DNA of 64,000 bases from Seonamhaeicola sp. S2-3 (GTDB lineage Bacteria; Bacteroidota; Bacteroidia; Flavobacteriales; Flavobacteriaceae), in NCBI RefSeq assembly GCF_001971785.1, contig NZ_CP019389.1:2429001-2493000 (forward strand). Direction: 5' to 3'. Below, in pieces: positions 1 through 64,000 of this stretch; position 1 is the stretch's first letter, and each line of letters begins with the position of its first letter. Under the pieces are notes generated by a model. That model was given only the letters and a program-made list of their open reading frames with translations. It made no database searches and was not told the origin of the DNA. A program made the translations under genes and the position numbers.

Positions 1-1
1 A

Positions 2-517
2 ATATCTAAACCATTAGTAGATACAACTGATAAAGATTGGAATATTTTACAAAATATTTTAGTTAAAGGGCAGTTTGATTTGGCTAAACAATTTGTAGGC
101 ATTGTTCGTAAACAAGGTTTAGGTGGAGATTACATTGCCATAGCTAGTAAAAACGGATTAGTGGCGGGTCCAAATAATGTTGCTTATGGTACAGCTAAAG
201 CCGCTCAACAACATATGGTGCGCTTAATGGCAGCAGAATTGGCAAAAGATAAAGTTAGAGTAAATACAGTTAATCCAGATGGCGTAATTGTAGGAAGTAA
301 AATATGGGAAGGTGCTTGGGCAGAAGGACGCGCAAAAGCCAACGGTATAACTGTAGAAGAGTTGCCAGAATTTTATGCTAAAAGAAATCTATTAAACAAA
401 ATAATTACCCCAGATGATATTGCTAAAGGTGTATTTTCATTAGTGGCAATTTTAGATAAGTCAACAGGTAATATTATTAATGTTGATGGGGGTATGGCAA
501 ATGCCTTTGTTAGATGA
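2..517 (+). CDS. Bifunctional class II aldolase / short-chain dehydrogenase, C-terminal part (cut by window start)
   Basis: The reading frame is open from base 2, so the gene begins outside the window and only about 171 C-terminal residues are visible. They form the second half of a short-chain dehydrogenase Rossmann domain: a serine segment (IAIASKNG), the catalytic Y-x-x-x-K pair (YGTAK), the VNTVNPDGV strand after the active site, and a C-terminal NVDGG end. In Bacteroidota such a tail commonly belongs to a ~700-residue protein joining rhamnulose-1-phosphate aldolase to a lactaldehyde-type dehydrogenase. L-rhamnose isomerase directly downstream fits that reading. The aldolase half is inferred from family and context, since it is not in the window. 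A stand-alone SDR is the alternative. Confidence 0.75.
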   Translation: MSKPLVDTTDKDWNILQNILVKGQFDLAKQFVGIVRKQGLGGDYIAIASKNGLVAGPNNVAYGTAKAAQQHMVRLMAAELAKDKVRVNTVNPDGVIVGSKIWEGAWAEGRAKANGITVEELPEFYAKRNLLNKIITPDDIAKGVFSLVAILDKSTGNIINVDGGMANAFVR

Positions 518-563
518 TAAAATAATTAGTTAGTTATAAATTTAAAATTAGTTTAGTTTAGTT

Positions 564-616
564 GAAAAGAAAACTTCCATAAACATTTTAGTAAGTGTTT
601 ATGGAAGGGTCTTTTC
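564..616 (+). promoter_or_regulatory. Long hairpin between the aldolase/SDR gene and rhaI
   Basis: A 12-bp perfect stem pairs CTTCCATAAACA (574-585) with TGTTTATGGAAG (596-607) around a 10-nt loop. It is extended outward by GAAAAGA (564-570) with TCTTTTC (610-616) across a small internal loop. It ends in a T-rich stretch 20 bases before the chosen rhaI start. It could be a weak terminator, an mRNA-processing/stability hairpin between operon genes, or a leader structure. The sequence alone does not decide. Confidence 0.5.
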
Positions 617-636
617 TAATAAGAAAATTGAGTAAT

Positions 637-1917
637 ATGAAAATCATAAAAGACCAAATCTCAGATTTAAACCAGAAAAGCCTAAAAAACCACGAAGAAA
701 GTTTTGATTTTTTAGCAAGTAAATTGAGTAAACAAGGATATGATGTAGAATCCATAGTGTCAAAATTAGCAAAATTTCAAGTAGCTATACCAAGTTGGGC
801 TTTAGGAGCTGGTGGTACACGCTTTGGTAGATTTTCATTTTACGGAGAGCCTGCTAGTTTAGAACAAAAAATAGAAGATATTGGTGTAATTCACAGCTTA
901 ACTCAAACAGCAGGAGCTGTATCTTTGCACATTCCTTGGGATATTCCATCAGATTATAATGCTATTAAAGAAAAAGCAAATGCTTTAAATATTAAGTTTG
1001 ATGCTGTAAATTCTAACACCTTTCAAGATCAAAAAGATGCAGCAGAAACATACAAGTATGGTTCTTTAAGCAACACAAGTAAATCTGTAAGAGAGCAGGC
1101 TATTCAGCATAATTTAGACGTTATTAATATTGGTGAAAAGTTAGGTTCTAAAGCTTTAACGGTATGGTTGGCAGATGGATCTTGTTTTCCTGGACAAAAT
1201 AATTTTCAAACAGCATTTCAAAACACTCAAAATAGCCTAATAGATATTTATAAAGGCTTACCAGATGATTGGAAAATGTTGGTTGAGTATAAACCTTATG
1301 AACCAAATTTTTACAGTACTGTTATTCAAGACTGGGGAACATCCTTAATGCTAGCAAATGGTTGTGGTGATAAAGCTTATACTTTAGTTGATTTAGGACA
1401 TCATTTACCAAATTCTAATATTGAACAAATTGTTTCTATTTTACAATTAAAAGGAAAATTAGGAGGTTTTCACTTTAATGATAGTAAATATGGAGATGAT
1501 GATTTAACAGTTGGTAGTATTAAGCCATATGCTTTATTTTTAATTTTTAACGAATTGGTTTATGGTATGGAGAATAACCCACAAAACCCAGAATTAGCTT
1601 GGATGATAGATGCAAGTCATAACGTTAAAGACCCTTTAGAAGACTTAATTCAATCCTTAGAAGCTATTCAAGAGGCTTATGCTAAAGCATTGTTAATAGA
1701 TCAAGAGGCTTTAAAAGAAGCACAGTTAGATCATGATGTAGTGAAATGTCAAGAAATTTTGCAGGGAGCCTATAGAACAGATGTAAGAGCGCTATTAGAA
1801 AAAGCACGCTTAAATACAGGAGGAGCCTTGAACCCAATCAATGCATATCGTGGGTTAGATGTAAGAAGTAACTTAATTAAAGAAAGAGGTAAACATACAG
1901 TAGCCACTGGTTTATAA
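637..1917 (+). CDS. rhaI: L-rhamnose isomerase, Pseudomonas stutzeri (RhaI) type
   Basis: Cytoplasmic metal-dependent TIM-barrel isomerase converting L-rhamnose to L-rhamnulose, 426 residues. The family's known metal and catalytic residues in P. stutzeri (as I recall them: Glu219, Asp254, His257, His281, Asp289, Asp291, Asp327) appear here with a constant offset of two, as Glu217, Asp252, His255, His279, Asp287, Asp289 and Asp325. They sit in VEYKP, VDLGHH, FHFND, GDDD and MIDASH. I chose ATG 637. The longer frame from 595 would begin inside the hairpin stem at 564-616 and adds a 14-residue extension unlike the family. The kinase follows after 7 nt, so the two are probably co-transcribed. The enzyme also accepts other deoxy- and rare sugars in relatives, so exact specificity is inferred from the operon. 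Confidence 0.93.
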   Translation: MKIIKDQISDLNQKSLKNHEESFDFLASKLSKQGYDVESIVSKLAKFQVAIPSWALGAGGTRFGRFSFYGEPASLEQKIEDIGVIHSLTQTAGAVSLHIPWDIPSDYNAIKEKANALNIKFDAVNSNTFQDQKDAAETYKYGSLSNTSKSVREQAIQHNLDVINIGEKLGSKALTVWLADGSCFPGQNNFQTAFQNTQNSLIDIYKGLPDDWKMLVEYKPYEPNFYSTVIQDWGTSLMLANGCGDKAYTLVDLGHHLPNSNIEQIVSILQLKGKLGGFHFNDSKYGDDDLTVGSIKPYALFLIFNELVYGMENNPQNPELAWMIDASHNVKDPLEDLIQSLEAIQEAYAKALLIDQEALKEAQLDHDVVKCQEILQGAYRTDVRALLEKARLNTGGALNPINAYRGLDVRSNLIKERGKHTVATGL

Positions 1918-1924
1918 TCAAATA

Positions 1925-3301
1925 ATGAAACAAAAAGTAACTGCGGTTTTTGATATAGGAAAAACAAATAAAAAGTTTTTTCTATTTGATAAGGATTTTA
2001 AAGAGGTTCATAAAGAATATATTTCGTTTGATGAAATAAAAGATGAAGACGGGCACCCAACAGAAAACCTTCCTGCGCTTCAAAAATGGTTAAAAAACGT
2101 TTTTGATAGAATTTTAGAAAAAAAAGAGTTTAACGTTAAAGCTATTAATTTTTCAACTTATGGTGCTAGCCTTGTACATATAGACGAAAATGGAGATCCT
2201 TTAACACCTCTTTATAATTATACAAAACCTTTACCTAAAAGTATTGTAGATTCATTTTTTGCCAAATATGGTCCCAAAGAAGAATTTTTAAAAGCTACTG
2301 GATGTGCAGATTTAAGTATGCTTAATTCTGGACTTCAGTTGTATTGGTTAAAACAATCCAAACCAGAAGTTTTTAATAAAATTAAGTATTCACTTCATCT
2401 ACCACAGTACTTAAGCTATATTTTTACAGGTATACCATTAAGTGAATATACAAGTATAGGTTGTCATACCGCTTTATGGGATTATGGTAAAAAAGATTAT
2501 CATTTCTGGGTTTATAAAGAAGGTTTAGATAAAATATTACCCCCCATAGTTTCAACAGAAACCAGTATTAATATGAACTACAATGGTCACCGTATAAAAA
2601 TAGGAGTTGGTATCCATGATAGTTCTTCTGCCTTGTTACCTTATGTAAGAAGTATTAAAAAAAAGTTTGTTTTAATATCTACGGGAACTTGGAGTATAAC
2701 ATTTAACCCATTTACAGAGCACCCAATTGCATCAGAAGTAGATGAGAGTAATGTTATTAATTATATGCGCATTAATGGTAAACCTGTAAAAGCAGCTCGT
2801 TTATTTTTAGGAAATGAGTACAAAATTCAAGTAGAAAAATTGAATAAAATGTTTGGGGTTGATGATGATTACCATCGTAACGTTAAGTTTAATTATGATA
2901 CTTATTCCAGAATCATGAAGCACTTTAAACACTGTTTTAAATGGGAAAGTATTACAGACTCTGAAATGCCAATTAAAACAGTGTATAATTATGATAACTA
3001 CGAACATGCTTATCATCAACTAATGATTGAATTAGTTTTACTACAAATAAAATGTATAAAGAAAGCAATTGGAGATGATGAGATTTCAGGGTTGTATGTA
3101 GATGGTGGTTTTAGTGATAATGATTTATTTATAAAACTATTAACTCATAAATTTAGAGATAAGAAATTAAGAACTACAAACGCATCTTTGGGTTCTGCAC
3201 TTGGGGCAGCAATATCAATTTCAGATACTAAGCTTAACTCAAAATTTTTAAAGAAGAACTATGCACTTAAAAAACACGTACCATTTATCATTAATGGTTA
3301 G
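1925..3301 (+). CDS. FGGY-family carbohydrate kinase (probable rhamnulokinase)
   Basis: 458-residue sugar kinase of the FGGY / ASKHA fold. It shows the N-terminal phosphate-binding strand (VFDIGKTNKK), a TYGASLVHID segment at the sugar site, the second phosphate loop (LISTGTWSI, about residue 250) and the adenosine-site motif YVDGGFSDN near residue 395. Lying 7 nt after rhamnose isomerase and before aldolases, it most likely phosphorylates L-rhamnulose to L-rhamnulose 1-phosphate. It resembles the divergent FGGY kinases of Bacteroidota rather than enterobacterial RhaB, so fuculose or another ketose cannot be excluded. No signal peptide, hence cytoplasmic. Confidence 0.88.
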   Translation: MKQKVTAVFDIGKTNKKFFLFDKDFKEVHKEYISFDEIKDEDGHPTENLPALQKWLKNVFDRILEKKEFNVKAINFSTYGASLVHIDENGDPLTPLYNYTKPLPKSIVDSFFAKYGPKEEFLKATGCADLSMLNSGLQLYWLKQSKPEVFNKIKYSLHLPQYLSYIFTGIPLSEYTSIGCHTALWDYGKKDYHFWVYKEGLDKILPPIVSTETSINMNYNGHRIKIGVGIHDSSSALLPYVRSIKKKFVLISTGTWSITFNPFTEHPIASEVDESNVINYMRINGKPVKAARLFLGNEYKIQVEKLNKMFGVDDDYHRNVKFNYDTYSRIMKHFKHCFKWESITDSEMPIKTVYNYDNYEHAYHQLMIELVLLQIKCIKKAIGDDEISGLYVDGGFSDNDLFIKLLTHKFRDKKLRTTNASLGSALGAAISISDTKLNSKFLKKNYALKKHVPFIING

Positions 3302-3384
3302 AGTAGTATTTAAAACAAGAAATAATCAGATAATCGGTAAGCATACTTTTAAAAGCTGTCCTATTACCAAAATAATAAAATAAA

Positions 3385-4674
3385 ATGTCAAAAAATATTA
3401 AATTTATTCATCCAAGAAATCAAATTACAGAGGTAATTAGCAGAATTTATAAAAGAGGTATGACTACTACCTCTGGAGGTAATATTTCAATTATTGATGA
3501 TAATGGAGATATATGGGTAACACCATCAGCCGTTGATAAAGGATCTTTAAGGGCTTCTGATATTGTGTGTGTTAAAAAAGATGGTACTATAATAGGTAAA
3601 CACAAACCTTCTTCAGAGTTTCCTTTTCATAAAGCAATTTATGAAACAAGACCAGACATAAAATCAGTAATTCATGCGCACCCACCTGCATTGGTGTCTT
3701 TTAGTATTGTGCGTAAAATACCCAATACAAACATTATATCTCAAGCCAAACATATTTGTGGTCCTATAGGTTATGCTAAATACAGATTGCCAGGTAGTGA
3801 CGATTTAGGAACTGTTATTGCAGATGAATTTAAAAAAGGTTACAAAGCCATTATAATGGAAAATCATGGAACCGTATTAGGAGGTAGTGATTTAACTGAC
3901 GCTTATGAACGGTTTGAAGCTTTAGAGTTTTGTGCTCGTACTATTTTATACGGTTCACAAATAGGAACTCCCAATTATTTAACTGATAAACAAATTGAAG
4001 AGTTTGAAAATCAGGCAACAGGTGTGCTTCCTGAAATGGATAATACTGAGTATTCATCAGATGAAGTAGAAAAACGATTAGAAATTTGTAAAATTGTACA
4101 GCGCTCTTGTGAACAAGGGTTAATGATTAGTTCTTATGGTACCGTATCAATGAGATGGCAAGATGATAACTTTTTAATTACCCCAACAGGGGTTAACCGT
4201 TGGGACATAAGTCTGGAGGATATTGTTCAAATAAAAGATGGTAAAAGAGAAGCAGGGAAAACACCAAGTAGAGCAACTTGGATACATCAAGAAATATACA
4301 AAAGAAATCCTAATGTAAACTCTATAATCATGACCCAGTCTCCATATTTGATGGCTTTTGGTGTAACAGGAGAATACCTTAATGTAAGAACCATTCCTGA
4401 GAGTTGGATATTTTTACAAGACATTAAAGCTATTAAATATGGTTCTCATTTTAGAAAAAATATTAATCCAGATATAGTTGATAACTGTGCTACAGCTTTA
4501 ATTATAGAAAATGATTCTGTAATTATAACAGGAGACAAATTATTACAAACATTTGATTATTTAGAAGTAGCAGAATTTAGTGCAAAATCAATAGTTTTAG
4601 GGAATTCTTTAGGTGAAATGGTACCCATAAATGATGATCAAGTAGAAGATTTAAGAAAGAAATTTTTGTCATAA
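3385..4674 (+). CDS. Tandem class II aldolase/adducin protein with a degenerate second domain
   Basis: Two class II aldolase domains lie in one 429-residue chain, about residues 5-205 and 225-425. The first keeps the family's zinc and catalytic residues: Glu78 (SSEFP), His97 and His99 (HAHPP) and His161 (ENHGTV), matching Glu73/His92/His94/His155 of L-fuculose-1-phosphate aldolase in order and spacing. In the second domain the same positions read SRATW, MTQSP and ENDSV, so all metal ligands are lost; it is probably structural or regulatory. It likely cleaves a deoxyketose 1-phosphate into DHAP and L-lactaldehyde, the next step after the kinase. If the upstream fusion is also an aldolase, this operon holds two class II aldolases, and this one may serve another sugar. 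Confidence 0.88.
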   Translation: MSKNIKFIHPRNQITEVISRIYKRGMTTTSGGNISIIDDNGDIWVTPSAVDKGSLRASDIVCVKKDGTIIGKHKPSSEFPFHKAIYETRPDIKSVIHAHPPALVSFSIVRKIPNTNIISQAKHICGPIGYAKYRLPGSDDLGTVIADEFKKGYKAIIMENHGTVLGGSDLTDAYERFEALEFCARTILYGSQIGTPNYLTDKQIEEFENQATGVLPEMDNTEYSSDEVEKRLEICKIVQRSCEQGLMISSYGTVSMRWQDDNFLITPTGVNRWDISLEDIVQIKDGKREAGKTPSRATWIHQEIYKRNPNVNSIIMTQSPYLMAFGVTGEYLNVRTIPESWIFLQDIKAIKYGSHFRKNINPDIVDNCATALIIENDSVIITGDKLLQTFDYLEVAEFSAKSIVLGNSLGEMVPINDDQVEDLRKKFLS

Positions 4675-4694
4675 AAACAAGAAACCAATATATA

Positions 4695-6134
4695 ATGAAA
4701 CATTACAAGCAATATATTAATGGTCAATTTATAGAATCAAAAGCGACGTCTGTAATTGAAATATTAAATCCATGTACAGAAGAAGTTATAAGTACCATAT
4801 CTAGTGGTACTGTAGAAGATGCAAATAATGCTTTAGAAGCTGCTCAAGCAGCGCAACCAGCTTGGGAAGCTTTACCAGCAATACAAAGAGCTGCATTTTT
4901 ACATAAAATGGCAGATGTTATTAGAGAAAACCGTGTTTTTCTAGCCGAAACTTTGTCAAGAGAACAGGCAAAAGTTATTGGTTTGGCTCAAGTTGAAATT
5001 GATGTTACTGCAGATTATTTTGATTATAATGCAGGTTGGGCGAGAAGAATAGAAGGTGAAATAATACAAAGTGATAGAGAAAAAGAACATATTTATTTAC
5101 ATAAAGTACCAATAGGTGTAGCTGTTGGGATTTGCCCGTGGAATTTTCCATTTTTTGTAATGGCTCGTAAAGTAGCCGCCTCTTTAATTACAGGAAATAC
5201 TTGTGTAATTAAACCTAGTTCTGAAGCTCCAAACACTATAATGGAATTTGCAGAATTAATTCAAAAAATTGATTTACCTGCTGGTGTTTTAAACTTTGTT
5301 TGTGGATCTGGTAGAACTGTTGGTAATGCACTGTCAAAAAATCCTATTACTGGTATTATTAGCTTAACAGGAAGTGTGTCTGCAGGACAACAAGTTATCA
5401 GTGCTGCTGCAGAGAATATTACAAAAGTTTCTTTAGAGCTAGGAGGAAAAGCTCCAGCCATTGTCTGTGCAGATGCTAATTTAGAGTTAGCTTTAAATTC
5501 TATTGTAGCCTCTAAGGTTATTTTTAGCGGGCAGGTTTGTAACTGTGCAGAAAGAGTATATGTTGAAGATAGTATTTATGACGAGTTTGTTGATAAATTA
5601 ACAAAAAAAATGAGCGAGGTTACTATTGAAGATGCATTAACAGGTGTAAATGCAGACATGAGTAGCCTAGTATCTAAATCACAATTAGATAAAATAACCG
5701 AAATGGTTGAGTTTGCTAAAAAAGAAGGTGCCGAAGTTTTGGTTGGAGGCGGGCGTCCCGATAAGTTTGATAAGGGGTATTTTTATCAACCAACAGTATT
5801 AACTAATTGTAAACAAGATAGTCAAATAATTCAAGAAGAAGTATTTGGACCAGTATTGCCAGTAATGAAGTTTAATACGCTTGATGAGGCTATTGCTTTA
5901 TCTAATGATACTGAATTTGGCTTAACTTCTTCCATTTTCTCAGAAAATTTTAACAATATAATGAAAGCAACCAACGGTTTACATTTTGGTGAAACTTATG
6001 TAAACAGAGAACATTTTGAAGCTATTCAAGGGTTTCATGCTGGTTGGAAAAAATCTGGAGTAGGTGGTGCCGATGGGAAATATGGTATGGAAGAATATCT
6101 ACATACTAAAGTAGTATATGCAAAATACTATTAA
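4695..6134 (+). CDS. aldA: Lactaldehyde dehydrogenase (AldA-type aldehyde dehydrogenase)
   Basis: 479-residue NAD-dependent aldehyde dehydrogenase, the same length as E. coli AldA. The catalytic cysteine is Cys282 in SGQVCNCAERVYV, a motif very close to AldA. The general base is Glu248 in LELGGKAP; the cofactor segment CPWNFPF and the EEVFGPV motif are present. It would oxidise L-lactaldehyde released by the aldolase to L-lactate, completing rhamnose (or fucose) breakdown. It starts 20 nt after the aldolase stop and is the last gene before a strong terminator, so it closes the catabolic operon. No signal peptide. Confidence 0.92.
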   Translation: MKHYKQYINGQFIESKATSVIEILNPCTEEVISTISSGTVEDANNALEAAQAAQPAWEALPAIQRAAFLHKMADVIRENRVFLAETLSREQAKVIGLAQVEIDVTADYFDYNAGWARRIEGEIIQSDREKEHIYLHKVPIGVAVGICPWNFPFFVMARKVAASLITGNTCVIKPSSEAPNTIMEFAELIQKIDLPAGVLNFVCGSGRTVGNALSKNPITGIISLTGSVSAGQQVISAAAENITKVSLELGGKAPAIVCADANLELALNSIVASKVIFSGQVCNCAERVYVEDSIYDEFVDKLTKKMSEVTIEDALTGVNADMSSLVSKSQLDKITEMVEFAKKEGAEVLVGGGRPDKFDKGYFYQPTVLTNCKQDSQIIQEEVFGPVLPVMKFNTLDEAIALSNDTEFGLTSSIFSENFNNIMKATNGLHFGETYVNREHFEAIQGFHAGWKKSGVGGADGKYGMEEYLHTKVVYAKYY

Positions 6135-6159
6135 ATAAGAAATAAATTTAATAGAGTAA

Positions 6160-6193
6160 AAAACTCTGCTAAAATTACTTTTAGCAGAGTTTT
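6160..6193 (+). terminator. Rho-independent terminator of the rhamnose operon
   Basis: A 15-bp perfect inverted repeat, AAAACTCTGCTAAAA (6160-6174) with its complement (6179-6193), around loop TTAC, followed by more T residues. It lies 26 nt after aldA. Confidence 0.92.
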
Positions 6194-6450
6194 TTATTTA
6201 CATCAAATAATGAATTAATATAATATGTGTTAATAAAAGGAGTGTTCTATACAAACTTTTTAAATAATAATAAGTCTAATTGTAAAGATTGTGATAATTG
6301 TTTTAATAAAAAGAATTTTGTTTTAGTATTTTTATAAAAGCGGCACAGTACAGGATAGAAAAAAAATATGTACATTTTATTTTCGTTTTTGCCAATAAAA
6401 TTCAGTAACGGTTTTAACACACTAATATAACTAAACAAAATAAGACAAAT
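6194..6450. other. Intergenic stretch between terminator and permease
   Basis: AT-rich and non-coding. The space between aldA and the permease is 316 nt including the terminator at its left edge. I find no consensus TAnnTTTG promoter, RNA gene or convincing small ORF; it presumably holds the permease promoter and leader. Confidence 0.5.
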
Positions 6451-7854
6451 ATGAGTCAAAACAACATTGAAGAAGATATAGAAGAATTAGCTGGAGGGGA
6501 ATTTGAAAGAACACCTGTACCAAACTCAAGATTAAAAGGCTGGAAAAGTTTTATTGGTATGTATGCAGGAGAGCATGCAGCAGGCACAGAGTTTATGATT
6601 GGGCCATTGTTTTTAACAGCAGGGGTTAGTGCTTTTGACTTAATAATAGGCTTGTTATTAGGGAACTTGCTAGCTGTTTTAAGTTGGAGATTTTTAACAG
6701 CCGAAATAGCCGTTAAAAATAGGTTGACATTATATTACCAATTAGAGAAAATATGCGGAAAAAAACTAGTTACAGGTTATAATTTAGCTAATGGTGTTCT
6801 ATTCTGTTTTTTAGCAGGAGCAATGATAACAGTTTCAGCTACAGCAGTAGGTATTCCTTTTGATATGCCAATGCCAAAGTTAACAGATACTATGCCTAAT
6901 GGTATGACTTGGGTTATCATAGTTATATTGATTGGAGCTGTAATTTCTATTATAGCAGCAAGAGGTTATGATACTGTAACAAAAGCAGCTAACTGGATGT
7001 CTCCTGTTATTGTTTTAGCTTTTGTAGCAGCAGGTATAGTGGCTTTAACTCAATTAAATGTTACAAGCTTTTCTGATTTTTGGAATATTTGGGGTGAAGG
7101 TTCTGATCCATTTCCTGGTCAAACAAAATTCACGTTTTGGCATGTAGTTATTTGGTCATGGTTTGCCAATGCTGCAATGCATATTGGTATGTCTGATTTG
7201 TCGGTGTTTAGATTTGCTAAAGAACCTAAAGCAGGTTGGGCTACTGCAGCAGGAATGTATGTTGGTCATTATATGGCTTGGATAGCAGCAGCTTTATTGT
7301 ATGCGGTATATCTAAAATCTCCAGAAGCTCAAGCATTTTTAAGTAATGGTGATGCACCTCCTGTAGCTCCAGGACCGTTAGCAAATAATGCAATTGGTGT
7401 TTTGGGTATTATTGCAGTAGTATTAGCAGGTTGGACAACGGCTAATCCTACAATTTATAGAGCAGGATTAGCATTTCAAGCTATATTACCTAAACTTTCA
7501 ACAGCTAAAGTTACTATTTTAGCGGGTACAATTGCTACAATTGCAGGATTGTTCCCTGCATTTGCTATGAAACTTCTTGGCTTTGTTGCTCTTTATGGTT
7601 TCATTTTAGCACCTTTTGGAGCTATTATTGTATTTGAACACTTCTTCTACAAAAAAGTGGGAATTGTTAAGAACTATGCTGAACAAGAAAATCTTTCATT
7701 TAACAAGTCTGTATTTTGGGCTTGGGCGATTAGTTTCGGTATTTTTTATTTTATATCTGTTCAATTCAATGTATTTCTATCTTTTGTAACACTTCCTGCT
7801 TGGTTGTTGTGTGGCGTGTTGTTTTTATTATTTAGTAAGTTTTTTCAAAAGTAA
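6451..7854 (+). CDS. NCS1-family (purine-cytosine permease-like) transporter
   Basis: 467-residue inner-membrane protein with about 12 hydrophobic helices and a hydrophilic 45-residue N-terminus. The pattern (GMYAGEHAAGTEFMIGP in helix 1, an unwound ARGYDTV segment near residue 175, WSWFANAAMHIGMSD around 235) fits the nucleobase:cation symporter-1 / cytosine permease superfamily. Its start is 316 nt after aldA behind a terminator, so it has its own promoter. Classical members import purines, pyrimidines or hydantoins. Its place between rhamnose catabolism and a Sus-type locus suggests it may instead carry a sugar monomer across the inner membrane, as no other inner-membrane sugar transporter is visible in this island. 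That role is inference only. Confidence 0.75.
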   Translation: MSQNNIEEDIEELAGGEFERTPVPNSRLKGWKSFIGMYAGEHAAGTEFMIGPLFLTAGVSAFDLIIGLLLGNLLAVLSWRFLTAEIAVKNRLTLYYQLEKICGKKLVTGYNLANGVLFCFLAGAMITVSATAVGIPFDMPMPKLTDTMPNGMTWVIIVILIGAVISIIAARGYDTVTKAANWMSPVIVLAFVAAGIVALTQLNVTSFSDFWNIWGEGSDPFPGQTKFTFWHVVIWSWFANAAMHIGMSDLSVFRFAKEPKAGWATAAGMYVGHYMAWIAAALLYAVYLKSPEAQAFLSNGDAPPVAPGPLANNAIGVLGIIAVVLAGWTTANPTIYRAGLAFQAILPKLSTAKVTILAGTIATIAGLFPAFAMKLLGFVALYGFILAPFGAIIVFEHFFYKKVGIVKNYAEQENLSFNKSVFWAWAISFGIFYFISVQFNVFLSFVTLPAWLLCGVLFLLFSKFFQK

Positions 7855-8460
7855 CTTTTACTTTTTATAGCATTAATTATACAGCTTATATAATTTAAAA
7901 AGTTGCTAAATAAAAGAAAACTAAAAACTCTAGTTGTTATCATTAGTTTTTACTGAAGATGAACAGGGGTGAAATCATAGTTGTTTAAGAGCGACTAAAA
8001 AAATAGTTTTATTGAATTTTCAAAAATTAGCCATTCTCAAATAGAGAAAAAACGTTAACATTATGCATGATGAAATGCTTCTTTTTTTAATTTTATATAG
8101 CTAGAGACGACAGATTTTATGGTTTGCTAAAACTATAACAGCTATTGAAATAAATTTAAAAGTATTGAGATAAAAAATTAAAATTTCTTAAGTTAGTAAG
8201 GCGTGGTTATGAGATTTTTTAAAGAAAAGATTGTTTAACGTTCACAATTTACCCACTTCAATTTTGCAATAGAAGAAAGGGGATCATTTAATTATATTAT
8301 CTAAAAATAAGCAGTAAAAGCTAAATATATTATTTTGTTAAAGCTTAACCATAGAGTTCTGTTTGTTTAATTTGCTATAAAAAATATAACTATTATATTT
8401 TGCCTATAATAAATATGATTAAATAACTATGTTAATAACGTGTCTGCTTTATTAGTAAAA
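7855..8460. other. 600-nt intergenic region upstream of the HTCS gene
   Basis: AT-rich, with stops in all frames and no ORF, RNA or tandem repeat that I can support. A near-match to the Bacteroidota -7 element (TATATTTTG, spacer one base too long) occurs near 8394. The promoter for the regulator should lie here, but I cannot place it firmly. Confidence 0.4.
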
Positions 8461-11400
8461 ATGAGATGTAGTAAAAAAAGATTTGTTTTAGTTGTAGACT
8501 TCAAAATTCTATTGACCTTAAATATTTTAACTTTGTTTATAGTTACAAGTGTTTATGCTCAAGATGTTAACTATAAGTTTAAAACAATTTCTACAAAGCA
8601 AGGACTCTCTCAAAGTACGGTTATAGCCATTCATCAAGATTATTTAGGGCAAATGTGGATAGGTACCAGAGATGGGTTAAACAAATACGATGGTACTAAA
8701 TTTACTGTTTATAGAAATGAGAATAAAGATTCTACTTCAATAAGTAATAATGATATACTAGCCATTCAAGAAGACGATAGCCATTATTTATGGATAGGGA
8801 CCTATAATGGGCTAAATAGATACAACCCAAAAACAGGTAAATTTAAAAGATATTTTCATAAAGAAGCTAAAAACTCTTTGTTAAATAACACCGTTTGGTC
8901 TATAAAAAAAATGACGTCTGGAAAAGTTTGGGTTGGTACAGCAGGAGGACTTTCTATTTATAATCAGCAAACAGACAGATTTAAAAACTATTTAACAGAA
9001 CATACCAAACCTGCAAGACAACGTGTAATGGCCATTTTAGAAACTAAAAAAGGACAGGTATACGTTGGAACAGGAGCTGGCATTTTTCAGGTAGAAAGAA
9101 ATAAACAAGATCTAGTGTTTAATTTAATAAAAGGAAGTGAGAATTTTTATGTACAAGATTTAGTAGAAACCGAAGATAATAATTTGTTAATAGCTACGCA
9201 AAGCCAAGGGCTTGTAACATATAACATTACTAAAGAAAAGTTTAATAATTTTTTTATAAAGAATGCAGAGTATAATAAAATTAAAAACATAAGAAGGTTA
9301 GTTTATGACAATGATAATACACTTTGGATTGGTACTTATGAAGGTTTAATTGTTGTTACAAAAAACAATTATATAACACTGTTAAAACATGAGTTAAATA
9401 ATAACATGAGTTTAAGAAAAAACTCAATAAAATGCTTGTTTAAAGACAAAAAAGGATCTGTTTGGATAGGAGCTTATTACGGAGGGGTAAGTATTTGGGA
9501 TCCATCAAACGTTAATTTTCAAAACATAACACAAAACCAAGTCGGATTTGGATTAAACTATACCGTGGTAAGCTCCATAGCTTCTTACCAAGATTTTATG
9601 TTTTTTGGAACAGAGGGAGGTGGGCTTAATATTTGGAATAAAAAAACTAATTCATATAAATATAAAACAAAAAGCAATTCACTTTTAAAAGATAATAACA
9701 TTAAAGAGCTCAAACTTATAAATAATGATAAGTTGTTTGTTGGAACTTTTAAAAATGGGCTTCAGGTATATGATTTAGAAAAACAAAAGTTTATTAATAG
9801 CATATTTTCAAAACAGTTTGAAGAAACCTTAAAAAATGTAGGGGTGTATGCTATAAGTCTAGATAAAAATAAAAACCTTTGGATAGGTACTTTTGGTAGA
9901 GGGCTCTTTAAATATAGTTTTAAGACAGGTGATTATAAACATTTTCAAGATTTTGAAAATGGAGGCTCTTTATGTAATAACTTGATAAGAACAATTTATG
10001 TTGATACCAAAAATAATGTTTGGGTAGGTACCGAAAAAGGTCTAAATAAAATAACCCCAAAAGGAGAAATAAAAAACTATTTTTTCGACAAAAGCTTACA
10101 ATATGGTGATGATATTTTGTCAGTTTATCAAGATTCAAGACACAATATTTGGGTAGGAACAAAGTCAAGAGGATTGTTTAAGCTAAAAGAAAAAACCTTT
10201 GAAGCAGTACCCTTAGTAGCAGATAAAGCAAAAGTCTCTGCTGTTAGAAGTATGCTTGAGTCAAATGAATATTTATGGATTGCAACAAACCAAGGCATAA
10301 TTAAATTTGATTTAAATACAAATGCTATTGTAGTATACAACCAATCTGATGGAGTAATAAGTAACGAGTTTAATGATAATGCCTGTTTAAAAGTAGGGCA
10401 ATCTCAATTTTTTTTTGGGGGACCAGCGGGTGTTACATATATTAATACTACTAAAATAACCACAAACAAATATTCTCCCCAAGTAATTTTAACAGGTTTA
10501 GATGTTAAAGAAAATGGCACTTCAAATAAAATTACTAAAAACACCCTAGCTTACACAAAAGTAGTTAACTTATCGCATACACAAGGAAATTTCAATATCT
10601 CGTTTTCAATACCAAGTTTTATAAATGCAAATAATAATAAATATAAATACAGGTTAACGGGTTTAGAAAAAGAATGGAATTTAACATCAAACAACACAGC
10701 ATCATACACTATTCAAAAACCTGGAAATTATGTTTTTGAGGTTTTAGGAGCTAATAATGATAATGTGTGGAATAAAAAAGCAACTACACTAAAAATTTAT
10801 GTAGCACCAGCTCCATGGAGAACATGGTGGGCATTTGTAATTTATGGTTTATTAATTTTAAGTTCACTTTATTTTCTGTTAAGCATATTAAAATCAAAAA
10901 CTAGGTTAAAGCATGAATTAGAACTAGAACACCTAGAAAATGAAAGAACCAAGGAAATAAATAAAACTAAATTAGAATTTTTTACTAATATATCACATGA
11001 ATTTAGAACACCTTTAGCTTTGATTTTAGGACCTCTTAATCAGGTTATTGAAGAATATCGTGGGAGTAGTAAGCTATATAAAAAGCTTTTAGTTATAGAG
11101 AATAGCGCAAACCACCTATTACAGCTAATTAATAGGTTAATGGATTTTAGAAAGTTTGAAAACAAACTGTTTAACCTTGAAGCAGCCGAAGGAAACATAG
11201 TTAAATTTTTAAAAGAAATCTATTTATCTTTTACAGAACATGCAAAAAAAGATAATTATCATTTTTATTTTGAATGTAGTGAAGAAGAAATACTGGTTTA
11301 TTATGATAGAAATAAATTAGAGCGAGTGTTCTACAACCTTATATCAAATGCCTTTAGGTATACACCAAAAGGAGGCACAATAACAGTAAGAGTAGAAAAG

Positions 11401-12543
11401 AACGAGCGTGATGTTGTAATAAAAGTAGAAGATACAGGGGTAGGAATAGCAAAAGAATATCAAGACAAAATATTTGAACGGTTTTTTGAAATAGCGGTAA
11501 ATAACAAACCAGACAATAACTACAATAAAGGAACTGGGATAGGACTTTCAATAGCTAAAAATATTGTAGAACTACATAAAGGAACAATAGCAGTAACCAG
11601 TAATAAAGAAGGAGTAGGGTCTATTTTTTCTGTTACTTTAAAATTAGGTAATAATCATTTAAGTGAAACAGAAATATATAAAAATTATAAATTTAGTGAT
11701 GACCTATCACAATATATTAATCAATTAGAAGATACTAATGTAGTTTTTGAAGATGATTTAGAGTCAAATACAAACACTAATAATTCAACTATTCTATTAG
11801 TAGAAGACAATAAACCACTAAGAAAATTTATTAAAAGTGTTTTAAAGGAAGAATACCGTATAATTGAAGCAGAAAATGGAAAGGTAGCTTTTAATAAAGC
11901 CATTAGAGAATTACCAGACCTTATTGTTACTGATGTAATTATGCCAGAAATGACGGGGGTTGAGTTATGTTCTGCTATTAAAAGTGAATTAAAAACTAGT
12001 CATATACCTGTAATACTTTTAACGTCAAGAAGCTCATTAATTTATAAGTTAGATGGGTTAGAAAGAGGAGCAGATGACTATATAAGTAAACCATTTAACG
12101 TTAAAGAATTTAAACTCCGAATAAAAAATCTTCTACAAACCAGAGACAAATTAAAAAACAAGTTTGTTTCTAGCCAAGGATTATTGCCAGAAGAAGTCCT
12201 TGTCTCCTCTTGTGATGAAACATTATATAAAAAAGCACTTAAAATAGTAAAAGAAAATATAGGCAATGAGCAATTTGATATAGCCATGTTTTGTAGTGAA
12301 TTGGGAGTAAGTAGAACTATGTTGTTTACAAAAATTAAGGCATGGTCTAATTTTACCCCCAATGAATTTATTTTGCATTTTAGAATGAAACGAGCAACTC
12401 AGTATTTAGAGCAAGGAAAATTAAATATTTCCCAAATATCATATAAAGTCGGCTTCAAAAACCCCAAGTATTTCAGTAAAACCTTTCAGAAAACCTTTGG
12501 AAAAACACCTACGCAATACGCAAGTAAATTTTCGAATCGGTAA
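8461..12543 (+). CDS. Hybrid two-component system sensor-regulator (HTCS) of the polysaccharide locus
   Basis: 1360-residue single-chain sensor. In order: signal/anchor segment, about 14 two-component propeller repeats (recurring WIGT-x-x-GL units, residues ~45-690), a Y_Y_Y domain (~700-780), one transmembrane helix near 790, HisKA with phospho-His846 (ISHEFRTP), an HATPase domain (DTGVGI, GTGIGLSI), a receiver with Asp1158 (VTDVIMPEMTG), and a C-terminal AraC-type helix-turn-helix. Such proteins bind an oligosaccharide in the periplasm and activate the neighbouring susCD operon directly. I prefer ATG 8461; a GTG at 8440 would add seven residues. Downstream spacing and orientation indicate it controls SusC, SusD, GH88 and perhaps GH2. 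Confidence 0.93.
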   Translation: MRCSKKRFVLVVDFKILLTLNILTLFIVTSVYAQDVNYKFKTISTKQGLSQSTVIAIHQDYLGQMWIGTRDGLNKYDGTKFTVYRNENKDSTSISNNDILAIQEDDSHYLWIGTYNGLNRYNPKTGKFKRYFHKEAKNSLLNNTVWSIKKMTSGKVWVGTAGGLSIYNQQTDRFKNYLTEHTKPARQRVMAILETKKGQVYVGTGAGIFQVERNKQDLVFNLIKGSENFYVQDLVETEDNNLLIATQSQGLVTYNITKEKFNNFFIKNAEYNKIKNIRRLVYDNDNTLWIGTYEGLIVVTKNNYITLLKHELNNNMSLRKNSIKCLFKDKKGSVWIGAYYGGVSIWDPSNVNFQNITQNQVGFGLNYTVVSSIASYQDFMFFGTEGGGLNIWNKKTNSYKYKTKSNSLLKDNNIKELKLINNDKLFVGTFKNGLQVYDLEKQKFINSIFSKQFEETLKNVGVYAISLDKNKNLWIGTFGRGLFKYSFKTGDYKHFQDFENGGSLCNNLIRTIYVDTKNNVWVGTEKGLNKITPKGEIKNYFFDKSLQYGDDILSVYQDSRHNIWVGTKSRGLFKLKEKTFEAVPLVADKAKVSAVRSMLESNEYLWIATNQGIIKFDLNTNAIVVYNQSDGVISNEFNDNACLKVGQSQFFFGGPAGVTYINTTKITTNKYSPQVILTGLDVKENGTSNKITKNTLAYTKVVNLSHTQGNFNISFSIPSFINANNNKYKYRLTGLEKEWNLTSNNTASYTIQKPGNYVFEVLGANNDNVWNKKATTLKIYVAPAPWRTWWAFVIYGLLILSSLYFLLSILKSKTRLKHELELEHLENERTKEINKTKLEFFTNISHEFRTPLALILGPLNQVIEEYRGSSKLYKKLLVIENSANHLLQLINRLMDFRKFENKLFNLEAAEGNIVKFLKEIYLSFTEHAKKDNYHFYFECSEEEILVYYDRNKLERVFYNLISNAFRYTPKGGTITVRVEKNERDVVIKVEDTGVGIAKEYQDKIFERFFEIAVNNKPDNNYNKGTGIGLSIAKNIVELHKGTIAVTSNKEGVGSIFSVTLKLGNNHLSETEIYKNYKFSDDLSQYINQLEDTNVVFEDDLESNTNTNNSTILLVEDNKPLRKFIKSVLKEEYRIIEAENGKVAFNKAIRELPDLIVTDVIMPEMTGVELCSAIKSELKTSHIPVILLTSRSSLIYKLDGLERGADDYISKPFNVKEFKLRIKNLLQTRDKLKNKFVSSQGLLPEEVLVSSCDETLYKKALKIVKENIGNEQFDIAMFCSELGVSRTMLFTKIKAWSNFTPNEFILHFRMKRATQYLEQGKLNISQISYKVGFKNPKYFSKTFQKTFGKTPTQYASKFSNR

Positions 12544-12638
12544 ATAGTTGTGTTGTAAGTAGTTGTTTTTTAGGTTGTTGTATTATTTTATACCTTGTTT
12601 TGTATTTTGGTTTTTATAATTTCATTTAGTTTTAAGCA

Positions 12639-12731
12639 ATGAAAAATAACAAATCAAAATACAGCTATTTAGAGATTGTTCTAGTATTAATAATCCTAGC
12701 CTGTAGTTTAATTGTTATTTATTTTATCTAA
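12639..12731 (+). CDS. Possible 30-residue hydrophobic peptide
   Basis: A small frame from ATG 12639 to TAA 12731, between the HTCS and susC and ending 30 nt before susC. It would encode a basic, polar N-terminus (MKNNKSKYSY) followed by one ~19-residue hydrophobic segment containing LACS, i.e. a single-helix membrane peptide. The charge-then-helix layout looks protein-like, and it sits in the transcribed leader of susC. I do not recognise it. It could be a small membrane protein, a leader peptide, or chance in AT-rich DNA. Confidence 0.4.
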   Translation: MKNNKSKYSYLEIVLVLIILACSLIVIYFI

Positions 12732-12761
12732 ACTTAAATACATGCTAAAACTAATTTAAAA

Positions 12762-15700
12762 ATGAAAAAAACTAAACAATTAAAAGGAACACTTTTTCTA
12801 GTTTTCAGTATTTGTTTTATGTTAGGTTCTACAGCCCAACAAAAAATAATTACAGGAAAAGTAACATCCAGTTCAGATGGTATGGCACTACCAGGAGTAA
12901 ATGTTGTAGTTAAAGGCACCACAACAGGAGCTGCAACAGATTTTGATGGTAACTATTCAATAAATGTGTCAAATGAAAACGCAATTCTTGTATTTAGTTA
13001 CATTGGTTACGTAACAAATGAAGTTATAGTAGGATCTCAATCTGTAATTAATGTTGCATTAGTAGAAGATGCAGCAAGTTTAGATGAGGTTGTGGTAGTT
13101 GGTTATGGAGCTAGGAAAAAGAGCGATATTACAGGCTCAGTATCTTCTGTAAAATCAGAAGAGGTTACTGCATTTCCTGTGCTAGATGCACAACAAGCAT
13201 TACAAGGGCGTGCAGCAGGTGTAGCGGTACAATCTAATAATGGAGGTGAGCCAGGTACACCTATAAATGTAACAATTAGAGGTAATACGTCTATTAATGC
13301 AAGTAGTGCAGCTTTGGTGGTGGTTGATGGTTTTGTTGGGGCTACCTATCCGCAGCCTAGTGATATTCAATCTGTAGAGGTCTTAAAAGATGCATCAGCA
13401 ACTGCTATTTATGGTTCTAGAGGAGCTAACGGTGTAATATTGGTAACCACCAAAAAAGGTAAAAAAGGCAAAATGACCATAGAATTTAACACTAATTATG
13501 CAGTACAAACTACTTCTAATAGGCTAGATTTATTAAATGCTAATCAATTCGCAGATTATACCAGAGCAATTAATCCTTCATATACTCAGGGTACTGCCAA
13601 TACAGATTGGCAAGATTTAATCTACACCACGGGGCATACCACAAATCATCAGTTATCATTTTCTGGAGGATCAGATAATGTTAACTTTTATGTGTCAGGA
13701 AATTATTTTGATCAAAAAGGAGTGGTAATCAATTCTGGTTTTGAGCGTTTTTCATTTTTAAGTAACATTGATGCTCAAATTAGTGACAAACTAAAATTAG
13801 GATTTAATGCCTTTGGAAGCAGAAGTACTAAAGATGGGGTTTCAACACAAGCAAGTACTGGAGGTCGAGGAAGTGGAGATGTTATTTCTATAGCGTATAG
13901 ATTTGCACCAGATTTGGGCATTTTAGATGAAAACGGAAATAATACATTTAACTCTGTGGGAGACAATATTGATAATCCTTTTGCCGTAGCAACAGAGCGT
14001 GTAGATGAAACTTTAGAAGATATTTACAGAGCAAACTTTTATGGTGAATATGAAATTATTGAAGGGCTAACGTTTAAGTCTACTTTCGGTTTTAGCTCTA
14101 GAAACCAAACACGAGGTCAGTTTATACCTTCAACATTAATAACCTCTGCAGGAGATCAAGGAGGTATAGCAGGAATATCCAATTTAAAAAATACCAATTT
14201 ATTAAGTGAAAATTATCTTACTTATACAAAAGCATTAGGTAAAGGGAGTTTAACTCTTTTAGCGGGATATTCATATCAAAAAGACAGGACAGTAACAAAT
14301 TCTTCAGGAGCAGAAGGTTTTGTAACAAATAGTGTGTCTTATTTTGCATTGAATACAGCATCAACACCGTTGTTTCCAGATTCTTTTTTAAATGAGTTTG
14401 AAATTCAATCACAGTATGGTCGTGTTAATTATGATTATGATGATAAGTATCTTATAACATTCACAGCACGTCGTGATGGTGCATCAAATTTTGCTAAGAA
14501 TAACAAATACGCTTTTTTCCCTTCAGGAGCTTTAGGATGGAAGGTGTCTAATGAGAATTTTTTAAAAGATAATGAAATCATATCAAACCTTAAATTACGA
14601 GCCAGTTATGGTGTTACAGGAAATCCGTCTATTGCACCATACCAATCTCTTGCTACCTTACAGTCTATTTACGCTGTAACTGGAGACCAAACAGTAAATG
14701 CTGTGGTATCTGGTAGACCAGCAAACCCTAATTTAAAATGGGAATCATCTTATCAAACCAACTTTGGTATAGATTTAGGACTTTGGCAAAACAAAGCCTC
14801 ATTAAGTGTTGATGTCTATAATATAGACACAAAAGATTTAATAGTAGGTAATAGTAATACACCAGAGTATACAGGCTTTTTAAATCCTAATTTCTTAGAT
14901 AATATTGGTGAGATAAATAATAAAGGTGTTGAAATAACACTTTCAACACGAAATATTAGAAACGATAATTTCTCATGGTCAACAGATATAAACTGGTCTA
15001 AAAACAAAAATACGGTAGAAAAACTATTTGGTAGTGATGTAGATTTCTTTTTACCGTCTGCAGCTCCAGGACATTTTTTACAAGATGAAACACATATTCT
15101 TAGAGAAGGAGAAGCGCTTGGTCAGTTTTTTGGTTATGAATACCGAGGTGTTTATCAAGGTGGAGCTTTACCTGAGGGAACCGCAACATTTAGCGGCGCA
15201 GTTGCGGGAGATGAATTGTTTACAGATGTTGATGGTAACGGAGAGATAAGTTCTTCTGATAGAAAAATTATAGGAGACCCCAACCAAGACTGGACCTTTG
15301 GATTTAACAATACATTTAAATATAAAAATTTTGATTTAGGTATATTCTTCCAAGGTGCAGTAGGAGGTGATATTTATAGTTTTACCTTGTCTGAGCTTGC
15401 ATCTGGAGGCTCTAATGCTACAACAGAAGCTTTAAAAGCATGGACGCCTAGTAATACCGATACAGATGTACCCTCTCCTAATACTAGAGAGAAACGTATG
15501 AATTCTAGATTTGTTTTTGATGGCACTTATGTTCGCTTAAAGAATTTAGTGTTTGGTTATAATTTACCAGAAAATATTACAGAAAAATTAGGAATGAATA
15601 AAGTTAGGTTTTCACTTAGTGGCCAAAATTTATTAACCATTACTGATTATCCAGGTACCGATCCTGAAGTGAGTTATAAAGCTTCTGGCTCTCAAAATGC

Positions 15701-15779
15701 CAATGTAAATCAAGGTTTCGATTATGGGAATTATCCTAATATAGAATCCATAACTTTTAGTATAAATCTTAAGTTTTAA
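12762..15779 (+). CDS. SusC/RagA-family TonB-linked outer-membrane transporter
   Basis: 1005 residues. Signal peptide ending at about STAQQ, an N-terminal carboxypeptidase-like regulatory domain (residues ~28-105, GVNVVVKGT, TDFDGNYSI), a TonB-box-like EVVVVGYG near residue 115, a plug domain with VEVLKDASATAIYGSRGANG (~205-225), then a large beta-barrel ending in an aromatic-rich strand (SITFSINLKF). It imports oligosaccharides across the outer membrane using TonB energy, with the SusD partner as lid. SusD follows after 17 nt. Length and motifs are ordinary for the family. Confidence 0.96.
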   Translation: MKKTKQLKGTLFLVFSICFMLGSTAQQKIITGKVTSSSDGMALPGVNVVVKGTTTGAATDFDGNYSINVSNENAILVFSYIGYVTNEVIVGSQSVINVALVEDAASLDEVVVVGYGARKKSDITGSVSSVKSEEVTAFPVLDAQQALQGRAAGVAVQSNNGGEPGTPINVTIRGNTSINASSAALVVVDGFVGATYPQPSDIQSVEVLKDASATAIYGSRGANGVILVTTKKGKKGKMTIEFNTNYAVQTTSNRLDLLNANQFADYTRAINPSYTQGTANTDWQDLIYTTGHTTNHQLSFSGGSDNVNFYVSGNYFDQKGVVINSGFERFSFLSNIDAQISDKLKLGFNAFGSRSTKDGVSTQASTGGRGSGDVISIAYRFAPDLGILDENGNNTFNSVGDNIDNPFAVATERVDETLEDIYRANFYGEYEIIEGLTFKSTFGFSSRNQTRGQFIPSTLITSAGDQGGIAGISNLKNTNLLSENYLTYTKALGKGSLTLLAGYSYQKDRTVTNSSGAEGFVTNSVSYFALNTASTPLFPDSFLNEFEIQSQYGRVNYDYDDKYLITFTARRDGASNFAKNNKYAFFPSGALGWKVSNENFLKDNEIISNLKLRASYGVTGNPSIAPYQSLATLQSIYAVTGDQTVNAVVSGRPANPNLKWESSYQTNFGIDLGLWQNKASLSVDVYNIDTKDLIVGNSNTPEYTGFLNPNFLDNIGEINNKGVEITLSTRNIRNDNFSWSTDINWSKNKNTVEKLFGSDVDFFLPSAAPGHFLQDETHILREGEALGQFFGYEYRGVYQGGALPEGTATFSGAVAGDELFTDVDGNGEISSSDRKIIGDPNQDWTFGFNNTFKYKNFDLGIFFQGAVGGDIYSFTLSELASGGSNATTEALKAWTPSNTDTDVPSPNTREKRMNSRFVFDGTYVRLKNLVFGYNLPENITEKLGMNKVRFSLSGQNLLTITDYPGTDPEVSYKASGSQNANVNQGFDYGNYPNIESITFSINLKF

Positions 15780-15796
15780 AATAAAAAATATAAAAA

Positions 15797-17308
15797 ATGA
15801 AAAATTTAAAATATATATTCCTTTTAATGGTATTGCCTATTTTAGGATGTTCAGATTTAGAGGAAGAGCCAGTGTCTGTTCTTTCGCCAGATGGGTTTTT
15901 TAATTCCATACAAGATGTACAAACAGCAATTAATGGTGCTTACGGAAACTTGTCTGAAGAAGCATTTTGGGGCCGAAAATTTTCTTTACCATTAATGCTA
16001 AGAAGCGATATGGTAGGTATTGGAGATCAAGGTACAGCAGGACGCCGTAAAGATCATGATAATTTTACAGTATCTGATGATAATGGTATGATTACTGCGT
16101 TTTGGCCAAGAGCCTATCAAATCATTGCTGGAGCAAATGAGGCTATAGTAGGAGGCAATTCATTGGGCTTGCCTGAAGAAAGCTTGAATCCAGTAGTGGC
16201 TCAGGCACATTTTGTTAGAGCTTACATGTATTTCCACTTAGTAAGGTTATTTGGAGATATTCCATATCTCGATACGCCAGTTCAAAATATAGCATCAGCA
16301 TCGCAAATTTCTAAAACATCATCGGCTGATGTATATACTAAAATTATAGAAGATTTAGAATTTGCTAAACAATGGTTACCAAAAATACAACCATCATCAG
16401 CATTACCATCAAAAGCCTCAGCAGCGGCATATTTAGCATTAGTACATTTAACGCAAAACAACTTCCCTGAAGCCTATAGTGAAGCTAAGTTTGTAATTGA
16501 TAACGAAGCCAATTTTGAATTAGAATTAGCAGCAGATTTCCAAGATTTATTTAATCCTGCCAAACAAGGAAGCTTAAAAGAGGCCTTGTTTACTATAGAT
16601 TATAATGGCTTTAGAGATGGTGATTACGGGCAAGATTATATGCCAGCTCTTACAGGTATAAGAGCCAACGAAGATGGTAACGGCGGTGGTTGGTCTGTTG
16701 CCGTACCAAGTATTGAAGTTTATAACCGTTGGGATGGTAGAGATTACAGAAAAGCGGTTAGTTTGGATACTACAGGTGTTTTTAATGGTGTTGTAGATAC
16801 TTTTATGAATTTTCCAACCTATGATGCTAGAAATATTGCAAGTGCATATATAGCAAAATACACCAGATTTACTGGACAAACAGCAAATGGTAATGGTCGA
16901 GGGTCAGAGCATAATTACGCGCAAATGAGATACGCAGAAGTACTTTTAATTGCTGCCGAAGCTTTAAATGAAATCAATCCAGGCACTACGGAAGCAGATG
17001 GTTATGTTAATAGAGTAAGAGCCCGTGCTCGCAATGGTAATGGTTCTAATTATCCAGCAGATGTAACACCAGGAATGTCTCAAGATGATTTTAGAAAAAT
17101 GGTTCTAGAAGAGCGTAGATGGGAATTAGCTTTTGAATTTAAAAGATGGTATGATATTAAAAGACGAGAATTAGGTACAGCGGCATTTGGTACAGGCGGT
17201 TTTGAAGAACGACCAAATTTTAGACCTTCACGAGATTATTTGTATCCACTGCCAAATGATGAATTGCAGCGTAACCCAAATCTAGAACCACAAAATACTG
17301 GATACTAA
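15797..17308 (+). CDS. SusD/RagB-family glycan-binding outer-membrane lipoprotein
   Basis: 503 residues. A lipoprotein signal peptide with lipobox PILGC puts the lipidated Cys near residue 18. The N-terminal DGFFNSIQDVQTAINGAYG region, the TPR-like helices (AQAHFVRAYMYFHLVRLFGDIPY) and the C-terminal RWYDIKRRE / YLYPLPNDELQRNPNL end are typical of the family. It caps the SusC barrel and binds glycan at the cell surface. It lies between susC (17 nt) and the GH88 gene (15 nt), so the three are one operon. The ligand cannot be read from sequence. Confidence 0.96.
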   Translation: MKNLKYIFLLMVLPILGCSDLEEEPVSVLSPDGFFNSIQDVQTAINGAYGNLSEEAFWGRKFSLPLMLRSDMVGIGDQGTAGRRKDHDNFTVSDDNGMITAFWPRAYQIIAGANEAIVGGNSLGLPEESLNPVVAQAHFVRAYMYFHLVRLFGDIPYLDTPVQNIASASQISKTSSADVYTKIIEDLEFAKQWLPKIQPSSALPSKASAAAYLALVHLTQNNFPEAYSEAKFVIDNEANFELELAADFQDLFNPAKQGSLKEALFTIDYNGFRDGDYGQDYMPALTGIRANEDGNGGGWSVAVPSIEVYNRWDGRDYRKAVSLDTTGVFNGVVDTFMNFPTYDARNIASAYIAKYTRFTGQTANGNGRGSEHNYAQMRYAEVLLIAAEALNEINPGTTEADGYVNRVRARARNGNGSNYPADVTPGMSQDDFRKMVLEERRWELAFEFKRWYDIKRRELGTAAFGTGGFEERPNFRPSRDYLYPLPNDELQRNPNLEPQNTGY

Positions 17309-17323
17309 AACCTTTTTATTTAA

Positions 17324-18508
17324 ATGTTTAGAGTTAGTTTTTTATTAATTATCCTTGGATTTGCATGTGTATCATGTAAATTCAAGGATAAAAATCAAAC
17401 AGTAAATAGTAAAGAAAGTATAGAGGCCTTATTAAAAGTAAGATATAGTAAGCTTCTAGATTATAAATTAGATTCTACGGCTTTTGCTAGAAGCTATAAC
17501 CCTAAAACAAAAACAATAAAAAAAGTACCTTCAAAAGATTGGACCAGTGGTTTTTTTGCTGGTAATTTCTGGCAAATTTATATGCTAACTAATAATGAGG
17601 TATATAAAACAAAAGCAAAAGAATGGACAGCTTTTATAGAAAAAGAAAAGTACAACAATAAAACCCATGATATGGGGTTCAAGGTATTTTGTAGTTTTGG
17701 TAATGGTTTAAAAGTAGAAAATAACAAAAAATATGAAGATATAATTGTAGAGAGTGCAAAAACTTTAAGCACACGCTTTAATGAAAAAATAGGCAGTATT
17801 CGTTCTTGGGATTTTAACAAAGAAAAATGGCAGTTCCCAGTTATCATTGATAACATGATGAATTTGGAGTTACTTTTTGAAGCAACTAAAATCTCAGGAG
17901 ATAGTACTTTTTACAAAATAGCAGTTAAACATGCCAATACAACATTAAAAAATCATTTTAGGCCAGATGGCAGTACATGGCACGTATTAGATTATGATAC
18001 TATATCAGGTCTGGTAAGAGCACGCGTAACGCATCAAGGTATTGATGATAACTCTGCCTGGGCACGTGGTCAAAGTTGGGCTATTAATGGTTTTACTACG
18101 GTCTATAGATATACAAAAGATGAAAAGTATTTAAATAGAGCAATTGCTACAGCTAATTACTTCATAAATCATGAAAATATGCCAGATGATGGAATACCAT
18201 ATTGGGATTTTGATGACCCAGATATACCAAATGTTTTTAGAGATGCTTCAGCTGGAGCAATAGTAGCATCAGCATTAGTAGAACTTTATAAATATACCAA
18301 AAATCAATCATATTTAGACTATAGTAAGAAAGTTGTTAATACTTTAAAAACAGTAGATTATATTCTTTCAGAAGAAGTAGAGGCTCCATTTATTCTGGAT
18401 CATAGTTTTGGAGATTGGTCTAAAAAACATGAAATGGATGAACCTATTGTTTATGGTGATTATTATTTTTTACAAACTTTATTAAGATTAAGAGATTTAG
18501 AATCATAA
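17324..18508 (+). CDS. Glycoside hydrolase family 88 unsaturated uronidase, lipoprotein
   Basis: 394 residues with a lipoprotein signal (FACVSC). The (alpha/alpha)6-barrel family removes the 4,5-unsaturated uronic acid that polysaccharide lyases leave on oligosaccharide ends. The two aspartates expected for the family are Asp116 (THDMGF) and Asp176 (IIDNMMNLEL), 60 residues apart, close to the Asp88/Asp149 pair of Bacillus unsaturated glucuronyl hydrolase. DNSAWARGQSWAI and DDGIPYWDFDDP are further family hallmarks. It starts 15 nt after susD. It implies that a polysaccharide lyase acts upstream in the pathway, though none is in this window. Probably periplasmic or outer-membrane anchored. 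Confidence 0.92.
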   Translation: MFRVSFLLIILGFACVSCKFKDKNQTVNSKESIEALLKVRYSKLLDYKLDSTAFARSYNPKTKTIKKVPSKDWTSGFFAGNFWQIYMLTNNEVYKTKAKEWTAFIEKEKYNNKTHDMGFKVFCSFGNGLKVENNKKYEDIIVESAKTLSTRFNEKIGSIRSWDFNKEKWQFPVIIDNMMNLELLFEATKISGDSTFYKIAVKHANTTLKNHFRPDGSTWHVLDYDTISGLVRARVTHQGIDDNSAWARGQSWAINGFTTVYRYTKDEKYLNRAIATANYFINHENMPDDGIPYWDFDDPDIPNVFRDASAGAIVASALVELYKYTKNQSYLDYSKKVVNTLKTVDYILSEEVEAPFILDHSFGDWSKKHEMDEPIVYGDYYFLQTLLRLRDLES

Positions 18509-18552
18509 ATTAACGCGTAGAATACAGTAAATTGTATTTTTATATTAGTTTC

Positions 18553-18588
18553 ATTAACTCTATAATTACTTTATAGAGTTAATTTTTT
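18553..18588 (+). terminator. Terminator between the GH88 and GH2 genes
   Basis: A 13-bp perfect stem, ATTAACTCTATAA (18553-18565) with its complement (18571-18583), around loop TTACT, followed by a T6 run. It lies 44 nt after GH88 and 14 nt before the GH2 ATG, so it would end most susCD-GH88 transcripts. Confidence 0.85.
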
Positions 18589-18602
18589 AGCACAAATATT
18601 AT

Positions 18603-21023
18603 ATGAGATTTAAAGTTTCAATATTTAAAATGGTTAGTGTATGCATGATTTTTATTACTATAACATCATGTACAACATCTAATAAAGAGCTTCTTGAGAG
18701 AACAAAAAACAATATAAACTCAAATTGGTTGTATCTAGAAAACAATACAGAAGAAATAGAAGAAGCATTACAACGCAATAACTGGGAAAAAATAGATTTA
18801 CCCCATACTTGGAATGCATTAGATGCAACAGATGTAACTCCAGGATACAGGCGTAATGCTAGTTGGTATAAAAAAAACTTATTAATACCTAAAGTTGAAA
18901 ATCAAATTTATAAACTGAACTTTGAAGGTGTTAATATAGAAAGTGAAGTTTATGTTAACGGAAAAAAAGTAGGAGGTCATTTAGGGGGCTATATAGGTTT
19001 TTCTTTTGATATTACCAATGTTATTCAAGAAGGCGAAAATGAAATTTTAGTTAGGGTAGATAATAGTTATAATCCCGAAGTAATTCCTTCACAAAAAAGT
19101 GATTTTTTTATTTTTGGAGGTATAACAAGAGATGTTTGGTTAGAAACGCTTCCAAAAGAACATTTATATAATTTAAAAATAACCACCCCACAAGTCTCAA
19201 ATGAAAATGCAGAATTATTGGCAACAGTTCAAGTTAATAATCCTAATAATGACACAAATTTACAGGTAAAAGCATCGTTATTGGATAGTGACGGAAACTC
19301 AGTGGTTTCATCACTTGTAGAAATATCTGAAGGTACATCTAAAATTAATTTTAAAAACATTCCAAACCCTAAACTTTGGCACCCAGATACTCCAAATTTA
19401 TATACATTAAAACTTCAGCTAATTCAAGACCAGATAATAAAAGACGAAATAGAAGAACGTGTAGGTTTTAGGTGGTTTGAATTTAAAGATTACGGAGCGT
19501 TTTATTTAAACGGTAAGCGCTTGTTGTTAAGAGGTACCCATCGTCATGAAGAACATGCGGGAGTAGGAGCAGCTATGAGTAATGAACAACACAGAGCTGA
19601 TATGGAACTTATAAAAGATATGGGAGCCAATTTTGTAAGGTTAGCCCATTATCCGCAAGACCCCGAAGTTTATAAAGCTTGTGATGAATTAGGCTTATTG
19701 GTTTGGGATGAATTACCATGGTGTAGAGGTGGAGTAGGAAATGACACTTGGAGAGCAAACACCAAAAATATGCTAGGAGAAATAATAAACCAAAATTATA
19801 ACCACCCCAGTATTATTATTTGGTCTTTAGGAAACGAAATTTATTGGTTGCCAGATTTTGAAAATGGCGATGATAGAGAGCAGATTAATAAGTACTTAAA
19901 GGAGTTGAATGATTATGCTCATAAACTAGACCCTTCAAGAAAAACAGCCATTAGAAAATATTACGAAGGCGCTGATATTGTTGATGTGTTTTCGCCATCT
20001 ATATGGTCTGGGTGGTATTCAGGAAGTTATAAAAGCTACCAAAAAGCAATTAATACTTACAAAAAGCAGTATCCTCATTTTTTACATGCTGAATACGGTG
20101 GCTCTAGCCATTTAGGTAGGCATACAGAGAATCCTATTACTGGTGAAGGTAAAATAAAATCCGACGGTTGGGAAGAAGCCATAGTACAAACCGATGTAGC
20201 CAATATTGCACAAATAGGAGATTGGAGTGAAAATTATATAGTTGATTTGTTCGATTGGCACCTTCGAATTTCAGAAAACGATTCCACTTTTGTAGGTAAT
20301 GTACAATGGGCATTTAAAGACTTTGGCACACCCTTACGACCAGAAAATGCTATCCCGTACATGAATCAAAAAGGACTGGTAGATAGAGCAGGCAACCCTA
20401 AAGATGCTTTTTATGTGTTTAAAAGTTATTGGAGCAGAGAACCATTTACTTATATAGAATCCCATACCTGGAAAGAGCGTCAAGGACCTAAGGGCAAACC
20501 ACGAAATATTAGTGTTTATAGTAATTGTCCAGAAGTAGAACTGTTTTTAAACGGAAAAAGTTTAGGGGTTAAAAAACGAGATACAAAACAGTTTCCTGCT
20601 TCAGGATTAAATTGGGAGGTTTATTTTAAAGAAGGGATAAATACACTTGTTTCAAAAGGAGAAAACATTGATGGTACTTTTGTACAAGACGAATTAAAGA
20701 TAAATTATAGGTATAAAAAAAATGGTAAAGCAAGGGCTTTAGAACTCAGTTATGAAAAGTTAGATAATGGAAACTATTTAATTACAGCAACAGCTATTGA
20801 TAAAAATGGACTTAGATGTCTCGATTATGAAAACAGAGTATATTTTCAATGTTTAAGTGGAGGCGAAGCTATTGTAAGCCAGGGTACTCCTACAGGTAGT
20901 GAGATTATAGAAATGGCCAATGGTAAAGCTTCTATAGAAGTAAAAAGAGATAAAAAAGGAACTCCTCTACAAGTTATGGTGTTAAATCAGAGTTTTAAAG
21001 GCACTTATTTAAAAATAAAGTAA
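18603..21023 (+). CDS. Glycoside hydrolase family 2 enzyme (beta-galactosidase/beta-glucuronidase-like)
   Basis: 806 residues with a lipoprotein signal (ITSC). GH2 layout: jelly-roll sugar-binding domain (~40-185; YRRNASWYKK, NVIQEGENEILVRVDN), an immunoglobulin-like domain (~190-290), then the TIM barrel. The acid/base is Glu412 in WSLGNEIYW and the nucleophile Glu497 in HAEYGG, followed by C-terminal beta domains including a DUF4982-like segment. RGTHRHEEH and the catalytic pair are intact, so it should be active. It would remove a non-reducing beta-linked galactose, glucuronic acid or related sugar from the same glycan as SusCD. A terminator directly upstream suggests a separate promoter or read-through control. 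Confidence 0.92.
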   Translation: MRFKVSIFKMVSVCMIFITITSCTTSNKELLERTKNNINSNWLYLENNTEEIEEALQRNNWEKIDLPHTWNALDATDVTPGYRRNASWYKKNLLIPKVENQIYKLNFEGVNIESEVYVNGKKVGGHLGGYIGFSFDITNVIQEGENEILVRVDNSYNPEVIPSQKSDFFIFGGITRDVWLETLPKEHLYNLKITTPQVSNENAELLATVQVNNPNNDTNLQVKASLLDSDGNSVVSSLVEISEGTSKINFKNIPNPKLWHPDTPNLYTLKLQLIQDQIIKDEIEERVGFRWFEFKDYGAFYLNGKRLLLRGTHRHEEHAGVGAAMSNEQHRADMELIKDMGANFVRLAHYPQDPEVYKACDELGLLVWDELPWCRGGVGNDTWRANTKNMLGEIINQNYNHPSIIIWSLGNEIYWLPDFENGDDREQINKYLKELNDYAHKLDPSRKTAIRKYYEGADIVDVFSPSIWSGWYSGSYKSYQKAINTYKKQYPHFLHAEYGGSSHLGRHTENPITGEGKIKSDGWEEAIVQTDVANIAQIGDWSENYIVDLFDWHLRISENDSTFVGNVQWAFKDFGTPLRPENAIPYMNQKGLVDRAGNPKDAFYVFKSYWSREPFTYIESHTWKERQGPKGKPRNISVYSNCPEVELFLNGKSLGVKKRDTKQFPASGLNWEVYFKEGINTLVSKGENIDGTFVQDELKINYRYKKNGKARALELSYEKLDNGNYLITATAIDKNGLRCLDYENRVYFQCLSGGEAIVSQGTPTGSEIIEMANGKASIEVKRDKKGTPLQVMVLNQSFKGTYLKIK

Positions 21024-21102
21024 AAATTGAAGTAAGGTTTACAAATATCAATGATTTGTAAGATTATTGGTTGTGTTCTCTTTGCTTTTAAAATAAAATA
21101 AC

Positions 21103-21129
21103 CCTGCCATAAATATAAATTTAGGCAGG
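21103..21129 (-). terminator. Terminator at the convergent end of GH2 and nagB-like genes
   Basis: CCTGCC (21103-21108) pairs with GGCAGG (21124-21129), extended by a few A-T pairs. On the minus strand it is followed by T-rich sequence, so it mainly serves the deaminase gene; it may also stop GH2 transcripts. Confidence 0.6.
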
Positions 21130-21167
21130 ATTAATAAGTTAGCTATTAATCAAAATTCTATAGGGTT

Positions 21168-23095
21168 TTAATAATGCCATCTCACAAAAGCCTCCATAGC
21201 AGCGTAATGCGCTAAACCTAATTGGTGGTATATATGGGCTGTTTCACTATTACGGTCTTCGGCGCGTTGCCAAAACTCTCTACTATCGGTTCCTTGAAAC
21301 ACAACACCATCCTTTTGCGATTGGTGCTTAAATATGGCCTGACGTTTTTCCAATACTTGGTCTGGACCCATTGGTACTGCCATTTCTATTTCATCAATTC
21401 CCCATTCTTGCCATGCGCCTCTATATAACCAAAGCCAGCAGTCGTCCATGAATTTCTTGGGTTTTAAGCGTTTTACCGCTTCAAAAATAGCATCTAAACA
21501 AACTTTATGGGTGCCATGTGGGTCTGCTAAATCTCCCGCTGCATAGATTTGATGGGGTTTTACTTTCTCTATCAAATCCATAGTGATTTGTATATCTTCT
21601 TCACCAATGGGGTTTTTCTCTATTCTTCCAGTTTCATAAAATGGTAATTCCATAAAATGAATTTGTGCATCTGTTATGCCTACATAATAACAAGTGGCCT
21701 GTGCTTCTCCTTTTCTTATAAGCCCTTTTATGTACCTTACCTCTGGAATATCTATTTCACTGGCTTTTTTGTTTTTAAGGAATTTGGATGCTTTTTTAAA
21801 TATGTTTTCGGCTGCTTTACTTTCTATTCCAAACTTGTCATTGTAATCGCATACAAAACTGGCAAATCTTAATGCTTCATCATCTGCTACTGCTATATTA
21901 CCTGAAGTCTGGTAACCTACATGAACCTCATGACCTTGCTCTACCAATCTTTTAAAGGTGCCGCCCATACTAATAATATCATCATCGGGGTGTGGACTAA
22001 AGATGAGTACGCGTTTTTTGGCGGGTTCTGCGCGTTCTGGTCGTTTACTATCATCGGCATTGGGTTTACCTCCGGGCCATCCTGTAATGGTGTTTTGTAG
22101 TTGATTGAATATTTTTATGTTGATATCATATGCTGGACCTGAGTCGGTTAAGAGATCACTCATGCCGTTTTCTATATAATCGGCATCGGTGAGCATTAAA
22201 ATGGGTTTCTTTAGGTTTAATGCTAATCCTAAAACGGCTTTTCTGATGAGTTTATCTGTCCACGTTACTTTTTCTACTAACCATGGCGTGTTGATTCTTG
22301 TTAGCTTTGAGGAAGCGGCTTGATCTAGTACAAAGATAGTGTTGTTGTGCTCTTGTAAATAGGAAGCGGGTACTTGGTTGGTTACGGTTCCTTCTACGGA
22401 GGCTTTAATAATGTTTGATTTTCCTTCGCCCCAAGCCATAAGTATAACTCTTTTAGCTTCCATAATTTTCTTTATTCCTAAGGTGATGGCGGTTCTTGGG
22501 GTTTTTTGTAAGCCTCCAAAATCGCCACTAGCGGCTACTCTGGTTATATGGTCTAAAGCTACTAATCTGGTTTTTGAGTTTTTTAAAGAACCTGACTCGT
22601 TAAAACCTATATGACCATTACCTCCTATGCCCAGTATTTGTAAATCTATGCCGCCTAAGGCTTCTATTTTTGATTCGTATTGACGGCAGTAATCTGAAAT
22701 GGCTTCTTTGGATAGGGTGCCGTCTGGAATATTAATGTTCTCTGGCAATATGTCTACATGGTCAAACAGTAATTCTTTCATAAAACGTACATAACTGTTT
22801 ATAGAATCGGGTTCCATGGGGTAGTATTCATCTAGATTAAAGGATACTACATTTTTAAAGCTTAGGCCTTCTTCTTTATGTAGTCTTACCAATTCTGAAT
22901 AAAGCCCTTTGGGGTAGAGCCTGTGGCTAATCCTAATATACAGGGTTGCTTTTGTGCTTGCTTTACTCTAATTAAATCGGCTATTTCTTGGGCTACTGCT
23001 TTTGAGGCTTCGGTTGAGTTTTCAAAAACAATGGTGCCTACATTTTCAAATCTTTTTTCAAAACCTGTGGCTTTGTCTATGCTACTCTTTAACAT
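21168..23095 (-). pseudogene. nagB: Glucosamine-6-phosphate deaminase fused to a PIG-L domain, with a one-base frameshift
   Basis: Two overlapping minus-strand frames form one gene. The first (from 23095) holds the start and the phosphate loop GLATGSTPKG and runs into TAA at 22886-22888. The second continues the NagB fold (LYSELVRLHKEEG, FNLDEYYPM, GIGGNGHIGFNE) and then a PIG-L/LmbE deacetylase-like domain (IFSPHPDDDIISMGG, DPHGTH). The junction reads ACC CCA AAG GGC; a -1 step on the heptamer CCCAAAG (22913 to 22907) restores the exact family sequence. An intact protein would be about 640 residues, the usual size of this Bacteroidota fusion. It would convert glucosamine 6-phosphate to fructose 6-phosphate and ammonia. 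A sequencing indel, a real inactivating mutation and a programmed -1 frameshift all fit. Confidence 0.85.
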
Positions 23096-23126
23096 GATTG
23101 ATTTTTATTTTTATTTCTTTTTGTTT

Positions 23127-24452
23127 TTATTTTTTTGACCAACTTTTGTACTTATGACCCCAAATGGCAAAAAATAGAATGAAAGCATAACATGGGATTA
23201 AAATCCAGTAACTACTGGTTGATGCAGTGGCAATAGCTTCAGCCTTCTGTGTTCCGTTAGCTATTAGTTCATGCTTATTTAAATCTACAATCCTTCCGTA
23301 TAAAGGCGGGATGATGGCACCTCCAGATATAGCCATTATTAATAAAGCCGAAGCTGTTTTTGTGAATTTCCCTAAACCATCTAATGTTAGTGGCCATACT
23401 GCTGGCCACACTAAAGCGTTAGAAATACCTAAGGCGGCTACAAATAAAACGGATGTAAAGCCTGTGGTAAGTAGTATGCATATGCTAAAAATAATTCCTA
23501 AAGCAGCACTAATTCTAAGAGCGGTGCCTTGTTTTAAATATTTTGGTATTAAAAACACGCCTAAGGCATAGGTAAACACCATGGCCAATAGCGTTAAAGT
23601 GGTAAAGAATTTAGCATCGGCTGCAGGAAATCCTAAGGATATTCCATAGGCTATAATGGTATCTCCCGCAATCACTTCGGCACCTACATAAACAAAAAGT
23701 GTTAAAACCCCTAGCCATAGGTGTGGGAACTGAAAAATACTGGTTTTAGCAGTAGTATTGGTAGTATCTTCGGCTTCGGTTTCTTCGGCTTCAACATGTG
23801 GTAAAGGTGCTTTTCTTATTAAAACGCCAAGTACTATAAGTACGATGGCCATAATAAGATAGGGCATAAAAACACTGTCTGCCATGGTATCTAAAAGCAC
23901 ACCTTTTTCTTCTGCTGAAGCGGTTTCTAGTTGTTCTTTTACTTTGTCTATGCCCGATAGTAATAAGGCTCCAAAAATAAAGGACCCTAAAGCTCCTGCA
24001 ATTTTATTAGCTATCCCCATAATGGCTATACGTTTGGCACCACTCTCTATAGGTCCTAAAATGGTAATGTAGGGGTTTGAGGCTGTTTGGAGTAAGGTCA
24101 TTCCGGTGCCTTGAATAAATATACCTATTAGAAAAATCCAATAGGTTCTAGCTTCGGCTGCTGGTATAAAAACTAAGGCGCCTATGGCCATAATGATTAA
24201 ACCTAAAGACATACCTTTTCTGTAGCCTATTTTGTTTAAAATGTAAGAAGCGGGTAAGGCCATAACCACAAAGGATATGTATGATGCGGAGGCTACTAAA
24301 TAGGATTGCGCATCGGTTAACTCATTGATGGTTTTCATAAAGGGTATGAGTGCGCCGTTAATCCAGGTTACAAAACCGAATATAAAAAATAAACTTGCAA
24401 TGATTGCTATGGGAACTAGGTTGGTGTTAGGGGAGGTTTGTGATTTTGCCAT
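23127..24452 (-). CDS. FHS-family sugar:H+ symporter (probable N-acetylglucosamine transporter)
   Basis: 441-residue inner-membrane major-facilitator protein with 12 helices. It belongs to the fucose-galactose-glucose:H+ symporter group: FFIFGFVTWINGALIPFMK in helix 1, YRKGMSLGL after helix 2, GTGMTLLQTASNPYI in helix 4, and PAVWPLTLDGLGKFTKTASALLIMAISGGAI in the C-terminal half. It ends 32 nt before the start of the NagB-like gene and shares its strand, so it likely imports an amino sugar such as GlcNAc (NagP-like). Fucose or another hexose is possible. The N-terminus MAKSQTSPNTN fits the family's short cytosolic start. Confidence 0.85.
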   Translation of the reverse strand: MAKSQTSPNTNLVPIAIIASLFFIFGFVTWINGALIPFMKTINELTDAQSYLVASASYISFVVMALPASYILNKIGYRKGMSLGLIIMAIGALVFIPAAEARTYWIFLIGIFIQGTGMTLLQTASNPYITILGPIESGAKRIAIMGIANKIAGALGSFIFGALLLSGIDKVKEQLETASAEEKGVLLDTMADSVFMPYLIMAIVLIVLGVLIRKAPLPHVEAEETEAEDTTNTTAKTSIFQFPHLWLGVLTLFVYVGAEVIAGDTIIAYGISLGFPAADAKFFTTLTLLAMVFTYALGVFLIPKYLKQGTALRISAALGIIFSICILLTTGFTSVLFVAALGISNALVWPAVWPLTLDGLGKFTKTASALLIMAISGGAIIPPLYGRIVDLNKHELIANGTQKAEAIATASTSSYWILIPCYAFILFFAIWGHKYKSWSKK

Positions 24453-24649
24453 GTGTTTTTAAGATAAAATTAATTTAAGGATTACTTATTATTTTATAAA
24501 TATATAACCTTAATTAATTGAATAATTAAAATTATTAAATAATAGGGGGTGACTTTAATTATTTCGACGAATAACTATTTATGTTCAATAAATAAAGTAT
24601 TTTTGTATTTAAAGGAGTAGTTCTTATCTAGTATTTATGATTTTTTAAG

Positions 24650-24677
24650 CATTATCTAGCAAAGTGTGTATATAAAA
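24650..24677 (+). repeat. Extra IS256-like inverted-repeat end outside the element
   Basis: Matches the left terminal repeat at 24680-24705 and its following bases in the same orientation at 22 of 28 positions (shared AAAGTGTGTA). It suggests a second, older insertion or a duplicated end. Confidence 0.5.
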
Positions 24678-24710
24678 CCGACACTATCCCTTAAAGTGTG
24701 TAAACAAAAT

Positions 24711-25120
24711 TTATAGAGGGTTTAACTTTTCTATAATCCCCCTTTTTTTTCAGATATAGTTAAAAACTGGTTTAAAATAATGCCTCAATTATGAATTGGC
24801 ATAGACCATTTTTTTATAGTCTCACTTAATGTTTAAAAGTAGATTTTCTACAACATTATCTGTTGTGAACTACAGTTTGTTTCTGGTATATTTTCTAATC
24901 TTTTCCTTTGAGATTTTCAATAAGGTTTGTGGAGTAAATAAATTTCCTGATGTCTAAAGGGAACTCATAAAAGGTTGTTAGTTTCTTCCAATTATCCCGT
25001 TAGTTTTTAATAGTATATGAATACTTGGGGTTTCATGTCTTCGTAAAGTCGTTTAAAGCAGCTTTGGCAACCTCTTAGTAGGCGCATTTCTAATAGCATT
25101 TTTTATTTGATGTACTACAC
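24711..25120 (-). pseudogene. IS256-family transposase remnant
   Basis: Fragments in family order but broken by stops and frame changes: CVVHQIKNAIRNA (near 25120-25082), NWKKLTTFYEFPLDIRK followed by FIYSTNLIENL (24993-24898, then a stop), and KKWSMPIHN, stop, GIILNQF (about 24815-24759). The stop replaces the conserved Trp of the usual NWG motif (TGA for TGG). The N-terminal half is missing. Clearly non-functional. Confidence 0.85.
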
Positions 25121-25122
25121 AT

Positions 25123-25152
25123 AAATATCGAAGGTTGCAACCCTCGATATTT
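25123..25152. repeat. 30-bp near-perfect palindrome inside the IS remnant
   Basis: AAATATCGAAGGTTG followed by CAACCCTCGATATTT, with one mismatch. It lies between the right terminal repeat and the transposase remnant, where some insertion sequences carry hairpins that block transcription from outside. Confidence 0.6.
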
Positions 25153-25210
25153 AAACTTTACACACTTGGTGAGATAGTATCTTTAGTTGATTGAGTTAGT
25201 ATATTGGTTG

Positions 25211-25939
25211 TTATTGCTCTCTAATGCTTCCAGATGTACTGTTGTTTTTGTTTACTGTTTCAGGGTTTCCGTAATATTTTATATCTCCACCACTAGTTGC
25301 ATTTGCTGTAAGTTCTTTTGAAGTATTAACGGTAATATCTGCGCCACTAGTTACTTCAACATGGCTAGATTTTGCTTCTAAATCTCTTGCGTTAATATCA
25401 CTACCACTTGTAGCTTCAGCAATAAGTTTTTGGGTTTTACCAGATAAACGCAAATCACTTCCGCTGGTAGATTTACAGTTTAAAACAGTTGTAATAACAT
25501 TTAAATTCATATCACTTCCGCTTGTAGTTTTTAATTCTAATTCTTCAGAAGAAATTGTGTTTGTAGAATTAACATCACTACCACTAGTAGCACTAATAGC
25601 AGAAATGTTTTTAAAACTTACATGAATTTTTTTAGCCGAAGCTTTACCAACATTTTGTTTGGTGTGTATTTTTAAAACACCATCTTCAATATCAGTTAAA
25701 ATAAGCTCATGTAAATTTTCATCGGCTTCAACAGTTATACCTTCTTGATTGCTTTGGGTTAAATAAACATCTAAACCTTCGCTAGCTTTAATTGTAGAGA
25801 AAGATTCTGATACTGTTCTTTCTTTAGTAATAACGTTTCCATTTCCTTTAACTCCAGAGCCAAAGTTCATATCAAAATTGCACGATGAAAGCATTAGGCT
25901 TAATACAGCAGCTACAATGATTTTAATTAATGTTGTCAT
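25211..25939 (-). CDS. GIN-domain (DUF2807) lipoprotein with a TSGSD repeat ladder
   Basis: 242 residues with a lipoprotein signal (LMLSSC) and a GIN/DUF2807 'head' domain. The body is a run of short repeats: ATSGSDV, TTSGSDM, STSGSDL, ATSGSDI, VTSGADI, ATSGGDI, then STSGSIRE, spaced about 16-20 residues apart, as expected for a right-handed beta-helix with one Ser-Gly-Asp turn per coil. Such proteins are frequent in Bacteroidota next to PspC proteins; their function is not established. It is followed on the same strand by the decayed IS and lies 109 nt downstream of the PspC gene. Confidence 0.88.
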   Translation of the reverse strand: MTTLIKIIVAAVLSLMLSSCNFDMNFGSGVKGNGNVITKERTVSESFSTIKASEGLDVYLTQSNQEGITVEADENLHELILTDIEDGVLKIHTKQNVGKASAKKIHVSFKNISAISATSGSDVNSTNTISSEELELKTTSGSDMNLNVITTVLNCKSTSGSDLRLSGKTQKLIAEATSGSDINARDLEAKSSHVEVTSGADITVNTSKELTANATSGGDIKYYGNPETVNKNNSTSGSIREQ

Positions 25940-26048
25940 GATTATTTGTTTTTTGATTGTGATTTGTTATTGGTGTGTCAAATATCTCTTTTAATGTGTT
26001 AGATTTATAATTTAAGTTACTGAATTGTATTTTTTTGTTGCTGAATTG

Positions 26049-27818
26049 TTACTCGTCTTTAGATTTTATTTCAACCCCTTTTTTATCAACTTTTATGCTT
26101 ACATCTTCAGCTTTAATTTTAATACTTTCGTTATTTATTTCTATATCAGATGCATCGTCTTCATGTTTGTTTTTATCTTCTATATTTTTTTCTTCAGGGC
26201 AATCTAAACATTCAATATCATCTTCAATAATTTTAAGTAAATGGTTAATGTTTTCAACAGAAACTAGATTGTTACTACTCTTATAATAGCTTAAAAAAGA
26301 CTTAGTATTTTTATTAAACTTTACAGTGGTTTGTTCTGGTAAATTTAAGATTATAGTGACTTCTTGATCGCTAAATTTATTGTTAGAATTAGTAGATAAA
26401 AAGGCATCTAATAAAAGTGTGTTATTTTTTAAGCTATAATTATAGTTTATGTTTTTAGCACGCTCAATAGCTTTGTCGTAACTGCTACCATCAGCTGTTT
26501 TTTTAAGGTGTATAGATGCTAATGAATCTGTAGTAGATTTTACAATAATTCTAAGGTCAGAATTGTAAATAGTTTTTTCTCCGTTTTCATTTTTTGCAAT
26601 TTTAAAAGGTTGGTTATTACGATGAAAACTATTCATTATATCATTAGTAACCATTTTTACTTTTAGGGTATCATTAGCCCTAATATTTAAGGTGCTTTTT
26701 TCTGTGTAAGTTTCATCAAAAGCATGTTCGCTAGCTTCTCTAATACCCACAATAACTAACGAAATAACAGCTATAAACCAAACGCCTAATAGGGTAAATT
26801 TAGCCACATTGCCTATAGATTTTAAATTGTTTATTAAAATTTTTAAACCCAAATAAAACAAGAAGAAAAACGGAATACCCACTGCAAAAAGCGTTAATAA
26901 AGACACTAGCCAAATAGGCGTATTACTGGCACTAATAATACTTGCAAAATCACCAGGAATAGCATTTAAAACACCTACAGAAAAAAGCGCAATTATTAAA
27001 GAAATAAGAGTTAAAGCACCAATTATTATTAACAGAATACCAATAAATTTTGCAAATACTTTAAAGAAGAACATAAATATTTCTCCTATGGTATCAAAAA
27101 AAGCACTTGATGAAGACTTTACTTTATTAGTTTGTTTTTTTATATCTACATTTTTAGCAGCATTGCTTACATTTTTAGCAGCCCCAGAAACACTATCAGA
27201 AACATTTTTAGCAACATCACTTACCGTTTCTGTTACATTTTCAAAACCGTCTTTAATTTTTTTTTCAATATTACTAATGTTAACAGGTTCTCCTGTCATC
27301 ATTATTTTTTCGGCAGTAGTTTTAGCTTCAGGAACTAAAATCCACAGTATAATATAAAGCAATATACCAGTACCTAAACCAAAAAATAGTATTATCCAAG
27401 CTAAACGCACCCATAAAGCATCTACACCAAAGTAATGCGCTAACCCAGATGAAACACCACCTATATAAGCATTATCGGTATCTCTAAATAGTTTTTTAGA
27501 AGCACTTGTTTTTTTAGTGTAAGTACTTTGAGGCTCATCTTCAAAAATCTCGTCATCAACCAAATAATCTTCGGGTTGCCCCATAATGGCAATAACTTCA
27601 TCTACTTCTTTAATTCTTATAACCTCTTTATGGTTTTGTACACGTTCATTAAAAAGTTCGGCAATTCTAGCTTCAATATCAGCTATTATTTCAGATCTAC
27701 CTTGAGAATCTGTAAATGAACGTTTTATGGCCTCAAGATAACGTTGCAATTTCAGGTAGGCATCTTCATCAATATGAAAAAAGATACCAGCTAAATTTAT
27801 GTTGACTGTTTTATTCAT
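26049..27818 (-). CDS. PspC-domain membrane protein
   Basis: 589 residues. The N-terminal 95 residues are a soluble helical segment (INLAGIFFHIDEDAYLKLQRY, SEIIADIEARIAELFNE). A PspC domain follows at about 107-170 (DNAYIGGVSSGLAHYFGVDALWVRLA and a helix). Then comes an amphipathic region with repeated KNVSD/KNVSNA units (~190-225), four or more transmembrane helices (~235-370) and an extracytoplasmic C-terminal domain ending in alternating acidic/lysine stretches. It starts 3 nt after the PadR gene, so the two are co-transcribed and PadR probably represses it. A role in envelope stress is suggested by the domain and context only. Confidence 0.9.
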   Translation of the reverse strand: MNKTVNINLAGIFFHIDEDAYLKLQRYLEAIKRSFTDSQGRSEIIADIEARIAELFNERVQNHKEVIRIKEVDEVIAIMGQPEDYLVDDEIFEDEPQSTYTKKTSASKKLFRDTDNAYIGGVSSGLAHYFGVDALWVRLAWIILFFGLGTGILLYIILWILVPEAKTTAEKIMMTGEPVNISNIEKKIKDGFENVTETVSDVAKNVSDSVSGAAKNVSNAAKNVDIKKQTNKVKSSSSAFFDTIGEIFMFFFKVFAKFIGILLIIIGALTLISLIIALFSVGVLNAIPGDFASIISASNTPIWLVSLLTLFAVGIPFFFLFYLGLKILINNLKSIGNVAKFTLLGVWFIAVISLVIVGIREASEHAFDETYTEKSTLNIRANDTLKVKMVTNDIMNSFHRNNQPFKIAKNENGEKTIYNSDLRIIVKSTTDSLASIHLKKTADGSSYDKAIERAKNINYNYSLKNNTLLLDAFLSTNSNNKFSDQEVTIILNLPEQTTVKFNKNTKSFLSYYKSSNNLVSVENINHLLKIIEDDIECLDCPEEKNIEDKNKHEDDASDIEINNESIKIKAEDVSIKVDKKGVEIKSKDE

Positions 27819-27821
27819 TTT

Positions 27822-28157
27822 TTAGGTGTTTTTTTGGCTTGTTACAATATTTACGGCATTACTTAATTCATTCCAAGTAGTATCTAATTCCTTTAAAAAT
27901 AATTTTCCGGTTTCTGTTAAACCATAGTACTTTCTTGGTGGGCCAGATGTAGATTCTTCCCATCTATAACTCAAAAGGCCAGCATTCTTTAGTCGTGTTA
28001 GTAGCGGATAAATAGTTCCTTCAACTACCAGCAACTTAGCGTCTTTTAAGGTGTCTAAAATTTCTGCTACATACGCATCATTATCTTTCAATACAGAAAG
28101 TATGCAGAATTCTAATACCCCTTTACGCATTTGTGCTTTGGTGTTTTCTATCTTCAT
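27822..28157 (-). CDS. PadR-family transcriptional regulator
   Basis: 111 residues, a compact winged helix covering the whole protein: MRKGVLEFCILSVLKDNDAYVAEIL, then VVEGTIYPLLTRLKNAGLLSYRW (recognition helix and wing) and GPPRKYYGLTETGKLFL. The short length fits the small PadR-s2 type with a brief dimerisation helix. It is first in an operon with the PspC protein (3-nt gap), an arrangement common in Bacteroidota, and probably autoregulates that operon. The inducer is unknown. Confidence 0.93.
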   Translation of the reverse strand: MKIENTKAQMRKGVLEFCILSVLKDNDAYVAEILDTLKDAKLLVVEGTIYPLLTRLKNAGLLSYRWEESTSGPPRKYYGLTETGKLFLKELDTTWNELSNAVNIVTSQKNT

Positions 28158-28240
28158 AGTATCATTCGTTTAATATTTTAAAACTGTTCATTTTTTGATT
28201 GATTTGATTGATTATTTTGATGAAATTGTTTTTCTTTTTT

Positions 28241-28303
28241 GGGCGTTACCCTATCGGGTCGGGCTTTCCGCGTTACACGGTAACTTGCTTCAATCCCTAA
28301 CGC
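28241..28303 (+). repeat. 63-nt structured repeat element, copy 1
   Basis: Starts GGGCGTTACC and ends ATCCCTAACGC. It can fold as a closed cloverleaf: outer stem GCGTT/AACGC, hairpin ACCC-TATC-GGGT, hairpin CGG-GCTTT-CCG, and hairpin GTTAC-ACG-GTAAC (28272-28284). The second copy at 57444 is the same length with five changes, four of which swap two base pairs of the last hairpin. It is intergenic, between padR and the DUF4870 gene, with its right end 9 nt from the DUF4870 stop. Confidence 0.85.
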
Positions 28304-28312
28304 ACGCACTCA

Positions 28313-28759
28313 TTACTTTAAAAAATTTATAGTAAATGGGTAATTGTAATACGCACCATCTCTGGCTTTTAAACTAGCAATAACAATAAATACTAGTTCA
28401 AGTATAAATGCTAATATGGCAAAAGCGCCCAAAAAACCACCTATATAAAGTAAAGGAGAAGGCTTGCCAATATTTATATGAAAATCATGAAACCCATGAA
28501 AATCAATAAAATCTATTCCACTAAATAGTTTGAAAATAAAAAACGGAATAGTTAACGTACCAATAATAATGGCATATAACAAAATACTCATTTGAAAGTT
28601 TATGGCCTGTTTACCATGCTTGTCAATAAAATCAGATTTGTCTTTATTAAGCACCCAAAGTATAATAGGACCAATAAAATTTCCTAACGGAATTATAAAC
28701 CTACTAAAGGTAGATAAATGTATAAACGTTGCAATGTTTTTTTGATGATTAGTTAACAT
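28313..28759 (-). CDS. DUF4870 membrane protein
   Basis: 148 residues with three or four transmembrane helices. The N-terminal half (KNIATFIHLSTFSRFIIPLGNFIGPIILW, then DFIDKHGKQAINFQ) is typical of DUF4870, a small Tic20-like membrane family of unknown function. The C-terminus ends in the common YNYPFTINFLK. It has its own probable promoter at 28801-28808 and is separated from padR by the 63-nt repeat. Confidence 0.88.
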   Translation of the reverse strand: MLTNHQKNIATFIHLSTFSRFIIPLGNFIGPIILWVLNKDKSDFIDKHGKQAINFQMSILLYAIIIGTLTIPFFIFKLFSGIDFIDFHGFHDFHINIGKPSPLLYIGGFLGAFAILAFILELVFIVIASLKARDGAYYNYPFTINFLK

Positions 28760-28800
28760 GATTTTTTATAGATTGATAAAACATATAATAGTTTCTTATG

Positions 28801-28808
28801 CAAATATA
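28801..28808 (-). promoter_or_regulatory. Putative -7 element upstream of the DUF4870 gene
   Basis: On the minus strand it reads TATATTTG, an exact TAnnTTTG match, 41 nt before the ATG. No clear -33 TTTG at the expected distance. Confidence 0.4.
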
Positions 28809-28916
28809 TGTCTAAAAACAGGTACTTTGTTAAGCATAGTACTAAAAATTAACATAAATTTAACATTTTAAATCTGTGTTTAAATTCATAACTTAGTAAA
28901 AAATAAATAACTAAAA

Positions 28917-29372
28917 ATGACATTAACACCCAGGAAACTAAATACTTTCAGTATGTTTAAATTACCCGCAGCTTATATATGTGGAGTAAGAGTAAAACAT
29001 TTAGATGAAAAAAAATGTATGGTTTCGGTAAAACATCGTTGGATTAATCAAAATCCTTTTAGATCTATGTTTTGGGCAGTACAAGGTATGGCTGCAGAAC
29101 TTTCAACTGCCGCTATAATGATTGGTAAAATTCAAGAAACAGGAAAAAAAATTTCCATGTTAGTAATTTCTAACGAAGCAACATATACAAAGAAAGCAAC
29201 CGGAAGAATAAATTTTACCTGTAATCAAGGAGAGCTTATAAACGAAACCCTAACTAAAGCTATTAAAACAGGAGAAGGGCAAACCATTTGGTTAGAATCT
29301 GTAGGTTTAAATGAAGAAGGAATTGAAGTTTCAAGCTTTAGATTTCAGTGGAGTGTAAAAGTAAAACAGTGA
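28917..29372 (+). CDS. DUF4442 (hotdog-fold thioesterase-like) protein
   Basis: 151 residues, soluble. The sequence fits DUF4442, a hotdog-fold family related to acyl-CoA thioesterases: KLPAAYICGVRVKHLDEKKC, RWINQNPFRSMFWAVQGMAAELSTA in the central helix, and SNEATYTKKATGRINFTC in the sheet. The substrate is unknown. It is divergent from the DUF4870 gene and 135 nt upstream of the AIM24-type gene. Confidence 0.82.
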   Translation: MTLTPRKLNTFSMFKLPAAYICGVRVKHLDEKKCMVSVKHRWINQNPFRSMFWAVQGMAAELSTAAIMIGKIQETGKKISMLVISNEATYTKKATGRINFTCNQGELINETLTKAIKTGEGQTIWLESVGLNEEGIEVSSFRFQWSVKVKQ

Positions 29373-29507
29373 GTTGTATTTGGCTCTCAGGAAACCGTTT
29401 TCATTATTAAATAATTAGGTTTTTGCTAAACATTAATATTTAAGTTGTAACAAAATCCAAAACACATCAACAAATAAGCAAATCAACATTTAAACATCAA
29501 TTAAAAA

Positions 29508-30308
29508 ATGACAGCACACGAAATTGATTATCAAATCTACGGCGAAGAAATGCAATACGTAGAAATAGAACTAGACCCACAAGAAGCCGTTATTGCAGAA
29601 GCAGGTAGCTTTATGATGATGGATGAGGGTATTAAAATGGAAACTATTTTTGGAGATGGTTCTCAAAAAGATTCTGGATTTTTAGGAAAAATACTAGGGG
29701 CAGGTAAACGAATTTTAACAGGAGAAAGCCTGTTTATGACTGCTTTTTACAATGAAATTATTGGCAAACGCAAAGTCTCATTTGCATCGCCTTATCCTGG
29801 GAAAATTATCCCAATAGATTTAACCCTTTTTGGAGGAAAATTTGTATGCCAAAAAGATGCCTTTTTATGTGCCGCTAAAGGGGTGAGTGTAGGTATAGAA
29901 TTTTCAAAAAAATTAGGTCGTGGCCTTTTTGGAGGGGAAGGGTTTATCATGCAAAAATTAGAAGGAGATGGTATGGCGTTTGTGCATGCGGGTGGTACCA
30001 TGGCTAAAAAAGAATTATTAGCAGGAGAAACTTTAAAAGTTGATACGGGGTGTATAGTAGGTTTTGATCAAACTGTAGATTATGATATTGAGTTTGTAGG
30101 AGGAATTAAAAACACCATTTTTGGGGGCGAAGGTTTATTTTTTGCAACACTTAAAGGTCCAGGAACAGTTTACGTACAATCATTGCCTTTTAGTAGGTTG
30201 GCAGGAAGAGTTTTAGCGTCTGCACCAAGAAGCGGAGGAAAGGATAAAGGAGAAGGAAGTATACTTGGAGGACTTGGAGATTTACTAGATGGAGATAATA
30301 GGTTTTAA
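29508..30308 (+). CDS. AIM24 / TIGR00266 family protein
   Basis: 266 residues. The conserved double-psi-like beta fold is seen in [52 protein letters not shown] and [22 protein letters not shown], with a Gly-rich tail ([20 protein letters not shown]). Bacterial members are widespread and functionally uncharacterised; the yeast namesake Aim24 is mitochondrial. No signal peptide. It stands alone, 136 nt after the DUF4442 gene. Confidence 0.9.
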
Positions 30309-30441
30309 ATGTTAAATTTAGGCTAAATTAAATTTTAAATACAAATTTTTATTAAATTTATACCACAACAAAGTAAAATTTAAAAGCCTATAAAACAAAT
30401 CTACATTTACTAATTTAAAAACCTAAAACCCTAAAATAACT

Positions 30442-30639
30442 ATGGCGAGAGCAATGTTAGAGTATACTAAAACTATACTTAAAAAAGTTAGTTTTGACGC
30501 TACGTTGTTTTGCAAAGAAGTACAAAAAGCAGTAACAAGATTACTGCCTTCTGAGATTGAAGAGCTTAAAATTTTTATTCATTCTCTTGTACAGCAAAAC
30601 CCAGAATTGAATCAATGTTTAATTTATTTAAAACCATAA
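30442..30639 (+). CDS. Small conserved-looking hypothetical protein (65 aa)
   Basis: 65 residues, helical and cytoplasmic, with two cysteines and a central LLPSEIEELKIFIHSLVQQNPEL helix. It starts at ATG 30442 after an A-rich leader and ends 1 nt before a strong terminator, which supports a real single-gene transcript. I do not recognise a family and assign no function. Confidence 0.75.
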   Translation: MARAMLEYTKTILKKVSFDATLFCKEVQKAVTRLLPSEIEELKIFIHSLVQQNPELNQCLIYLKP

Positions 30640-30640
30640 A

Positions 30641-30668
30641 AAAAAAGCAACCAACAGGTTGCTTTTTT
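30641..30668 (+). terminator. Terminator after the 65-aa gene
   Basis: AAAAAAGCAACC (30641-30652), loop AACA, GGTTGCTTTTTT (30657-30668), with further T residues: a 12-bp perfect stem. Confidence 0.92.
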
Positions 30669-30683
30669 TATTTAAGTAATTTC

Positions 30684-30716
30684 TTTGTAATACACTTGTA
30701 AAGTTATTTATATTTG
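30684..30716 (+). promoter_or_regulatory. Consensus Bacteroidota promoter of the MbnP/MbnH-like operon
   Basis: TTTG at 30684-30687, 21-nt spacer, TATATTTG at 30709-30716: an exact match to the TTTG / TAnnTTTG consensus. Transcription should begin near 30722-30724, only a few bases before the TTG start at 30727. Confidence 0.75.
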
Positions 30717-30726
30717 CAGCTAGATT

Positions 30727-31110
30727 TTGAAAAAGCTATTTCTTTTCATATTACTAGTTGCTTTTTTAGTAAAGCCTGTGTATAATTTATGTTATTTGGT
30801 ATATTATGAAATAAACGTAGATTATATAACAGAGGTGTTTTGTGTTAATAAAGACAAAGTAGAAATGGCTTGTAATGGTAAATGTCATTTAGCAAAACAA
30901 CTACAAGCAACCGAAAATACTACAAAAGAAGGAAAAGCAGTATTATCATTATTAGATGTGTTTTTGGTAGTTTTTTATCAAGCTACAGACAATTTTAACC
31001 TTCCAAATGCTTCAGAATTCATAAATGAAGATATCCCAAATAGTTACAAAATACTGTATAAATATAATTTTCAATCATTTCAATTTAAACCACCTCGGTT
31101 TGTTGCTTAA
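30727..31110 (+). CDS. Exported/anchored small protein with CNGKCH motif, TTG start
   Basis: 127 residues. The TTG start at 30727 is strongly constrained: an in-frame TAG lies at 30721, the hydrophobic signal/anchor (KKLFLFILLVAFLVKP) begins right after TTG, and the next in-frame Met is inside the conserved-looking CNGKCH segment. Residues ~49-62 (DKVEMACNGKCHLAKQL) carry C-x3-C-H, a possible metal or redox site. Another cysteine occurs at VFCVNKD. The C-terminal half is extracytoplasmic with no further motif. It is first in the operon ahead of MbnP- and MbnH-like genes, so a link to copper or other metal handling is plausible but inferred. I know of no defined function. Confidence 0.75.
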   Translation: MKKLFLFILLVAFLVKPVYNLCYLVYYEINVDYITEVFCVNKDKVEMACNGKCHLAKQLQATENTTKEGKAVLSLLDVFLVVFYQATDNFNLPNASEFINEDIPNSYKILYKYNFQSFQFKPPRFVA

Positions 31111-31234
31111 TTCTCTATAAGCAATAAGGTAAGTACATACTACTTTACCAACTTAAAATTACTATTTAATCAAATAAAGAAAAACTGTAGTAAGCATATA
31201 CTATGGTAATGCTGTACTATATAAAAAACTAAAA

Positions 31235-32032
31235 ATGAAAATTATAAAATTTACATTTGCGCTTTTATTATGCGCAGTTATATCGTCATGTTCATCAAAT
31301 GATGACGATGTAGAAGATTTAACAGGTCAAACAGGAACTTTAATATTAAAATTTGATAACGGGGTAGGAGGTAATGATTTTACCTTTGGAACTACCTACA
31401 ACAAGTCTAATAACGAATCATATAAACTAGAAACCTTAAAGTATATAATAAGTAACGTTAGCTTAAAAGATGCAGAAGGTAATTCATATACTTATCCAAC
31501 AGAAAAAAATATTTTCATTGTAGATGAAGCCAATGGAAATAATGCAGGAGAAATATATGTAACATTAGAAGATGTTGATGCAGCTAATTATACTGAAATT
31601 ACGTTTGGAATTGGCGTAGACCAAGAAAGATACCAATTAGGAGCCGAAGGACAAGGAGATTTTTTAGAAGAAGCACAAGATGCAGGTATGTTATGGGCTT
31701 GGGCTACAGGCTATAGGTTTATACGTTTAGATGGAACCTATTCTAGTGATACTGTTACAGATGAAGGTTTAGCAATTCATATGGGTAGTGTTGGAACTAC
31801 TTTAGATAATTACAAAGAAGTTACATTAACATTGCCAAATACGGTATTAGTTCGTGAAGATGCTAGTCCGCAAATACATATAAAAGCTGATATAGCAAAG
31901 GTTTTTGATGGTGAAACTTCAGTAAACTTCTCTGATGGGTATAACCAAGTTCATACTAGTGCAGAAACAACACCAGTTATTGCAAATAACGTAAAAGGTA
32001 TTTTCTCTGTACATCATGTACATAATGACTAA
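31235..32032 (+). CDS. MbnP-family copper-linked lipoprotein
   Basis: 265 residues with a lipoprotein signal (AVISSC). The fold matches the MbnP family: TGTLILKFDNGVG strand, LKYIISNVSL, TEITFGIGVD, QDAGMLWAWATGYRFIRLDG, IHMGSVGTT and a His-rich end (HHVHND). Trp154 and Trp156 in MLWAWATGY lie where, in Methylosinus MbnP, a tryptophan is oxidised to kynurenine by its partner MbnH. The adjacent diheme peroxidase gene (62 nt downstream) is the expected MbnH-like partner. The family is tied to periplasmic copper binding. No methanobactin genes are nearby, so this would be the non-methanobactin version seen widely in bacteria. Confidence 0.85.
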   Translation: MKIIKFTFALLLCAVISSCSSNDDDVEDLTGQTGTLILKFDNGVGGNDFTFGTTYNKSNNESYKLETLKYIISNVSLKDAEGNSYTYPTEKNIFIVDEANGNNAGEIYVTLEDVDAANYTEITFGIGVDQERYQLGAEGQGDFLEEAQDAGMLWAWATGYRFIRLDGTYSSDTVTDEGLAIHMGSVGTTLDNYKEVTLTLPNTVLVREDASPQIHIKADIAKVFDGETSVNFSDGYNQVHTSAETTPVIANNVKGIFSVHHVHND

Positions 32033-32093
32033 AATTTGTTGGGTTAAGATTAGGAAGTGATGTTTAATCACTTCCTAATTATTCCGTAAAAAA

Positions 32094-33137
32094 ATGAGAA
32101 AAATACTTATAATAGTTGTTTTTATTCAGGTCTTATTGGTGTCTTGTTCTAAAGAAGAAGGTGGTTATGAACCCAAACCTTTAAGTTTAGAAATACCGTC
32201 AAATTTTCCAGAAATCGTATATGATTTAGAAAATAATCCTTTAACAGAAGAAGGCGTTGCTTTAGGAAAAGCTTTATTTTATGAAGGAAAACTGTCTGCA
32301 AATAATGCTATACCCTGTGCTTTTTGTCATGAACAGGCATTTGCTTTTACGCATCATGGTCATACATTAAGTCATGGTGTAAATGGGGGGATAGGATTTC
32401 GTAATACACCTCCTATTCAAAATATGGCATTTCAAAAAGAGTTTATGTGGGATGGCGCAGCTACTCATTTAGATCTTCAACCCATAATACCTCTTACAAG
32501 CGACATAGAAATGGGAGAAACATTATCAAACGTTATTAATAAATTACAAGCAGACTCTTATTATAAACAACAATTTAGTAAAGCATTTGAAAATGGTGAA
32601 ATAAATTCATCAAATATGCTTAAAGCACTGTCTCAGTTTATGATTACTATGGTTTCAGGTAATTCTAAGTACGATAAATATGTTAGAAATGAAGATGGTG
32701 TAACACTAACTCAAGAAGAATTAAATGGTTTAGAAATTTTTAAAAATAAATGCGCTTCTTGTCATGCTACCGATTTTTTTTCAGATCAATCTTATAGAAA
32801 TACAGGTTTGCCAATAAACCCAAAACTGAATGATAAAGGACGTTACGTGATTTTTGAAAATCTAGACGATTTGTACAAGTTTAAAGTGCCTAGTTTAAGA
32901 AATATTGAAGTAACAGCACCTTATATGCACGACGGAAGATTTTTTACACTAGAGGCCGTTTTAGATTTTTACGATTCAGGAATGGTTGATAATGGTAATG
33001 TAGACCCATCATTAAAGCGAGAGGATGGTTCTTTTGGTATAACACTTTCAACAAGTGAAAAAGAAAGCCTTATTGCTTTTTTAAAAACATTAACAGATAA
33101 CGAATTTTTAAATGATGAAAGATTTTCTGAGTATTAA
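32094..33137 (+). CDS. MbnH-like diheme cytochrome c peroxidase, lipoprotein
   Basis: 347 residues with a lipoprotein signal (LLVSC). Two c-type haem motifs, CAFCH (Cys75-Cys78-His79) and CASCH (Cys220-Cys223-His224), and the PYMHDGRF segment near residue 280 place it in the MauG / bacterial cytochrome c peroxidase superfamily. FRNTPPIQNMAFQKEFMWDG is typical of the shorter MbnH-type members. It probably forms a high-valent di-haem state and oxidises tryptophan on the MbnP-like protein encoded just upstream; peroxide detoxification is the alternative. Its end overlaps the next gene by 26 nt. Confidence 0.88.
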   Translation: MRKILIIVVFIQVLLVSCSKEEGGYEPKPLSLEIPSNFPEIVYDLENNPLTEEGVALGKALFYEGKLSANNAIPCAFCHEQAFAFTHHGHTLSHGVNGGIGFRNTPPIQNMAFQKEFMWDGAATHLDLQPIIPLTSDIEMGETLSNVINKLQADSYYKQQFSKAFENGEINSSNMLKALSQFMITMVSGNSKYDKYVRNEDGVTLTQEELNGLEIFKNKCASCHATDFFSDQSYRNTGLPINPKLNDKGRYVIFENLDDLYKFKVPSLRNIEVTAPYMHDGRFFTLEAVLDFYDSGMVDNGNVDPSLKREDGSFGITLSTSEKESLIAFLKTLTDNEFLNDERFSEY

Positions 33138-34113
33138 TAAAAAAGGCTTAATAACAATGTTATTTGTGTTAGTTTTAGTTAAATCTAATGCTTGCGAACA
33201 TCAACCAAGGCTACATGAACCACAAACAAATTTTGGGGTTTTGTGTGATTTATGTAGTTGCTCTACTAGTAGTGGTAGCATGGGCTTTGGTACATTAAAC
33301 AATGCTAATTTTGTTGGGTTTCGTTACATCTATCAAACATTCGAGTCTCAAAATGGTATTTTTCAAAATTCACCAAAAAGCAAAGAAACCTTTAACACCT
33401 ACCAACTTTGGGGGCAAATTCCTGTAAAAAATAATTTTTATTTCAGCGTTAATTTACCGTATCAAGATTTAAACCGAACATTAAATCAAACAACAGAGAA
33501 TATTAATGGTATTGGAGATGCTAATATAATTGCATGGTATAAATTACCACTTTTAAAAAAGAAAGAAAGTGGTGGAACCGTAGATTATAATACTACAAGT
33601 GAAACTACAGGACATTCATTGTTATTTGGTTTAGGAGTAAAATTGCCAACAGGTAAGTTTGAAGAACTTTTAGCCGATAATGTTAATCCAGGATTTCAGG
33701 TGGGGACTGGGAGTTTTGATGGTATTTTATCTGCTGGTTATAGTTATGCAGGCAAAAAAATAGGAGTTAATACTCTACTATCATATTACCTAAAAGGTGA
33801 AAATAAAAACGAATATAAGTTTGGAGATCAAATTAGTTTTTCTGCTAATGCTTATACAGTTTTTAATACTAATAAAGTGAATTTTATGCCATTTGTGGGA
33901 GTTTCGGGAGATGCATACAACAAAATAACACAATATGGTGAAACATTAAATGATACTGATGGTAATGTAATTAACGCTTCATTAGGAACAGAAGTAAATA
34001 TTAAAACCTTTGTTTTGGGGGTTAATTTCACAAAACCAATACACCAAGATTTATTTGGAGGAAATGTAAAGTCTAAAAACAGATTAACCTTATATTTAAA
34101 TTATAGTCTATAA
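33112..34113 (+). CDS. Outer-membrane transporter-like protein with a CxxCxC motif
   Basis: 333 residues, signal peptide ending near KSNA, then mature CEHQPRLHEP and CDLCSCSTSSGSMGFGT before a run of amphipathic beta strands (FNTYQLWGQIPV, FYFSVNLPYQDLNR, LLFGLGVKLPTGKF, NRLTLYLNYSL). It looks like a 10-14 strand outer-membrane barrel of the 'transporter/phenol-degradation MetA-like' type. The CDLCSC cluster near the mature N-terminus is a likely metal or disulfide site. The start overlaps the peroxidase gene by 26 nt, so translation is probably coupled. A role in moving or sensing copper with MbnP/MbnH is inferred only from the operon. Confidence 0.72.
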   Translation: MMKDFLSINKKGLITMLFVLVLVKSNACEHQPRLHEPQTNFGVLCDLCSCSTSSGSMGFGTLNNANFVGFRYIYQTFESQNGIFQNSPKSKETFNTYQLWGQIPVKNNFYFSVNLPYQDLNRTLNQTTENINGIGDANIIAWYKLPLLKKKESGGTVDYNTTSETTGHSLLFGLGVKLPTGKFEELLADNVNPGFQVGTGSFDGILSAGYSYAGKKIGVNTLLSYYLKGENKNEYKFGDQISFSANAYTVFNTNKVNFMPFVGVSGDAYNKITQYGETLNDTDGNVINASLGTEVNIKTFVLGVNFTKPIHQDLFGGNVKSKNRLTLYLNYSL

Positions 34114-34119
34114 AAAAGG

Positions 34120-34155
34120 ACTGCTTAACAACTAAAATTTAAGGTGTTAAGCAGT
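34120..34155. terminator. Bidirectional terminator between the MbnPH-like operon and oxyR
   Basis: ACTGCTTAACA (34120-34130) pairs with TGTTAAGCAGT (34145-34155). T-rich sequence follows on the plus strand and an A6 run precedes it, so it works in both directions between these convergent genes. Confidence 0.85.
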
Positions 34156-34162
34156 TATTTTT

Positions 34163-35095
34163 TTATTTAGGTAGAGGGCTAATTATTTTTACATCCTGAA
34201 ATGCTATAGCCCCCCTTACTATTCCAGCAATTACATCTTGTAGTGCTTCTATTATTTGCAATTTTAGTTCACTTTTATGATAAATTATGCTTACTTCTCT
34301 AGCTGGAGAAGGCTCATTAAAGTAATGCAAATGGTCTTTTTCTTTAATATCTAAAGTATGTAGATAAGGAAGTAGGGTCATACCTAAACCTTCATCAGAA
34401 AGTTTAATAAGGGTTTCAATACTACCACTTTCTAATTGAAATTTATCATCTGTATTTTTTTTAAAAGCCTTACATAAATTAATAACACCATCTCTAAAAC
34501 AGTGTCCATCTTCAAGTAAAAGCATATCATCAACTTCTAAATCACTACTGTCTATTTTTTGTTTTCCATACAACCTGTGGTTTTTAGGAATATAGCCTAC
34601 AAAAGGTTCAAAATAAATTACCCGTTCTTTAATGTTTTCATCTTCTAAGGGGGTGGCAGCAATAGCTGCATCTAAATGTCCGTCTTTAATTCTAGCAATA
34701 ATATCCTCGGTAGTTAATTCTTCAATTTTTAGCTTAACTTTTGGGTGTTTTTTAATAAACGTTTTTAAAAACATAGGTAACAGTGTTGGCATTATAGTTG
34801 GAATAATTCCTAACTTAAACTCGCCACCAATAAACCCTTTTTGTTGGTCTACAATATCTTGTATTCTATAAGATTCATTAACAATATTTCTAGCTTGAGT
34901 AACTATTTTTTTACCAACTTCAGTTAGTTCTATAGGTTTTTTGCTGCGGTCAAAAATCTGAACATTAAGTTGGTCTTCTAACTTTTGAATTTGCATACTT
35001 AATGTAGGCTGTGTTACATAACATTTTTCGGCTGCTTTTGTAAAGTTTTGATGTTCAGCTACAGCCAAAACATAATATAGTTGCGTAATTGTCAT
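34163..35095 (-). CDS. oxyR: OxyR, LysR-family peroxide sensor
   Basis: 310 residues from the ATG at 35095; two further ATGs lie up to 9 nt upstream. The N-terminal LysR helix-turn-helix (FTKAAEKCYVTQPTLSMQIQKLE) is followed by the effector domain. With this start the redox pair in GHCFRDGVINLC falls at Cys199 and Cys208, the exact positions of the peroxide-sensing disulfide in E. coli OxyR. It should activate antioxidant genes on oxidation. The divergent neighbour is a Dps ferritin, a classic OxyR target, with only ~100 nt between the start codons. Confidence 0.93.
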   Translation of the reverse strand: MTITQLYYVLAVAEHQNFTKAAEKCYVTQPTLSMQIQKLEDQLNVQIFDRSKKPIELTEVGKKIVTQARNIVNESYRIQDIVDQQKGFIGGEFKLGIIPTIMPTLLPMFLKTFIKKHPKVKLKIEELTTEDIIARIKDGHLDAAIAATPLEDENIKERVIYFEPFVGYIPKNHRLYGKQKIDSSDLEVDDMLLLEDGHCFRDGVINLCKAFKKNTDDKFQLESGSIETLIKLSDEGLGMTLLPYLHTLDIKEKDHLHYFNEPSPAREVSIIYHKSELKLQIIEALQDVIAGIVRGAIAFQDVKIISPLPK

Positions 35096-35167
35096 ACTCA
35101 TCAATTTAGGTTATAAAAATATAAAAACAATCAATAAAAATTATGATAAAAACATGTAATAATAAGT

Positions 35168-35175
35168 TAAATTTG
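35168..35175 (+). promoter_or_regulatory. Putative -7 element of dps
   Basis: TAAATTTG, an exact TAnnTTTG match, 22 nt before the dps ATG. No TTTG at the -33 distance, as expected if an activator such as OxyR is needed. Confidence 0.5.
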
Positions 35176-35197
35176 TAATAAATAAAAATTATAAGAC

Positions 35198-35677
35198 ATG
35201 ACATTAAATAGTATAGGATTAGACAGTGCAGAAACAAAGGATTTAGCCAATGATTTAAATCAATTGTTAGCCAATTTTCAAATTTATTATCAAAACCTTA
35301 GAGGTATTCATTGGAATATAAAAGGGAAAAGTTTTTTTAATTTACATGAAAAGTTTGAAGAACTTTACACAGATGCTAATGTGAAAGTTGATGAAATAGC
35401 AGAGCGTATTTTAACCTTAGGTGAAACGCCATTACATACTTTTGAAGATTATTCTGCTGCAGCAAAAGTACCTGTAGGAAAAAATATTTCTGAAGATGTA
35501 AAAGCAGTAAGATTAATTGTTAATTCTTTAGTAGAATTACTTAAAATAGAAAGAGCTATACTTGAAAAAGCAGGAGATGTTAATGATGAGGGTACTAATA
35601 GTATGATGAGCGATTTTATTACAGAACAAGAAAAAACTGTTTGGATGATGAAAGCGTGGTTAAGTGAAGAGGTTTAG
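35198..35677 (+). CDS. dps: Dps-family ferritin-like DNA/iron protection protein
   Basis: 159 residues, a four-helix ferritin-like protein of normal Dps length. The ferroxidase residues of the family are in place: His in GIHWNIKG, His in NLHEKFEELY, and Asp/Glu in VKVDEIAERI. It assembles into 12-mers that oxidise and store Fe(II) using peroxide, protecting DNA. It is divergent from oxyR with a -7 element in between, implying peroxide induction. A bidirectional terminator follows. Confidence 0.93.
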   Translation: MTLNSIGLDSAETKDLANDLNQLLANFQIYYQNLRGIHWNIKGKSFFNLHEKFEELYTDANVKVDEIAERILTLGETPLHTFEDYSAAAKVPVGKNISEDVKAVRLIVNSLVELLKIERAILEKAGDVNDEGTNSMMSDFITEQEKTVWMMKAWLSEEV

Positions 35678-35694
35678 TTAGGTTTATTAGTAGT

Positions 35695-35735
35695 AAAAAG
35701 CCCCTTTAATGAGTTATTTGTTAAAGGGGCTTTTT
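35695..35735. terminator. Bidirectional terminator between dps and the LytTR regulator
   Basis: AAAAAGCCCCTTTAA (35695-35709) pairs with TTAAAGGGGCTTTTT (35721-35735), a perfect 15-bp stem around an 11-nt loop. The A5 and T5 flanks let it act for both convergent genes. Confidence 0.93.
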
Positions 35736-35753
35736 ATTTTTATAAATAAAAAA

Positions 35754-36464
35754 TTAGTAATCTATTTTTTTAATAAAGTCGTTTTTATAACTAACCCCAA
35801 TAGGTATGCGTTTGTCATCAATAATTATTCTGTTGCGTTGTACAGAATGAATATGGTTAATAGATACTATAAAAGATTTATGCACCCTAATAAAATTTTT
35901 TTGACCAAGCTTTTCTTCAAACTTTTTTAAACTGTTTAGTGTTAAAATAGGTTTTTTATTGCCTGTGTAAATTTTAACATAGTCTTTTAGCCCTTCAATG
36001 TATTTTATCTCATTAACATTAACTTTTAAATTCTCGTATTCAGATTTAACAAAAATAAACTCAGGTTCTGTACTAGGTTTTTCAACAGTTATGGTTGTTT
36101 CAGGTTTTTCTGTAATTACATTTAAAGCTCTAGTTGCGGCTTTTAAAAATCTATGAAAAGGAATGGGTTTAACAAGATAATCAATAGCGTTAAGGTTAAA
36201 ACCTTCTACAGCATAATGAGAATATGCCGTTGTAAAAATAAAGTGTGGTTTATATTCAAGTGATTTAATTATGTCAATGCCAGAAAAATTGGGCATTTCA
36301 ATATCTGTAAAAATCAAATCAATCTTTTGTTGGTGTAAAATATTTGTGGCTTCAAACCCATTAGAGCAGGAAGCTATTAATTCTAAAAAAGATATTTTAG
36401 AAATAAAATCTTCTAATAATTCTAATGCTAAAGGCTCATCATCAATTATAATACATGTTATCAT
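35754..36464 (-). CDS. LytTR-family response regulator
   Basis: 236 residues. Receiver domain 1-120 with the acidic pair (IIDDEP), phospho-Asp in LIFTDIEMPNFSG and the conserved Lys in LVKPIPF. A LytTR DNA-binding domain (~140-236) follows: EIKYIEGLKDYVKIYTG, KNFIRVHKSFIVSINHI, RIPIGVSYKNDF. Its ATG overlaps the stop of the histidine kinase gene by 4 nt (ATGA), so they are translationally coupled partners. Confidence 0.94.
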   Translation of the reverse strand: MITCIIIDDEPLALELLEDFISKISFLELIASCSNGFEATNILHQQKIDLIFTDIEMPNFSGIDIIKSLEYKPHFIFTTAYSHYAVEGFNLNAIDYLVKPIPFHRFLKAATRALNVITEKPETTITVEKPSTEPEFIFVKSEYENLKVNVNEIKYIEGLKDYVKIYTGNKKPILTLNSLKKFEEKLGQKNFIRVHKSFIVSINHIHSVQRNRIIIDDKRIPIGVSYKNDFIKKIDY

Positions 36465-37513
36465 AGCTTTTTTAGTTTTAGCATTAAATTAACCTCATAA
36501 CTATTTTTTTCATTTTTTATATTAATAGTATGCTGGTTTGGGTATAGTAATTTTAGTCTATTTTTAATATTTTCCAAACCTATACCAGAATTTTCATTTT
36601 TTGGTTGTTGGTGCGATACAGAGTTGTAAACATAAAGTTTTAAAAGTTCATCTTCAACATGAATTTTAATTATGATATTGGTTTTGCCTTTAAAGTCTGT
36701 TCCGTATTTAAAAGCATTTTCTATAAAAGATATTAGAAGTAAAGGTTCTATGCCGTAGTTTAAATTACCATGAATATTTACTTTTACATTGCTAGAATCT
36801 TTTAAACGCAGGAGTTGAAGTGAAATATAATTTTTTATGTATTCAATTTCTTTTTCTAACGGAACCAATTCTTTATTAGCTTCATAAATCATATAGCGCA
36901 TTAAGTCTGATAAAATAACAATGGCATTTGTAGTGTCTTTAGATTGTTTATGGGCTAAAGAATAAATACTGTTAAGAGAATTAAATAAAAAGTGAGGGTT
37001 GAGCTGTGCTTTTAAAAATGAGAGTTCAGAATTTACTTTTTCAGATTCTATTAATACCCGTTTTTTTTCAGATTTAAACCACTCTATACCTAATTTCACA
37101 CTAGTACTTATTGCAAAAACTAAAAGTAATAATCCGCCAGAAGGAAAAAAAACTCTAAAATTTAGTAAAAAAGGATGTGGTTTTTTTGGAGGCATTTCAT
37201 TTTCTTGCATGCCAAAATCACCTGGAGGTTTAAAATTAGGTCTAGGTAATGTTTCTTGCATTATGAATAAAAAGAAAAGGCTAAAAGCAATTATTACTAA
37301 AAAAAAGAGAGGCACCTTTTTGTTTAATAGTAAGTGCGGAACAAAAAGACTATAGTTTAAGTAGAAAGCAGTTATTAATAATAATGAGCGTACAATGAAA
37401 TCTGATGGGATATGACCAATTTTTAAATAAATTTGGGAAGCACTTGTTACCAAAAAAAATATCCATACTAGAATATGGATAATTACAGGTGGTATTTTTT
37501 TATTAGTTTTCAA
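36461..37513 (-). CDS. LytS/YehU-type sensor histidine kinase
   Basis: 350 residues. Four N-terminal transmembrane helices (~10-150), then a short coiled linker and the His_kinase/HATPase module: LKAQLNPHFLFNSLNSIYSL holds the phospho-His, VPLEKEIEYIKNYISLQ follows, and ENAFKYG and NSGIGLENIKNRL form the ATP site. No extracellular sensor domain, so it probably senses the membrane or a small ligand. It pairs with the LytTR regulator (4-nt overlap). A TAnnTTTG-like box reads on the minus strand at 37528-37535. Confidence 0.93.
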   Translation of the reverse strand: MKTNKKIPPVIIHILVWIFFLVTSASQIYLKIGHIPSDFIVRSLLLITAFYLNYSLFVPHLLLNKKVPLFFLVIIAFSLFFLFIMQETLPRPNFKPPGDFGMQENEMPPKKPHPFLLNFRVFFPSGGLLLLVFAISTSVKLGIEWFKSEKKRVLIESEKVNSELSFLKAQLNPHFLFNSLNSIYSLAHKQSKDTTNAIVILSDLMRYMIYEANKELVPLEKEIEYIKNYISLQLLRLKDSSNVKVNIHGNLNYGIEPLLLISFIENAFKYGTDFKGKTNIIIKIHVEDELLKLYVYNSVSHQQPKNENSGIGLENIKNRLKLLYPNQHTINIKNEKNSYEVNLMLKLKKL

Positions 37514-37582
37514 TGTTAAAATTTATTCAAAAATATAGTAAATCATTATTAAAATGTATTCAATAGTAGTTATTTTTTTGAG

Positions 37583-37638
37583 AAAATAAGGCTGAATAAA
37601 GCTATTTAAAAAGAAACACTTTAATTCAACCTTATTTT
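37583..37638 (-). terminator. Probable terminator after the Kelch gene
   Basis: AAAATAAGG and TGAAT (37583-37597) pair with ATTCA and CCTTATTTT (37624-37638) across one mismatch. It lies 35 nt past the Kelch gene stop on the minus strand; the U-tract is short. Confidence 0.5.
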
Positions 37639-37672
37639 ATTAAACAAACCAAACTATCTATTAATCAAATAA

Positions 37673-38656
37673 TTAATCATCTTCGTCTTCTAACTCATCT
37701 GGTCTAAATTCCCAAACATCATCAAAATAGTAGCTACTACTTCTTCCCATTAAAACAAACACTTTAGAGTCGAAAGTGAAAGCAGAAGCATCTTGTCTAG
37801 CAGTACCTTCAAAATCAGGTACTTCATCCCATGAATCATCTGTAGGGTCATATTCCCAACAAGCAGTAGTTAAGGCACCACTTAAGCCAGTTGCAAAATA
37901 ACCTTTACCATTTAAAGAAAAGCCAACACTGTTGCTAAAGGTTATTGTTTCGTCTAAATCATCATCATCTAAATCTGTTAACTGTGTCCAAGTAGTGCCA
38001 TCAAACGAGTAGAAGTCGTATTCTGCAGCCCCATCATTAGAACCAGTTCCTATGTAGGCAACATCATTTATAACAAATACTGAAGCATTTTGGCGTTTTT
38101 CGCCTCCAAAACCTACTATTTGTTCCCATGTGTCTGTAGTAGCATCATATTTATAAAAATCTTTTTGTTCACTGCCATCATAACCAGTACCAATGTATCC
38201 ATAACCGTTAACAGCAAATCCAATAGCACCATACCTTGCAGTACCTATGAAATCTGCTTTTTGTGTCCATTCATTTGTGTCTGGGTCATATTCCCAAAAG
38301 TCATTAAGTTCATCGCTACCGTCATAACCAGTACCTATATATCCTTTTCCGTTTAAAGCAAAACCAACGGCTCCACTACGAGCTACACCAGGAAAATCTG
38401 CTTTTCTAACCCAATAATCTTCTTCTGAATTATACTCCCAAGTATCTGATAAGTAATCATCCCCATCATAACCAGTTATTAAATATCCTTTAGTTCCTAT
38501 TGTAAAACTAACAGCATTTCCTCTAGAATCTCCATCAAAAGTAGAGCTCTCTACCCAGTTTCCGTATTCATCACCATCGTCGTCAGAACTACATCCAACA
38601 GAAAATATTGATAGGACTGTTAAGCATAAAATGGTATTCTTTTTTAATAAATTCAT
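37673..38656 (-). CDS. Kelch-repeat beta-propeller lipoprotein
   Basis: 327 residues, lipoprotein signal (FSVGC) followed by an acidic DDDGDE linker. The rest is a six-bladed Kelch propeller with regular units of roughly 48 residues: GYDGDDYLSDTWEYNSE, GYDGSDELNDFWEYDPDT, GYDGSEQKDFYKYDATT and so on, each preceded by a GYLITG/GYIGTG strand. It probably binds a glycan or protein at the cell surface. It is divergent from a DUF4270 lipoprotein gene, an arrangement I associate with Bacteroidota; the joint function is unknown. Confidence 0.9.
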   Translation of the reverse strand: MNLLKKNTILCLTVLSIFSVGCSSDDDGDEYGNWVESSTFDGDSRGNAVSFTIGTKGYLITGYDGDDYLSDTWEYNSEEDYWVRKADFPGVARSGAVGFALNGKGYIGTGYDGSDELNDFWEYDPDTNEWTQKADFIGTARYGAIGFAVNGYGYIGTGYDGSEQKDFYKYDATTDTWEQIVGFGGEKRQNASVFVINDVAYIGTGSNDGAAEYDFYSFDGTTWTQLTDLDDDDLDETITFSNSVGFSLNGKGYFATGLSGALTTACWEYDPTDDSWDEVPDFEGTARQDASAFTFDSKVFVLMGRSSSYYFDDVWEFRPDELEDEDD

Positions 38657-38918
38657 ATGGTTTTGTTTATTTTTTAATAATTTCTTTGCTAAATATTAGG
38701 CAAATTTAGAAGCTACTAGTTTTAAAAACATTACAAAATAGACCAATGAGTAGTTTTTGTCTATATTATACTTGTTTGAATCTACGAAAGTCTTAATTAA
38801 TTGAATATTAGAATTTTAACAAAAATTTTACATACTCGTCTATAAAAAACAATAGTTAGTCTATTTTGAGCAGGTAATTGTTTTATCTACCAATAGTTTT
38901 GCTTTTTAAAAAAGTGAA

Positions 38919-40244
38919 ATGAAGATATTTTTTATTGGTACTATAATTATGTTTTTTATGTTTTCATGCAGTGATGACATAAAAAGCTATCCTGTAGGTA
39001 GTGATTTTATAGACAACGATGTTAACTTAAAAGTGCTAGATACATTTACCATTAACGCAGGTACCTTTAAGTTAGATTCTTTAATTACATCAAGTACAAG
39101 TCGTATTTTATTAGGAAGCGTAAAAGATGACTATTTTGGCAACTTAACCGCACAATCGTATTTTCAAGTAGTGAATTCTGATTTTTCTATAAGCTCAGAT
39201 GCTGTTTATGATTCTATTGGCTTAGTTTTAAATTATGATAATTACTATTACGGCGATACTACCCGAGTACAAACCTATAAGGTACATAGGTTGCTAGAAT
39301 ACTTTGAACCACCAGAAGATGATGATGCTTTTTATAATGTGTCTAAACTTGAGTATGATGAAGAGCCTTTAGGAGAGTTTACATTTAGTCCTAGACCTAC
39401 TAGTACTTCAGATTCAATATATATACCTATAGATAAAGATTTAGGTGAAGAAATATTTAATAAAATAAGAGATAACGATATTAACAGTACTGATGATTTT
39501 ATTCAGTATTTCTATGGTTTAACAGTAATACCAGATACACTTGTAGATAGCAACGTATTAGGGTTTACTTATACATCTAGTTCAGATATAGAAAATAATT
39601 CTGGTATGAGAATATTTTATACAGAAGATAATGACGATACTAACGAGGATAATGATCATGTAATAAACTTCTATATACCATCATCAGATAAACAGTTTAA
39701 TACCATAAAAAATAATTTAAGCGGTACTGTTATTGAAAACCTTGATGATCAAGAAACTACTATTGATAGTTATGATACAGATCAATTAATTTTTGCTCAA
39801 GGCGGTATAGGTGTTTCAGCTAGAATAGAAATGCCTACTTTAAAATATTTAAAAACTTTATCTGATGAAAGTACTAGCTTGAGCGCAGAATTAACCTTTG
39901 CGCCTCTTTTAAATAGTTATGATGAAACAAGACCATTACAAGACTCTCTAGCGGTTTATATTGTTGATAATAAAAATAGAATTGTAAGTCAACTTACAGA
40001 TGCTGATGCCAATACAAGTTATGCTATATTAAATCAAGATAGTGATGAGTTTAATGAAAGTACTTATTACAGTATAGATATGAGTGGTTTTGTAGAAACT
40101 ATTTTTAATTCTGAAACAGATTTAAACTATGCTATAATGATTCAATTTATAGACTACAATAAAACTGTTGATAGTGTTATAATTGATGACCTTAACGAAG
40201 ATGATAATAATATAAAACTGAGTGTTACATACTTAGAATATTAA
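38919..40244 (+). CDS. DUF4270 lipoprotein
   Basis: 441 residues with a lipoprotein signal (MFSC). The sequence fits DUF4270: SYPVGSDFIDNDVNLKVLDTFTI near the mature N-terminus, LLGSVKDDYFGNLTAQSYFQV, DSIGLVLNYDNYYYGDT, and a C-terminal domain ending in NIKLSVTYLEY. The protein is strongly acidic. It is followed after 10 nt by an outer-membrane barrel gene, so the two form an operon, with the Kelch gene divergent. Function unknown; surface location likely. Confidence 0.88.
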   Translation: MKIFFIGTIIMFFMFSCSDDIKSYPVGSDFIDNDVNLKVLDTFTINAGTFKLDSLITSSTSRILLGSVKDDYFGNLTAQSYFQVVNSDFSISSDAVYDSIGLVLNYDNYYYGDTTRVQTYKVHRLLEYFEPPEDDDAFYNVSKLEYDEEPLGEFTFSPRPTSTSDSIYIPIDKDLGEEIFNKIRDNDINSTDDFIQYFYGLTVIPDTLVDSNVLGFTYTSSSDIENNSGMRIFYTEDNDDTNEDNDHVINFYIPSSDKQFNTIKNNLSGTVIENLDDQETTIDSYDTDQLIFAQGGIGVSARIEMPTLKYLKTLSDESTSLSAELTFAPLLNSYDETRPLQDSLAVYIVDNKNRIVSQLTDADANTSYAILNQDSDEFNESTYYSIDMSGFVETIFNSETDLNYAIMIQFIDYNKTVDSVIIDDLNEDDNNIKLSVTYLEY

Positions 40245-40254
40245 ATAATTTTAA

Positions 40255-41487
40255 ATGAAGAAAATACAATTTTTTCTATTCTTTATTACAACCGTATCAT
40301 GTTTTTCACAAAATGATACAAGCACACCTTATTCTTTGTTTGGTTTGGGTATAGAAAACAAAACAGCTACAGGAGGCTTAACAGGATTAGGTAATACTGG
40401 AATAGCACAAAATAATGAAGGCGAAATAAACTTATATAATCCTGCTAGTTTAGGTAATATAAAACTAAAAACTTTCTTATATGAATTTGGTTTAAATGGT
40501 ATGTACTCTACAATAAAAACCCATGATGTAAGTGAAAACACTTATGATTATAACGTATCTCATGTGGTAATGGCTTTTCCTTTAAAGAAAAATTTAGGGA
40601 TGAGTTTTGGTCTGTTGCCTTATACAAAAGTAGGTTATGATATTGATATAGACGGTACAGCAGAAGGTTCTAATGAAGCATATTTAACTAGAATTACAGG
40701 TTCTGGAGGTTTAAATAAAGTTTACGTAGCTGGTGGGTATACTTTATTTGATAAACTTTCTTTAGGAGTAGACTTGTCTTACCTTTTTGGCTCAATTAAT
40801 CAAGAAACTAATGTATATTATGACTATTATGTTAATATAACAGATGAAAATTATTACAGAGGAATGAAGCTAAAAGCAGGTTTACAGTATGATGTGTTTA
40901 AATCTGAAAACAAAGAAGTTACCGTAGGCGCTGTTGTAGAATTACCAACTAATTTAACAGGTAGCCAAGAAAGAAGTTCTTATAAAACTTCTGCTAGCGG
41001 TACATCAACTATTTTTGATAGTGAAGTTGATAATGATCTTGATGATTTTGAACTTCCTTTGTCTTTTGGTTTGGGCTTAACAACAAAGCTAAACGCATCA
41101 TTAACAACAAGTTTTGATTATAAAAAATTGTTTTGGGATGATACTGACCAATTACAAAATAACGAACGTTATACAAACCAAGATATTTATGCCTTTGGTG
41201 CCGAATTTTCACCATTAAATAAAAATAGCTACTTAGGAAATGTTAAATATAGATTAGGTTTAAATTATAATACAGGGTTTTTAAGCATATCAGACCAAAA
41301 AATTGATAGTTATTTTGCATCAGTTGGTTTAGGCTTACCTTTATCTAACAGAGCAAGGTTAAATGTGGCTTATTCTTATGGAAGAGAAGGAACTATTCAA
41401 GATAATTTGGTACAAGAAAATTATCATAAAATCACTTTAAATTTAAGCTTTATAGGCAACTGGTTTAATAAAAGAAAGTACCAGTAA
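40255..41487 (+). CDS. Outer-membrane beta-barrel protein (OmpP1/FadL-like)
   Basis: 410 residues with a signal peptide ending at CFSQND. TPYSLFGLGIENKTATGGLTGLGNTGIA and EINLYNPASLGNI are the N-terminal hallmark of FadL/OmpP1-like outer-membrane proteins in Bacteroidota. Alternating aromatic strands continue to a short C-terminal end (ITLNLSFIGNWFNKRKYQ). It lies 10 nt after the DUF4270 gene and ends 4 nt from the convergent DUF58 gene. Cargo unknown. Confidence 0.82.
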   Translation: MKKIQFFLFFITTVSCFSQNDTSTPYSLFGLGIENKTATGGLTGLGNTGIAQNNEGEINLYNPASLGNIKLKTFLYEFGLNGMYSTIKTHDVSENTYDYNVSHVVMAFPLKKNLGMSFGLLPYTKVGYDIDIDGTAEGSNEAYLTRITGSGGLNKVYVAGGYTLFDKLSLGVDLSYLFGSINQETNVYYDYYVNITDENYYRGMKLKAGLQYDVFKSENKEVTVGAVVELPTNLTGSQERSSYKTSASGTSTIFDSEVDNDLDDFELPLSFGLGLTTKLNASLTTSFDYKKLFWDDTDQLQNNERYTNQDIYAFGAEFSPLNKNSYLGNVKYRLGLNYNTGFLSISDQKIDSYFASVGLGLPLSNRARLNVAYSYGREGTIQDNLVQENYHKITLNLSFIGNWFNKRKYQ

Positions 41488-41491
41488 CATA

Positions 41492-42823
41492 TTAAAGAAG
41501 TCCTCTGGCTTTTATTTCTAAATACTTATTAATAGTATCAATGGTTAAGTTTTCTGGTGTAGTAAGAATAGAGTAGATACCATATTTTTTAAGCTCATTT
41601 ACAATTAGGCGTTTTTCAAAAGCAAATTTTTCGGCAATTACTTTGTCATAAACTTGTTGAACTGTTTCGGCTTTATTGTGTATTAGGTTATTTAGTTCTG
41701 TATTTTTAAAGAAAATAACCACTAATAAATGACTTTTAGCTATACCTTTTAAATAGGGGAGTTGGCGGTGCAAACCATCTAAAGTTTCAAAATTTGTATA
41801 AAGTAAAATTAAACTTCGCTGGGTGATATTTCGTTTTATATCGGCATATAATCTGCCAAAATCACTTTCAAAAAAATCGGTATTCACATTGTAAAGTCCT
41901 TCTAAAATTAAATTCATTTGAGAAGATCTACGTTCTGCAACCACTCTGTTTTCAACTTTTTTTGAGAACGAAAAAATACCTGCTTTATCTTGTTTTTTTA
42001 AGGCTACGTTTGATATTACCAAAGCGGCATTTATAGCATAATCTAAAAGCGATAAACCATCAAAAGGCATTTTCATAACCCTTCCTTTATCTATAACCGA
42101 ATAAATAGGTTGTGATTTTTCATCTTGATATTGGTTTACCATCAACTGGTTTTTCTTAGCAGTAGCTTTCCAGTTTATGGTTCGTAAATCATCGCCTAAA
42201 ACATATTCTTTAATTTGTTCAAACTCCATAGTGTGTCCCAATTTGCGCACTTTTTTTATGCCGTATTGGTTTAGGTTGTTGCTTATAGCTAACAAATTGT
42301 ATTTTCTTAATTGAATAAAACTGGGGTAGGTTGGTACCATTTCGCCATCATTAAAACTAAATCTACGAGCTACTAGTCCAAAAACTGATGATACATAAAT
42401 GTTTAGTTTTCCAAAATGATATTCGCCACGTTCAGTAGGTCTTAATTCATATTCTAATTTGGTAATACTAGAAGGGGCAAGTTTTCGGTCTATTTTAAAA
42501 TTTCTAACTTGAAATTGTACGGGTATTTCATCAATAACTCTAATGTAAATAGGAAACGTGTAAAAGTTTTCAATGCTTAAATGAATAGGATTTTGGTCTC
42601 CGTTTGATAATTTTTCTGGTAAAGTTCTAACACCTTTAATTCCTCGTTTTGTAGCAAAAAGAATTAATGTGTCTAGAAATGTTAAAGCAACTAAAACTAA
42701 TAGCAATAACCGCACGGTATTAAACCATACAGGAAATACAAAACTGATGATAAATAAAATCATGATACCTATACAGGCATAAAAGAAACGGTTTTGTATG
42801 TAAAATGGTTTAAGGCGTTTCAC
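41492..42823 (-). CDS. DUF58 (von Willebrand-like) protein
   Basis: 443 residues. Two N-terminal transmembrane helices (~12-55), a beta-sandwich (~60-190) and the DUF58 core with REIxWK-type segment (GDDLRTINWKATAKKNQLMVNQ), a hallmark of the family, then a VWA-like domain (SVIDKGRVMKM). Such proteins partner with MoxR ATPases in membrane-associated chaperone-like systems. It is the last gene of the SpoIIM-to-DUF58 operon, 44 nt after the MoxR stop, with a heptanucleotide tandem repeat in the gap. Confidence 0.9.
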   Translation of the reverse strand: MKRLKPFYIQNRFFYACIGIMILFIISFVFPVWFNTVRLLLLVLVALTFLDTLILFATKRGIKGVRTLPEKLSNGDQNPIHLSIENFYTFPIYIRVIDEIPVQFQVRNFKIDRKLAPSSITKLEYELRPTERGEYHFGKLNIYVSSVFGLVARRFSFNDGEMVPTYPSFIQLRKYNLLAISNNLNQYGIKKVRKLGHTMEFEQIKEYVLGDDLRTINWKATAKKNQLMVNQYQDEKSQPIYSVIDKGRVMKMPFDGLSLLDYAINAALVISNVALKKQDKAGIFSFSKKVENRVVAERRSSQMNLILEGLYNVNTDFFESDFGRLYADIKRNITQRSLILLYTNFETLDGLHRQLPYLKGIAKSHLLVVIFFKNTELNNLIHNKAETVQQVYDKVIAEKFAFEKRLIVNELKKYGIYSILTTPENLTIDTINKYLEIKARGLL

Positions 42824-42830
42824 TAATCTT

Positions 42831-42865
42831 GTTAAAAGTTAAAAGTTAAAAGTTAAAAGTTAAAA
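42831..42865 (+). repeat. Heptanucleotide tandem repeat (5 x GTTAAAA)
   Basis: Five perfect copies in direct succession fill the spacer between the MoxR stop (42868) and the DUF58 start (42823). Copy-number change would alter the intercistronic distance by 7 nt per step. Confidence 0.9.
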
Positions 42866-42867
42866 GT

Positions 42868-43941
42868 TTATCTTGGAATTTCAACAGCTTCAATAATTTG
42901 TTTTATAATTTGTTTGGTTGTAACACCTTCCATTTCGCGTTCTGGAGTAACTATTACTCTATGTTGCAATACGGGAATAGCAGCTTGTTTAATGTCTTCT
43001 GGTGTAACAAAATCTCTACCATTCATAGCGGCAAATGCTTTGCTTGCTTTTAAAATGGCAATGGAGGCTCTTGGTGAGGCGCCAAGGTATAAAAAAGGGT
43101 TGTTTCTGGTGTTCACAATAATATCTGCAATATATTTTACTAAATGCGATTCTATAATGACTTCATTTACTAAATCTTGAAATTTACCAATTTGTTCTTT
43201 TGATAAATGTGCGGTTATTTTATTGGTTTTTGTATCTCCTTTTAATGACTGCTCTCTATTTATAATTTCAATTTCTTCATCTAAATTAGGATAATCTATA
43301 TCAATTTTAAATAAGAATCTGTCTAATTGTGCTTCTGGTAAGCGGTAAGTACCTTCTTGTTCTACAGGGTTTTGGGTGGCTAAAACTATAAAAGGTAAAT
43401 CCATGGTGTATTTATTACCATCTATAGTTATTTGGCGTTCTTCCATAACTTCAAAAAGGGCAGCTTGTGTTTTGGCAGGTGCTCTGTTTATCTCGTCAAT
43501 AAGAATCATGTTAGAGAAGATAGGCCCTTGTTTAAATTCAAATTCTGAAGATTTTATATTGAATACCGATGTTCCTAAAATATCACTAGGCATTAAATCT
43601 GGCGTAAACTGAATTCTACTAAAATCAATATCTAAAGATTTAGCCAATAATTTAGCTGAAATGGTTTTTGCAACACCTGGAACGCCTTCAATTAGCGAAT
43701 GACCGTTAGCCAAAATAGAAGCTATGAGTAAATCAATCATACTTTTTTGACCAACAATTACTTTGCTTATTTCGTTTTTAATAAGTGTAATGCCTTCTTG
43801 TAATTCGGTTAAATCTATCCGAGTTTTGAAATCTAAATTAGCTTCTTCATTGGTTTCATTTTCAGAATGTGTTTGTTCCAATTTTTCTTGCTCGTTTTTA
43901 GGCTCTAAAGCGTCATTATTTGGGTTCTCTAAATGCTCCAT
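42868..43941 (-). CDS. MoxR-family AAA+ ATPase
   Basis: 357 residues. An acidic, low-complexity N-terminus of ~50 residues precedes the AAA+ core: Walker A-like GVPGVAKT, Walker B in MILIDEINRAPAKTQAALFEVMEE, sensor 1 ATQNP, and C-terminal lid with LGASPRASIAILKA. MoxR proteins are chaperone-like ATPases that act with VWA/DUF58 partners on membrane or periplasmic complexes. Flanked by DUF4350 (3 nt before) and DUF58 (44 nt after). Confidence 0.95.
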   Translation of the reverse strand: MEHLENPNNDALEPKNEQEKLEQTHSENETNEEANLDFKTRIDLTELQEGITLIKNEISKVIVGQKSMIDLLIASILANGHSLIEGVPGVAKTISAKLLAKSLDIDFSRIQFTPDLMPSDILGTSVFNIKSSEFEFKQGPIFSNMILIDEINRAPAKTQAALFEVMEERQITIDGNKYTMDLPFIVLATQNPVEQEGTYRLPEAQLDRFLFKIDIDYPNLDEEIEIINREQSLKGDTKTNKITAHLSKEQIGKFQDLVNEVIIESHLVKYIADIIVNTRNNPFLYLGASPRASIAILKASKAFAAMNGRDFVTPEDIKQAAIPVLQHRVIVTPEREMEGVTTKQIIKQIIEAVEIPR

Positions 43942-43944
43942 AAT

Positions 43945-45141
43945 TTATTTGGTATAAAAATCTTCAATTGCTTTGTTTAGTTTAAGTAAATCTGCTTCGG
44001 TGCAGTTACTTTTGGCTTTTAAATTTAAAATAAGCGTTATTAAAAGCTGTATGTCTTTCTTGTTTTTATTTGCTTTTAAACTCAGGTTTTTTACAAATTT
44101 ATCGTCTAATAGTTCTGTGTCAACAAAAAATGTTCGTCTTAAATGTTCTAAAAAGTACGTTATTTTTTTCTCAATAATTGTATTATGGTCTTTGGTTTCG
44201 TAATATAAATTACCAATGGTTTTAGTAAAAGCCACTGTTGAATTTTCAAGTGGCTTAATAATTTTTACAATACGTTGCCTACGTTTGGCATTAAAAACCA
44301 TAAATAACACTAAGGTTGCTAGGGCAAGCCACCATGCATTTCTTAAGGCTGGTTTACTTAGTATAAAGCGTAAAGGAGATCTACTTAAATTAGCATCAAC
44401 TTTATTAGGAGAATCAAAATGAATGGTTTCATCATTTAAATACGATAGTACTGCCGCAGCATATTTTTTATTATTCTTTTTTAATAAATGGTAATTTGTA
44501 AAAACTACGGGCTGTAAGTGTAAAAACACATTGCCTAAACCGTGTTGTACTTTTATGTAATTAATTCTGTTAATGGTATCAAATTTTTGATATCCTAAAA
44601 CTGTGGTTGCAGATGAATCTAATTTTGAAATATAGTAGTTGCTTAAACCTTTCTCTATTGTAATAGAATCTTTTTTAAGTATGGGGTTTGTAAAGCTTAG
44701 TTCGGCTTTTCCTTTAAAATTATATTGGTTTTTAATATCTATAGAAAGCGAATCTAAAATTTTTGATGGAGGATAATTAGATGAAATAAAAATATCATTT
44801 CCGTGTGATGCAAAGTCTAATATTTCTTGTGCCGAAACATCATCTACGTCTGCATAATTATCAATAAGCATGTAGGTGCCATTCGTGTTGTAAAGGCTAT
44901 CTTCCCAACTATAAAAACCATCAAAATACTCGTAAGGAGTTACTTTTATGTTTTTTACCTCGCTATTAGGGAATAAGTTTTTTAGTTGGTCATACAAAAT
45001 ATATGTGCCATAAGGTCTTTTGTGTAACTCATTGTAAGTGGGAGTCCAATTAATAGGCTTTGGTCTAGAAAAATCAATAATAATAACTACCACAAAAAGT
45101 AGTATAAGTAAACCAACGTATATTTTTAATGTTTTGTTCAT
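43945..45141 (-). CDS. DUF4350 membrane protein
   Basis: 398 residues. N-terminal transmembrane helix (IYVGLLILLFVVVIIIDF), a periplasmic Rossmann-like DUF4350 domain (~35-250; TPTYNELHKRPYGTYILYDQL, YMLIDNYADVDD), a second helix near 270 (WWLALATLVLFMVF) and a cytoplasmic helical tail. The family is known almost only from MoxR/DUF58 operons and has no assigned activity. Overlaps the DUF4129 gene by 4 nt. Confidence 0.88.
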   Translation of the reverse strand: MNKTLKIYVGLLILLFVVVIIIDFSRPKPINWTPTYNELHKRPYGTYILYDQLKNLFPNSEVKNIKVTPYEYFDGFYSWEDSLYNTNGTYMLIDNYADVDDVSAQEILDFASHGNDIFISSNYPPSKILDSLSIDIKNQYNFKGKAELSFTNPILKKDSITIEKGLSNYYISKLDSSATTVLGYQKFDTINRINYIKVQHGLGNVFLHLQPVVFTNYHLLKKNNKKYAAAVLSYLNDETIHFDSPNKVDANLSRSPLRFILSKPALRNAWWLALATLVLFMVFNAKRRQRIVKIIKPLENSTVAFTKTIGNLYYETKDHNTIIEKKITYFLEHLRRTFFVDTELLDDKFVKNLSLKANKNKKDIQLLITLILNLKAKSNCTEADLLKLNKAIEDFYTK

Positions 45142-45884
45142 GCTTTTACAGATTTTAAAAATTTAGTAAATGCATGTTTGGCTTGGTCAAATTCTGTAGG
45201 GCTTACATTAAACTCGCCATACCAAATGTAATTGTATAAATATGAGGTGTATGCAAACTCTTTTTTTATTTGATTTTGAGTGATTTCGTTTTGATAATCG
45301 CTATTGGTTTTTTCAACATCATATTCAATAATTTCGGCTTGGGTTAATTGTTTTAAAAGCCACAAATAATAATACCGAATGGCTAAACGGTAATTGTTTT
45401 CTTTTTCGGCATTTTCAATAAGTTTTTTAAAATCTGTGGCGTGAATATTGTTTTCAATATCGGTTACTGGGATAATGTTTTTGTCTGAAGATTTACCAAA
45501 TACCCAAGTACCTTCTTTATTTATTACGGCTTTAAAAATGAAATAAATTACCAGTAGAAAAATGATAACTCCAGCAATTTTTATAGCAATATCAGTAGCT
45601 TTTGATGCTTGTCCTTCATTTGTGATGCTAAAGAGGTCTTTAAAAAAATCGCTTAGCCATTGTTTAAAACGAGTCCACCAGCCAGAACTTTCAATAGTAC
45701 GCTCATAAACATAGTCTTCGCCAGTGTAAACTTCATTTAAATCATCAAAATTACGAGGCGATATTTGTGTTGAGGTATCAACTTTTAAGCTATCACTTAC
45801 TACAAAAACAGGATTGTAGGTTTTAGGGTAGCCTAAAAAGCCAATAGATAGAAAAATAATATGTAGCCAGAGTGTTTTATTCAC
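45138..45884 (-). CDS. DUF4129 membrane protein
   Basis: 248 residues. Signal or anchor at the N-terminus, a periplasmic segment (YVYERTIESSGWWTRFKQWL), one transmembrane helix (~105-125), and a C-terminal cytoplasmic DUF4129 domain with AEKENNYRLAIRYYYLWLLKQL and YTSYLYNYIWYGEFNVS. DUF4129 is typically found beside MoxR genes. It overlaps the upstream gene by 8 nt and the downstream one by 4 nt. Confidence 0.87.
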   Translation of the reverse strand: MNKTLWLHIIFLSIGFLGYPKTYNPVFVVSDSLKVDTSTQISPRNFDDLNEVYTGEDYVYERTIESSGWWTRFKQWLSDFFKDLFSITNEGQASKATDIAIKIAGVIIFLLVIYFIFKAVINKEGTWVFGKSSDKNIIPVTDIENNIHATDFKKLIENAEKENNYRLAIRYYYLWLLKQLTQAEIIEYDVEKTNSDYQNEITQNQIKKEFAYTSYLYNYIWYGEFNVSPTEFDQAKHAFTKFLKSVKA

Positions 45885-46818
45885 CAGATCCTATTTGGTC
45901 TATAATATCTTTTGTGTTAATATTTTCTTTGTCTTCTTTTAAACTATAAAAAACAATACCTTGATTAAGTTGTACTATAATACCTAAAACAGCACTTATA
46001 AGGAATGATAAAAAGAACACAAGCATCATAACAATCATCATGGTAGAGCCTAATTCCTCATCGGTTGGCCCTCCCTGTTCTATAGTGGTTAAAAAGCTAG
46101 CCATACCAAAAAAATACGGAATTAATGACACCACATTTTGAGCTATATAACTCATTAAGTAAAAAAGCCCCACACTACCAATGGCAGCCCAAAATTTTGA
46201 AGTAATTAAACCCCAAGAGTAACCAAAACAATCCCAAATGCCTTTTTTGTCTTCTAAATATTCCATTAAAACCATTGCAAAAAACAGCATAAAACCACCA
46301 ACTAACAATGGTAATGCTAGAAAACCAATTATAGTTATCATTAAAGCAAAAGCGCCTATTAAAAATAAGATTGCCATAGGAATAGCTATAACCAAACAGC
46401 AAACTAAATAGGTAAATAGTTTACCAATATTATTTTTATATAGCGTAACAATATCATTTGTGCTAAAGTTTTTTTCGCCTTTTTCTTCGTAAAGTTTTAG
46501 GTAAATGGGCACGTAAGCATAAGAAACAATACCCGATACTAAGGCTACAATTACAAAAACTAATAAAAATAAAATGAATAGCCCTAAGTTGTCATTCATG
46601 TAATCATCTATTGCCGTAGTACTTTGTCCGCCTATTAAACCACCAAAAACAACATCTGTATAGAACTTGGTGAAAAAATACCCCATAACAATAAGTATTA
46701 ATAAGAAAATACCATTGACGATGAAGTAGTGCTTAAAAAAATGTTTACCACTTTGTTTTAGAAAAGCAAAGGTGTCTTGAAAAAATTCACTAAAACCTCT
46801 AGACTTATATAATTGCAT
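45877..46818 (-). CDS. Polytopic membrane protein of the SpoIIM/MoxR operon
   Basis: 313 residues with about six transmembrane helices and a short cytoplasmic N-terminus (FSEFFQDTFAFLKQSGKHFFKHY). Gly-rich helix segments (ALPLLVGGFMLFFAMVLMEYLEDKKGIWDCFGYSWGLI) resemble glycerophosphodiesterase membrane-domain / DUF4013-like proteins. I do not recognise a precise family. It overlaps the SpoIIM gene by 14 nt and the DUF4129 gene by 8 nt, so it is firmly part of this operon. Confidence 0.8.
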   Translation of the reverse strand: MQLYKSRGFSEFFQDTFAFLKQSGKHFFKHYFIVNGIFLLILIVMGYFFTKFYTDVVFGGLIGGQSTTAIDDYMNDNLGLFILFLLVFVIVALVSGIVSYAYVPIYLKLYEEKGEKNFSTNDIVTLYKNNIGKLFTYLVCCLVIAIPMAILFLIGAFALMITIIGFLALPLLVGGFMLFFAMVLMEYLEDKKGIWDCFGYSWGLITSKFWAAIGSVGLFYLMSYIAQNVVSLIPYFFGMASFLTTIEQGGPTDEELGSTMMIVMMLVFFLSFLISAVLGIIVQLNQGIVFYSLKEDKENINTKDIIDQIGSGE

Positions 46819-47782
46819 GTTTGTTTTTTAATTTTTTATGTAAAATAAATGGGTATATTAAATAGTAAAATGAAATAATACTAAGGGTTATTAAAATAAT
46901 ACCAACCGATAACCAATTGGGCATTATGTTAGAGTAACGAGTAACATAACCTTCTAAAATGCCAGCAGCAATAGTAAATGGAAAGGTGCTAATAAGTATT
47001 TTAACCCCATCTTTAACACCCATTTTAAAAGATGTCATTCTAGAATATGTTTTAGGGAATAAAATACTGGCACCTAACATAAAACCAGCAGCAGCTTCAA
47101 TAATTATAGCAAAAATTTCCATAGCACCATGAATCCAAATACCACGAACACTTTCCCAAAGCACTCCATGTTTATAAAACATATACTGAAAAGCCCCTAG
47201 CATAATACCGTTGTTTAAAACATAATAACCAGTTCCTAAGCCACCAAAAACGCCAAAAATAAAAGAGCTAATACCAACATAAAGATTGTTTAAAGTAATA
47301 CCAAATGCGCTTCCCCAATTACTCCCACTTTTATAAACTGCAACAGGATCTCCTTTTTCAATATTTTCTAAAGTCATATTTACATAATGATCTCCTAGAA
47401 TAAGTCTAACAAAAGAATCATCAAATGCTGCCGAAAGCGCTCCAATGGCAACAAAACTTAAAAAAATAAGAAAGGCATAGAGCACGTAACGTCTGTATTG
47501 GTACACAATTAGTGGTACTTCAATTTTCCAGAAATGAACAAACCGGTTAGTGTCTTGCCGTTTAGTTTTATAAATTTTTTGAAAGGCTTTAGCCGCCAAA
47601 TTGTTCAAATAAAGAACGGTTTTACTTTTAGGGTAGTAAGTTTGTGCATAGGAAAGATCATTTACTAAATGAATGTAAAGTGAGGCTAGTTCGTCTGGGT
47701 TTTTTAAAGTTTTTCCAAAAATGGCTTTTTCAAAGTTTAGCCATTTTTCTTTATTCTGTTTAATAAAGGCTACTTCTCTCAT
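46805..47782 (-). CDS. Stage II sporulation protein M (SpoIIM)-family membrane protein
   Basis: 325 residues. A cytoplasmic N-terminal helix bundle (~1-95; LASLYIHLVNDLSYAQTYYP) precedes the SpoIIM/DUF95 membrane domain with FGVFGGLGTGYYVLNNGIMLGAFQYMF and GIWIHGAMEIFAIIIEAAAGFMLG, the family's most conserved parts. In sporulators SpoIIM acts with SpoIID/P in engulfment. Flavobacteria are not known to sporulate, so this homologue must have another membrane role. It is first in a six-gene operon with MoxR and DUF58, and divergent from an RDD gene. Confidence 0.92.
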   Translation of the reverse strand: MREVAFIKQNKEKWLNFEKAIFGKTLKNPDELASLYIHLVNDLSYAQTYYPKSKTVLYLNNLAAKAFQKIYKTKRQDTNRFVHFWKIEVPLIVYQYRRYVLYAFLIFLSFVAIGALSAAFDDSFVRLILGDHYVNMTLENIEKGDPVAVYKSGSNWGSAFGITLNNLYVGISSFIFGVFGGLGTGYYVLNNGIMLGAFQYMFYKHGVLWESVRGIWIHGAMEIFAIIIEAAAGFMLGASILFPKTYSRMTSFKMGVKDGVKILISTFPFTIAAGILEGYVTRYSNIMPNWLSVGIILITLSIISFYYLIYPFILHKKLKNKHAII

Positions 47783-47789
47783 GCAAAAC

Positions 47790-47797
47790 CAAAACTA
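47790..47797 (-). promoter_or_regulatory. Putative -7 element of the SpoIIM operon
   Basis: On the minus strand it reads TAGTTTTG, an exact TAnnTTTG match, but only 7 nt before the ATG, which would leave almost no leader. No clear -33 element. Confidence 0.25.
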
Positions 47798-47843
47798 AAC
47801 AAATTTTTATTAAAAGTGCTTTATATCTTACAATAATTTACAA

Positions 47844-47851
47844 TAGATTTG
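47844..47851 (+). promoter_or_regulatory. Putative -7 element of the RDD gene
   Basis: TAGATTTG, an exact TAnnTTTG match, 23 nt before the ATG, nearly the same spacing as at dps (22 nt). Confidence 0.45.
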
Positions 47852-47874
47852 TAATAAGAAAAGCAGCCACATAT

Positions 47875-48621
47875 ATGGTAGAATTACAAATAAATACAAC
47901 CCAAAATGTAAATATTAATTTTACAGCTGCCAGTGTGGGCGAACGTATTTTGGCTTATGTAATAGATTGGATTATTAAAATAGCCTACATCATTGTAACC
48001 TATCAACTTATTTTTAATTGGTTTAAGGTTGATGAATTGGTTAGAGGCATGGATAATTGGTCTCAAGCAGCTATTTATGTGTCTTTTTATTTGCCTGTAA
48101 TCTTTTACACCTTAATTTTTGAAAGTATTTTAGACGGACAAACACTTGGCAAGCGTATCTTAAAAATTCAGGTGGTGAAAATTGATGGGTATCAAGCTTC
48201 ATTAGCAGATTTTGTAATTAGGTGGTTTTTTAGAATTGTAGATTTAAATATAATGAGTGGAGTGGTAGCACTTATAGCTATTATTATGAGCGATAAAAAC
48301 CAACGTTTAGGTGATATGACAGCGGGAACGTCGGTTATATCACTAAAAAATAAAGTGAATATAAGTCATACTATTTTAGAAGATTTAAAAGAAGATTACG
48401 TGCCAACATATCCTAATGTTATTAAGTTATCTGATAACGATGCACGTATTATAAAAGATACTTTTATAAGAGCAAAAGCTTCAAAAGATTATCCAACATT
48501 AATTAAACTTAGAAAAAAAATAATAGAAGTGGTTGAAATTAAAGAAGTTCAGCAAAAAACAGATGTTGAGTTTATTGATGTTATTTTAAAAGATTACAAC
48601 TACTATACACAAAATATGTAA
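47875..48621 (+). CDS. RDD-family membrane protein
   Basis: 248 residues. The RDD domain spans ~15-155 with three helices: GERILAYVIDWIIKIAYIIV, then LDGQTLGKRILKIQVVKIDG and SLADFVIRWFFRIVD, with the family's Arg and Asp residues. A soluble C-terminal tail of ~90 residues (KLSDNDARIIKDTFIRAKA) follows. RDD genes often neighbour SpoIIM/MoxR clusters in Bacteroidota; here it is divergent by 92 nt, probably the same system. Its stop overlaps the next start (TAATG). Confidence 0.9.
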   Translation: MVELQINTTQNVNINFTAASVGERILAYVIDWIIKIAYIIVTYQLIFNWFKVDELVRGMDNWSQAAIYVSFYLPVIFYTLIFESILDGQTLGKRILKIQVVKIDGYQASLADFVIRWFFRIVDLNIMSGVVALIAIIMSDKNQRLGDMTAGTSVISLKNKVNISHTILEDLKEDYVPTYPNVIKLSDNDARIIKDTFIRAKASKDYPTLIKLRKKIIEVVEIKEVQQKTDVEFIDVILKDYNYYTQNM

Positions 48622-49223
48622 TGTTTTACACTATAGATATATTAGGTACCATTGCTTTTGCTATTTCTGGTGTTTTGGTAGCTTTTAATAAGAAAATGGA
48701 TTTGTTTGGGGTGCTAATTATAGCCTTTGTTACGGCAGTTGGCGGAGGCACTCTAAGAGATTTGCTTATTGGTAACACACCTGTAGGTTGGATGAATGAT
48801 ATGACTTACACCTATGTAATTATAACATCGGCAGTTTTTGCTATTATTTTCAGGAGTAAAATAAATTATTTAAGAACATCGTTGTTTTTGTTTGATACTA
48901 TTGGGATTGGTTTATATACGGTTGTGGGTATAGAAAAAGGTATACAAGCAGATTTACACCCCATAATTTGTATAGCTTTAGGGACTATGACTGCTAGTTT
49001 TGGAGGTGTTATTCGCGATATTTTATGCAATGAAATTCCTGTTATTTTCCGTAAAGAAATTTATGCAACTGCATGTATTGCTGGAGGTATTATTTACTTT
49101 TTATTAAACCAATTTCCTATTCAAGAAAATATAGTGTTTTTAATAGCGGGTTCTGTAGTAATAGCTATTAGGTTGTTGGCGGTAAAGTTTGAAATTATGT
49201 TACCTAATATTTATAAAGATTAA
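48621..49223 (+). CDS. Trimeric intracellular cation (TRIC)-family channel protein
   Basis: 200 residues, seven hydrophobic helices, two repeats of three plus one: GTIAFAISGVLVAFNKKMDLFGV, FVTAVGGGTLRDLLIG and the second-half GTMTASFGGVIRDILCNEIP. The paired GGG-x-x-RD / GGV-IRD motifs are the family signature (formerly UPF0126, YicG-like). Prokaryotic members form trimeric monovalent-cation channels. It shares one base with the RDD stop and ends immediately against the convergent peptidyl-prolyl isomerase gene with no intergenic DNA. Confidence 0.92.
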   Translation: MFYTIDILGTIAFAISGVLVAFNKKMDLFGVLIIAFVTAVGGGTLRDLLIGNTPVGWMNDMTYTYVIITSAVFAIIFRSKINYLRTSLFLFDTIGIGLYTVVGIEKGIQADLHPIICIALGTMTASFGGVIRDILCNEIPVIFRKEIYATACIAGGIIYFLLNQFPIQENIVFLIAGSVVIAIRLLAVKFEIMLPNIYKD

Positions 49224-49928
49224 TTACTCAATAATCTCTACTTTTCTTATGTATACATTTTTCATAGGCCATTCACCATCATCAGTATCAACTGCAGCAA
49301 TTTTATCAACTACATCCATACCTTTTATTACTTTTCCAAAAACCGTATAATCGCCATCTAAATGGTAAGCACCACCTTTTTGTTGTACAATAAAAAACTC
49401 ATAAGGAGATGCTAATTTGTGAGGATTTTTAATTTCACTACTAGGCATAGAAACTACTCCTCTATGGTGCTTAAAACCTCTTTTTGTATCTGGTGGTAAT
49501 AAATATTTGCCAATATACGCGCGTTTTTTAGGGGTTAACTTATCATCTCCATTGCCACCTTGAATAATAAAGTTTGGAACTACACGGTAAAATTGGGTGC
49601 CGTCAAAATATTTTTGTTTGGTTAAAAAGATGAAGTTAGAACGATGAAATCTTGTTTCTTTAAACAACAAAATATCAATATTTCCAAAATCTGTAAAAAT
49701 ACGTACTTTATCCTCTTTATGTATTTCATTGTAGTTTAAGAAAAACTCCATTGCATTTTTAGTGTTAAGCTTGGGGAACTCACGTTCTGGCTTATTTATA
49801 GAATCTTTTGCAATTTTGTTTTTTACGGTTTCTGTTTCAGTTAGTTTTTCAATGTTTTTCTTTTTAGTTTTTTTATCTTCACAATTAAGTAAAAGCATAC
49901 AAAGGCTAAAAAACAATACGTAGCGCAT
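49224..49928 (-). CDS. Cyclophilin-type peptidyl-prolyl isomerase, lipoprotein
   Basis: 234 residues from the ATG at 49928. This start gives a clean lipoprotein signal (MRYVLFFSLCMLLLNC); the frame is open further upstream but only with an odd 24-residue extension that would overlap the Nudix gene. After a charged linker, the cyclophilin domain (~70-234) has HRSNFIFLTKQKYFDGTQFYRVVPNFIIQGG, GVVSMPSS, FFIVQQ and DYTVFGKVIKGMDVVDKI, with the catalytic Arg in FYRV. It isomerises X-Pro bonds in envelope proteins. Its ATG is 5 nt from that of the divergent Nudix gene. Confidence 0.9.
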   Translation of the reverse strand: MRYVLFFSLCMLLLNCEDKKTKKKNIEKLTETETVKNKIAKDSINKPEREFPKLNTKNAMEFFLNYNEIHKEDKVRIFTDFGNIDILLFKETRFHRSNFIFLTKQKYFDGTQFYRVVPNFIIQGGNGDDKLTPKKRAYIGKYLLPPDTKRGFKHHRGVVSMPSSEIKNPHKLASPYEFFIVQQKGGAYHLDGDYTVFGKVIKGMDVVDKIAAVDTDDGEWPMKNVYIRKVEIIE

Positions 49929-49933
49929 ACTAT

Positions 49934-50572
49934 ATGGATTATTATAAATTCTTGAAATTAGTTTCAAAAATAGAAAATATACCACTTCCAGCCGAAACAT
50001 CGCAGTTTAAAATGGTGCCACCTTATCGTCACGAATTGATGAAACACCAAAAAAACGCTATGAAACAGGCTAAAAAAGCAGGAGTTTTAGCTTTGTTTTA
50101 TCCAGATAACAATTTAAAAACTAAACTGGTTTTAATATTAAGAAAAACTTATAAGGGAGTACATTCTGCACAAATAAGTTTTCCTGGTGGAAAATTAGAG
50201 AAACAAGATAAAACCTTAAAACATACGGCAGTTAGAGAAACTTTTGAAGAAATTGGAGTACCAAAAAACAACATAAAAGTAGTAAAACAATTAACCGAAG
50301 TTTATATACCACCAAGTAATTTTTATGTGCAACCGTTTATGGGTATTACAGAAGAAACGCCTAAGTTTAAAAAGCAAGAGAATGAAGTAGAGGCTATTAT
50401 TGAGGTAGATTTGCTTCATTTTTTAGATAGTAAAAGTGTAGTTACAAATAGGGTAACTACATCTTATAGTGTTGATGTTGAGGTGCCTGCGTTTAAATTA
50501 AACGGGCATATAGTTTGGGGGGCTACCGCCATGATGCTTAGTGAAGTTAAAGACATTATAAATCAGCTTTAG
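49934..50572 (+). CDS. Nudix hydrolase, CoA pyrophosphatase type
   Basis: 212 residues. Nudix motif GGKLEKQDKTLKHTAVRETFEEIGV begins about residue 80 and is preceded by the family's TYKGVHSAQISFP segment (UPF0035). The REx2EE core is intact, so it should hydrolyse a nucleoside-diphosphate derivative, probably coenzyme A to phosphopantetheine and ADP. N-terminal SQFKMVPPYR precedes the domain. The start is crowded against the divergent PPIase (5 nt between ATGs), so their promoters must overlap coding DNA. Confidence 0.85.
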   Translation: MDYYKFLKLVSKIENIPLPAETSQFKMVPPYRHELMKHQKNAMKQAKKAGVLALFYPDNNLKTKLVLILRKTYKGVHSAQISFPGGKLEKQDKTLKHTAVRETFEEIGVPKNNIKVVKQLTEVYIPPSNFYVQPFMGITEETPKFKKQENEVEAIIEVDLLHFLDSKSVVTNRVTTSYSVDVEVPAFKLNGHIVWGATAMMLSEVKDIINQL

Positions 50573-50627
50573 GAGTTATGCAGATTTATTACATTTGTAG
50601 GCACTAACCAACTTGACGTTAATTTGC

Positions 50628-51425
50628 ATGGGATTATTTAAACGAAACCCTTTTGGGCATATACTCTTTTTAAAAAAATGGCTCATCAGAATCATGGGAG
50701 CTATTACTCATAGACGCTTTCGCGGATTTAATGAGTTACAGATTGAGGGCTCTGATATTATAAATTCGCTTCCAGATAAAAACGTATTGTTTATTTCTAA
50801 TCATCAAACGTATTTTGCAGATGTTGTTGCCATGTTTCATGTGTTTAATGCAAGCTTAAGCGGTAGAGTAGATTCTATAAAAAATGTTGGGTATTTGTGG
50901 AATCCCAAATTAAATATTTATTATGTAGCCGCTAAAGAAACTATGAAAGCTGGTTTTTTACCAAAACTTTTAGCATATGCTGGTTCTGTAAGTATAGAAC
51001 GTACATGGAGAGCTGCAGGACAGGATGTTACTCGTCAGGTTAAAATGAGTGATATTTCTAACATAGGAAAGGCGCTTGATGATGGTTGGGTAATTACTTT
51101 TCCGCAAGGAACCACAACCCCTTTTAAACCCATTAGAAAAGGTACTGCACACATTATAAAACGTTATAAACCCGTAGTAGTACCCATTGTTATAGATGGA
51201 TTTAGAAGGTCTTTCGATAAAAAAGGACTCCGAATAAAAAAGAAAAACATTCTTCAATCTATGGAAATTAAAGAACCATTACAGATTGATTACGATAATG
51301 AGACAACTGAAGAAATTGTAAAAAAAATAGAATATGCTATAGAGCAGCACCCTTCTTTTTTAAAAGTACTTACTCCAGAACAAATTAAAGAACAAGAAGA
51401 ACTTAATAAACTTAGAGAGTGGTAA
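50628..51425 (+). CDS. 1-acyl-sn-glycerol-3-phosphate acyltransferase (PlsC-like)
   Basis: 265 residues from ATG 50628; a TTG at 50613 would add five. The acyltransferase motif NHQTYFADV (H-x4-D) is at about residue 60, the FPQGTTTPF lysophosphatidate-binding motif near 165, and a PVVVPIVIDGFRR segment follows. It transfers an acyl chain to lysophosphatidic acid in phospholipid synthesis at the inner membrane face. It starts 55 nt after the Nudix stop, probably one operon. Confidence 0.88.
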   Translation: MGLFKRNPFGHILFLKKWLIRIMGAITHRRFRGFNELQIEGSDIINSLPDKNVLFISNHQTYFADVVAMFHVFNASLSGRVDSIKNVGYLWNPKLNIYYVAAKETMKAGFLPKLLAYAGSVSIERTWRAAGQDVTRQVKMSDISNIGKALDDGWVITFPQGTTTPFKPIRKGTAHIIKRYKPVVVPIVIDGFRRSFDKKGLRIKKKNILQSMEIKEPLQIDYDNETTEEIVKKIEYAIEQHPSFLKVLTPEQIKEQEELNKLREW

Positions 51426-51628
51426 TAGGAAGGTTTGCTCCTTTTTTGTTTTATTTTGTTATAATCGCTTAAATTTTTAATTTTAGGTATATTACTTAGT
51501 TTTAATTGTTTGGTAATTAAGTAAGGTAGGGGAACTTTATTTTTTGTCCTTTTTTACTTTTCGTATTTGTTTATTAAAACAATTAAAAAACTGAAATTAG
51601 AAAATACCAACAGACTAAACCAACCACA

Positions 51629-52888
51629 ATGTCTAAATTTAAAAGCCTGCTTAAAAACCTGGGACCAGGGCTGTTGTTTGCAAGTATGGCTATTGGTACA
51701 TCACATTTAGTACTTTCAACTAAAGCTGGCGCTAAATATGGCTGGCTTATGATAATTCCTATCATTTTAGCCAACTTTTTTAAATATCCCTTTTTTGAAT
51801 TTGGAATACGGTACACCAATACCACAGGAAAAAGTATCATTGAAGGTTATAAAAATAGAGGTAAAGGGTATTTATGGTTATACGCATTTATTACATTAGC
51901 TACATCAATAGCAACACCAGCAGCACTTTGCTTAATTACAGCTGGTCTTATAACTAATCTTTTAGGTGTTGAAAGCCTTTCAATTATTACAGTAACCCTT
52001 TTATTATTTGTTTTTAATAGTGTGATTTTAATTATTGGAAAGTATAAACTATTAGAAACTACCTTAAAGTATATAACGCCTATTTTGTTTGTAGCTTTAT
52101 TAATTACTACAGTGTTGGTTATTAATGAAGGACCAATAAATCCTGTTTCAAATTTTAAACCACCACAAATTTTTGATGAATTGGGAGTGCTTTTCCTTGT
52201 TACTTTAATTGGATGGATGCCCACTGCTGTAGAAGCAAGCAGTTGGATAAGTCTTTGGAGTGCCGAAAAGTATAGAATTAATAATGAAAAACCTTCACTA
52301 AAAGAAGCGCTTCAGGAATTTAATTCTGGTTATTTAATAACAACATTACTTGCTATTTTCTTTCTCATAATTGGTTGTATGACACTTTTTGGTTCGGGAA
52401 CAGAATTAAGTGGTAATGCCGTAACCTTTGCAGACCAAGTTATACAACTGTTTACAACACATATAGGTAGTTGGTCTTATGTTTTTATTACTGTAGCTGC
52501 TTTTGCAACCATGTTTAGTACCTGTTTAACGGCTCACGATGCTATTGCACGGGTTGGTATTGATATTGTTGAAAAGCTAATGCCAGAACATAAAAAGTTT
52601 AATGGTAGAAAGTACTATGCTATAGGTGTTATTCTTTTAGCTTTTATTAATTTTATTATGCTTTATGCGCTTAGAGCTAATATGGGATTAATTATTGGTG
52701 TAGCCACAGCAGTTTCATTTGTATTAGCACCCATTGTTGGTTATATGAATCTTAAAAACGTTATAAGTTTTGATGTGCCTTCCCAATATAAACCAAGTAA
52801 ACCCATGCAGTGGTTAACATATATAGGTATTTTCTTTTTGTCCTTATTAGCCATGTATTATGGGTGGATACTTATAAGTAGAATATGA
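51629..52888 (+). CDS. Nramp-related transporter lacking the canonical metal site
   Basis: 419 residues, about 11 transmembrane helices, clearly Nramp-fold (LGPGLLFASMAIG start, helix-6 and helix-8 patterns). But the helix-1 metal motif Asp-Pro-Gly-Asn is replaced by Gly-Thr-Ser-His (residues 23-26), and helix 6 reads Met-Pro-Thr-Ala (197-200) instead of Met-Pro-His. It therefore resembles the Nramp-related branch rather than MntH; the substrate may not be Mn/Fe. It lies 64 nt before a PfkB kinase on the same strand. Gram-negative inner membrane. Confidence 0.85.
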   Translation: MSKFKSLLKNLGPGLLFASMAIGTSHLVLSTKAGAKYGWLMIIPIILANFFKYPFFEFGIRYTNTTGKSIIEGYKNRGKGYLWLYAFITLATSIATPAALCLITAGLITNLLGVESLSIITVTLLLFVFNSVILIIGKYKLLETTLKYITPILFVALLITTVLVINEGPINPVSNFKPPQIFDELGVLFLVTLIGWMPTAVEASSWISLWSAEKYRINNEKPSLKEALQEFNSGYLITTLLAIFFLIIGCMTLFGSGTELSGNAVTFADQVIQLFTTHIGSWSYVFITVAAFATMFSTCLTAHDAIARVGIDIVEKLMPEHKKFNGRKYYAIGVILLAFINFIMLYALRANMGLIIGVATAVSFVLAPIVGYMNLKNVISFDVPSQYKPSKPMQWLTYIGIFFLSLLAMYYGWILISRI

Positions 52889-52952
52889 CTCATAAATTAT
52901 TAAATTTAAAGCACAAAAAATAGAGAATCTAACTAATTAATATACATAGATT

Positions 52953-53957
52953 ATGCCCAAAAAACTTGTAACATTTGGTGAAGTTATGATGCGTTTATCA
53001 CCCCCTGGATATTCTAAATTTTCTCAAGCCTCATCTTTTGAATTAGTATATGGTGGTGGAGAAGCCAATGTAGCTATTTCATGTGCTTATCTTGGTATGA
53101 AAGCAGCTCATGTTACTCGCTTTCCAGATAATGCTCTTGGTAAAGCGGCTACCCAATTTTTACGTAAACATTGGTTAAGTACAGAACATGTTTTTTATGG
53201 TGATAAAATGATGGGTAAATACTTTTTAGAAAAAGGAGCAGTACATAGACCTAGTGAAGTTATTTATGAAAGAGAAGGCTCTGCCTTTTCATTAATTAAA
53301 CCAGAAATGATTAATTGGGAGCATGTGTTAAAAGATGCCGATTGGTTTCATTGGACGGGGATTACACCTGCCATTTCTGAAGGAGCAGCCCAATCTTGCC
53401 TTGATGCTATTAAAACTGCCAACAAAATGGGAATTCCTGTATCGGGCGACATTAATTCACGTAAAAACATGTGGAATTACGGTAAAACTATGCAGGAAGT
53501 AATTCCAGAATTAGCTCAAAATTGTGATGTAGTTATTACTAGTAGTAGAGGTATACAAGAAATGTTTGGTTTTGGCGAACCAGGTAAGAAGTTTCAAAAA
53601 TCGGCTAAAGAATTAATGGAACATTACCCAAAAATAAAAAAGGTAGTAAGAAAAACCCGTAGAACCATAAGTGCATCACACCACCAAATTCAAGGTAAAA
53701 TTTGGAATGGTAAAGATTATATAAAATCTGATATGCTTAATATTACCCATATAATTGATAGGGTTGGAACAGGAGATGCCTTTGCCTCTGGTTTAATTTA
53801 CGGGTTGTTGCATTATGATAATGATGATCAGGCTATTAGTTTTGCAACAGCTGCATGTGCCCTTAAACATACGGTTCCTGGTGATGTGAATTTGGTATCT
53901 TTAGATAATGTTCTTAGCCTTATGGAAGGTGATACTTCTGGAGCTATTAAACGCTAG
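52953..53957 (+). CDS. PfkB-family sugar kinase (2-keto-3-deoxygluconate kinase-like)
   Basis: 334 residues. N-terminal VTFGEVMMRLSPPG and GGGEANVAISCAYLG, central WFHWTGITPAIS, and C-terminal DRVGTGDAFASGL with the catalytic Asp in GTGDAFA. The layout matches KdgK-type kinases, which phosphorylate 2-keto-3-deoxygluconate from uronic-acid breakdown. A close paralogue is at 60576. The substrate is not certain. It follows the Nramp-like gene by 64 nt and converges with the TonB-dependent receptor. Confidence 0.87.
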   Translation: MPKKLVTFGEVMMRLSPPGYSKFSQASSFELVYGGGEANVAISCAYLGMKAAHVTRFPDNALGKAATQFLRKHWLSTEHVFYGDKMMGKYFLEKGAVHRPSEVIYEREGSAFSLIKPEMINWEHVLKDADWFHWTGITPAISEGAAQSCLDAIKTANKMGIPVSGDINSRKNMWNYGKTMQEVIPELAQNCDVVITSSRGIQEMFGFGEPGKKFQKSAKELMEHYPKIKKVVRKTRRTISASHHQIQGKIWNGKDYIKSDMLNITHIIDRVGTGDAFASGLIYGLLHYDNDDQAISFATAACALKHTVPGDVNLVSLDNVLSLMEGDTSGAIKR

Positions 53958-53967
53958 TTATTTCGGT

Positions 53968-56121
53968 TTACAAATTGTCTAATTGATTACTTTTCTTGTC
54001 TTCACTAATAGTCCAAAAGAAGCCAATAAAAAAGAATTGGTCTGCTGCTGGTTTTAGGGCGCGTCTGCTAAAATGACCGCTTGTGTCTGGGGTATTGGCA
54101 TATTGATATCCATTAATGTTTTTAAACCCTAACGCATTGTTTACAGAGGCGTACAATATTTTTTGAGGCGAAATTAAATAAGCCCAATTTAAACTTAAAC
54201 TATTAAAAGCTTTGGTTTTTTCGTTTAAAAACCCAGATTTATTGGGGTTAGTATAAGTTCTACCAGAAGCGTGCCCATAACTAAAACCTATTTGACTGCG
54301 CCATTTATTTACCCAATATTTCCCAACAACAGATAGGTTGTGCTTGTTGGCAAAATTAGGTTGTGCCTCTATAGTGTAGTTATTATAATTTCGTTTAGTG
54401 TCTAGAAATGAATAGCTCACCCAATAATCGAAATTTTTAATAGTGTTGCTGTCTCTCCAAAAGAAATCAATACCTTTTGCAAAACCATCGCCATTATTAT
54501 TAAAATTACTGTCTAAACTGGCAAAATCGGTATCATACTTTACTAAATTATCATATTTTTTATAGTAGGCTTCAGCTCTAAAAATTCTATTATCAGCATT
54601 GTATTGGTAGTTTAAAATATAATGCGAAGTATTTTGAGGGCTTAGGTTTTGTTCAAATTTTAAAATCTCACTTGATGGGTTTTGGTAAAAGTTTCCATAA
54701 GCTAATGATAACTGACTCTTACCAGAGGTTTTGTAGGCTAACGACAATCTAGGTGCTACAGTTAAATCTTTAAAAACCTCACTGTATTCTGCTCTTAACC
54801 CTGTTTTAAAGGCTAATTGTTTTGAAATAAAAATATCAGCTTCTGCAAAAGCAGCAGCAATGTTATTGTTGTATCCGTAGTTTTCTATATCAACCGATGT
54901 GTTTTTAAAAGTTTCTTCAAAATCTGTAGCAAAATATTCGGCTCCAAAATAGAGTTTAAAGCGGTTGCTAATACGGTTTTTAAACTTCATTTTAGTGTGT
55001 AATGAATTTTCGGTGTTATCCACATCATTCACATCAAAACTAGAACTGTTGTTGGCACGGGTATAACTTAAACCGCTAAAAAAGCTCCAAGTACTATTTA
55101 ACTTTCCATTGTAAGACCCATTAATATAAATGTTATTATTATTTAGTTTAAAATGTATGCCATCATCATAATTAATATCATCTTGAGTTAATTCAAAATT
55201 AGAAGCATCAAAAGCACCGTATAATTTAAATAGTCCGTTATCGGTTTTCTGTCTAAATACGGCTTCGCCAGAAACGGTTTCAAAAGGTTTTTTCCAATCG
55301 TTTCTATCAGGAAACAGAGCCATATACGGCGCTAAATTAATGTATGAAGCATTAACACTTAAAGAACTTTTTTTCCATTTTTGGGTGTTTCCTAAAGTGG
55401 CTCCAACACTCATAATACCAATGTCTGTTTTTTCTTGGTCTGGTTCATCAATAGTGTTAAGTAATAATACGCTTGAGAGTGCCTGCCCAAATTCGGCAGA
55501 ATATCCTCCGGTAGAAAAGGTTATACCATCAAATAAAAAAGGCGAGTAACGTCCGCGTGTAGGTGTGTTATTAGTGGTTGGAGTATAGGGTGTAAAAACA
55601 CGAATACCATCAATAAAAATTTGAGTTTCATTAGCATCGCCACCACGCACAAATAAGCGTCCGTCTTCTGATACTGTTGAGGTTCCTGGTAAGGTTTGTA
55701 GTGCTCCAACAAAATCGCCCATGGCACTAGCGGTAGTAACTACATCTAGCGGTTTTAAAACATTTACTTTACTATTATCGCCTGCGGCAAACGTACCTGC
55801 AGATAATACAACGGCATCTAAGGTGTTTACATCTTCTCTTAGTGTAATAGTTAAATCTTTCATGTAAGACACATCTCCAACCATTCTGTAAGTTTCATAA
55901 GATACGTATGAAACAACTAACGTTTTAGTGCCAGTTTCTGTAGTTTTAAAAGAAAAGCTACCAGATTCATCAGAGGTGCTTCCGTCATAAGTGCCTTCAA
56001 TATAAATATTTGCTCCCGTAATAGGTTGTTTTTTGGCATTGTAAACTTTTCCGTTTATTTCGGTTTGCGCCTGAAATTGAAAGCTAATTAAACTAATTAA
56101 AATAATGGTTAGTTGTTTCAT
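53968..56121 (-). CDS. TonB-dependent receptor with carboxypeptidase-like domain
   Basis: 717 residues from ATG 56121, chosen because a clean signal peptide (MKQLTIILISLISFQFQAQ) starts there; the frame opens 14 residues earlier. CarboxypepD_reg-like domain ~22-105 (TGANIYIEGT, STSDESGSFSF), plug with LFVRGGDANETQIFIDGI, and a beta-barrel to the C-terminus. Not of SusC type and no SusD nearby, so it likely imports a siderophore, vitamin or peptide. Divergent from an ECF sigma factor gene 187 nt away. Confidence 0.92.
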   Translation of the reverse strand: MKQLTIILISLISFQFQAQTEINGKVYNAKKQPITGANIYIEGTYDGSTSDESGSFSFKTTETGTKTLVVSYVSYETYRMVGDVSYMKDLTITLREDVNTLDAVVLSAGTFAAGDNSKVNVLKPLDVVTTASAMGDFVGALQTLPGTSTVSEDGRLFVRGGDANETQIFIDGIRVFTPYTPTTNNTPTRGRYSPFLFDGITFSTGGYSAEFGQALSSVLLLNTIDEPDQEKTDIGIMSVGATLGNTQKWKKSSLSVNASYINLAPYMALFPDRNDWKKPFETVSGEAVFRQKTDNGLFKLYGAFDASNFELTQDDINYDDGIHFKLNNNNIYINGSYNGKLNSTWSFFSGLSYTRANNSSSFDVNDVDNTENSLHTKMKFKNRISNRFKLYFGAEYFATDFEETFKNTSVDIENYGYNNNIAAAFAEADIFISKQLAFKTGLRAEYSEVFKDLTVAPRLSLAYKTSGKSQLSLAYGNFYQNPSSEILKFEQNLSPQNTSHYILNYQYNADNRIFRAEAYYKKYDNLVKYDTDFASLDSNFNNNGDGFAKGIDFFWRDSNTIKNFDYWVSYSFLDTKRNYNNYTIEAQPNFANKHNLSVVGKYWVNKWRSQIGFSYGHASGRTYTNPNKSGFLNEKTKAFNSLSLNWAYLISPQKILYASVNNALGFKNINGYQYANTPDTSGHFSRRALKPAADQFFFIGFFWTISEDKKSNQLDNL

Positions 56122-56226
56122 AATGTGGTTTGTTAATCTGTTGTTTTTTAATTGATGCCACAAAAGTGAAACAGAACCGCTTAATTAAAAATTGAAACCT
56201 ACCCAATTGTAAAATCTTATGGATGA

Positions 56227-56258
56227 ATTGAAATTTTAATATTATTTTCATAGCCTTG
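56227..56258 (+). promoter_or_regulatory. Putative promoter of the ECF sigma gene
   Basis: ATTG (56227-56230), a 20-nt spacer, TAGCCTTG (56251-56258): one mismatch in each box from the TTTG / TAnnTTTG consensus. The TTG start lies 50 nt further on. Confidence 0.35.
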
Positions 56259-56307
56259 TAACATTTTAAAAAATATAACTACTAACAGTAGTAACCAAAC
56301 CATCACA

Positions 56308-56802
56308 TTGAAAAGCGAAACAGAACAAAATTTTGTAGAATTACTTGAAAAGCATCAGAATATTGTGCACAAAGTTTGCAGGTTGTATACTAATAACTAC
56401 GATGCACATAACGATTTGTTTCAAGAAATAACCATTCAACTTTGGAAAGCATACCCTAAGTTTCGTGGTGATTCTAAATTTAGTACCTGGATGTATAGAG
56501 TAGCGCTTAATACGGCTATTACATTATACAGAAAATCTAAAAGAACTATAAGTACTCAAGATTTTGATGGAGTAGCTTTTAAAATGAAATCTGAAGATTA
56601 TGATGATACCGAAGAACAACAACTTAAAATACTATACAAAGCAGTACACCAATTAAATGATATTGAGAAAGCACTTGTTTTCTTGTATCTAGAAGACAAA
56701 GATTATAGGGAAATAAGTGAAACTATGGGAATTAGTGAAGTAAATGCCCGCGTGAAAATGAACAGAATTAAAAAGAAACTAAGAACCATTTTAAATCCTT
56801 AA
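56308..56802 (+). CDS. ECF-type RNA polymerase sigma factor
   Basis: 164 residues from a TTG start (56308); the first ATG is far inside, and the sigma-2 region begins immediately (HQNIVHKVCRLYTNNYDAHNDLFQEITIQLWKA). Region 2 motif WMYRVALNTA and region 4 DYREISETMGISEVNARVKMNRIKKKLR are standard. It is followed after 5 nt by a membrane protein, in the position expected for an anti-sigma factor. The divergent TonB-dependent receptor may be a target. Confidence 0.93.
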   Translation: MKSETEQNFVELLEKHQNIVHKVCRLYTNNYDAHNDLFQEITIQLWKAYPKFRGDSKFSTWMYRVALNTAITLYRKSKRTISTQDFDGVAFKMKSEDYDDTEEQQLKILYKAVHQLNDIEKALVFLYLEDKDYREISETMGISEVNARVKMNRIKKKLRTILNP

Positions 56803-56807
56803 GATAT

Positions 56808-57437
56808 ATGGATGGATTAGATTTATTAAAGAAAGATTGGAATAAGCAAGAAGTGTCTAGTAAGCTATCGGCTAAAGATATCTTGCCTATGTTACATAAA
56901 AAATCATCATCAATAGTAAAACTATTGTTCTATATAAGTGTAGCAGAACTATTCTTTTGGATTTTGGTAAACTCTATACCTTACTTTGTATCAGATACCT
57001 ACAAAGCAAGATTAGATACCGTGTACTCAGATACGCTTATGGTAGGGCTAACCATATTTGGTTATGCCGTAATTCTTCTATTTATTTACTTGTTGTATAA
57101 ATCATACAAATCCATTTCGGTTACAGATAATGCCAAACGCTTAATGAAAAGCATTATAAGAACCAGAAAAATTATAAAATACTACGTTTTGTATAACTTA
57201 ATTATGGTTGGTATTTCTATGATTATTGGGGTATATTATTCCTTTCATACAGACCCTAATGCTATAGAATTTCTAGAAAATACAGGCGATAAAGGTATGA
57301 TGATTTTAATAGCCGTAACCGCAGTTTTTACAGGAATTTTAATTCTGGTAATATGGTTGTTTTATAGGCTTATTTACGGGCTACTTTTAAAGCGTTTAAA
57401 CAAAAATTATAAAGAACTAAAAAAATTAGAAGTATAA
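56808..57437 (+). CDS. Four-helix membrane protein, possible anti-sigma factor
   Basis: 209 residues. A cytoplasmic N-terminus of ~45 residues (LDLLKKDWNKQEVSSKLSAKDILPML) is followed by four transmembrane helices. It starts 5 nt after the sigma factor stop, so it is co-transcribed, and a cytoplasmic N-terminal segment plus membrane helices is the usual anti-sigma layout. No zinc-binding anti-sigma motif is visible. Function inferred only from position. Confidence 0.75.
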   Translation: MDGLDLLKKDWNKQEVSSKLSAKDILPMLHKKSSSIVKLLFYISVAELFFWILVNSIPYFVSDTYKARLDTVYSDTLMVGLTIFGYAVILLFIYLLYKSYKSISVTDNAKRLMKSIIRTRKIIKYYVLYNLIMVGISMIIGVYYSFHTDPNAIEFLENTGDKGMMILIAVTAVFTGILILVIWLFYRLIYGLLLKRLNKNYKELKKLEV

Positions 57438-57443
57438 TTATTT

Positions 57444-57506
57444 GGGCGTTCCCCTATCGGGTCGGGCTTTCCGCACTACACGGTAGTTTGCTTCAATCCC
57501 TAACGC
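57444..57506 (+). repeat. 63-nt structured repeat element, copy 2
   Basis: Same length and 58 of 63 bases as the copy at 28241. The last hairpin reads ACTAC-ACG-GTAGT (57475-57487) against GTTAC-ACG-GTAAC in copy 1: G-C to A-T and T-A to C-G, both pairs preserved. The only other change is A to C at position 8. It begins 6 nt after the putative anti-sigma gene, and its right end encodes the last four residues (CVRD) of the RluE-like protein. Confidence 0.88.
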
Positions 57507-58086
57507 AAAAGTCAGCTACCTCTATAACATCACCAACCTGCATGTTTTTTAAGTAAATATTGCCAACTCTTACGCGCACTAAACGTAGGGTAGGAAACCC
57601 AACTGCCGATGTCATTTTGCGTACCTGCCTAAACTTACCTTCTTTTAAGGTTATAGAAATCCAACTTGTTGGTCCATGTCTGGCATCTCTTATTTTTTTA
57701 GATCGAACAGGTAATTGCGGACTTTCATTAAGTTTAAAAGCTTTACAGGGTTTAGTGAGGTACTTTTTACCATTAAAACCAATTTTTACACCAGATTGTA
57801 ATTTTTCAATAGCATTTAAAGTTATATCACCATCAACTAGTGCGTAGTATTCTTTTTCAACTTTTTGACTATTAATAAAGTCGCTCATTTTTCCATCAGT
57901 AGTAAGTAGCAATAAACCTTCAGATTTTTCATCTAGCCTACCAATAGCCATAATACCTTCAGGAAAATCATATAATTCTCCTAAAAAACGTTTACGTTGT
58001 TGTTTAGAATCGTGACTTTTAAACTGGCTTAAATACCCGTAAGGTTTATAAATAATATAGTGTTTGTGGTTGCTAGTAGTTGTCAT
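57493..58086 (-). CDS. rluE: RluE-like rRNA pseudouridine synthase
   Basis: 197 residues, RsuA/RluB/E/F type without an S4 domain. IIYKPYGYLSQF starts the fold, the catalytic Asp is in AIGRLDEKSEGLLLLTTDG, and FRQVRKMTSAVGFPTLRLVRV is the C-terminal signature. E. coli RluE modifies 23S rRNA. Its last four residues and stop come from the 63-nt repeat. It overlaps the topB stop region by 14 nt on the same strand. Confidence 0.87.
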   Translation of the reverse strand: MTTTSNHKHYIIYKPYGYLSQFKSHDSKQQRKRFLGELYDFPEGIMAIGRLDEKSEGLLLLTTDGKMSDFINSQKVEKEYYALVDGDITLNAIEKLQSGVKIGFNGKKYLTKPCKAFKLNESPQLPVRSKKIRDARHGPTSWISITLKEGKFRQVRKMTSAVGFPTLRLVRVRVGNIYLKNMQVGDVIEVADFCVRD

Positions 58087-60358
58087 TTAAAATTTTGTAA
58101 ACCAATTCTTTGGTGGCTTTTTGTCCGTTAATTTTACTTCTAACCACATCAAAAGTTACTTTAAAATCACACCCTGATTTATAGTTACTACAACCATAGG
58201 CAGTTTTTCCTTTTACAATGGTTCCTTTTTTGCATTTAGGACATGTGTTTTCTTTGGTTTTTGCTTTAGCAGATGTTTTTTTAGGTTCAAGTTTTAATTG
58301 AAAATTATCATCAAAACGTAATAAACCTTCAACAGTTCCTGCTTCTGTTTTAAAGCCTTTTAAATTAACTGTACTTCCTTTTTGAAGCAATCGTATAAAC
58401 TGTTTTTCTGATATTTTTTTGTCGTGAACTTTAAAAGGCAGTGTAAAATTACACCCGTTTTTGTAATTGCTACAACCATAGGCTGTTTTGCCTTTTAGTA
58501 GCTTGCCAGTTTTACATTTAGGGCAAGTTTCATTTGTAATACCAGTGTTTTTTTTAGGTTTAGCTTTATTTTTTTTGGCATTAGCTTCGTACGATATGTT
58601 GGCACGTTTGGTTTCACTACGTACTTCATATACTAAAGCATCTACCATGCGTTTCATGTTTTTTATAAAAGCGCCTGCACTAAACTTGCCTTTTTCAATA
58701 TCTTTTAATTGTTTTTCCCAACGTCCTGTTAATTCAGCAGATTTTAATAAGTCATTTTGAATGGTATCAATTAGTTGTATACCTGTTTCTGTGGGTAATA
58801 CTTGTTTTTTATTTCGCTTTATATATTTTCTTTTAAAAAGCGTTTCTATAATATTGGCTCTGGTAGAAGGTCTTCCAATACCATTCTCTTTCATTAAATC
58901 GCGCATTTCTTCATCATCAACTTGCTTTCCTGCTGTTTCCATAGCGCGTAACAATGAAGCTTCTGTAAACTGATTGGGTGGTTTGGTTTGTTTTTCTAAA
59001 AACGAAGGTTCATGCGGACCTTTTTCGCCTTTTTCAAACGTAGGTAAAATATTAGGTTCTTTGTCTTTAATGTTAGGAGATTCAAATACCACGCGCCACC
59101 CTTTATCTAAAATTTCTTTACCAGTGGTTTTAAAAGAAACATTGGCTGCTTTACCAATTACGTTGGTGTTGGCAACAGAACAATCATCATAAAAAACGGC
59201 AATAAAACGCCTTACAATAATATCATAAACTTGTTGCTGATTTGCTTGCAACCTTGTTTGTATTCCTGTTGGAATTATGGCGTGGTGATCTGTTACTTTT
59301 TTATCGTTAAAAACCTTAGCAGATTTTTTTATTTTTTTACCAAGTAGTGGTTGTGTTAAATGCGAGTAACTGGTTAGTTTTTTTAAAATACCTTCAACTT
59401 TTGGGTAAATATCATTTGGTAAAAAAGTGGTATCAACTCTGGGGTAGGTTACAACTTTTTGTTCATATAAACCTTGAACAATTTTAAGTGTATCATCTGC
59501 AGATAAGCCAAATTTGGTATTGCAATATACTTGTAATCCTGTTAAATCAAATAGTTTTGGGGCGTATTCTTTACCTTTCTTTTTGGTTATAGATACAATT
59601 TCAAAATCACTCTCTTTAACTTTATCGGCTAAAATTTGCCCGTCTTCTTTTTTAAAAAACCTACCTTCTTCATAGCTAAAAAGCGTATCTCTGTATTTAG
59701 TTTGTAGTTCCCAATAGGGTACAGGTTTAAAGTTTTCAATTTCTTTAAACCGGTTAACTACCATGGCTAGGGTTGGAGTTTGTACTCTACCAACCGATAA
59801 GACTTGCTTATAACCACCGTGTTTTACTGTGTATAATCTTGTGGCGTTAATGCCTAATAACCAATCGCCAATAGCGCGAGAAAAACCAGCGTAATATAAA
59901 TTATCGTAATCAGAGGCGGGTTTTAAATTTTCAAACCCTTCTTTAATAGCTTCGGTGGTAAGAGATGAAATCCATAAACGCTTTACTTCACCTTTATAAT
60001 TGGCTTCATTCATTACCCAGCGTTGAATGAGTTCTCCTTCTTGTCCGGCATCACCGCAGTTTATAACAACATCGGCTTTTTCAAATAAACTTTTAACAAT
60101 ATTAAATTGTTTTTTTATGCCCGAATTAGAGACTACTTTTACTTCAAATTTTTCGGGTAGCATGGGTAGGTTGTTTAAATCCCAACTTTTCCAATAGGGT
60201 TTGTAATCTACCGGTTCTTTAAGGGTGCATAAATGCCCAAAAGTGTAGGTTACGGCATACCCGTTGCCTTCAAAATAACCATCGTGTTTGGTCTTAGCAC
60301 CTAAAACAGAAGCAATTTCTCTAGCTACACTTGGTTTTTCAGCAATACAAACTTTCAT
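58073..60358 (-). CDS. topB: DNA topoisomerase III (type IA)
   Basis: 761 residues. Toprim domain at the N-terminus (CIAEKPSVAREIA; acidic site reads NCGDAGQEGELI, with Gly where many have the second Asp), the active-site Tyr305 in VVTYPRVDTTF, and type IA core VGRVQTPTLAMVV. Two C-terminal zinc-ribbon-like units (CPKCKTGKLLKGKTAYGCSN, CPKCKKGTIVKGKTAYGCSN) extend it beyond the E. coli enzyme. It relaxes and decatenates DNA. A 14-nt overlap with the pseudouridine synthase gene indicates one operon. Confidence 0.94.
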   Translation of the reverse strand: MKVCIAEKPSVAREIASVLGAKTKHDGYFEGNGYAVTYTFGHLCTLKEPVDYKPYWKSWDLNNLPMLPEKFEVKVVSNSGIKKQFNIVKSLFEKADVVINCGDAGQEGELIQRWVMNEANYKGEVKRLWISSLTTEAIKEGFENLKPASDYDNLYYAGFSRAIGDWLLGINATRLYTVKHGGYKQVLSVGRVQTPTLAMVVNRFKEIENFKPVPYWELQTKYRDTLFSYEEGRFFKKEDGQILADKVKESDFEIVSITKKKGKEYAPKLFDLTGLQVYCNTKFGLSADDTLKIVQGLYEQKVVTYPRVDTTFLPNDIYPKVEGILKKLTSYSHLTQPLLGKKIKKSAKVFNDKKVTDHHAIIPTGIQTRLQANQQQVYDIIVRRFIAVFYDDCSVANTNVIGKAANVSFKTTGKEILDKGWRVVFESPNIKDKEPNILPTFEKGEKGPHEPSFLEKQTKPPNQFTEASLLRAMETAGKQVDDEEMRDLMKENGIGRPSTRANIIETLFKRKYIKRNKKQVLPTETGIQLIDTIQNDLLKSAELTGRWEKQLKDIEKGKFSAGAFIKNMKRMVDALVYEVRSETKRANISYEANAKKNKAKPKKNTGITNETCPKCKTGKLLKGKTAYGCSNYKNGCNFTLPFKVHDKKISEKQFIRLLQKGSTVNLKGFKTEAGTVEGLLRFDDNFQLKLEPKKTSAKAKTKENTCPKCKKGTIVKGKTAYGCSNYKSGCDFKVTFDVVRSKINGQKATKELVYKILNDNY

Positions 60359-60575
60359 TTATGTTCCTTCATTTTTAACAACGCAAAATATGAATTTCGG
60401 TATTTTTAACATAGCAGAGTTATTAGGAGTTATTAACTAATTTTGGGGCAGATTAGCTATTATATTTCTGAATTGTAATATAATTAACAAATTGGTTAAC
60501 CAATTTTTAGATATTTCTGTACTTTTTTTAGTTGTCCTTAGTATCTTGCAAAACAAAAACTAAAAATAATTTTTA

Positions 60576-61580
60576 ATGGGTCAAGTAATAACATTTGGTG
60601 AGGTTTTAATGCGTATTTCACCTAGGGGTAAAAAGAAGTTTATGCAGTCTAACGTTATTGAATTCTTTTTTGGCGGAACAGAATTAAACGTTGGTATTTC
60701 TATAGCCAATTTTGGAGGGAAAGTAAAACACATAAGTGTTGTTTCTGATGATTTTATAGGCGAAACCGCTATAGCATATATTAATAAATTTGGAGTAAGT
60801 ACGTCATCAATAGCGTTATCTAAACGGCCATTAGGTGTGTATTTTTTAGAAATAGGTGCTGTAATGCGCCCCAGTGCAATTTCATACAATCGGTCGCATT
60901 CTGCTTTTTCTGAAATAAAACCAGATATGGTTAATTGGGAAAAAGCTTTAAGAAAAGGTGAGTGGTTTCATTGGACAGGAATTACACCGGCATTATCTCA
61001 AGCTGCTTTTGATATTTTAAAAGAAGGCTTAACACTTGCTAGAGAACGCGGAATGACCGTTTCTGCAGACCCTACATACAGAAGTGGATTGTGGAAATAC
61101 GGTAAAAACCCTAAAGAAGCATTAACAGAACTGTTACAACTTTCAACAATTTTTATTGGAGGAATTAATGAAATTAATGAAGTGCTAGGTACTAATTATT
61201 CTTATTCAAATGAAGATTTTATTAAAGCCTCTAAAGAGTTAATGCAAACGTTTCCTTCTATAGAAAAAGTGTTTGATAAAATTAGAACTTCTGTAAATTC
61301 ATCATGGCATAAAATACGTGCAAGAATGTGGAATGGTGTTGAGTTTAGAGAAACTGAAGATTTAGATATTACACATGTTGTAGACCGCATAGGTACAGGC
61401 GATGCGTTTGCAGGAGGTTTAATTTACGGGCTACAAAATTACGATGACTATAAAGCTATGGAGTTTGCCAGTGCTGCATGTGCCTTAAAACACACTTATG
61501 AAGGCGATGTTAATTTAGCCTCTGTAAAAGATGTTACGGCTATATTAGAAGGCAATATTTCTGGAAGGTTGCAGCGATAA
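60576..61580 (+). CDS. PfkB-family sugar kinase, paralogue of the one at 52953
   Basis: 334 residues, same length and layout as the kinase at 52953: VITFGEVLMRISPRG, GGTELNVGISIANFGG, WFHWTGITPALS and DRIGTGDAFAGGL. The sugar-side segment differs (SADPTYRSGLWKYGK here, SGDINSRKNMWNYGK there), so the two may prefer different keto-acids or hexoses. Preceded by 217 nt of non-coding DNA with no clear promoter box. Monocistronic. Confidence 0.87.
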   Translation: MGQVITFGEVLMRISPRGKKKFMQSNVIEFFFGGTELNVGISIANFGGKVKHISVVSDDFIGETAIAYINKFGVSTSSIALSKRPLGVYFLEIGAVMRPSAISYNRSHSAFSEIKPDMVNWEKALRKGEWFHWTGITPALSQAAFDILKEGLTLARERGMTVSADPTYRSGLWKYGKNPKEALTELLQLSTIFIGGINEINEVLGTNYSYSNEDFIKASKELMQTFPSIEKVFDKIRTSVNSSWHKIRARMWNGVEFRETEDLDITHVVDRIGTGDAFAGGLIYGLQNYDDYKAMEFASAACALKHTYEGDVNLASVKDVTAILEGNISGRLQR

Positions 61581-61674
61581 TACAAAAAAATAATAATTGG
61601 GTTTATAGGTTTAAAATCAAGTGTTTATGTGGTTTTTGCTTGAGTGAATTTTATATGGTTAGTCTCTAATTAAC

Positions 61675-61688
61675 ATGATATTTATCAT
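61675..61688. promoter_or_regulatory. Perfect 14-bp palindrome upstream of tonB
   Basis: ATGATA-TT-TATCAT, 49 nt before the TonB start: a candidate operator, e.g. for an iron regulator, but the sequence is AT-rich and short. Confidence 0.3.
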
Positions 61689-61737
61689 AGTTTTTTATGG
61701 TTTAAAATCATAACTTCAAGGTATAAATATTAGAGTC

Positions 61738-62469
61738 ATGAAACCAAAAAAGAATCCAAACGTAGAGATAGGCCGTAATAGCAGCTTGTATTTTGCTATT
61801 GGTCTTAATTTGATGTTACTTCTTTCGTGGCGAATGTTAGAGTTCAAGACCTACGATAAAGAGGTTGTATCTATCGATGTAGTAGAGGTAGAAAGTGAAT
61901 TTGAAGAAGAAATTCCAATTGTAAATCAAATTGCACCGCCACCACCTCCACCACCTCCAGTTTCAATACAAGAAAATTTGCAAATTGTAGAAGATGCTGT
62001 AGAGGTTGAAGAAACCATTATAGAGAGTACAGAAATTACTCAAGAAGATGCTATTGCTGATGTAGTAGTAGATGTAAGTGATGTTGAAGTTGAAGAAGTT
62101 GAAGAAGATGTACAAGTAGCCTTTGCTGTAATTGAAGATGTACCAGTATTTCCAGGCTGCGAGGGTTTATCTAAAGCAAAAACAAAAGCATGTTTTCAAA
62201 AGAAAATTCAAGAACATGTTGTAAAACATTTTACTTACCCAGAAGCTGCATTAGAGTTAGGTATACAAGGAAGAGTATCTGTAATTTTTATGATAGATTC
62301 TAAAGGTTATGTAACCGGAATACGTTCTAGAGGTCCAGATAAACTATTAGAAAAAGAAGCAGAACGTATTATAGGATTGTTACCACAAATGCAACCTGGT
62401 AAACAAAGAGGCAAACCAGTTAAAGTATCTTATGCTGTACCTATATTTTTCAAATATGAGGGACTGTAA
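61738..62469 (+). CDS. tonB: TonB-family energy transducer
   Basis: 243 residues. One N-terminal helix (NSSLYFAIGLNLMLLLSWRM), a periplasmic proline run (APPPPPPPPVS), an acidic Val/Glu-rich linker and the C-terminal TonB domain (FTYPEAALELGIQGRVSVIFMIDSKGYV, then AVPIFFKYEGL). It links the inner-membrane ExbB/D motor to TonB-dependent receptors such as the SusC and TBDR proteins here. Monocistronic with a terminator. Confidence 0.93.
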   Translation: MKPKKNPNVEIGRNSSLYFAIGLNLMLLLSWRMLEFKTYDKEVVSIDVVEVESEFEEEIPIVNQIAPPPPPPPPVSIQENLQIVEDAVEVEETIIESTEITQEDAIADVVVDVSDVEVEEVEEDVQVAFAVIEDVPVFPGCEGLSKAKTKACFQKKIQEHVVKHFTYPEAALELGIQGRVSVIFMIDSKGYVTGIRSRGPDKLLEKEAERIIGLLPQMQPGKQRGKPVKVSYAVPIFFKYEGL

Positions 62470-62495
62470 ATAGATTTCTTTATATCAATGTGGGG

Positions 62496-62531
62496 AACCA
62501 AGAGGTATTTAATTATATTTCTTGGTTTTTT
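62496..62531 (+). terminator. Terminator after tonB
   Basis: AACCAAGA (62496-62503) pairs with TCTTGGTT (62520-62527), then a T4 tract. Confidence 0.82.
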
Positions 62532-62667
62532 GTTTTAGTAGGTGTGTTTACAGTTCGTCTTAATAAAATAACAGTTCGGTCATTCACTTTTTAAAACCCT
62601 TGGTTTAAGTAGGATATTTGAACCACAATTAAAAAACGAACAGTTAACAATTTAAAACTTTAAACAC

Positions 62668-63291
62668 ATGAAACATTTAATTATTATTGCTACAATTTTA
62701 GTTTCAGGATTTGTACAATCTCAAACTAACTATGAAAAAGGTATGAACAAAGCCTTTGAAATTTGGAGTAGTGGTAACCCTACCGAAGCTTCTAATTTAT
62801 TTGAACGTATAGCTACAGCAGAAGCCGATAATTGGTTACCACCTTATTATGCTGCTCAAGTAAATATTTTAAGTAGTTTTGGTGAAAAGGATAAAGAAAA
62901 AATAACGGCGCAACTTAAAAAGGCTCAAGATTTTATTAATGATGCTACAGCTATTTCAAAAAACAATCCAGAAATTATGGTAATGCAAGCTTTGCTATAT
63001 ACCGCTTGGGTAGCTTTTGATGGTGCTAATTACGGTATGACCATGTCTCCTAAAGTTGTAGAGCAATACGCAAAGGCAAAGGCTATAGACCCCAATAATC
63101 CAAGGGTGATTTATTGTGAAGCCGAATGGAATATTGGTGGAGCGCGCTTTTTTGGTCAAGACACATCGGTATTTTGTAAAGATTTAGAAAAGGCCTTAGA
63201 ACTTTTTGCTAATTTTAAACCAGAAACTGCATTTCATCCTAATTGGGGAAAAGAGCGTGCTGAAATGTTATTAAAATCTTGCCAAAAATAA
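62668..63291 (+). CDS. Exported helical-repeat protein of unknown function
   Basis: 207 residues, signal peptide ending at about FVQSQT. Helical TPR-like pairs (MNKAFEIWSSGNPTEASNLFERIATAE, PPYYAAQVNIL) suggest a periplasmic solenoid. It lies 23 nt before the next gene, a sensor kinase, so the two are probably co-transcribed. I do not recognise a named family. Confidence 0.8.
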   Translation: MKHLIIIATILVSGFVQSQTNYEKGMNKAFEIWSSGNPTEASNLFERIATAEADNWLPPYYAAQVNILSSFGEKDKEKITAQLKKAQDFINDATAISKNNPEIMVMQALLYTAWVAFDGANYGMTMSPKVVEQYAKAKAIDPNNPRVIYCEAEWNIGGARFFGQDTSVFCKDLEKALELFANFKPETAFHPNWGKERAEMLLKSCQK

Positions 63292-63314
63292 TTTAGTTAA
63301 TAAGAAGCTTAACA

Positions 63315-64000
63315 ATGAAAAATCTCGTTAAAAATATAATCACTTCTTTCATAATTGGTATTATGATATTTATAGTAGGAAGTTTTCTTTCTAACGGATT
63401 TTATTATGAAAGTACTGAAGATTTTCTGTTAAGCTTTGTAATTTATCAACTCTATGCTTTTATAATTGGCTTTTCTAACATGTACTTTTTTCAGTATATG
63501 GAAAGTAGGCAATGGAAACGAAAGAATGCTGTAAAGCGTGTTATTCTTGGCATTTTAGGCGCCACAATTATTACCTTATTATGTTTGTTTGTACTAGATT
63601 TAATAATTTCAATAACACTAAGAGGTATAACATTTCAAGAGTTTTTAGCAAATCAATCTTTTAATAATTACAAGTTTGGATTATGGGTAACACTAACTAT
63701 TGTGGTTATTTTTCATGTTATTTATTTCTACAATAAGTACCAGCAAAATAGAATTAAAGAACAAAAGGTAATTGCAGGTACAGCTAGTGCAAAGTTTGAT
63801 GCTTTAAAAAACCAGTTAGACCCCCATTTTTTGTTTAACAGTTTAAATGTTTTAACAAGTTTAATAGAGGAAAATCCAGATAAGGCACAAGATTTTACAA
63901 CATCGCTTTCAAAAGTATATCGTTACGTTTTAGAACAAAAAAATAAAGAATTAGTATCTGTTGATGAAGAGTTAAAATTTGCAAAAACATACATGTCTTT
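63315..64000 (+). CDS. LytS/YehU-type sensor histidine kinase, N-terminal part (cut by window end)
   Basis: At least 228 residues. Four N-terminal transmembrane helices (~8-150), a coiled linker (NRIKEQKVIAGTASAKFDALK) and the phospho-His motif NQLDPHFLFNSLNVLTSL near residue 180, then the first part of the kinase module. The ATP-binding domain lies beyond base 64000. A LytTR regulator probably follows it, as in the pair at 35754-37513. Confidence 0.88.
   Translation, partial: MKNLVKNIITSFIIGIMIFIVGSFLSNGFYYESTEDFLLSFVIYQLYAFIIGFSNMYFFQYMESRQWKRKNAVKRVILGILGATIITLLCLFVLDLIISITLRGITFQEFLANQSFNNYKFGLWVTLTIVVIFHVIYFYNKYQQNRIKEQKVIAGTASAKFDALKNQLDPHFLFNSLNVLTSLIEENPDKAQDFTTSLSKVYRYVLEQKNKELVSVDEELKFAKTYMS

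Follow-up and report, generated by a model that had tools for sequence, protein, structure and literature searches.

The window analysed here is a 64,000-nucleotide stretch of the Seonamhaeicola sp. S2-3 genome (assembly GCF_001971785.1, contig NZ_CP019389.1, positions 2,429,001 to 2,493,000), and all positions refer to it. Four consecutive genes, identified from the sequence and its open reading frames, occupy positions 30727-34113 (Table 1) and are abbreviated C (CNGKCH protein), P (MbnP-like lipoprotein), H (MbnH-like enzyme) and B (CDLCSC barrel). All four were found as described in the first-pass annotation, including the start of B inside the H gene, with an overlap of 26 bp.

Table 1. 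Features of the C-P-H-B operon and its surroundings (window positions).
Feature	Position	Strand	Description
Hairpin AAAAAAAGCAACC..GGTTGCTTTTTTT	30640..30669	.	intrinsic-terminator-like; between upstream 66-aa ORF and C
TATATTTG	30709..30716	+	fits -7 element TAnnTTTG; just 5' of C
C	30727-31110	+	127 aa; TTG start
C, Cys39		+	conserved Cys
C, CxxxC (C49-C53)	30871-30885	+	codons of the motif
C, Pro-Pro 122-123	31090-31095	+	near C terminus
C-P intergenic region	31111..31234	+	124 nt
P	31235-32032	+	265 aa; MbnP-family lipoprotein
P, Cys19			lipobox, then acidic LES-like stretch
P, M152	31688-31690	+	putative Kyn-Cu site
P, W154	31694-31696	+	putative Kyn-Cu site
P, W156		+	putative Kyn-Cu site
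P, H182	31778-31780	+	putative Kyn-Cu site
P, H215	31877-31879	+	extra His set
P, H261/H263	32015-32023	+	extra His set
H	32094-33137	+	347 aa; MbnH/MauG-type di-heme enzyme
H, Cys18			lipoprotein Cys
H, CAFCH 75-79			haem site
H, CASCH 220-224			haem site
B	33112-34113	+	333 aa; outer-membrane beta-barrel
B, C45-D46-x-C48-x-C50	33244-33261	+	Cys motif in flexible N-terminal tail
LysR/OxyR-type gene	34163-35104	-	adjoins operon
Dps-type ferritin	35198-35677	+	close to operon

The order C-P-H-B and the common strand were kept in 80 of 80 named Flavobacteriaceae loci, which were selected by MbnP similarity, despite differing flanks; with one order and strand in every retrieved relative, the linkage is more than chance. 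In an unselected sample of the phylum, both C and B lay near 31 of 105 MbnP hits and C alone near a further 12. Among the best 52 of the 105 hits, 29 had both genes, 10 only C, one only B and 12 neither. In a sample of 345 Bacteroidota genomes, which also has the set, C was found 5' of 43 of the 88 barrel hits: in 29 cases P-H separated the two, which then lay about 2-3 kb apart, and in 14 cases they were direct neighbours. The set occurs in several Bacteroidota families, and in loci L218 and L220 the order is C-B-P-H. Joint conservation of the four genes, proposed as a check on the operon, was observed across much of the phylum, and the objection that the flanking genes might not be conserved with the MbnP/MbnH pair does not hold.

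The hairpin upstream of C was called on the minus strand; its stem is almost perfectly palindromic, and T follows it on the plus strand. Terminators around the operon were no more numerous than in shuffled sequences, which makes this a weak call; such a hairpin would insulate the operon. TAnnTTTG is the consensus of the Bacteroidota -7 promoter element, and in the 80 loci it clusters 60-90 bp 5' of the called C start. Full -33/-7 pairs were found 5' of C in 3 of 80 loci, hardly enriched over the 1.05 of shuffles, and a sigma-70 promoter scan gave a result below chance. The gap between C and P has a median of 115 nt over 164 loci (30-250 nt in 149 of them) and is the expected place of copper-dependent control. 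Its RNA has low fold energies, equalled by those of the control P-H junction; an Rfam search gave no match, and PADLOC returned nothing relevant.

P and H were assigned to an MbnP/MbnH-type pair, in agreement with the earlier reading. P matched the Pfam family MbnP (PF20243; E 5.8e-47, 160.5 bits, cut-off 27) and scored 57.4 bits against the NCBIfam equivalog TIGR04052, below the curated cut-off of 140. The best family of H was TIGR04039 (MbnH; E 1.9e-70, 237.5 bits, below the curated cut-off of 362.85); H also matched PF03150 (E 1e-51) and PDB 6e1c (E 1.5e-41). Where bacterial CCPs have their axial Met, H has Tyr293, which aligns with the Tyr of 6e1c and the Met of 1nml. The haem-site residues C75/C78/H79 and C220/C223/H224 and Y293 are conserved in 80-81 of 81 sequences (Y293 in 81 of 81).

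The paired Trp residues noted previously in P, W154 and W156, lie within GMLWAWATGY, and P aligns with PDB 7l6g at GMxWxW and xHxGS. M152, W154, W156 and H182 are invariant in 83 of 83 rows of the core alignment and in nearly all WxW types. At least two acidic residues stand at positions +3 to +6 of the family's lipoproteins in 79 of 81 cases, as they do in LES motifs (PMC5080379), and P is probably surface-exposed rather than periplasmic. P also carries an extra His set (H215, H261, H263), whose presence in barrel-linked MbnPs is a new observation of this follow-up: the H261/H263 pair occurs in 94 of 96 barrel-linked MbnPs and in none of 30 others. On the MbnP tree this pair needs four changes and the presence of B five; the correlation spans few independent changes, with loci L236 and L237 as exceptions. 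The covariation suggests that MbnP hands copper to the barrel.

B, considered a possible outer-membrane pore in the earlier reading, is likely to be one. Its AlphaFold model (pLDDT 83.7) has 13 strand elements forming a barrel of about 12 strands, whose best fold matches were the COG4313 channel 4rl8 (Z 24.5, rmsd 2.5, 244 aligned residues) and FapF (Z 23.9, about 240 residues). The fold is a broad one, and the substrates of its channels vary. Window B had no match to PF13557, to which 4 of 33 relatives matched (best 1.4e-10, a weak link). B is set apart from COG4313/PF13557 channels and FapF by its N-terminal CDxCxC tail, its copper gene neighbours and the lack of a Pfam match of its own; the CDxCxC motif is present in 81 of 81 sequences.

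C is probably a copper-sensing leader peptide of the CutF/CruR kind, as predicted from its CxxxC motif, fixed spacing, C-terminal Pro-Pro, place as first gene and lack of a Pfam family. Pro-Pro occurs within 20 residues of the C terminus in 164 of 164 members of the C family, against 135 of 1901 control ORFs; CxxxC is present in 159 of 164, and the two are separated by 62-71 residues (median 68). Window C carries CNGKC and KPP and is shorter than 170 aa. Neither it nor its relatives belong to a Pfam or NCBIfam family, and DUF2946 (PF11162) had no match in window C, its relatives or the whole genome. Members come first in their loci, in the same orientation as the copper genes that directly follow. 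CruR of B. pertussis (DUF2946) and CutF of Rhodobacter are likewise small ORFs heading copper operons, of the exported type as C may be too, with a Cys pair (CXXC or CxxxC), Pro-Pro near the C terminus and conserved spacing (PMC9426467, PMC9973294). Their downstream genes are similar too: operons reported to start with a CruR homologue include genes for OprC-type TBDTs, PepSY_TM, Sco, PCuAC and MbnPH (PMC9426467). C differs from CruR in lacking a DUF2946 match, in its spacing of about 68 (45 in CruR), in [KRH]PP instead of RAPP, and in its Bacteroidota hosts; PMC9973294 gives a count of CutF-like proteins for that phylum.

The copper theme of the first-pass annotation is well supported by the invariant putative site residues and by the C family at OprC-type, Sco1 and PCuAC loci. 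A C paralogue in the same genome lies directly 5' of a TonB receptor whose best match is OprC (PDB E 7e-46; TIGR01778 255 bits, below cut-off); ACPNRMD and HxM are conserved in this receptor, and the OprC copper ligands are C143, M147, H323 and M325 (PMC8610252). Barrel-less Flavobacterium loci read C-YtkA-TBDR(CTDKMDP)-C-P-H, with OprC again the best match of the TBDR (4.6e-10), so that an OprC-like transporter can, judging from these arrangements, take the place of the absent barrel. Sco1, PCuAC and YHS genes stand beside C or four-gene loci. Methanobactin genes were said to be missing, which holds at least for MbnB (TIGR04159), with no match in the near-complete genome (99.9%).

We consider it fairly probable that C-P-H-B is a copper-acquisition operon working as follows. 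C would be translated first, its nascent exported chain sensing copper through C49-x3-C53 and stalling or releasing the ribosome at the C-terminal Pro-Pro, whereby copper would set downstream expression; by analogy with CruR, the genes behind C would be off when copper is present. H, a MauG/MbnH-like di-heme enzyme, would oxidise Trp154 of P to kynurenine, and the acidic export signal would probably flip P to the cell surface, where Cu(I) might be bound by M152, Kyn154 and H182. His215, His261 and His263 may then pass copper to B, a putative TonB-independent outer-membrane channel, with its CDxCxC tail on the periplasmic side, where Sco1/PCuAC-type chaperones would take over. The full chain, in which a surface MbnP matured by MbnH docks on a dedicated small barrel and delivers Cu(I) through a second histidine site (H215/H261/H263), confined to barrel-coupled MbnPs, for TonB-independent import controlled by a Bacteroidota-type leader, is offered more tentatively, as a possibility. 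The phrase 'complete periplasm-to-surface copper system' used earlier was an overstatement: inner-membrane and periplasmic copper handling lie outside the operon, and MbnP looks surface-exposed.

The direction of copper flow is not fixed by C alone, because CutF-type leaders can equally stand in front of genes for export or detoxification. P and H might capture excess surface copper and B release it, C being CutF-like and switching the genes on with copper. RND efflux genes often follow CutF-like proteins (PMC9973294), and in this genome they follow two more small ORFs that end in PP. The fold matches of B include the copper-transport barrel PcoB (Z 13.2). We nevertheless hold export to be unlikely: PcoB is a generic barrel match only, close C paralogues precede OprC-type importers, importers replace B in MbnP/H loci, and copper represses CorA and MopE, the counterparts of MbnP (PMC3912023).

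C had initially been taken for an exported cysteine-motif partner; as such it would carry copper and work as a protein with P, H and B. Its three conserved Cys, hydrophobic N-terminal helix and constant presence would suit such a partner. Against this, the C-terminal half is unconserved except for Pro-Pro at its fixed distance from CxxxC, C always leads and is followed by a gap of about 115 nt, its predicted structure shows no confident fold (pLDDT 66.5, pTM 0.25), and the family also precedes unrelated transporters. The hallmarks being those of a regulatory leader, the partner role is not supported and appears improbable.

The pair OxyR/Dps, stated to be adjacent, is so in the window, yet its membership in the system was rejected, the synteny being limited to one clade: OxyR adjoins B in 35 of 80 loci and Dps in 29, and only 2 of the 41 loci without AIM24 synteny have OxyR. 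That the kynurenine site is made but serves redox chemistry, peroxide defence or some other metal function instead of copper uptake, with these two as partners, is very unlikely, even though H resembles peroxidases and SOD adjoins the L172 set, since most loci outside that clade lack OxyR/Dps and the recurrent neighbours are copper transporters and Sco1/PCuAC. A chance operon inheritance of B and C, with P and H alone working together, would fit those 12 of the best 52 MbnP hits that have neither gene and is highly improbable given the C-B pairs without P-H, the permuted yet cohesive orders and the His set that tracks B.

Methanotroph MbnP/MbnH (the 'metallo-mystery pair'; 7l6g, 6e1c) share the MbnP Pfam family, MxWxW and xHxGS, and a neighbouring di-heme enzyme. 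Manesis et al. reportedly found in 2021 that the first Trp of WxW in M. trichosporium MbnP is converted to kynurenine, with His, Met and solvent as the ligands of Cu(I). Here, by contrast, P and H fall below NCBIfam cut-offs, MbnB is absent, P is a lipoprotein with an LES-like start and extra His, and a CutF-like ORF and a barrel are coupled instead of methanobactin genes. CorA/CorB of Methylomicrobium album and MopE/SACCP of Methylococcus capsulatus resemble the system as copper-repressed surface kynurenine copper proteins with a di-heme partner (PMC3912023). CorA and MopE are not markedly similar to MbnP in sequence (PMC3621798) and have two His ligands, with no barrel or leader peptide reported. 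The OprC/NosA TonB receptors share the C family in front and stand with P-H in barrel-less loci; they are 22-stranded, TonB-dependent and plugged, whereas B is smaller and predicted to lack a plug.

Known routes of copper import through the outer membrane are few (OprC, MbnT, CrtA and FyuA; PMC12914433), and the role of MbnP and MbnH as partners has been described as unclear (PMC3621798). In much of the phylum the pair now has a defined channel and a leader peptide predicted to sense copper linked to it; these are common bacteria of the sea, soil and hosts that have no methanobactin. H215, H261, H263, CDxCxC, CxxxC and PP can be mutated one by one, and the function of a kynurenine copper protein would become testable outside methanotrophs; the arrangement would also suggest how surface copper proteins feed a channel needing no TonB.

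MbnP family membership alone is no proof of a kynurenine site, since MbnP relatives at SUF loci mostly lack WxW. The 'MbnP' labels at L153 and L158 were false positives, these proteins being YtkA-like Met-rich lipoproteins. The plasmid collection contained one remote MbnP match (Deinococcus) and one partial barrel match.

The 3.75 Mb flavobacterial chromosome that holds the window carries four consecutive genes, referred to as C (a CNGKCH protein), P (an MbnP-like lipoprotein), H (an MbnH-like di-heme enzyme) and B (a barrel with a CDLCSC motif). P was identified as MbnP by Pfam (E 5.8e-47) but scored under the curated threshold that NCBIfam sets for its MbnP equivalog; H, best described as MbnH-like, also scored under its NCBIfam cut-off. 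C and B matched no family when searched as single sequences. One MbnP was found in the whole genome (TIGR04052 search), and genome-wide searches returned neither MbnB nor a DUF2946 protein. Judged from sequence, the system is predicted to couple a kynurenine-copper pair of the MbnP/MbnH type to a dedicated barrel and to a leader peptide like CutF (Rhodobacter) or CruR (B. pertussis, DUF2946). Copper acquisition is the best-supported predicted role; chemistry, flow direction and copper hand-over are putative. A conserved 66-aa ORF between AIM24 and C, seen in one clade, has a terminator-like hairpin at its end.

Coordinates of the four genes and of other features (window positions unless a genome, G000, contig C1, or a fetched locus, L, is named)
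Feature	Position	Position in fetched locus	Strand	Remark
C-P-H-B, consecutive	30727-34113		+	26 bp overlap of B with H
Conserved 66-aa ORF	30423-30638			
Second C paralogue (CNGKC, PP end)	G000:C1:1034738-1035085	L136:7721-10267		before OprC-like TonB copper receptor
Small PP-ending ORF, 127 aa	within G000:C1:58000-70000	L137:5621-6004		...STPPPKA
Small PP-ending ORF, 118 aa	within G000:C1:1639000-1650000	L138:5330-5686		CQGHC, ...LHPPRQA
Small His-rich lipoprotein-like gene		L220:9510-9932		YHAH...
Small His-rich lipoprotein-like gene		L221:7854-8300		YHAH...

C, P, H and B occurred together in about 25 of 30 loci drawn from a family search; four MbnPs among these (L007, L022, L027, L029) were without C and B, and also without the C-terminal histidines. 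A named-genome search gave 80 loci with flanks of up to 10 kb, and all 80 had the order C-P-H-B on one strand, which is no unbiased rate because the loci were chosen by MbnP similarity. H and B overlapped mostly by 23 or 26 bp, and the outer flanks varied by genus (Winogradskyella, Kordia, Flavobacterium, Polaribacter, Flagellimonas and Zunongwangia among others). The first-pass annotation had described the four genes as a set and had named beforehand, as a ground for refutation, that the genes flanking MbnP/MbnH might not be conserved; in these MbnP-selected loci they are, and the set is upheld.

In 345 unselected Bacteroidota genomes, C was matched in 127, B in 83 and MbnP in 85. A same-strand C lay upstream of 43 of 88 B matches, at about 2-3 kb in 29 loci (space for P and H) and at <1 kb in 14. 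Among the 105 MbnP matches, both C and B lay nearby in 31; another 12 had just C and 5 had just B. Loci fetched from this sample showed C-P-H-B in several further families and the permuted order C-B-P-H in two (L218, L220). Some B matches directly beside C (L223-L228) proved to be a different, weakly related barrel (RPDGHAPI...MGDH, no CDxC); in L223-L227 it stands with Sco1 and PCuAC, both 3' of it, and that of L224 matched PF13557 (1.2e-6). C precedes this other family, with its conserved RPDGHAPI..MGDH.H and Met-rich start, in L223-L228, L147 and L152.

M152, W154, W156 and H182 of P align with MxWxW and xHxGS of Methylosinus MbnP (7l6g) and, with one M152 exception, were kept in all compared WxW-type MbnPs, whatever their neighbours. 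MbnPs adjoining SUF genes, used as the contrast set, mostly have no WxW, which makes a kynurenine site in them doubtful. This second MbnP-MbnH type (L118-L125, L129, L131) lies by iron-sulphur genes (SufB, SufC, SufD, SufA-like), with GGYH[FY]M replacing WxW in most.

The C-terminal HxH (H261/H263) was present in 94/96 barrel-linked MbnPs vs 0/30 without a barrel, and H215 followed the same pattern (91/93 vs about 3/30). In a maximum-likelihood tree built from 65 MbnPs, B linkage needs five changes and HxH four, so that their agreement is not that of one single clade, the independent events being small in number; the two HxH exceptions (L236, L237) sit on long branches deep in the tree. Read most simply, H215/H261/H263 would form a second site, for metal or for docking, that serves only in MbnPs working with B. 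B was modeled as a barrel of about 12 strands (pLDDT 83.7), its nearest folds being the COG4313 channel and FapF; the invariant CDxCxC falls in a disordered N-terminal stretch of the model (pLDDT <50), as would be expected of a periplasmic tail.

The lipobox Cys of P is followed by S-[SN]-D-D-D, and at least two acidic residues occupy +3 to +6 in 79/81 P and 48/80 H proteins. The acidic start of P, and of part of H, resembles surface-lipoprotein export signals of Bacteroidota (SDDDD, SDDFE, C-x-K-(D/E)2; PMC5080379). A surface pair would have a precedent, since SACCP and MopE occur together on the surface of Methylococcus cells (PMC3912023).

C is read as a regulator, not a structural partner, from its Pro-Pro end, fixed CxxxC-PP spacing, first position, lack of a confidently predicted fold and likeness to CutF. 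Pro-Pro lay ≤20 residues from the C terminus in 164/164 distinct C proteins (usually with 2-4 residues beyond) and in 135/1901 other ORFs used as control. CxxxC was found in 159/164, at 62-71 residues from PP (median 68) despite hardly conserved intervening sequence. C is first of its gene set (median gap 115 nt), and its AlphaFold model has no confident fold. CutF likewise combines CxxxC and PP with a signal peptide, and CutF-like proteins have been counted in Bacteroidota (PMC9973294); the noted absence of RAPP/RGPP-type uORFs of copper genes from Bacteroidota (PMC12992588) fits the [KRH]PP variant of C. Two small PP-ending ORFs of the genome (table) precede RND efflux genes, a position reported for CutF-like leader peptides.

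The gene neighbourhood says copper, mostly import and delivery to oxidases, on account of OprC-type receptors, PepSY_TM, Sco1 and YHS neighbours. The best solved relatives of the receptor directly behind the second C paralogue are all OprC (E 7e-46); carrying ACPNRMD, it keeps the CxxxM and HxM copper ligands of OprC (PMC8610252). Six Flavobacterium-type loci without B (L238-L243) have the order C-YtkA-TBDR-C-P-H, and their TBDR matches OprC only (E 4.6e-10), CTDKM and HxM aligning with the OprC ligands. These loci and L256 place two predicted leader peptides in a single copper locus, C-YtkA-TBDR(CTDKMDP)-C-MbnP-MbnH, whose TBDR is recognised by no Pfam model. C precedes a TonB receptor and then a PepSY_TM protein in L170, L183 and L184, the arrangement of CrtA-CrpH in Bordetella copper supply (PMC13038864); the likeness is in gene arrangement. 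Sco1 adjoins the four genes in L234, and Sco1 and a YHS-domain protein in L172. In L171 and L172 a second C comes ahead of the set, along with Sco1, a YHS-domain protein and an Fe/Mn superoxide dismutase. Small His-rich lipoprotein-like genes directly follow the copper genes in L220 (product without a Pfam match) and L221; their products are possibly further copper binders.
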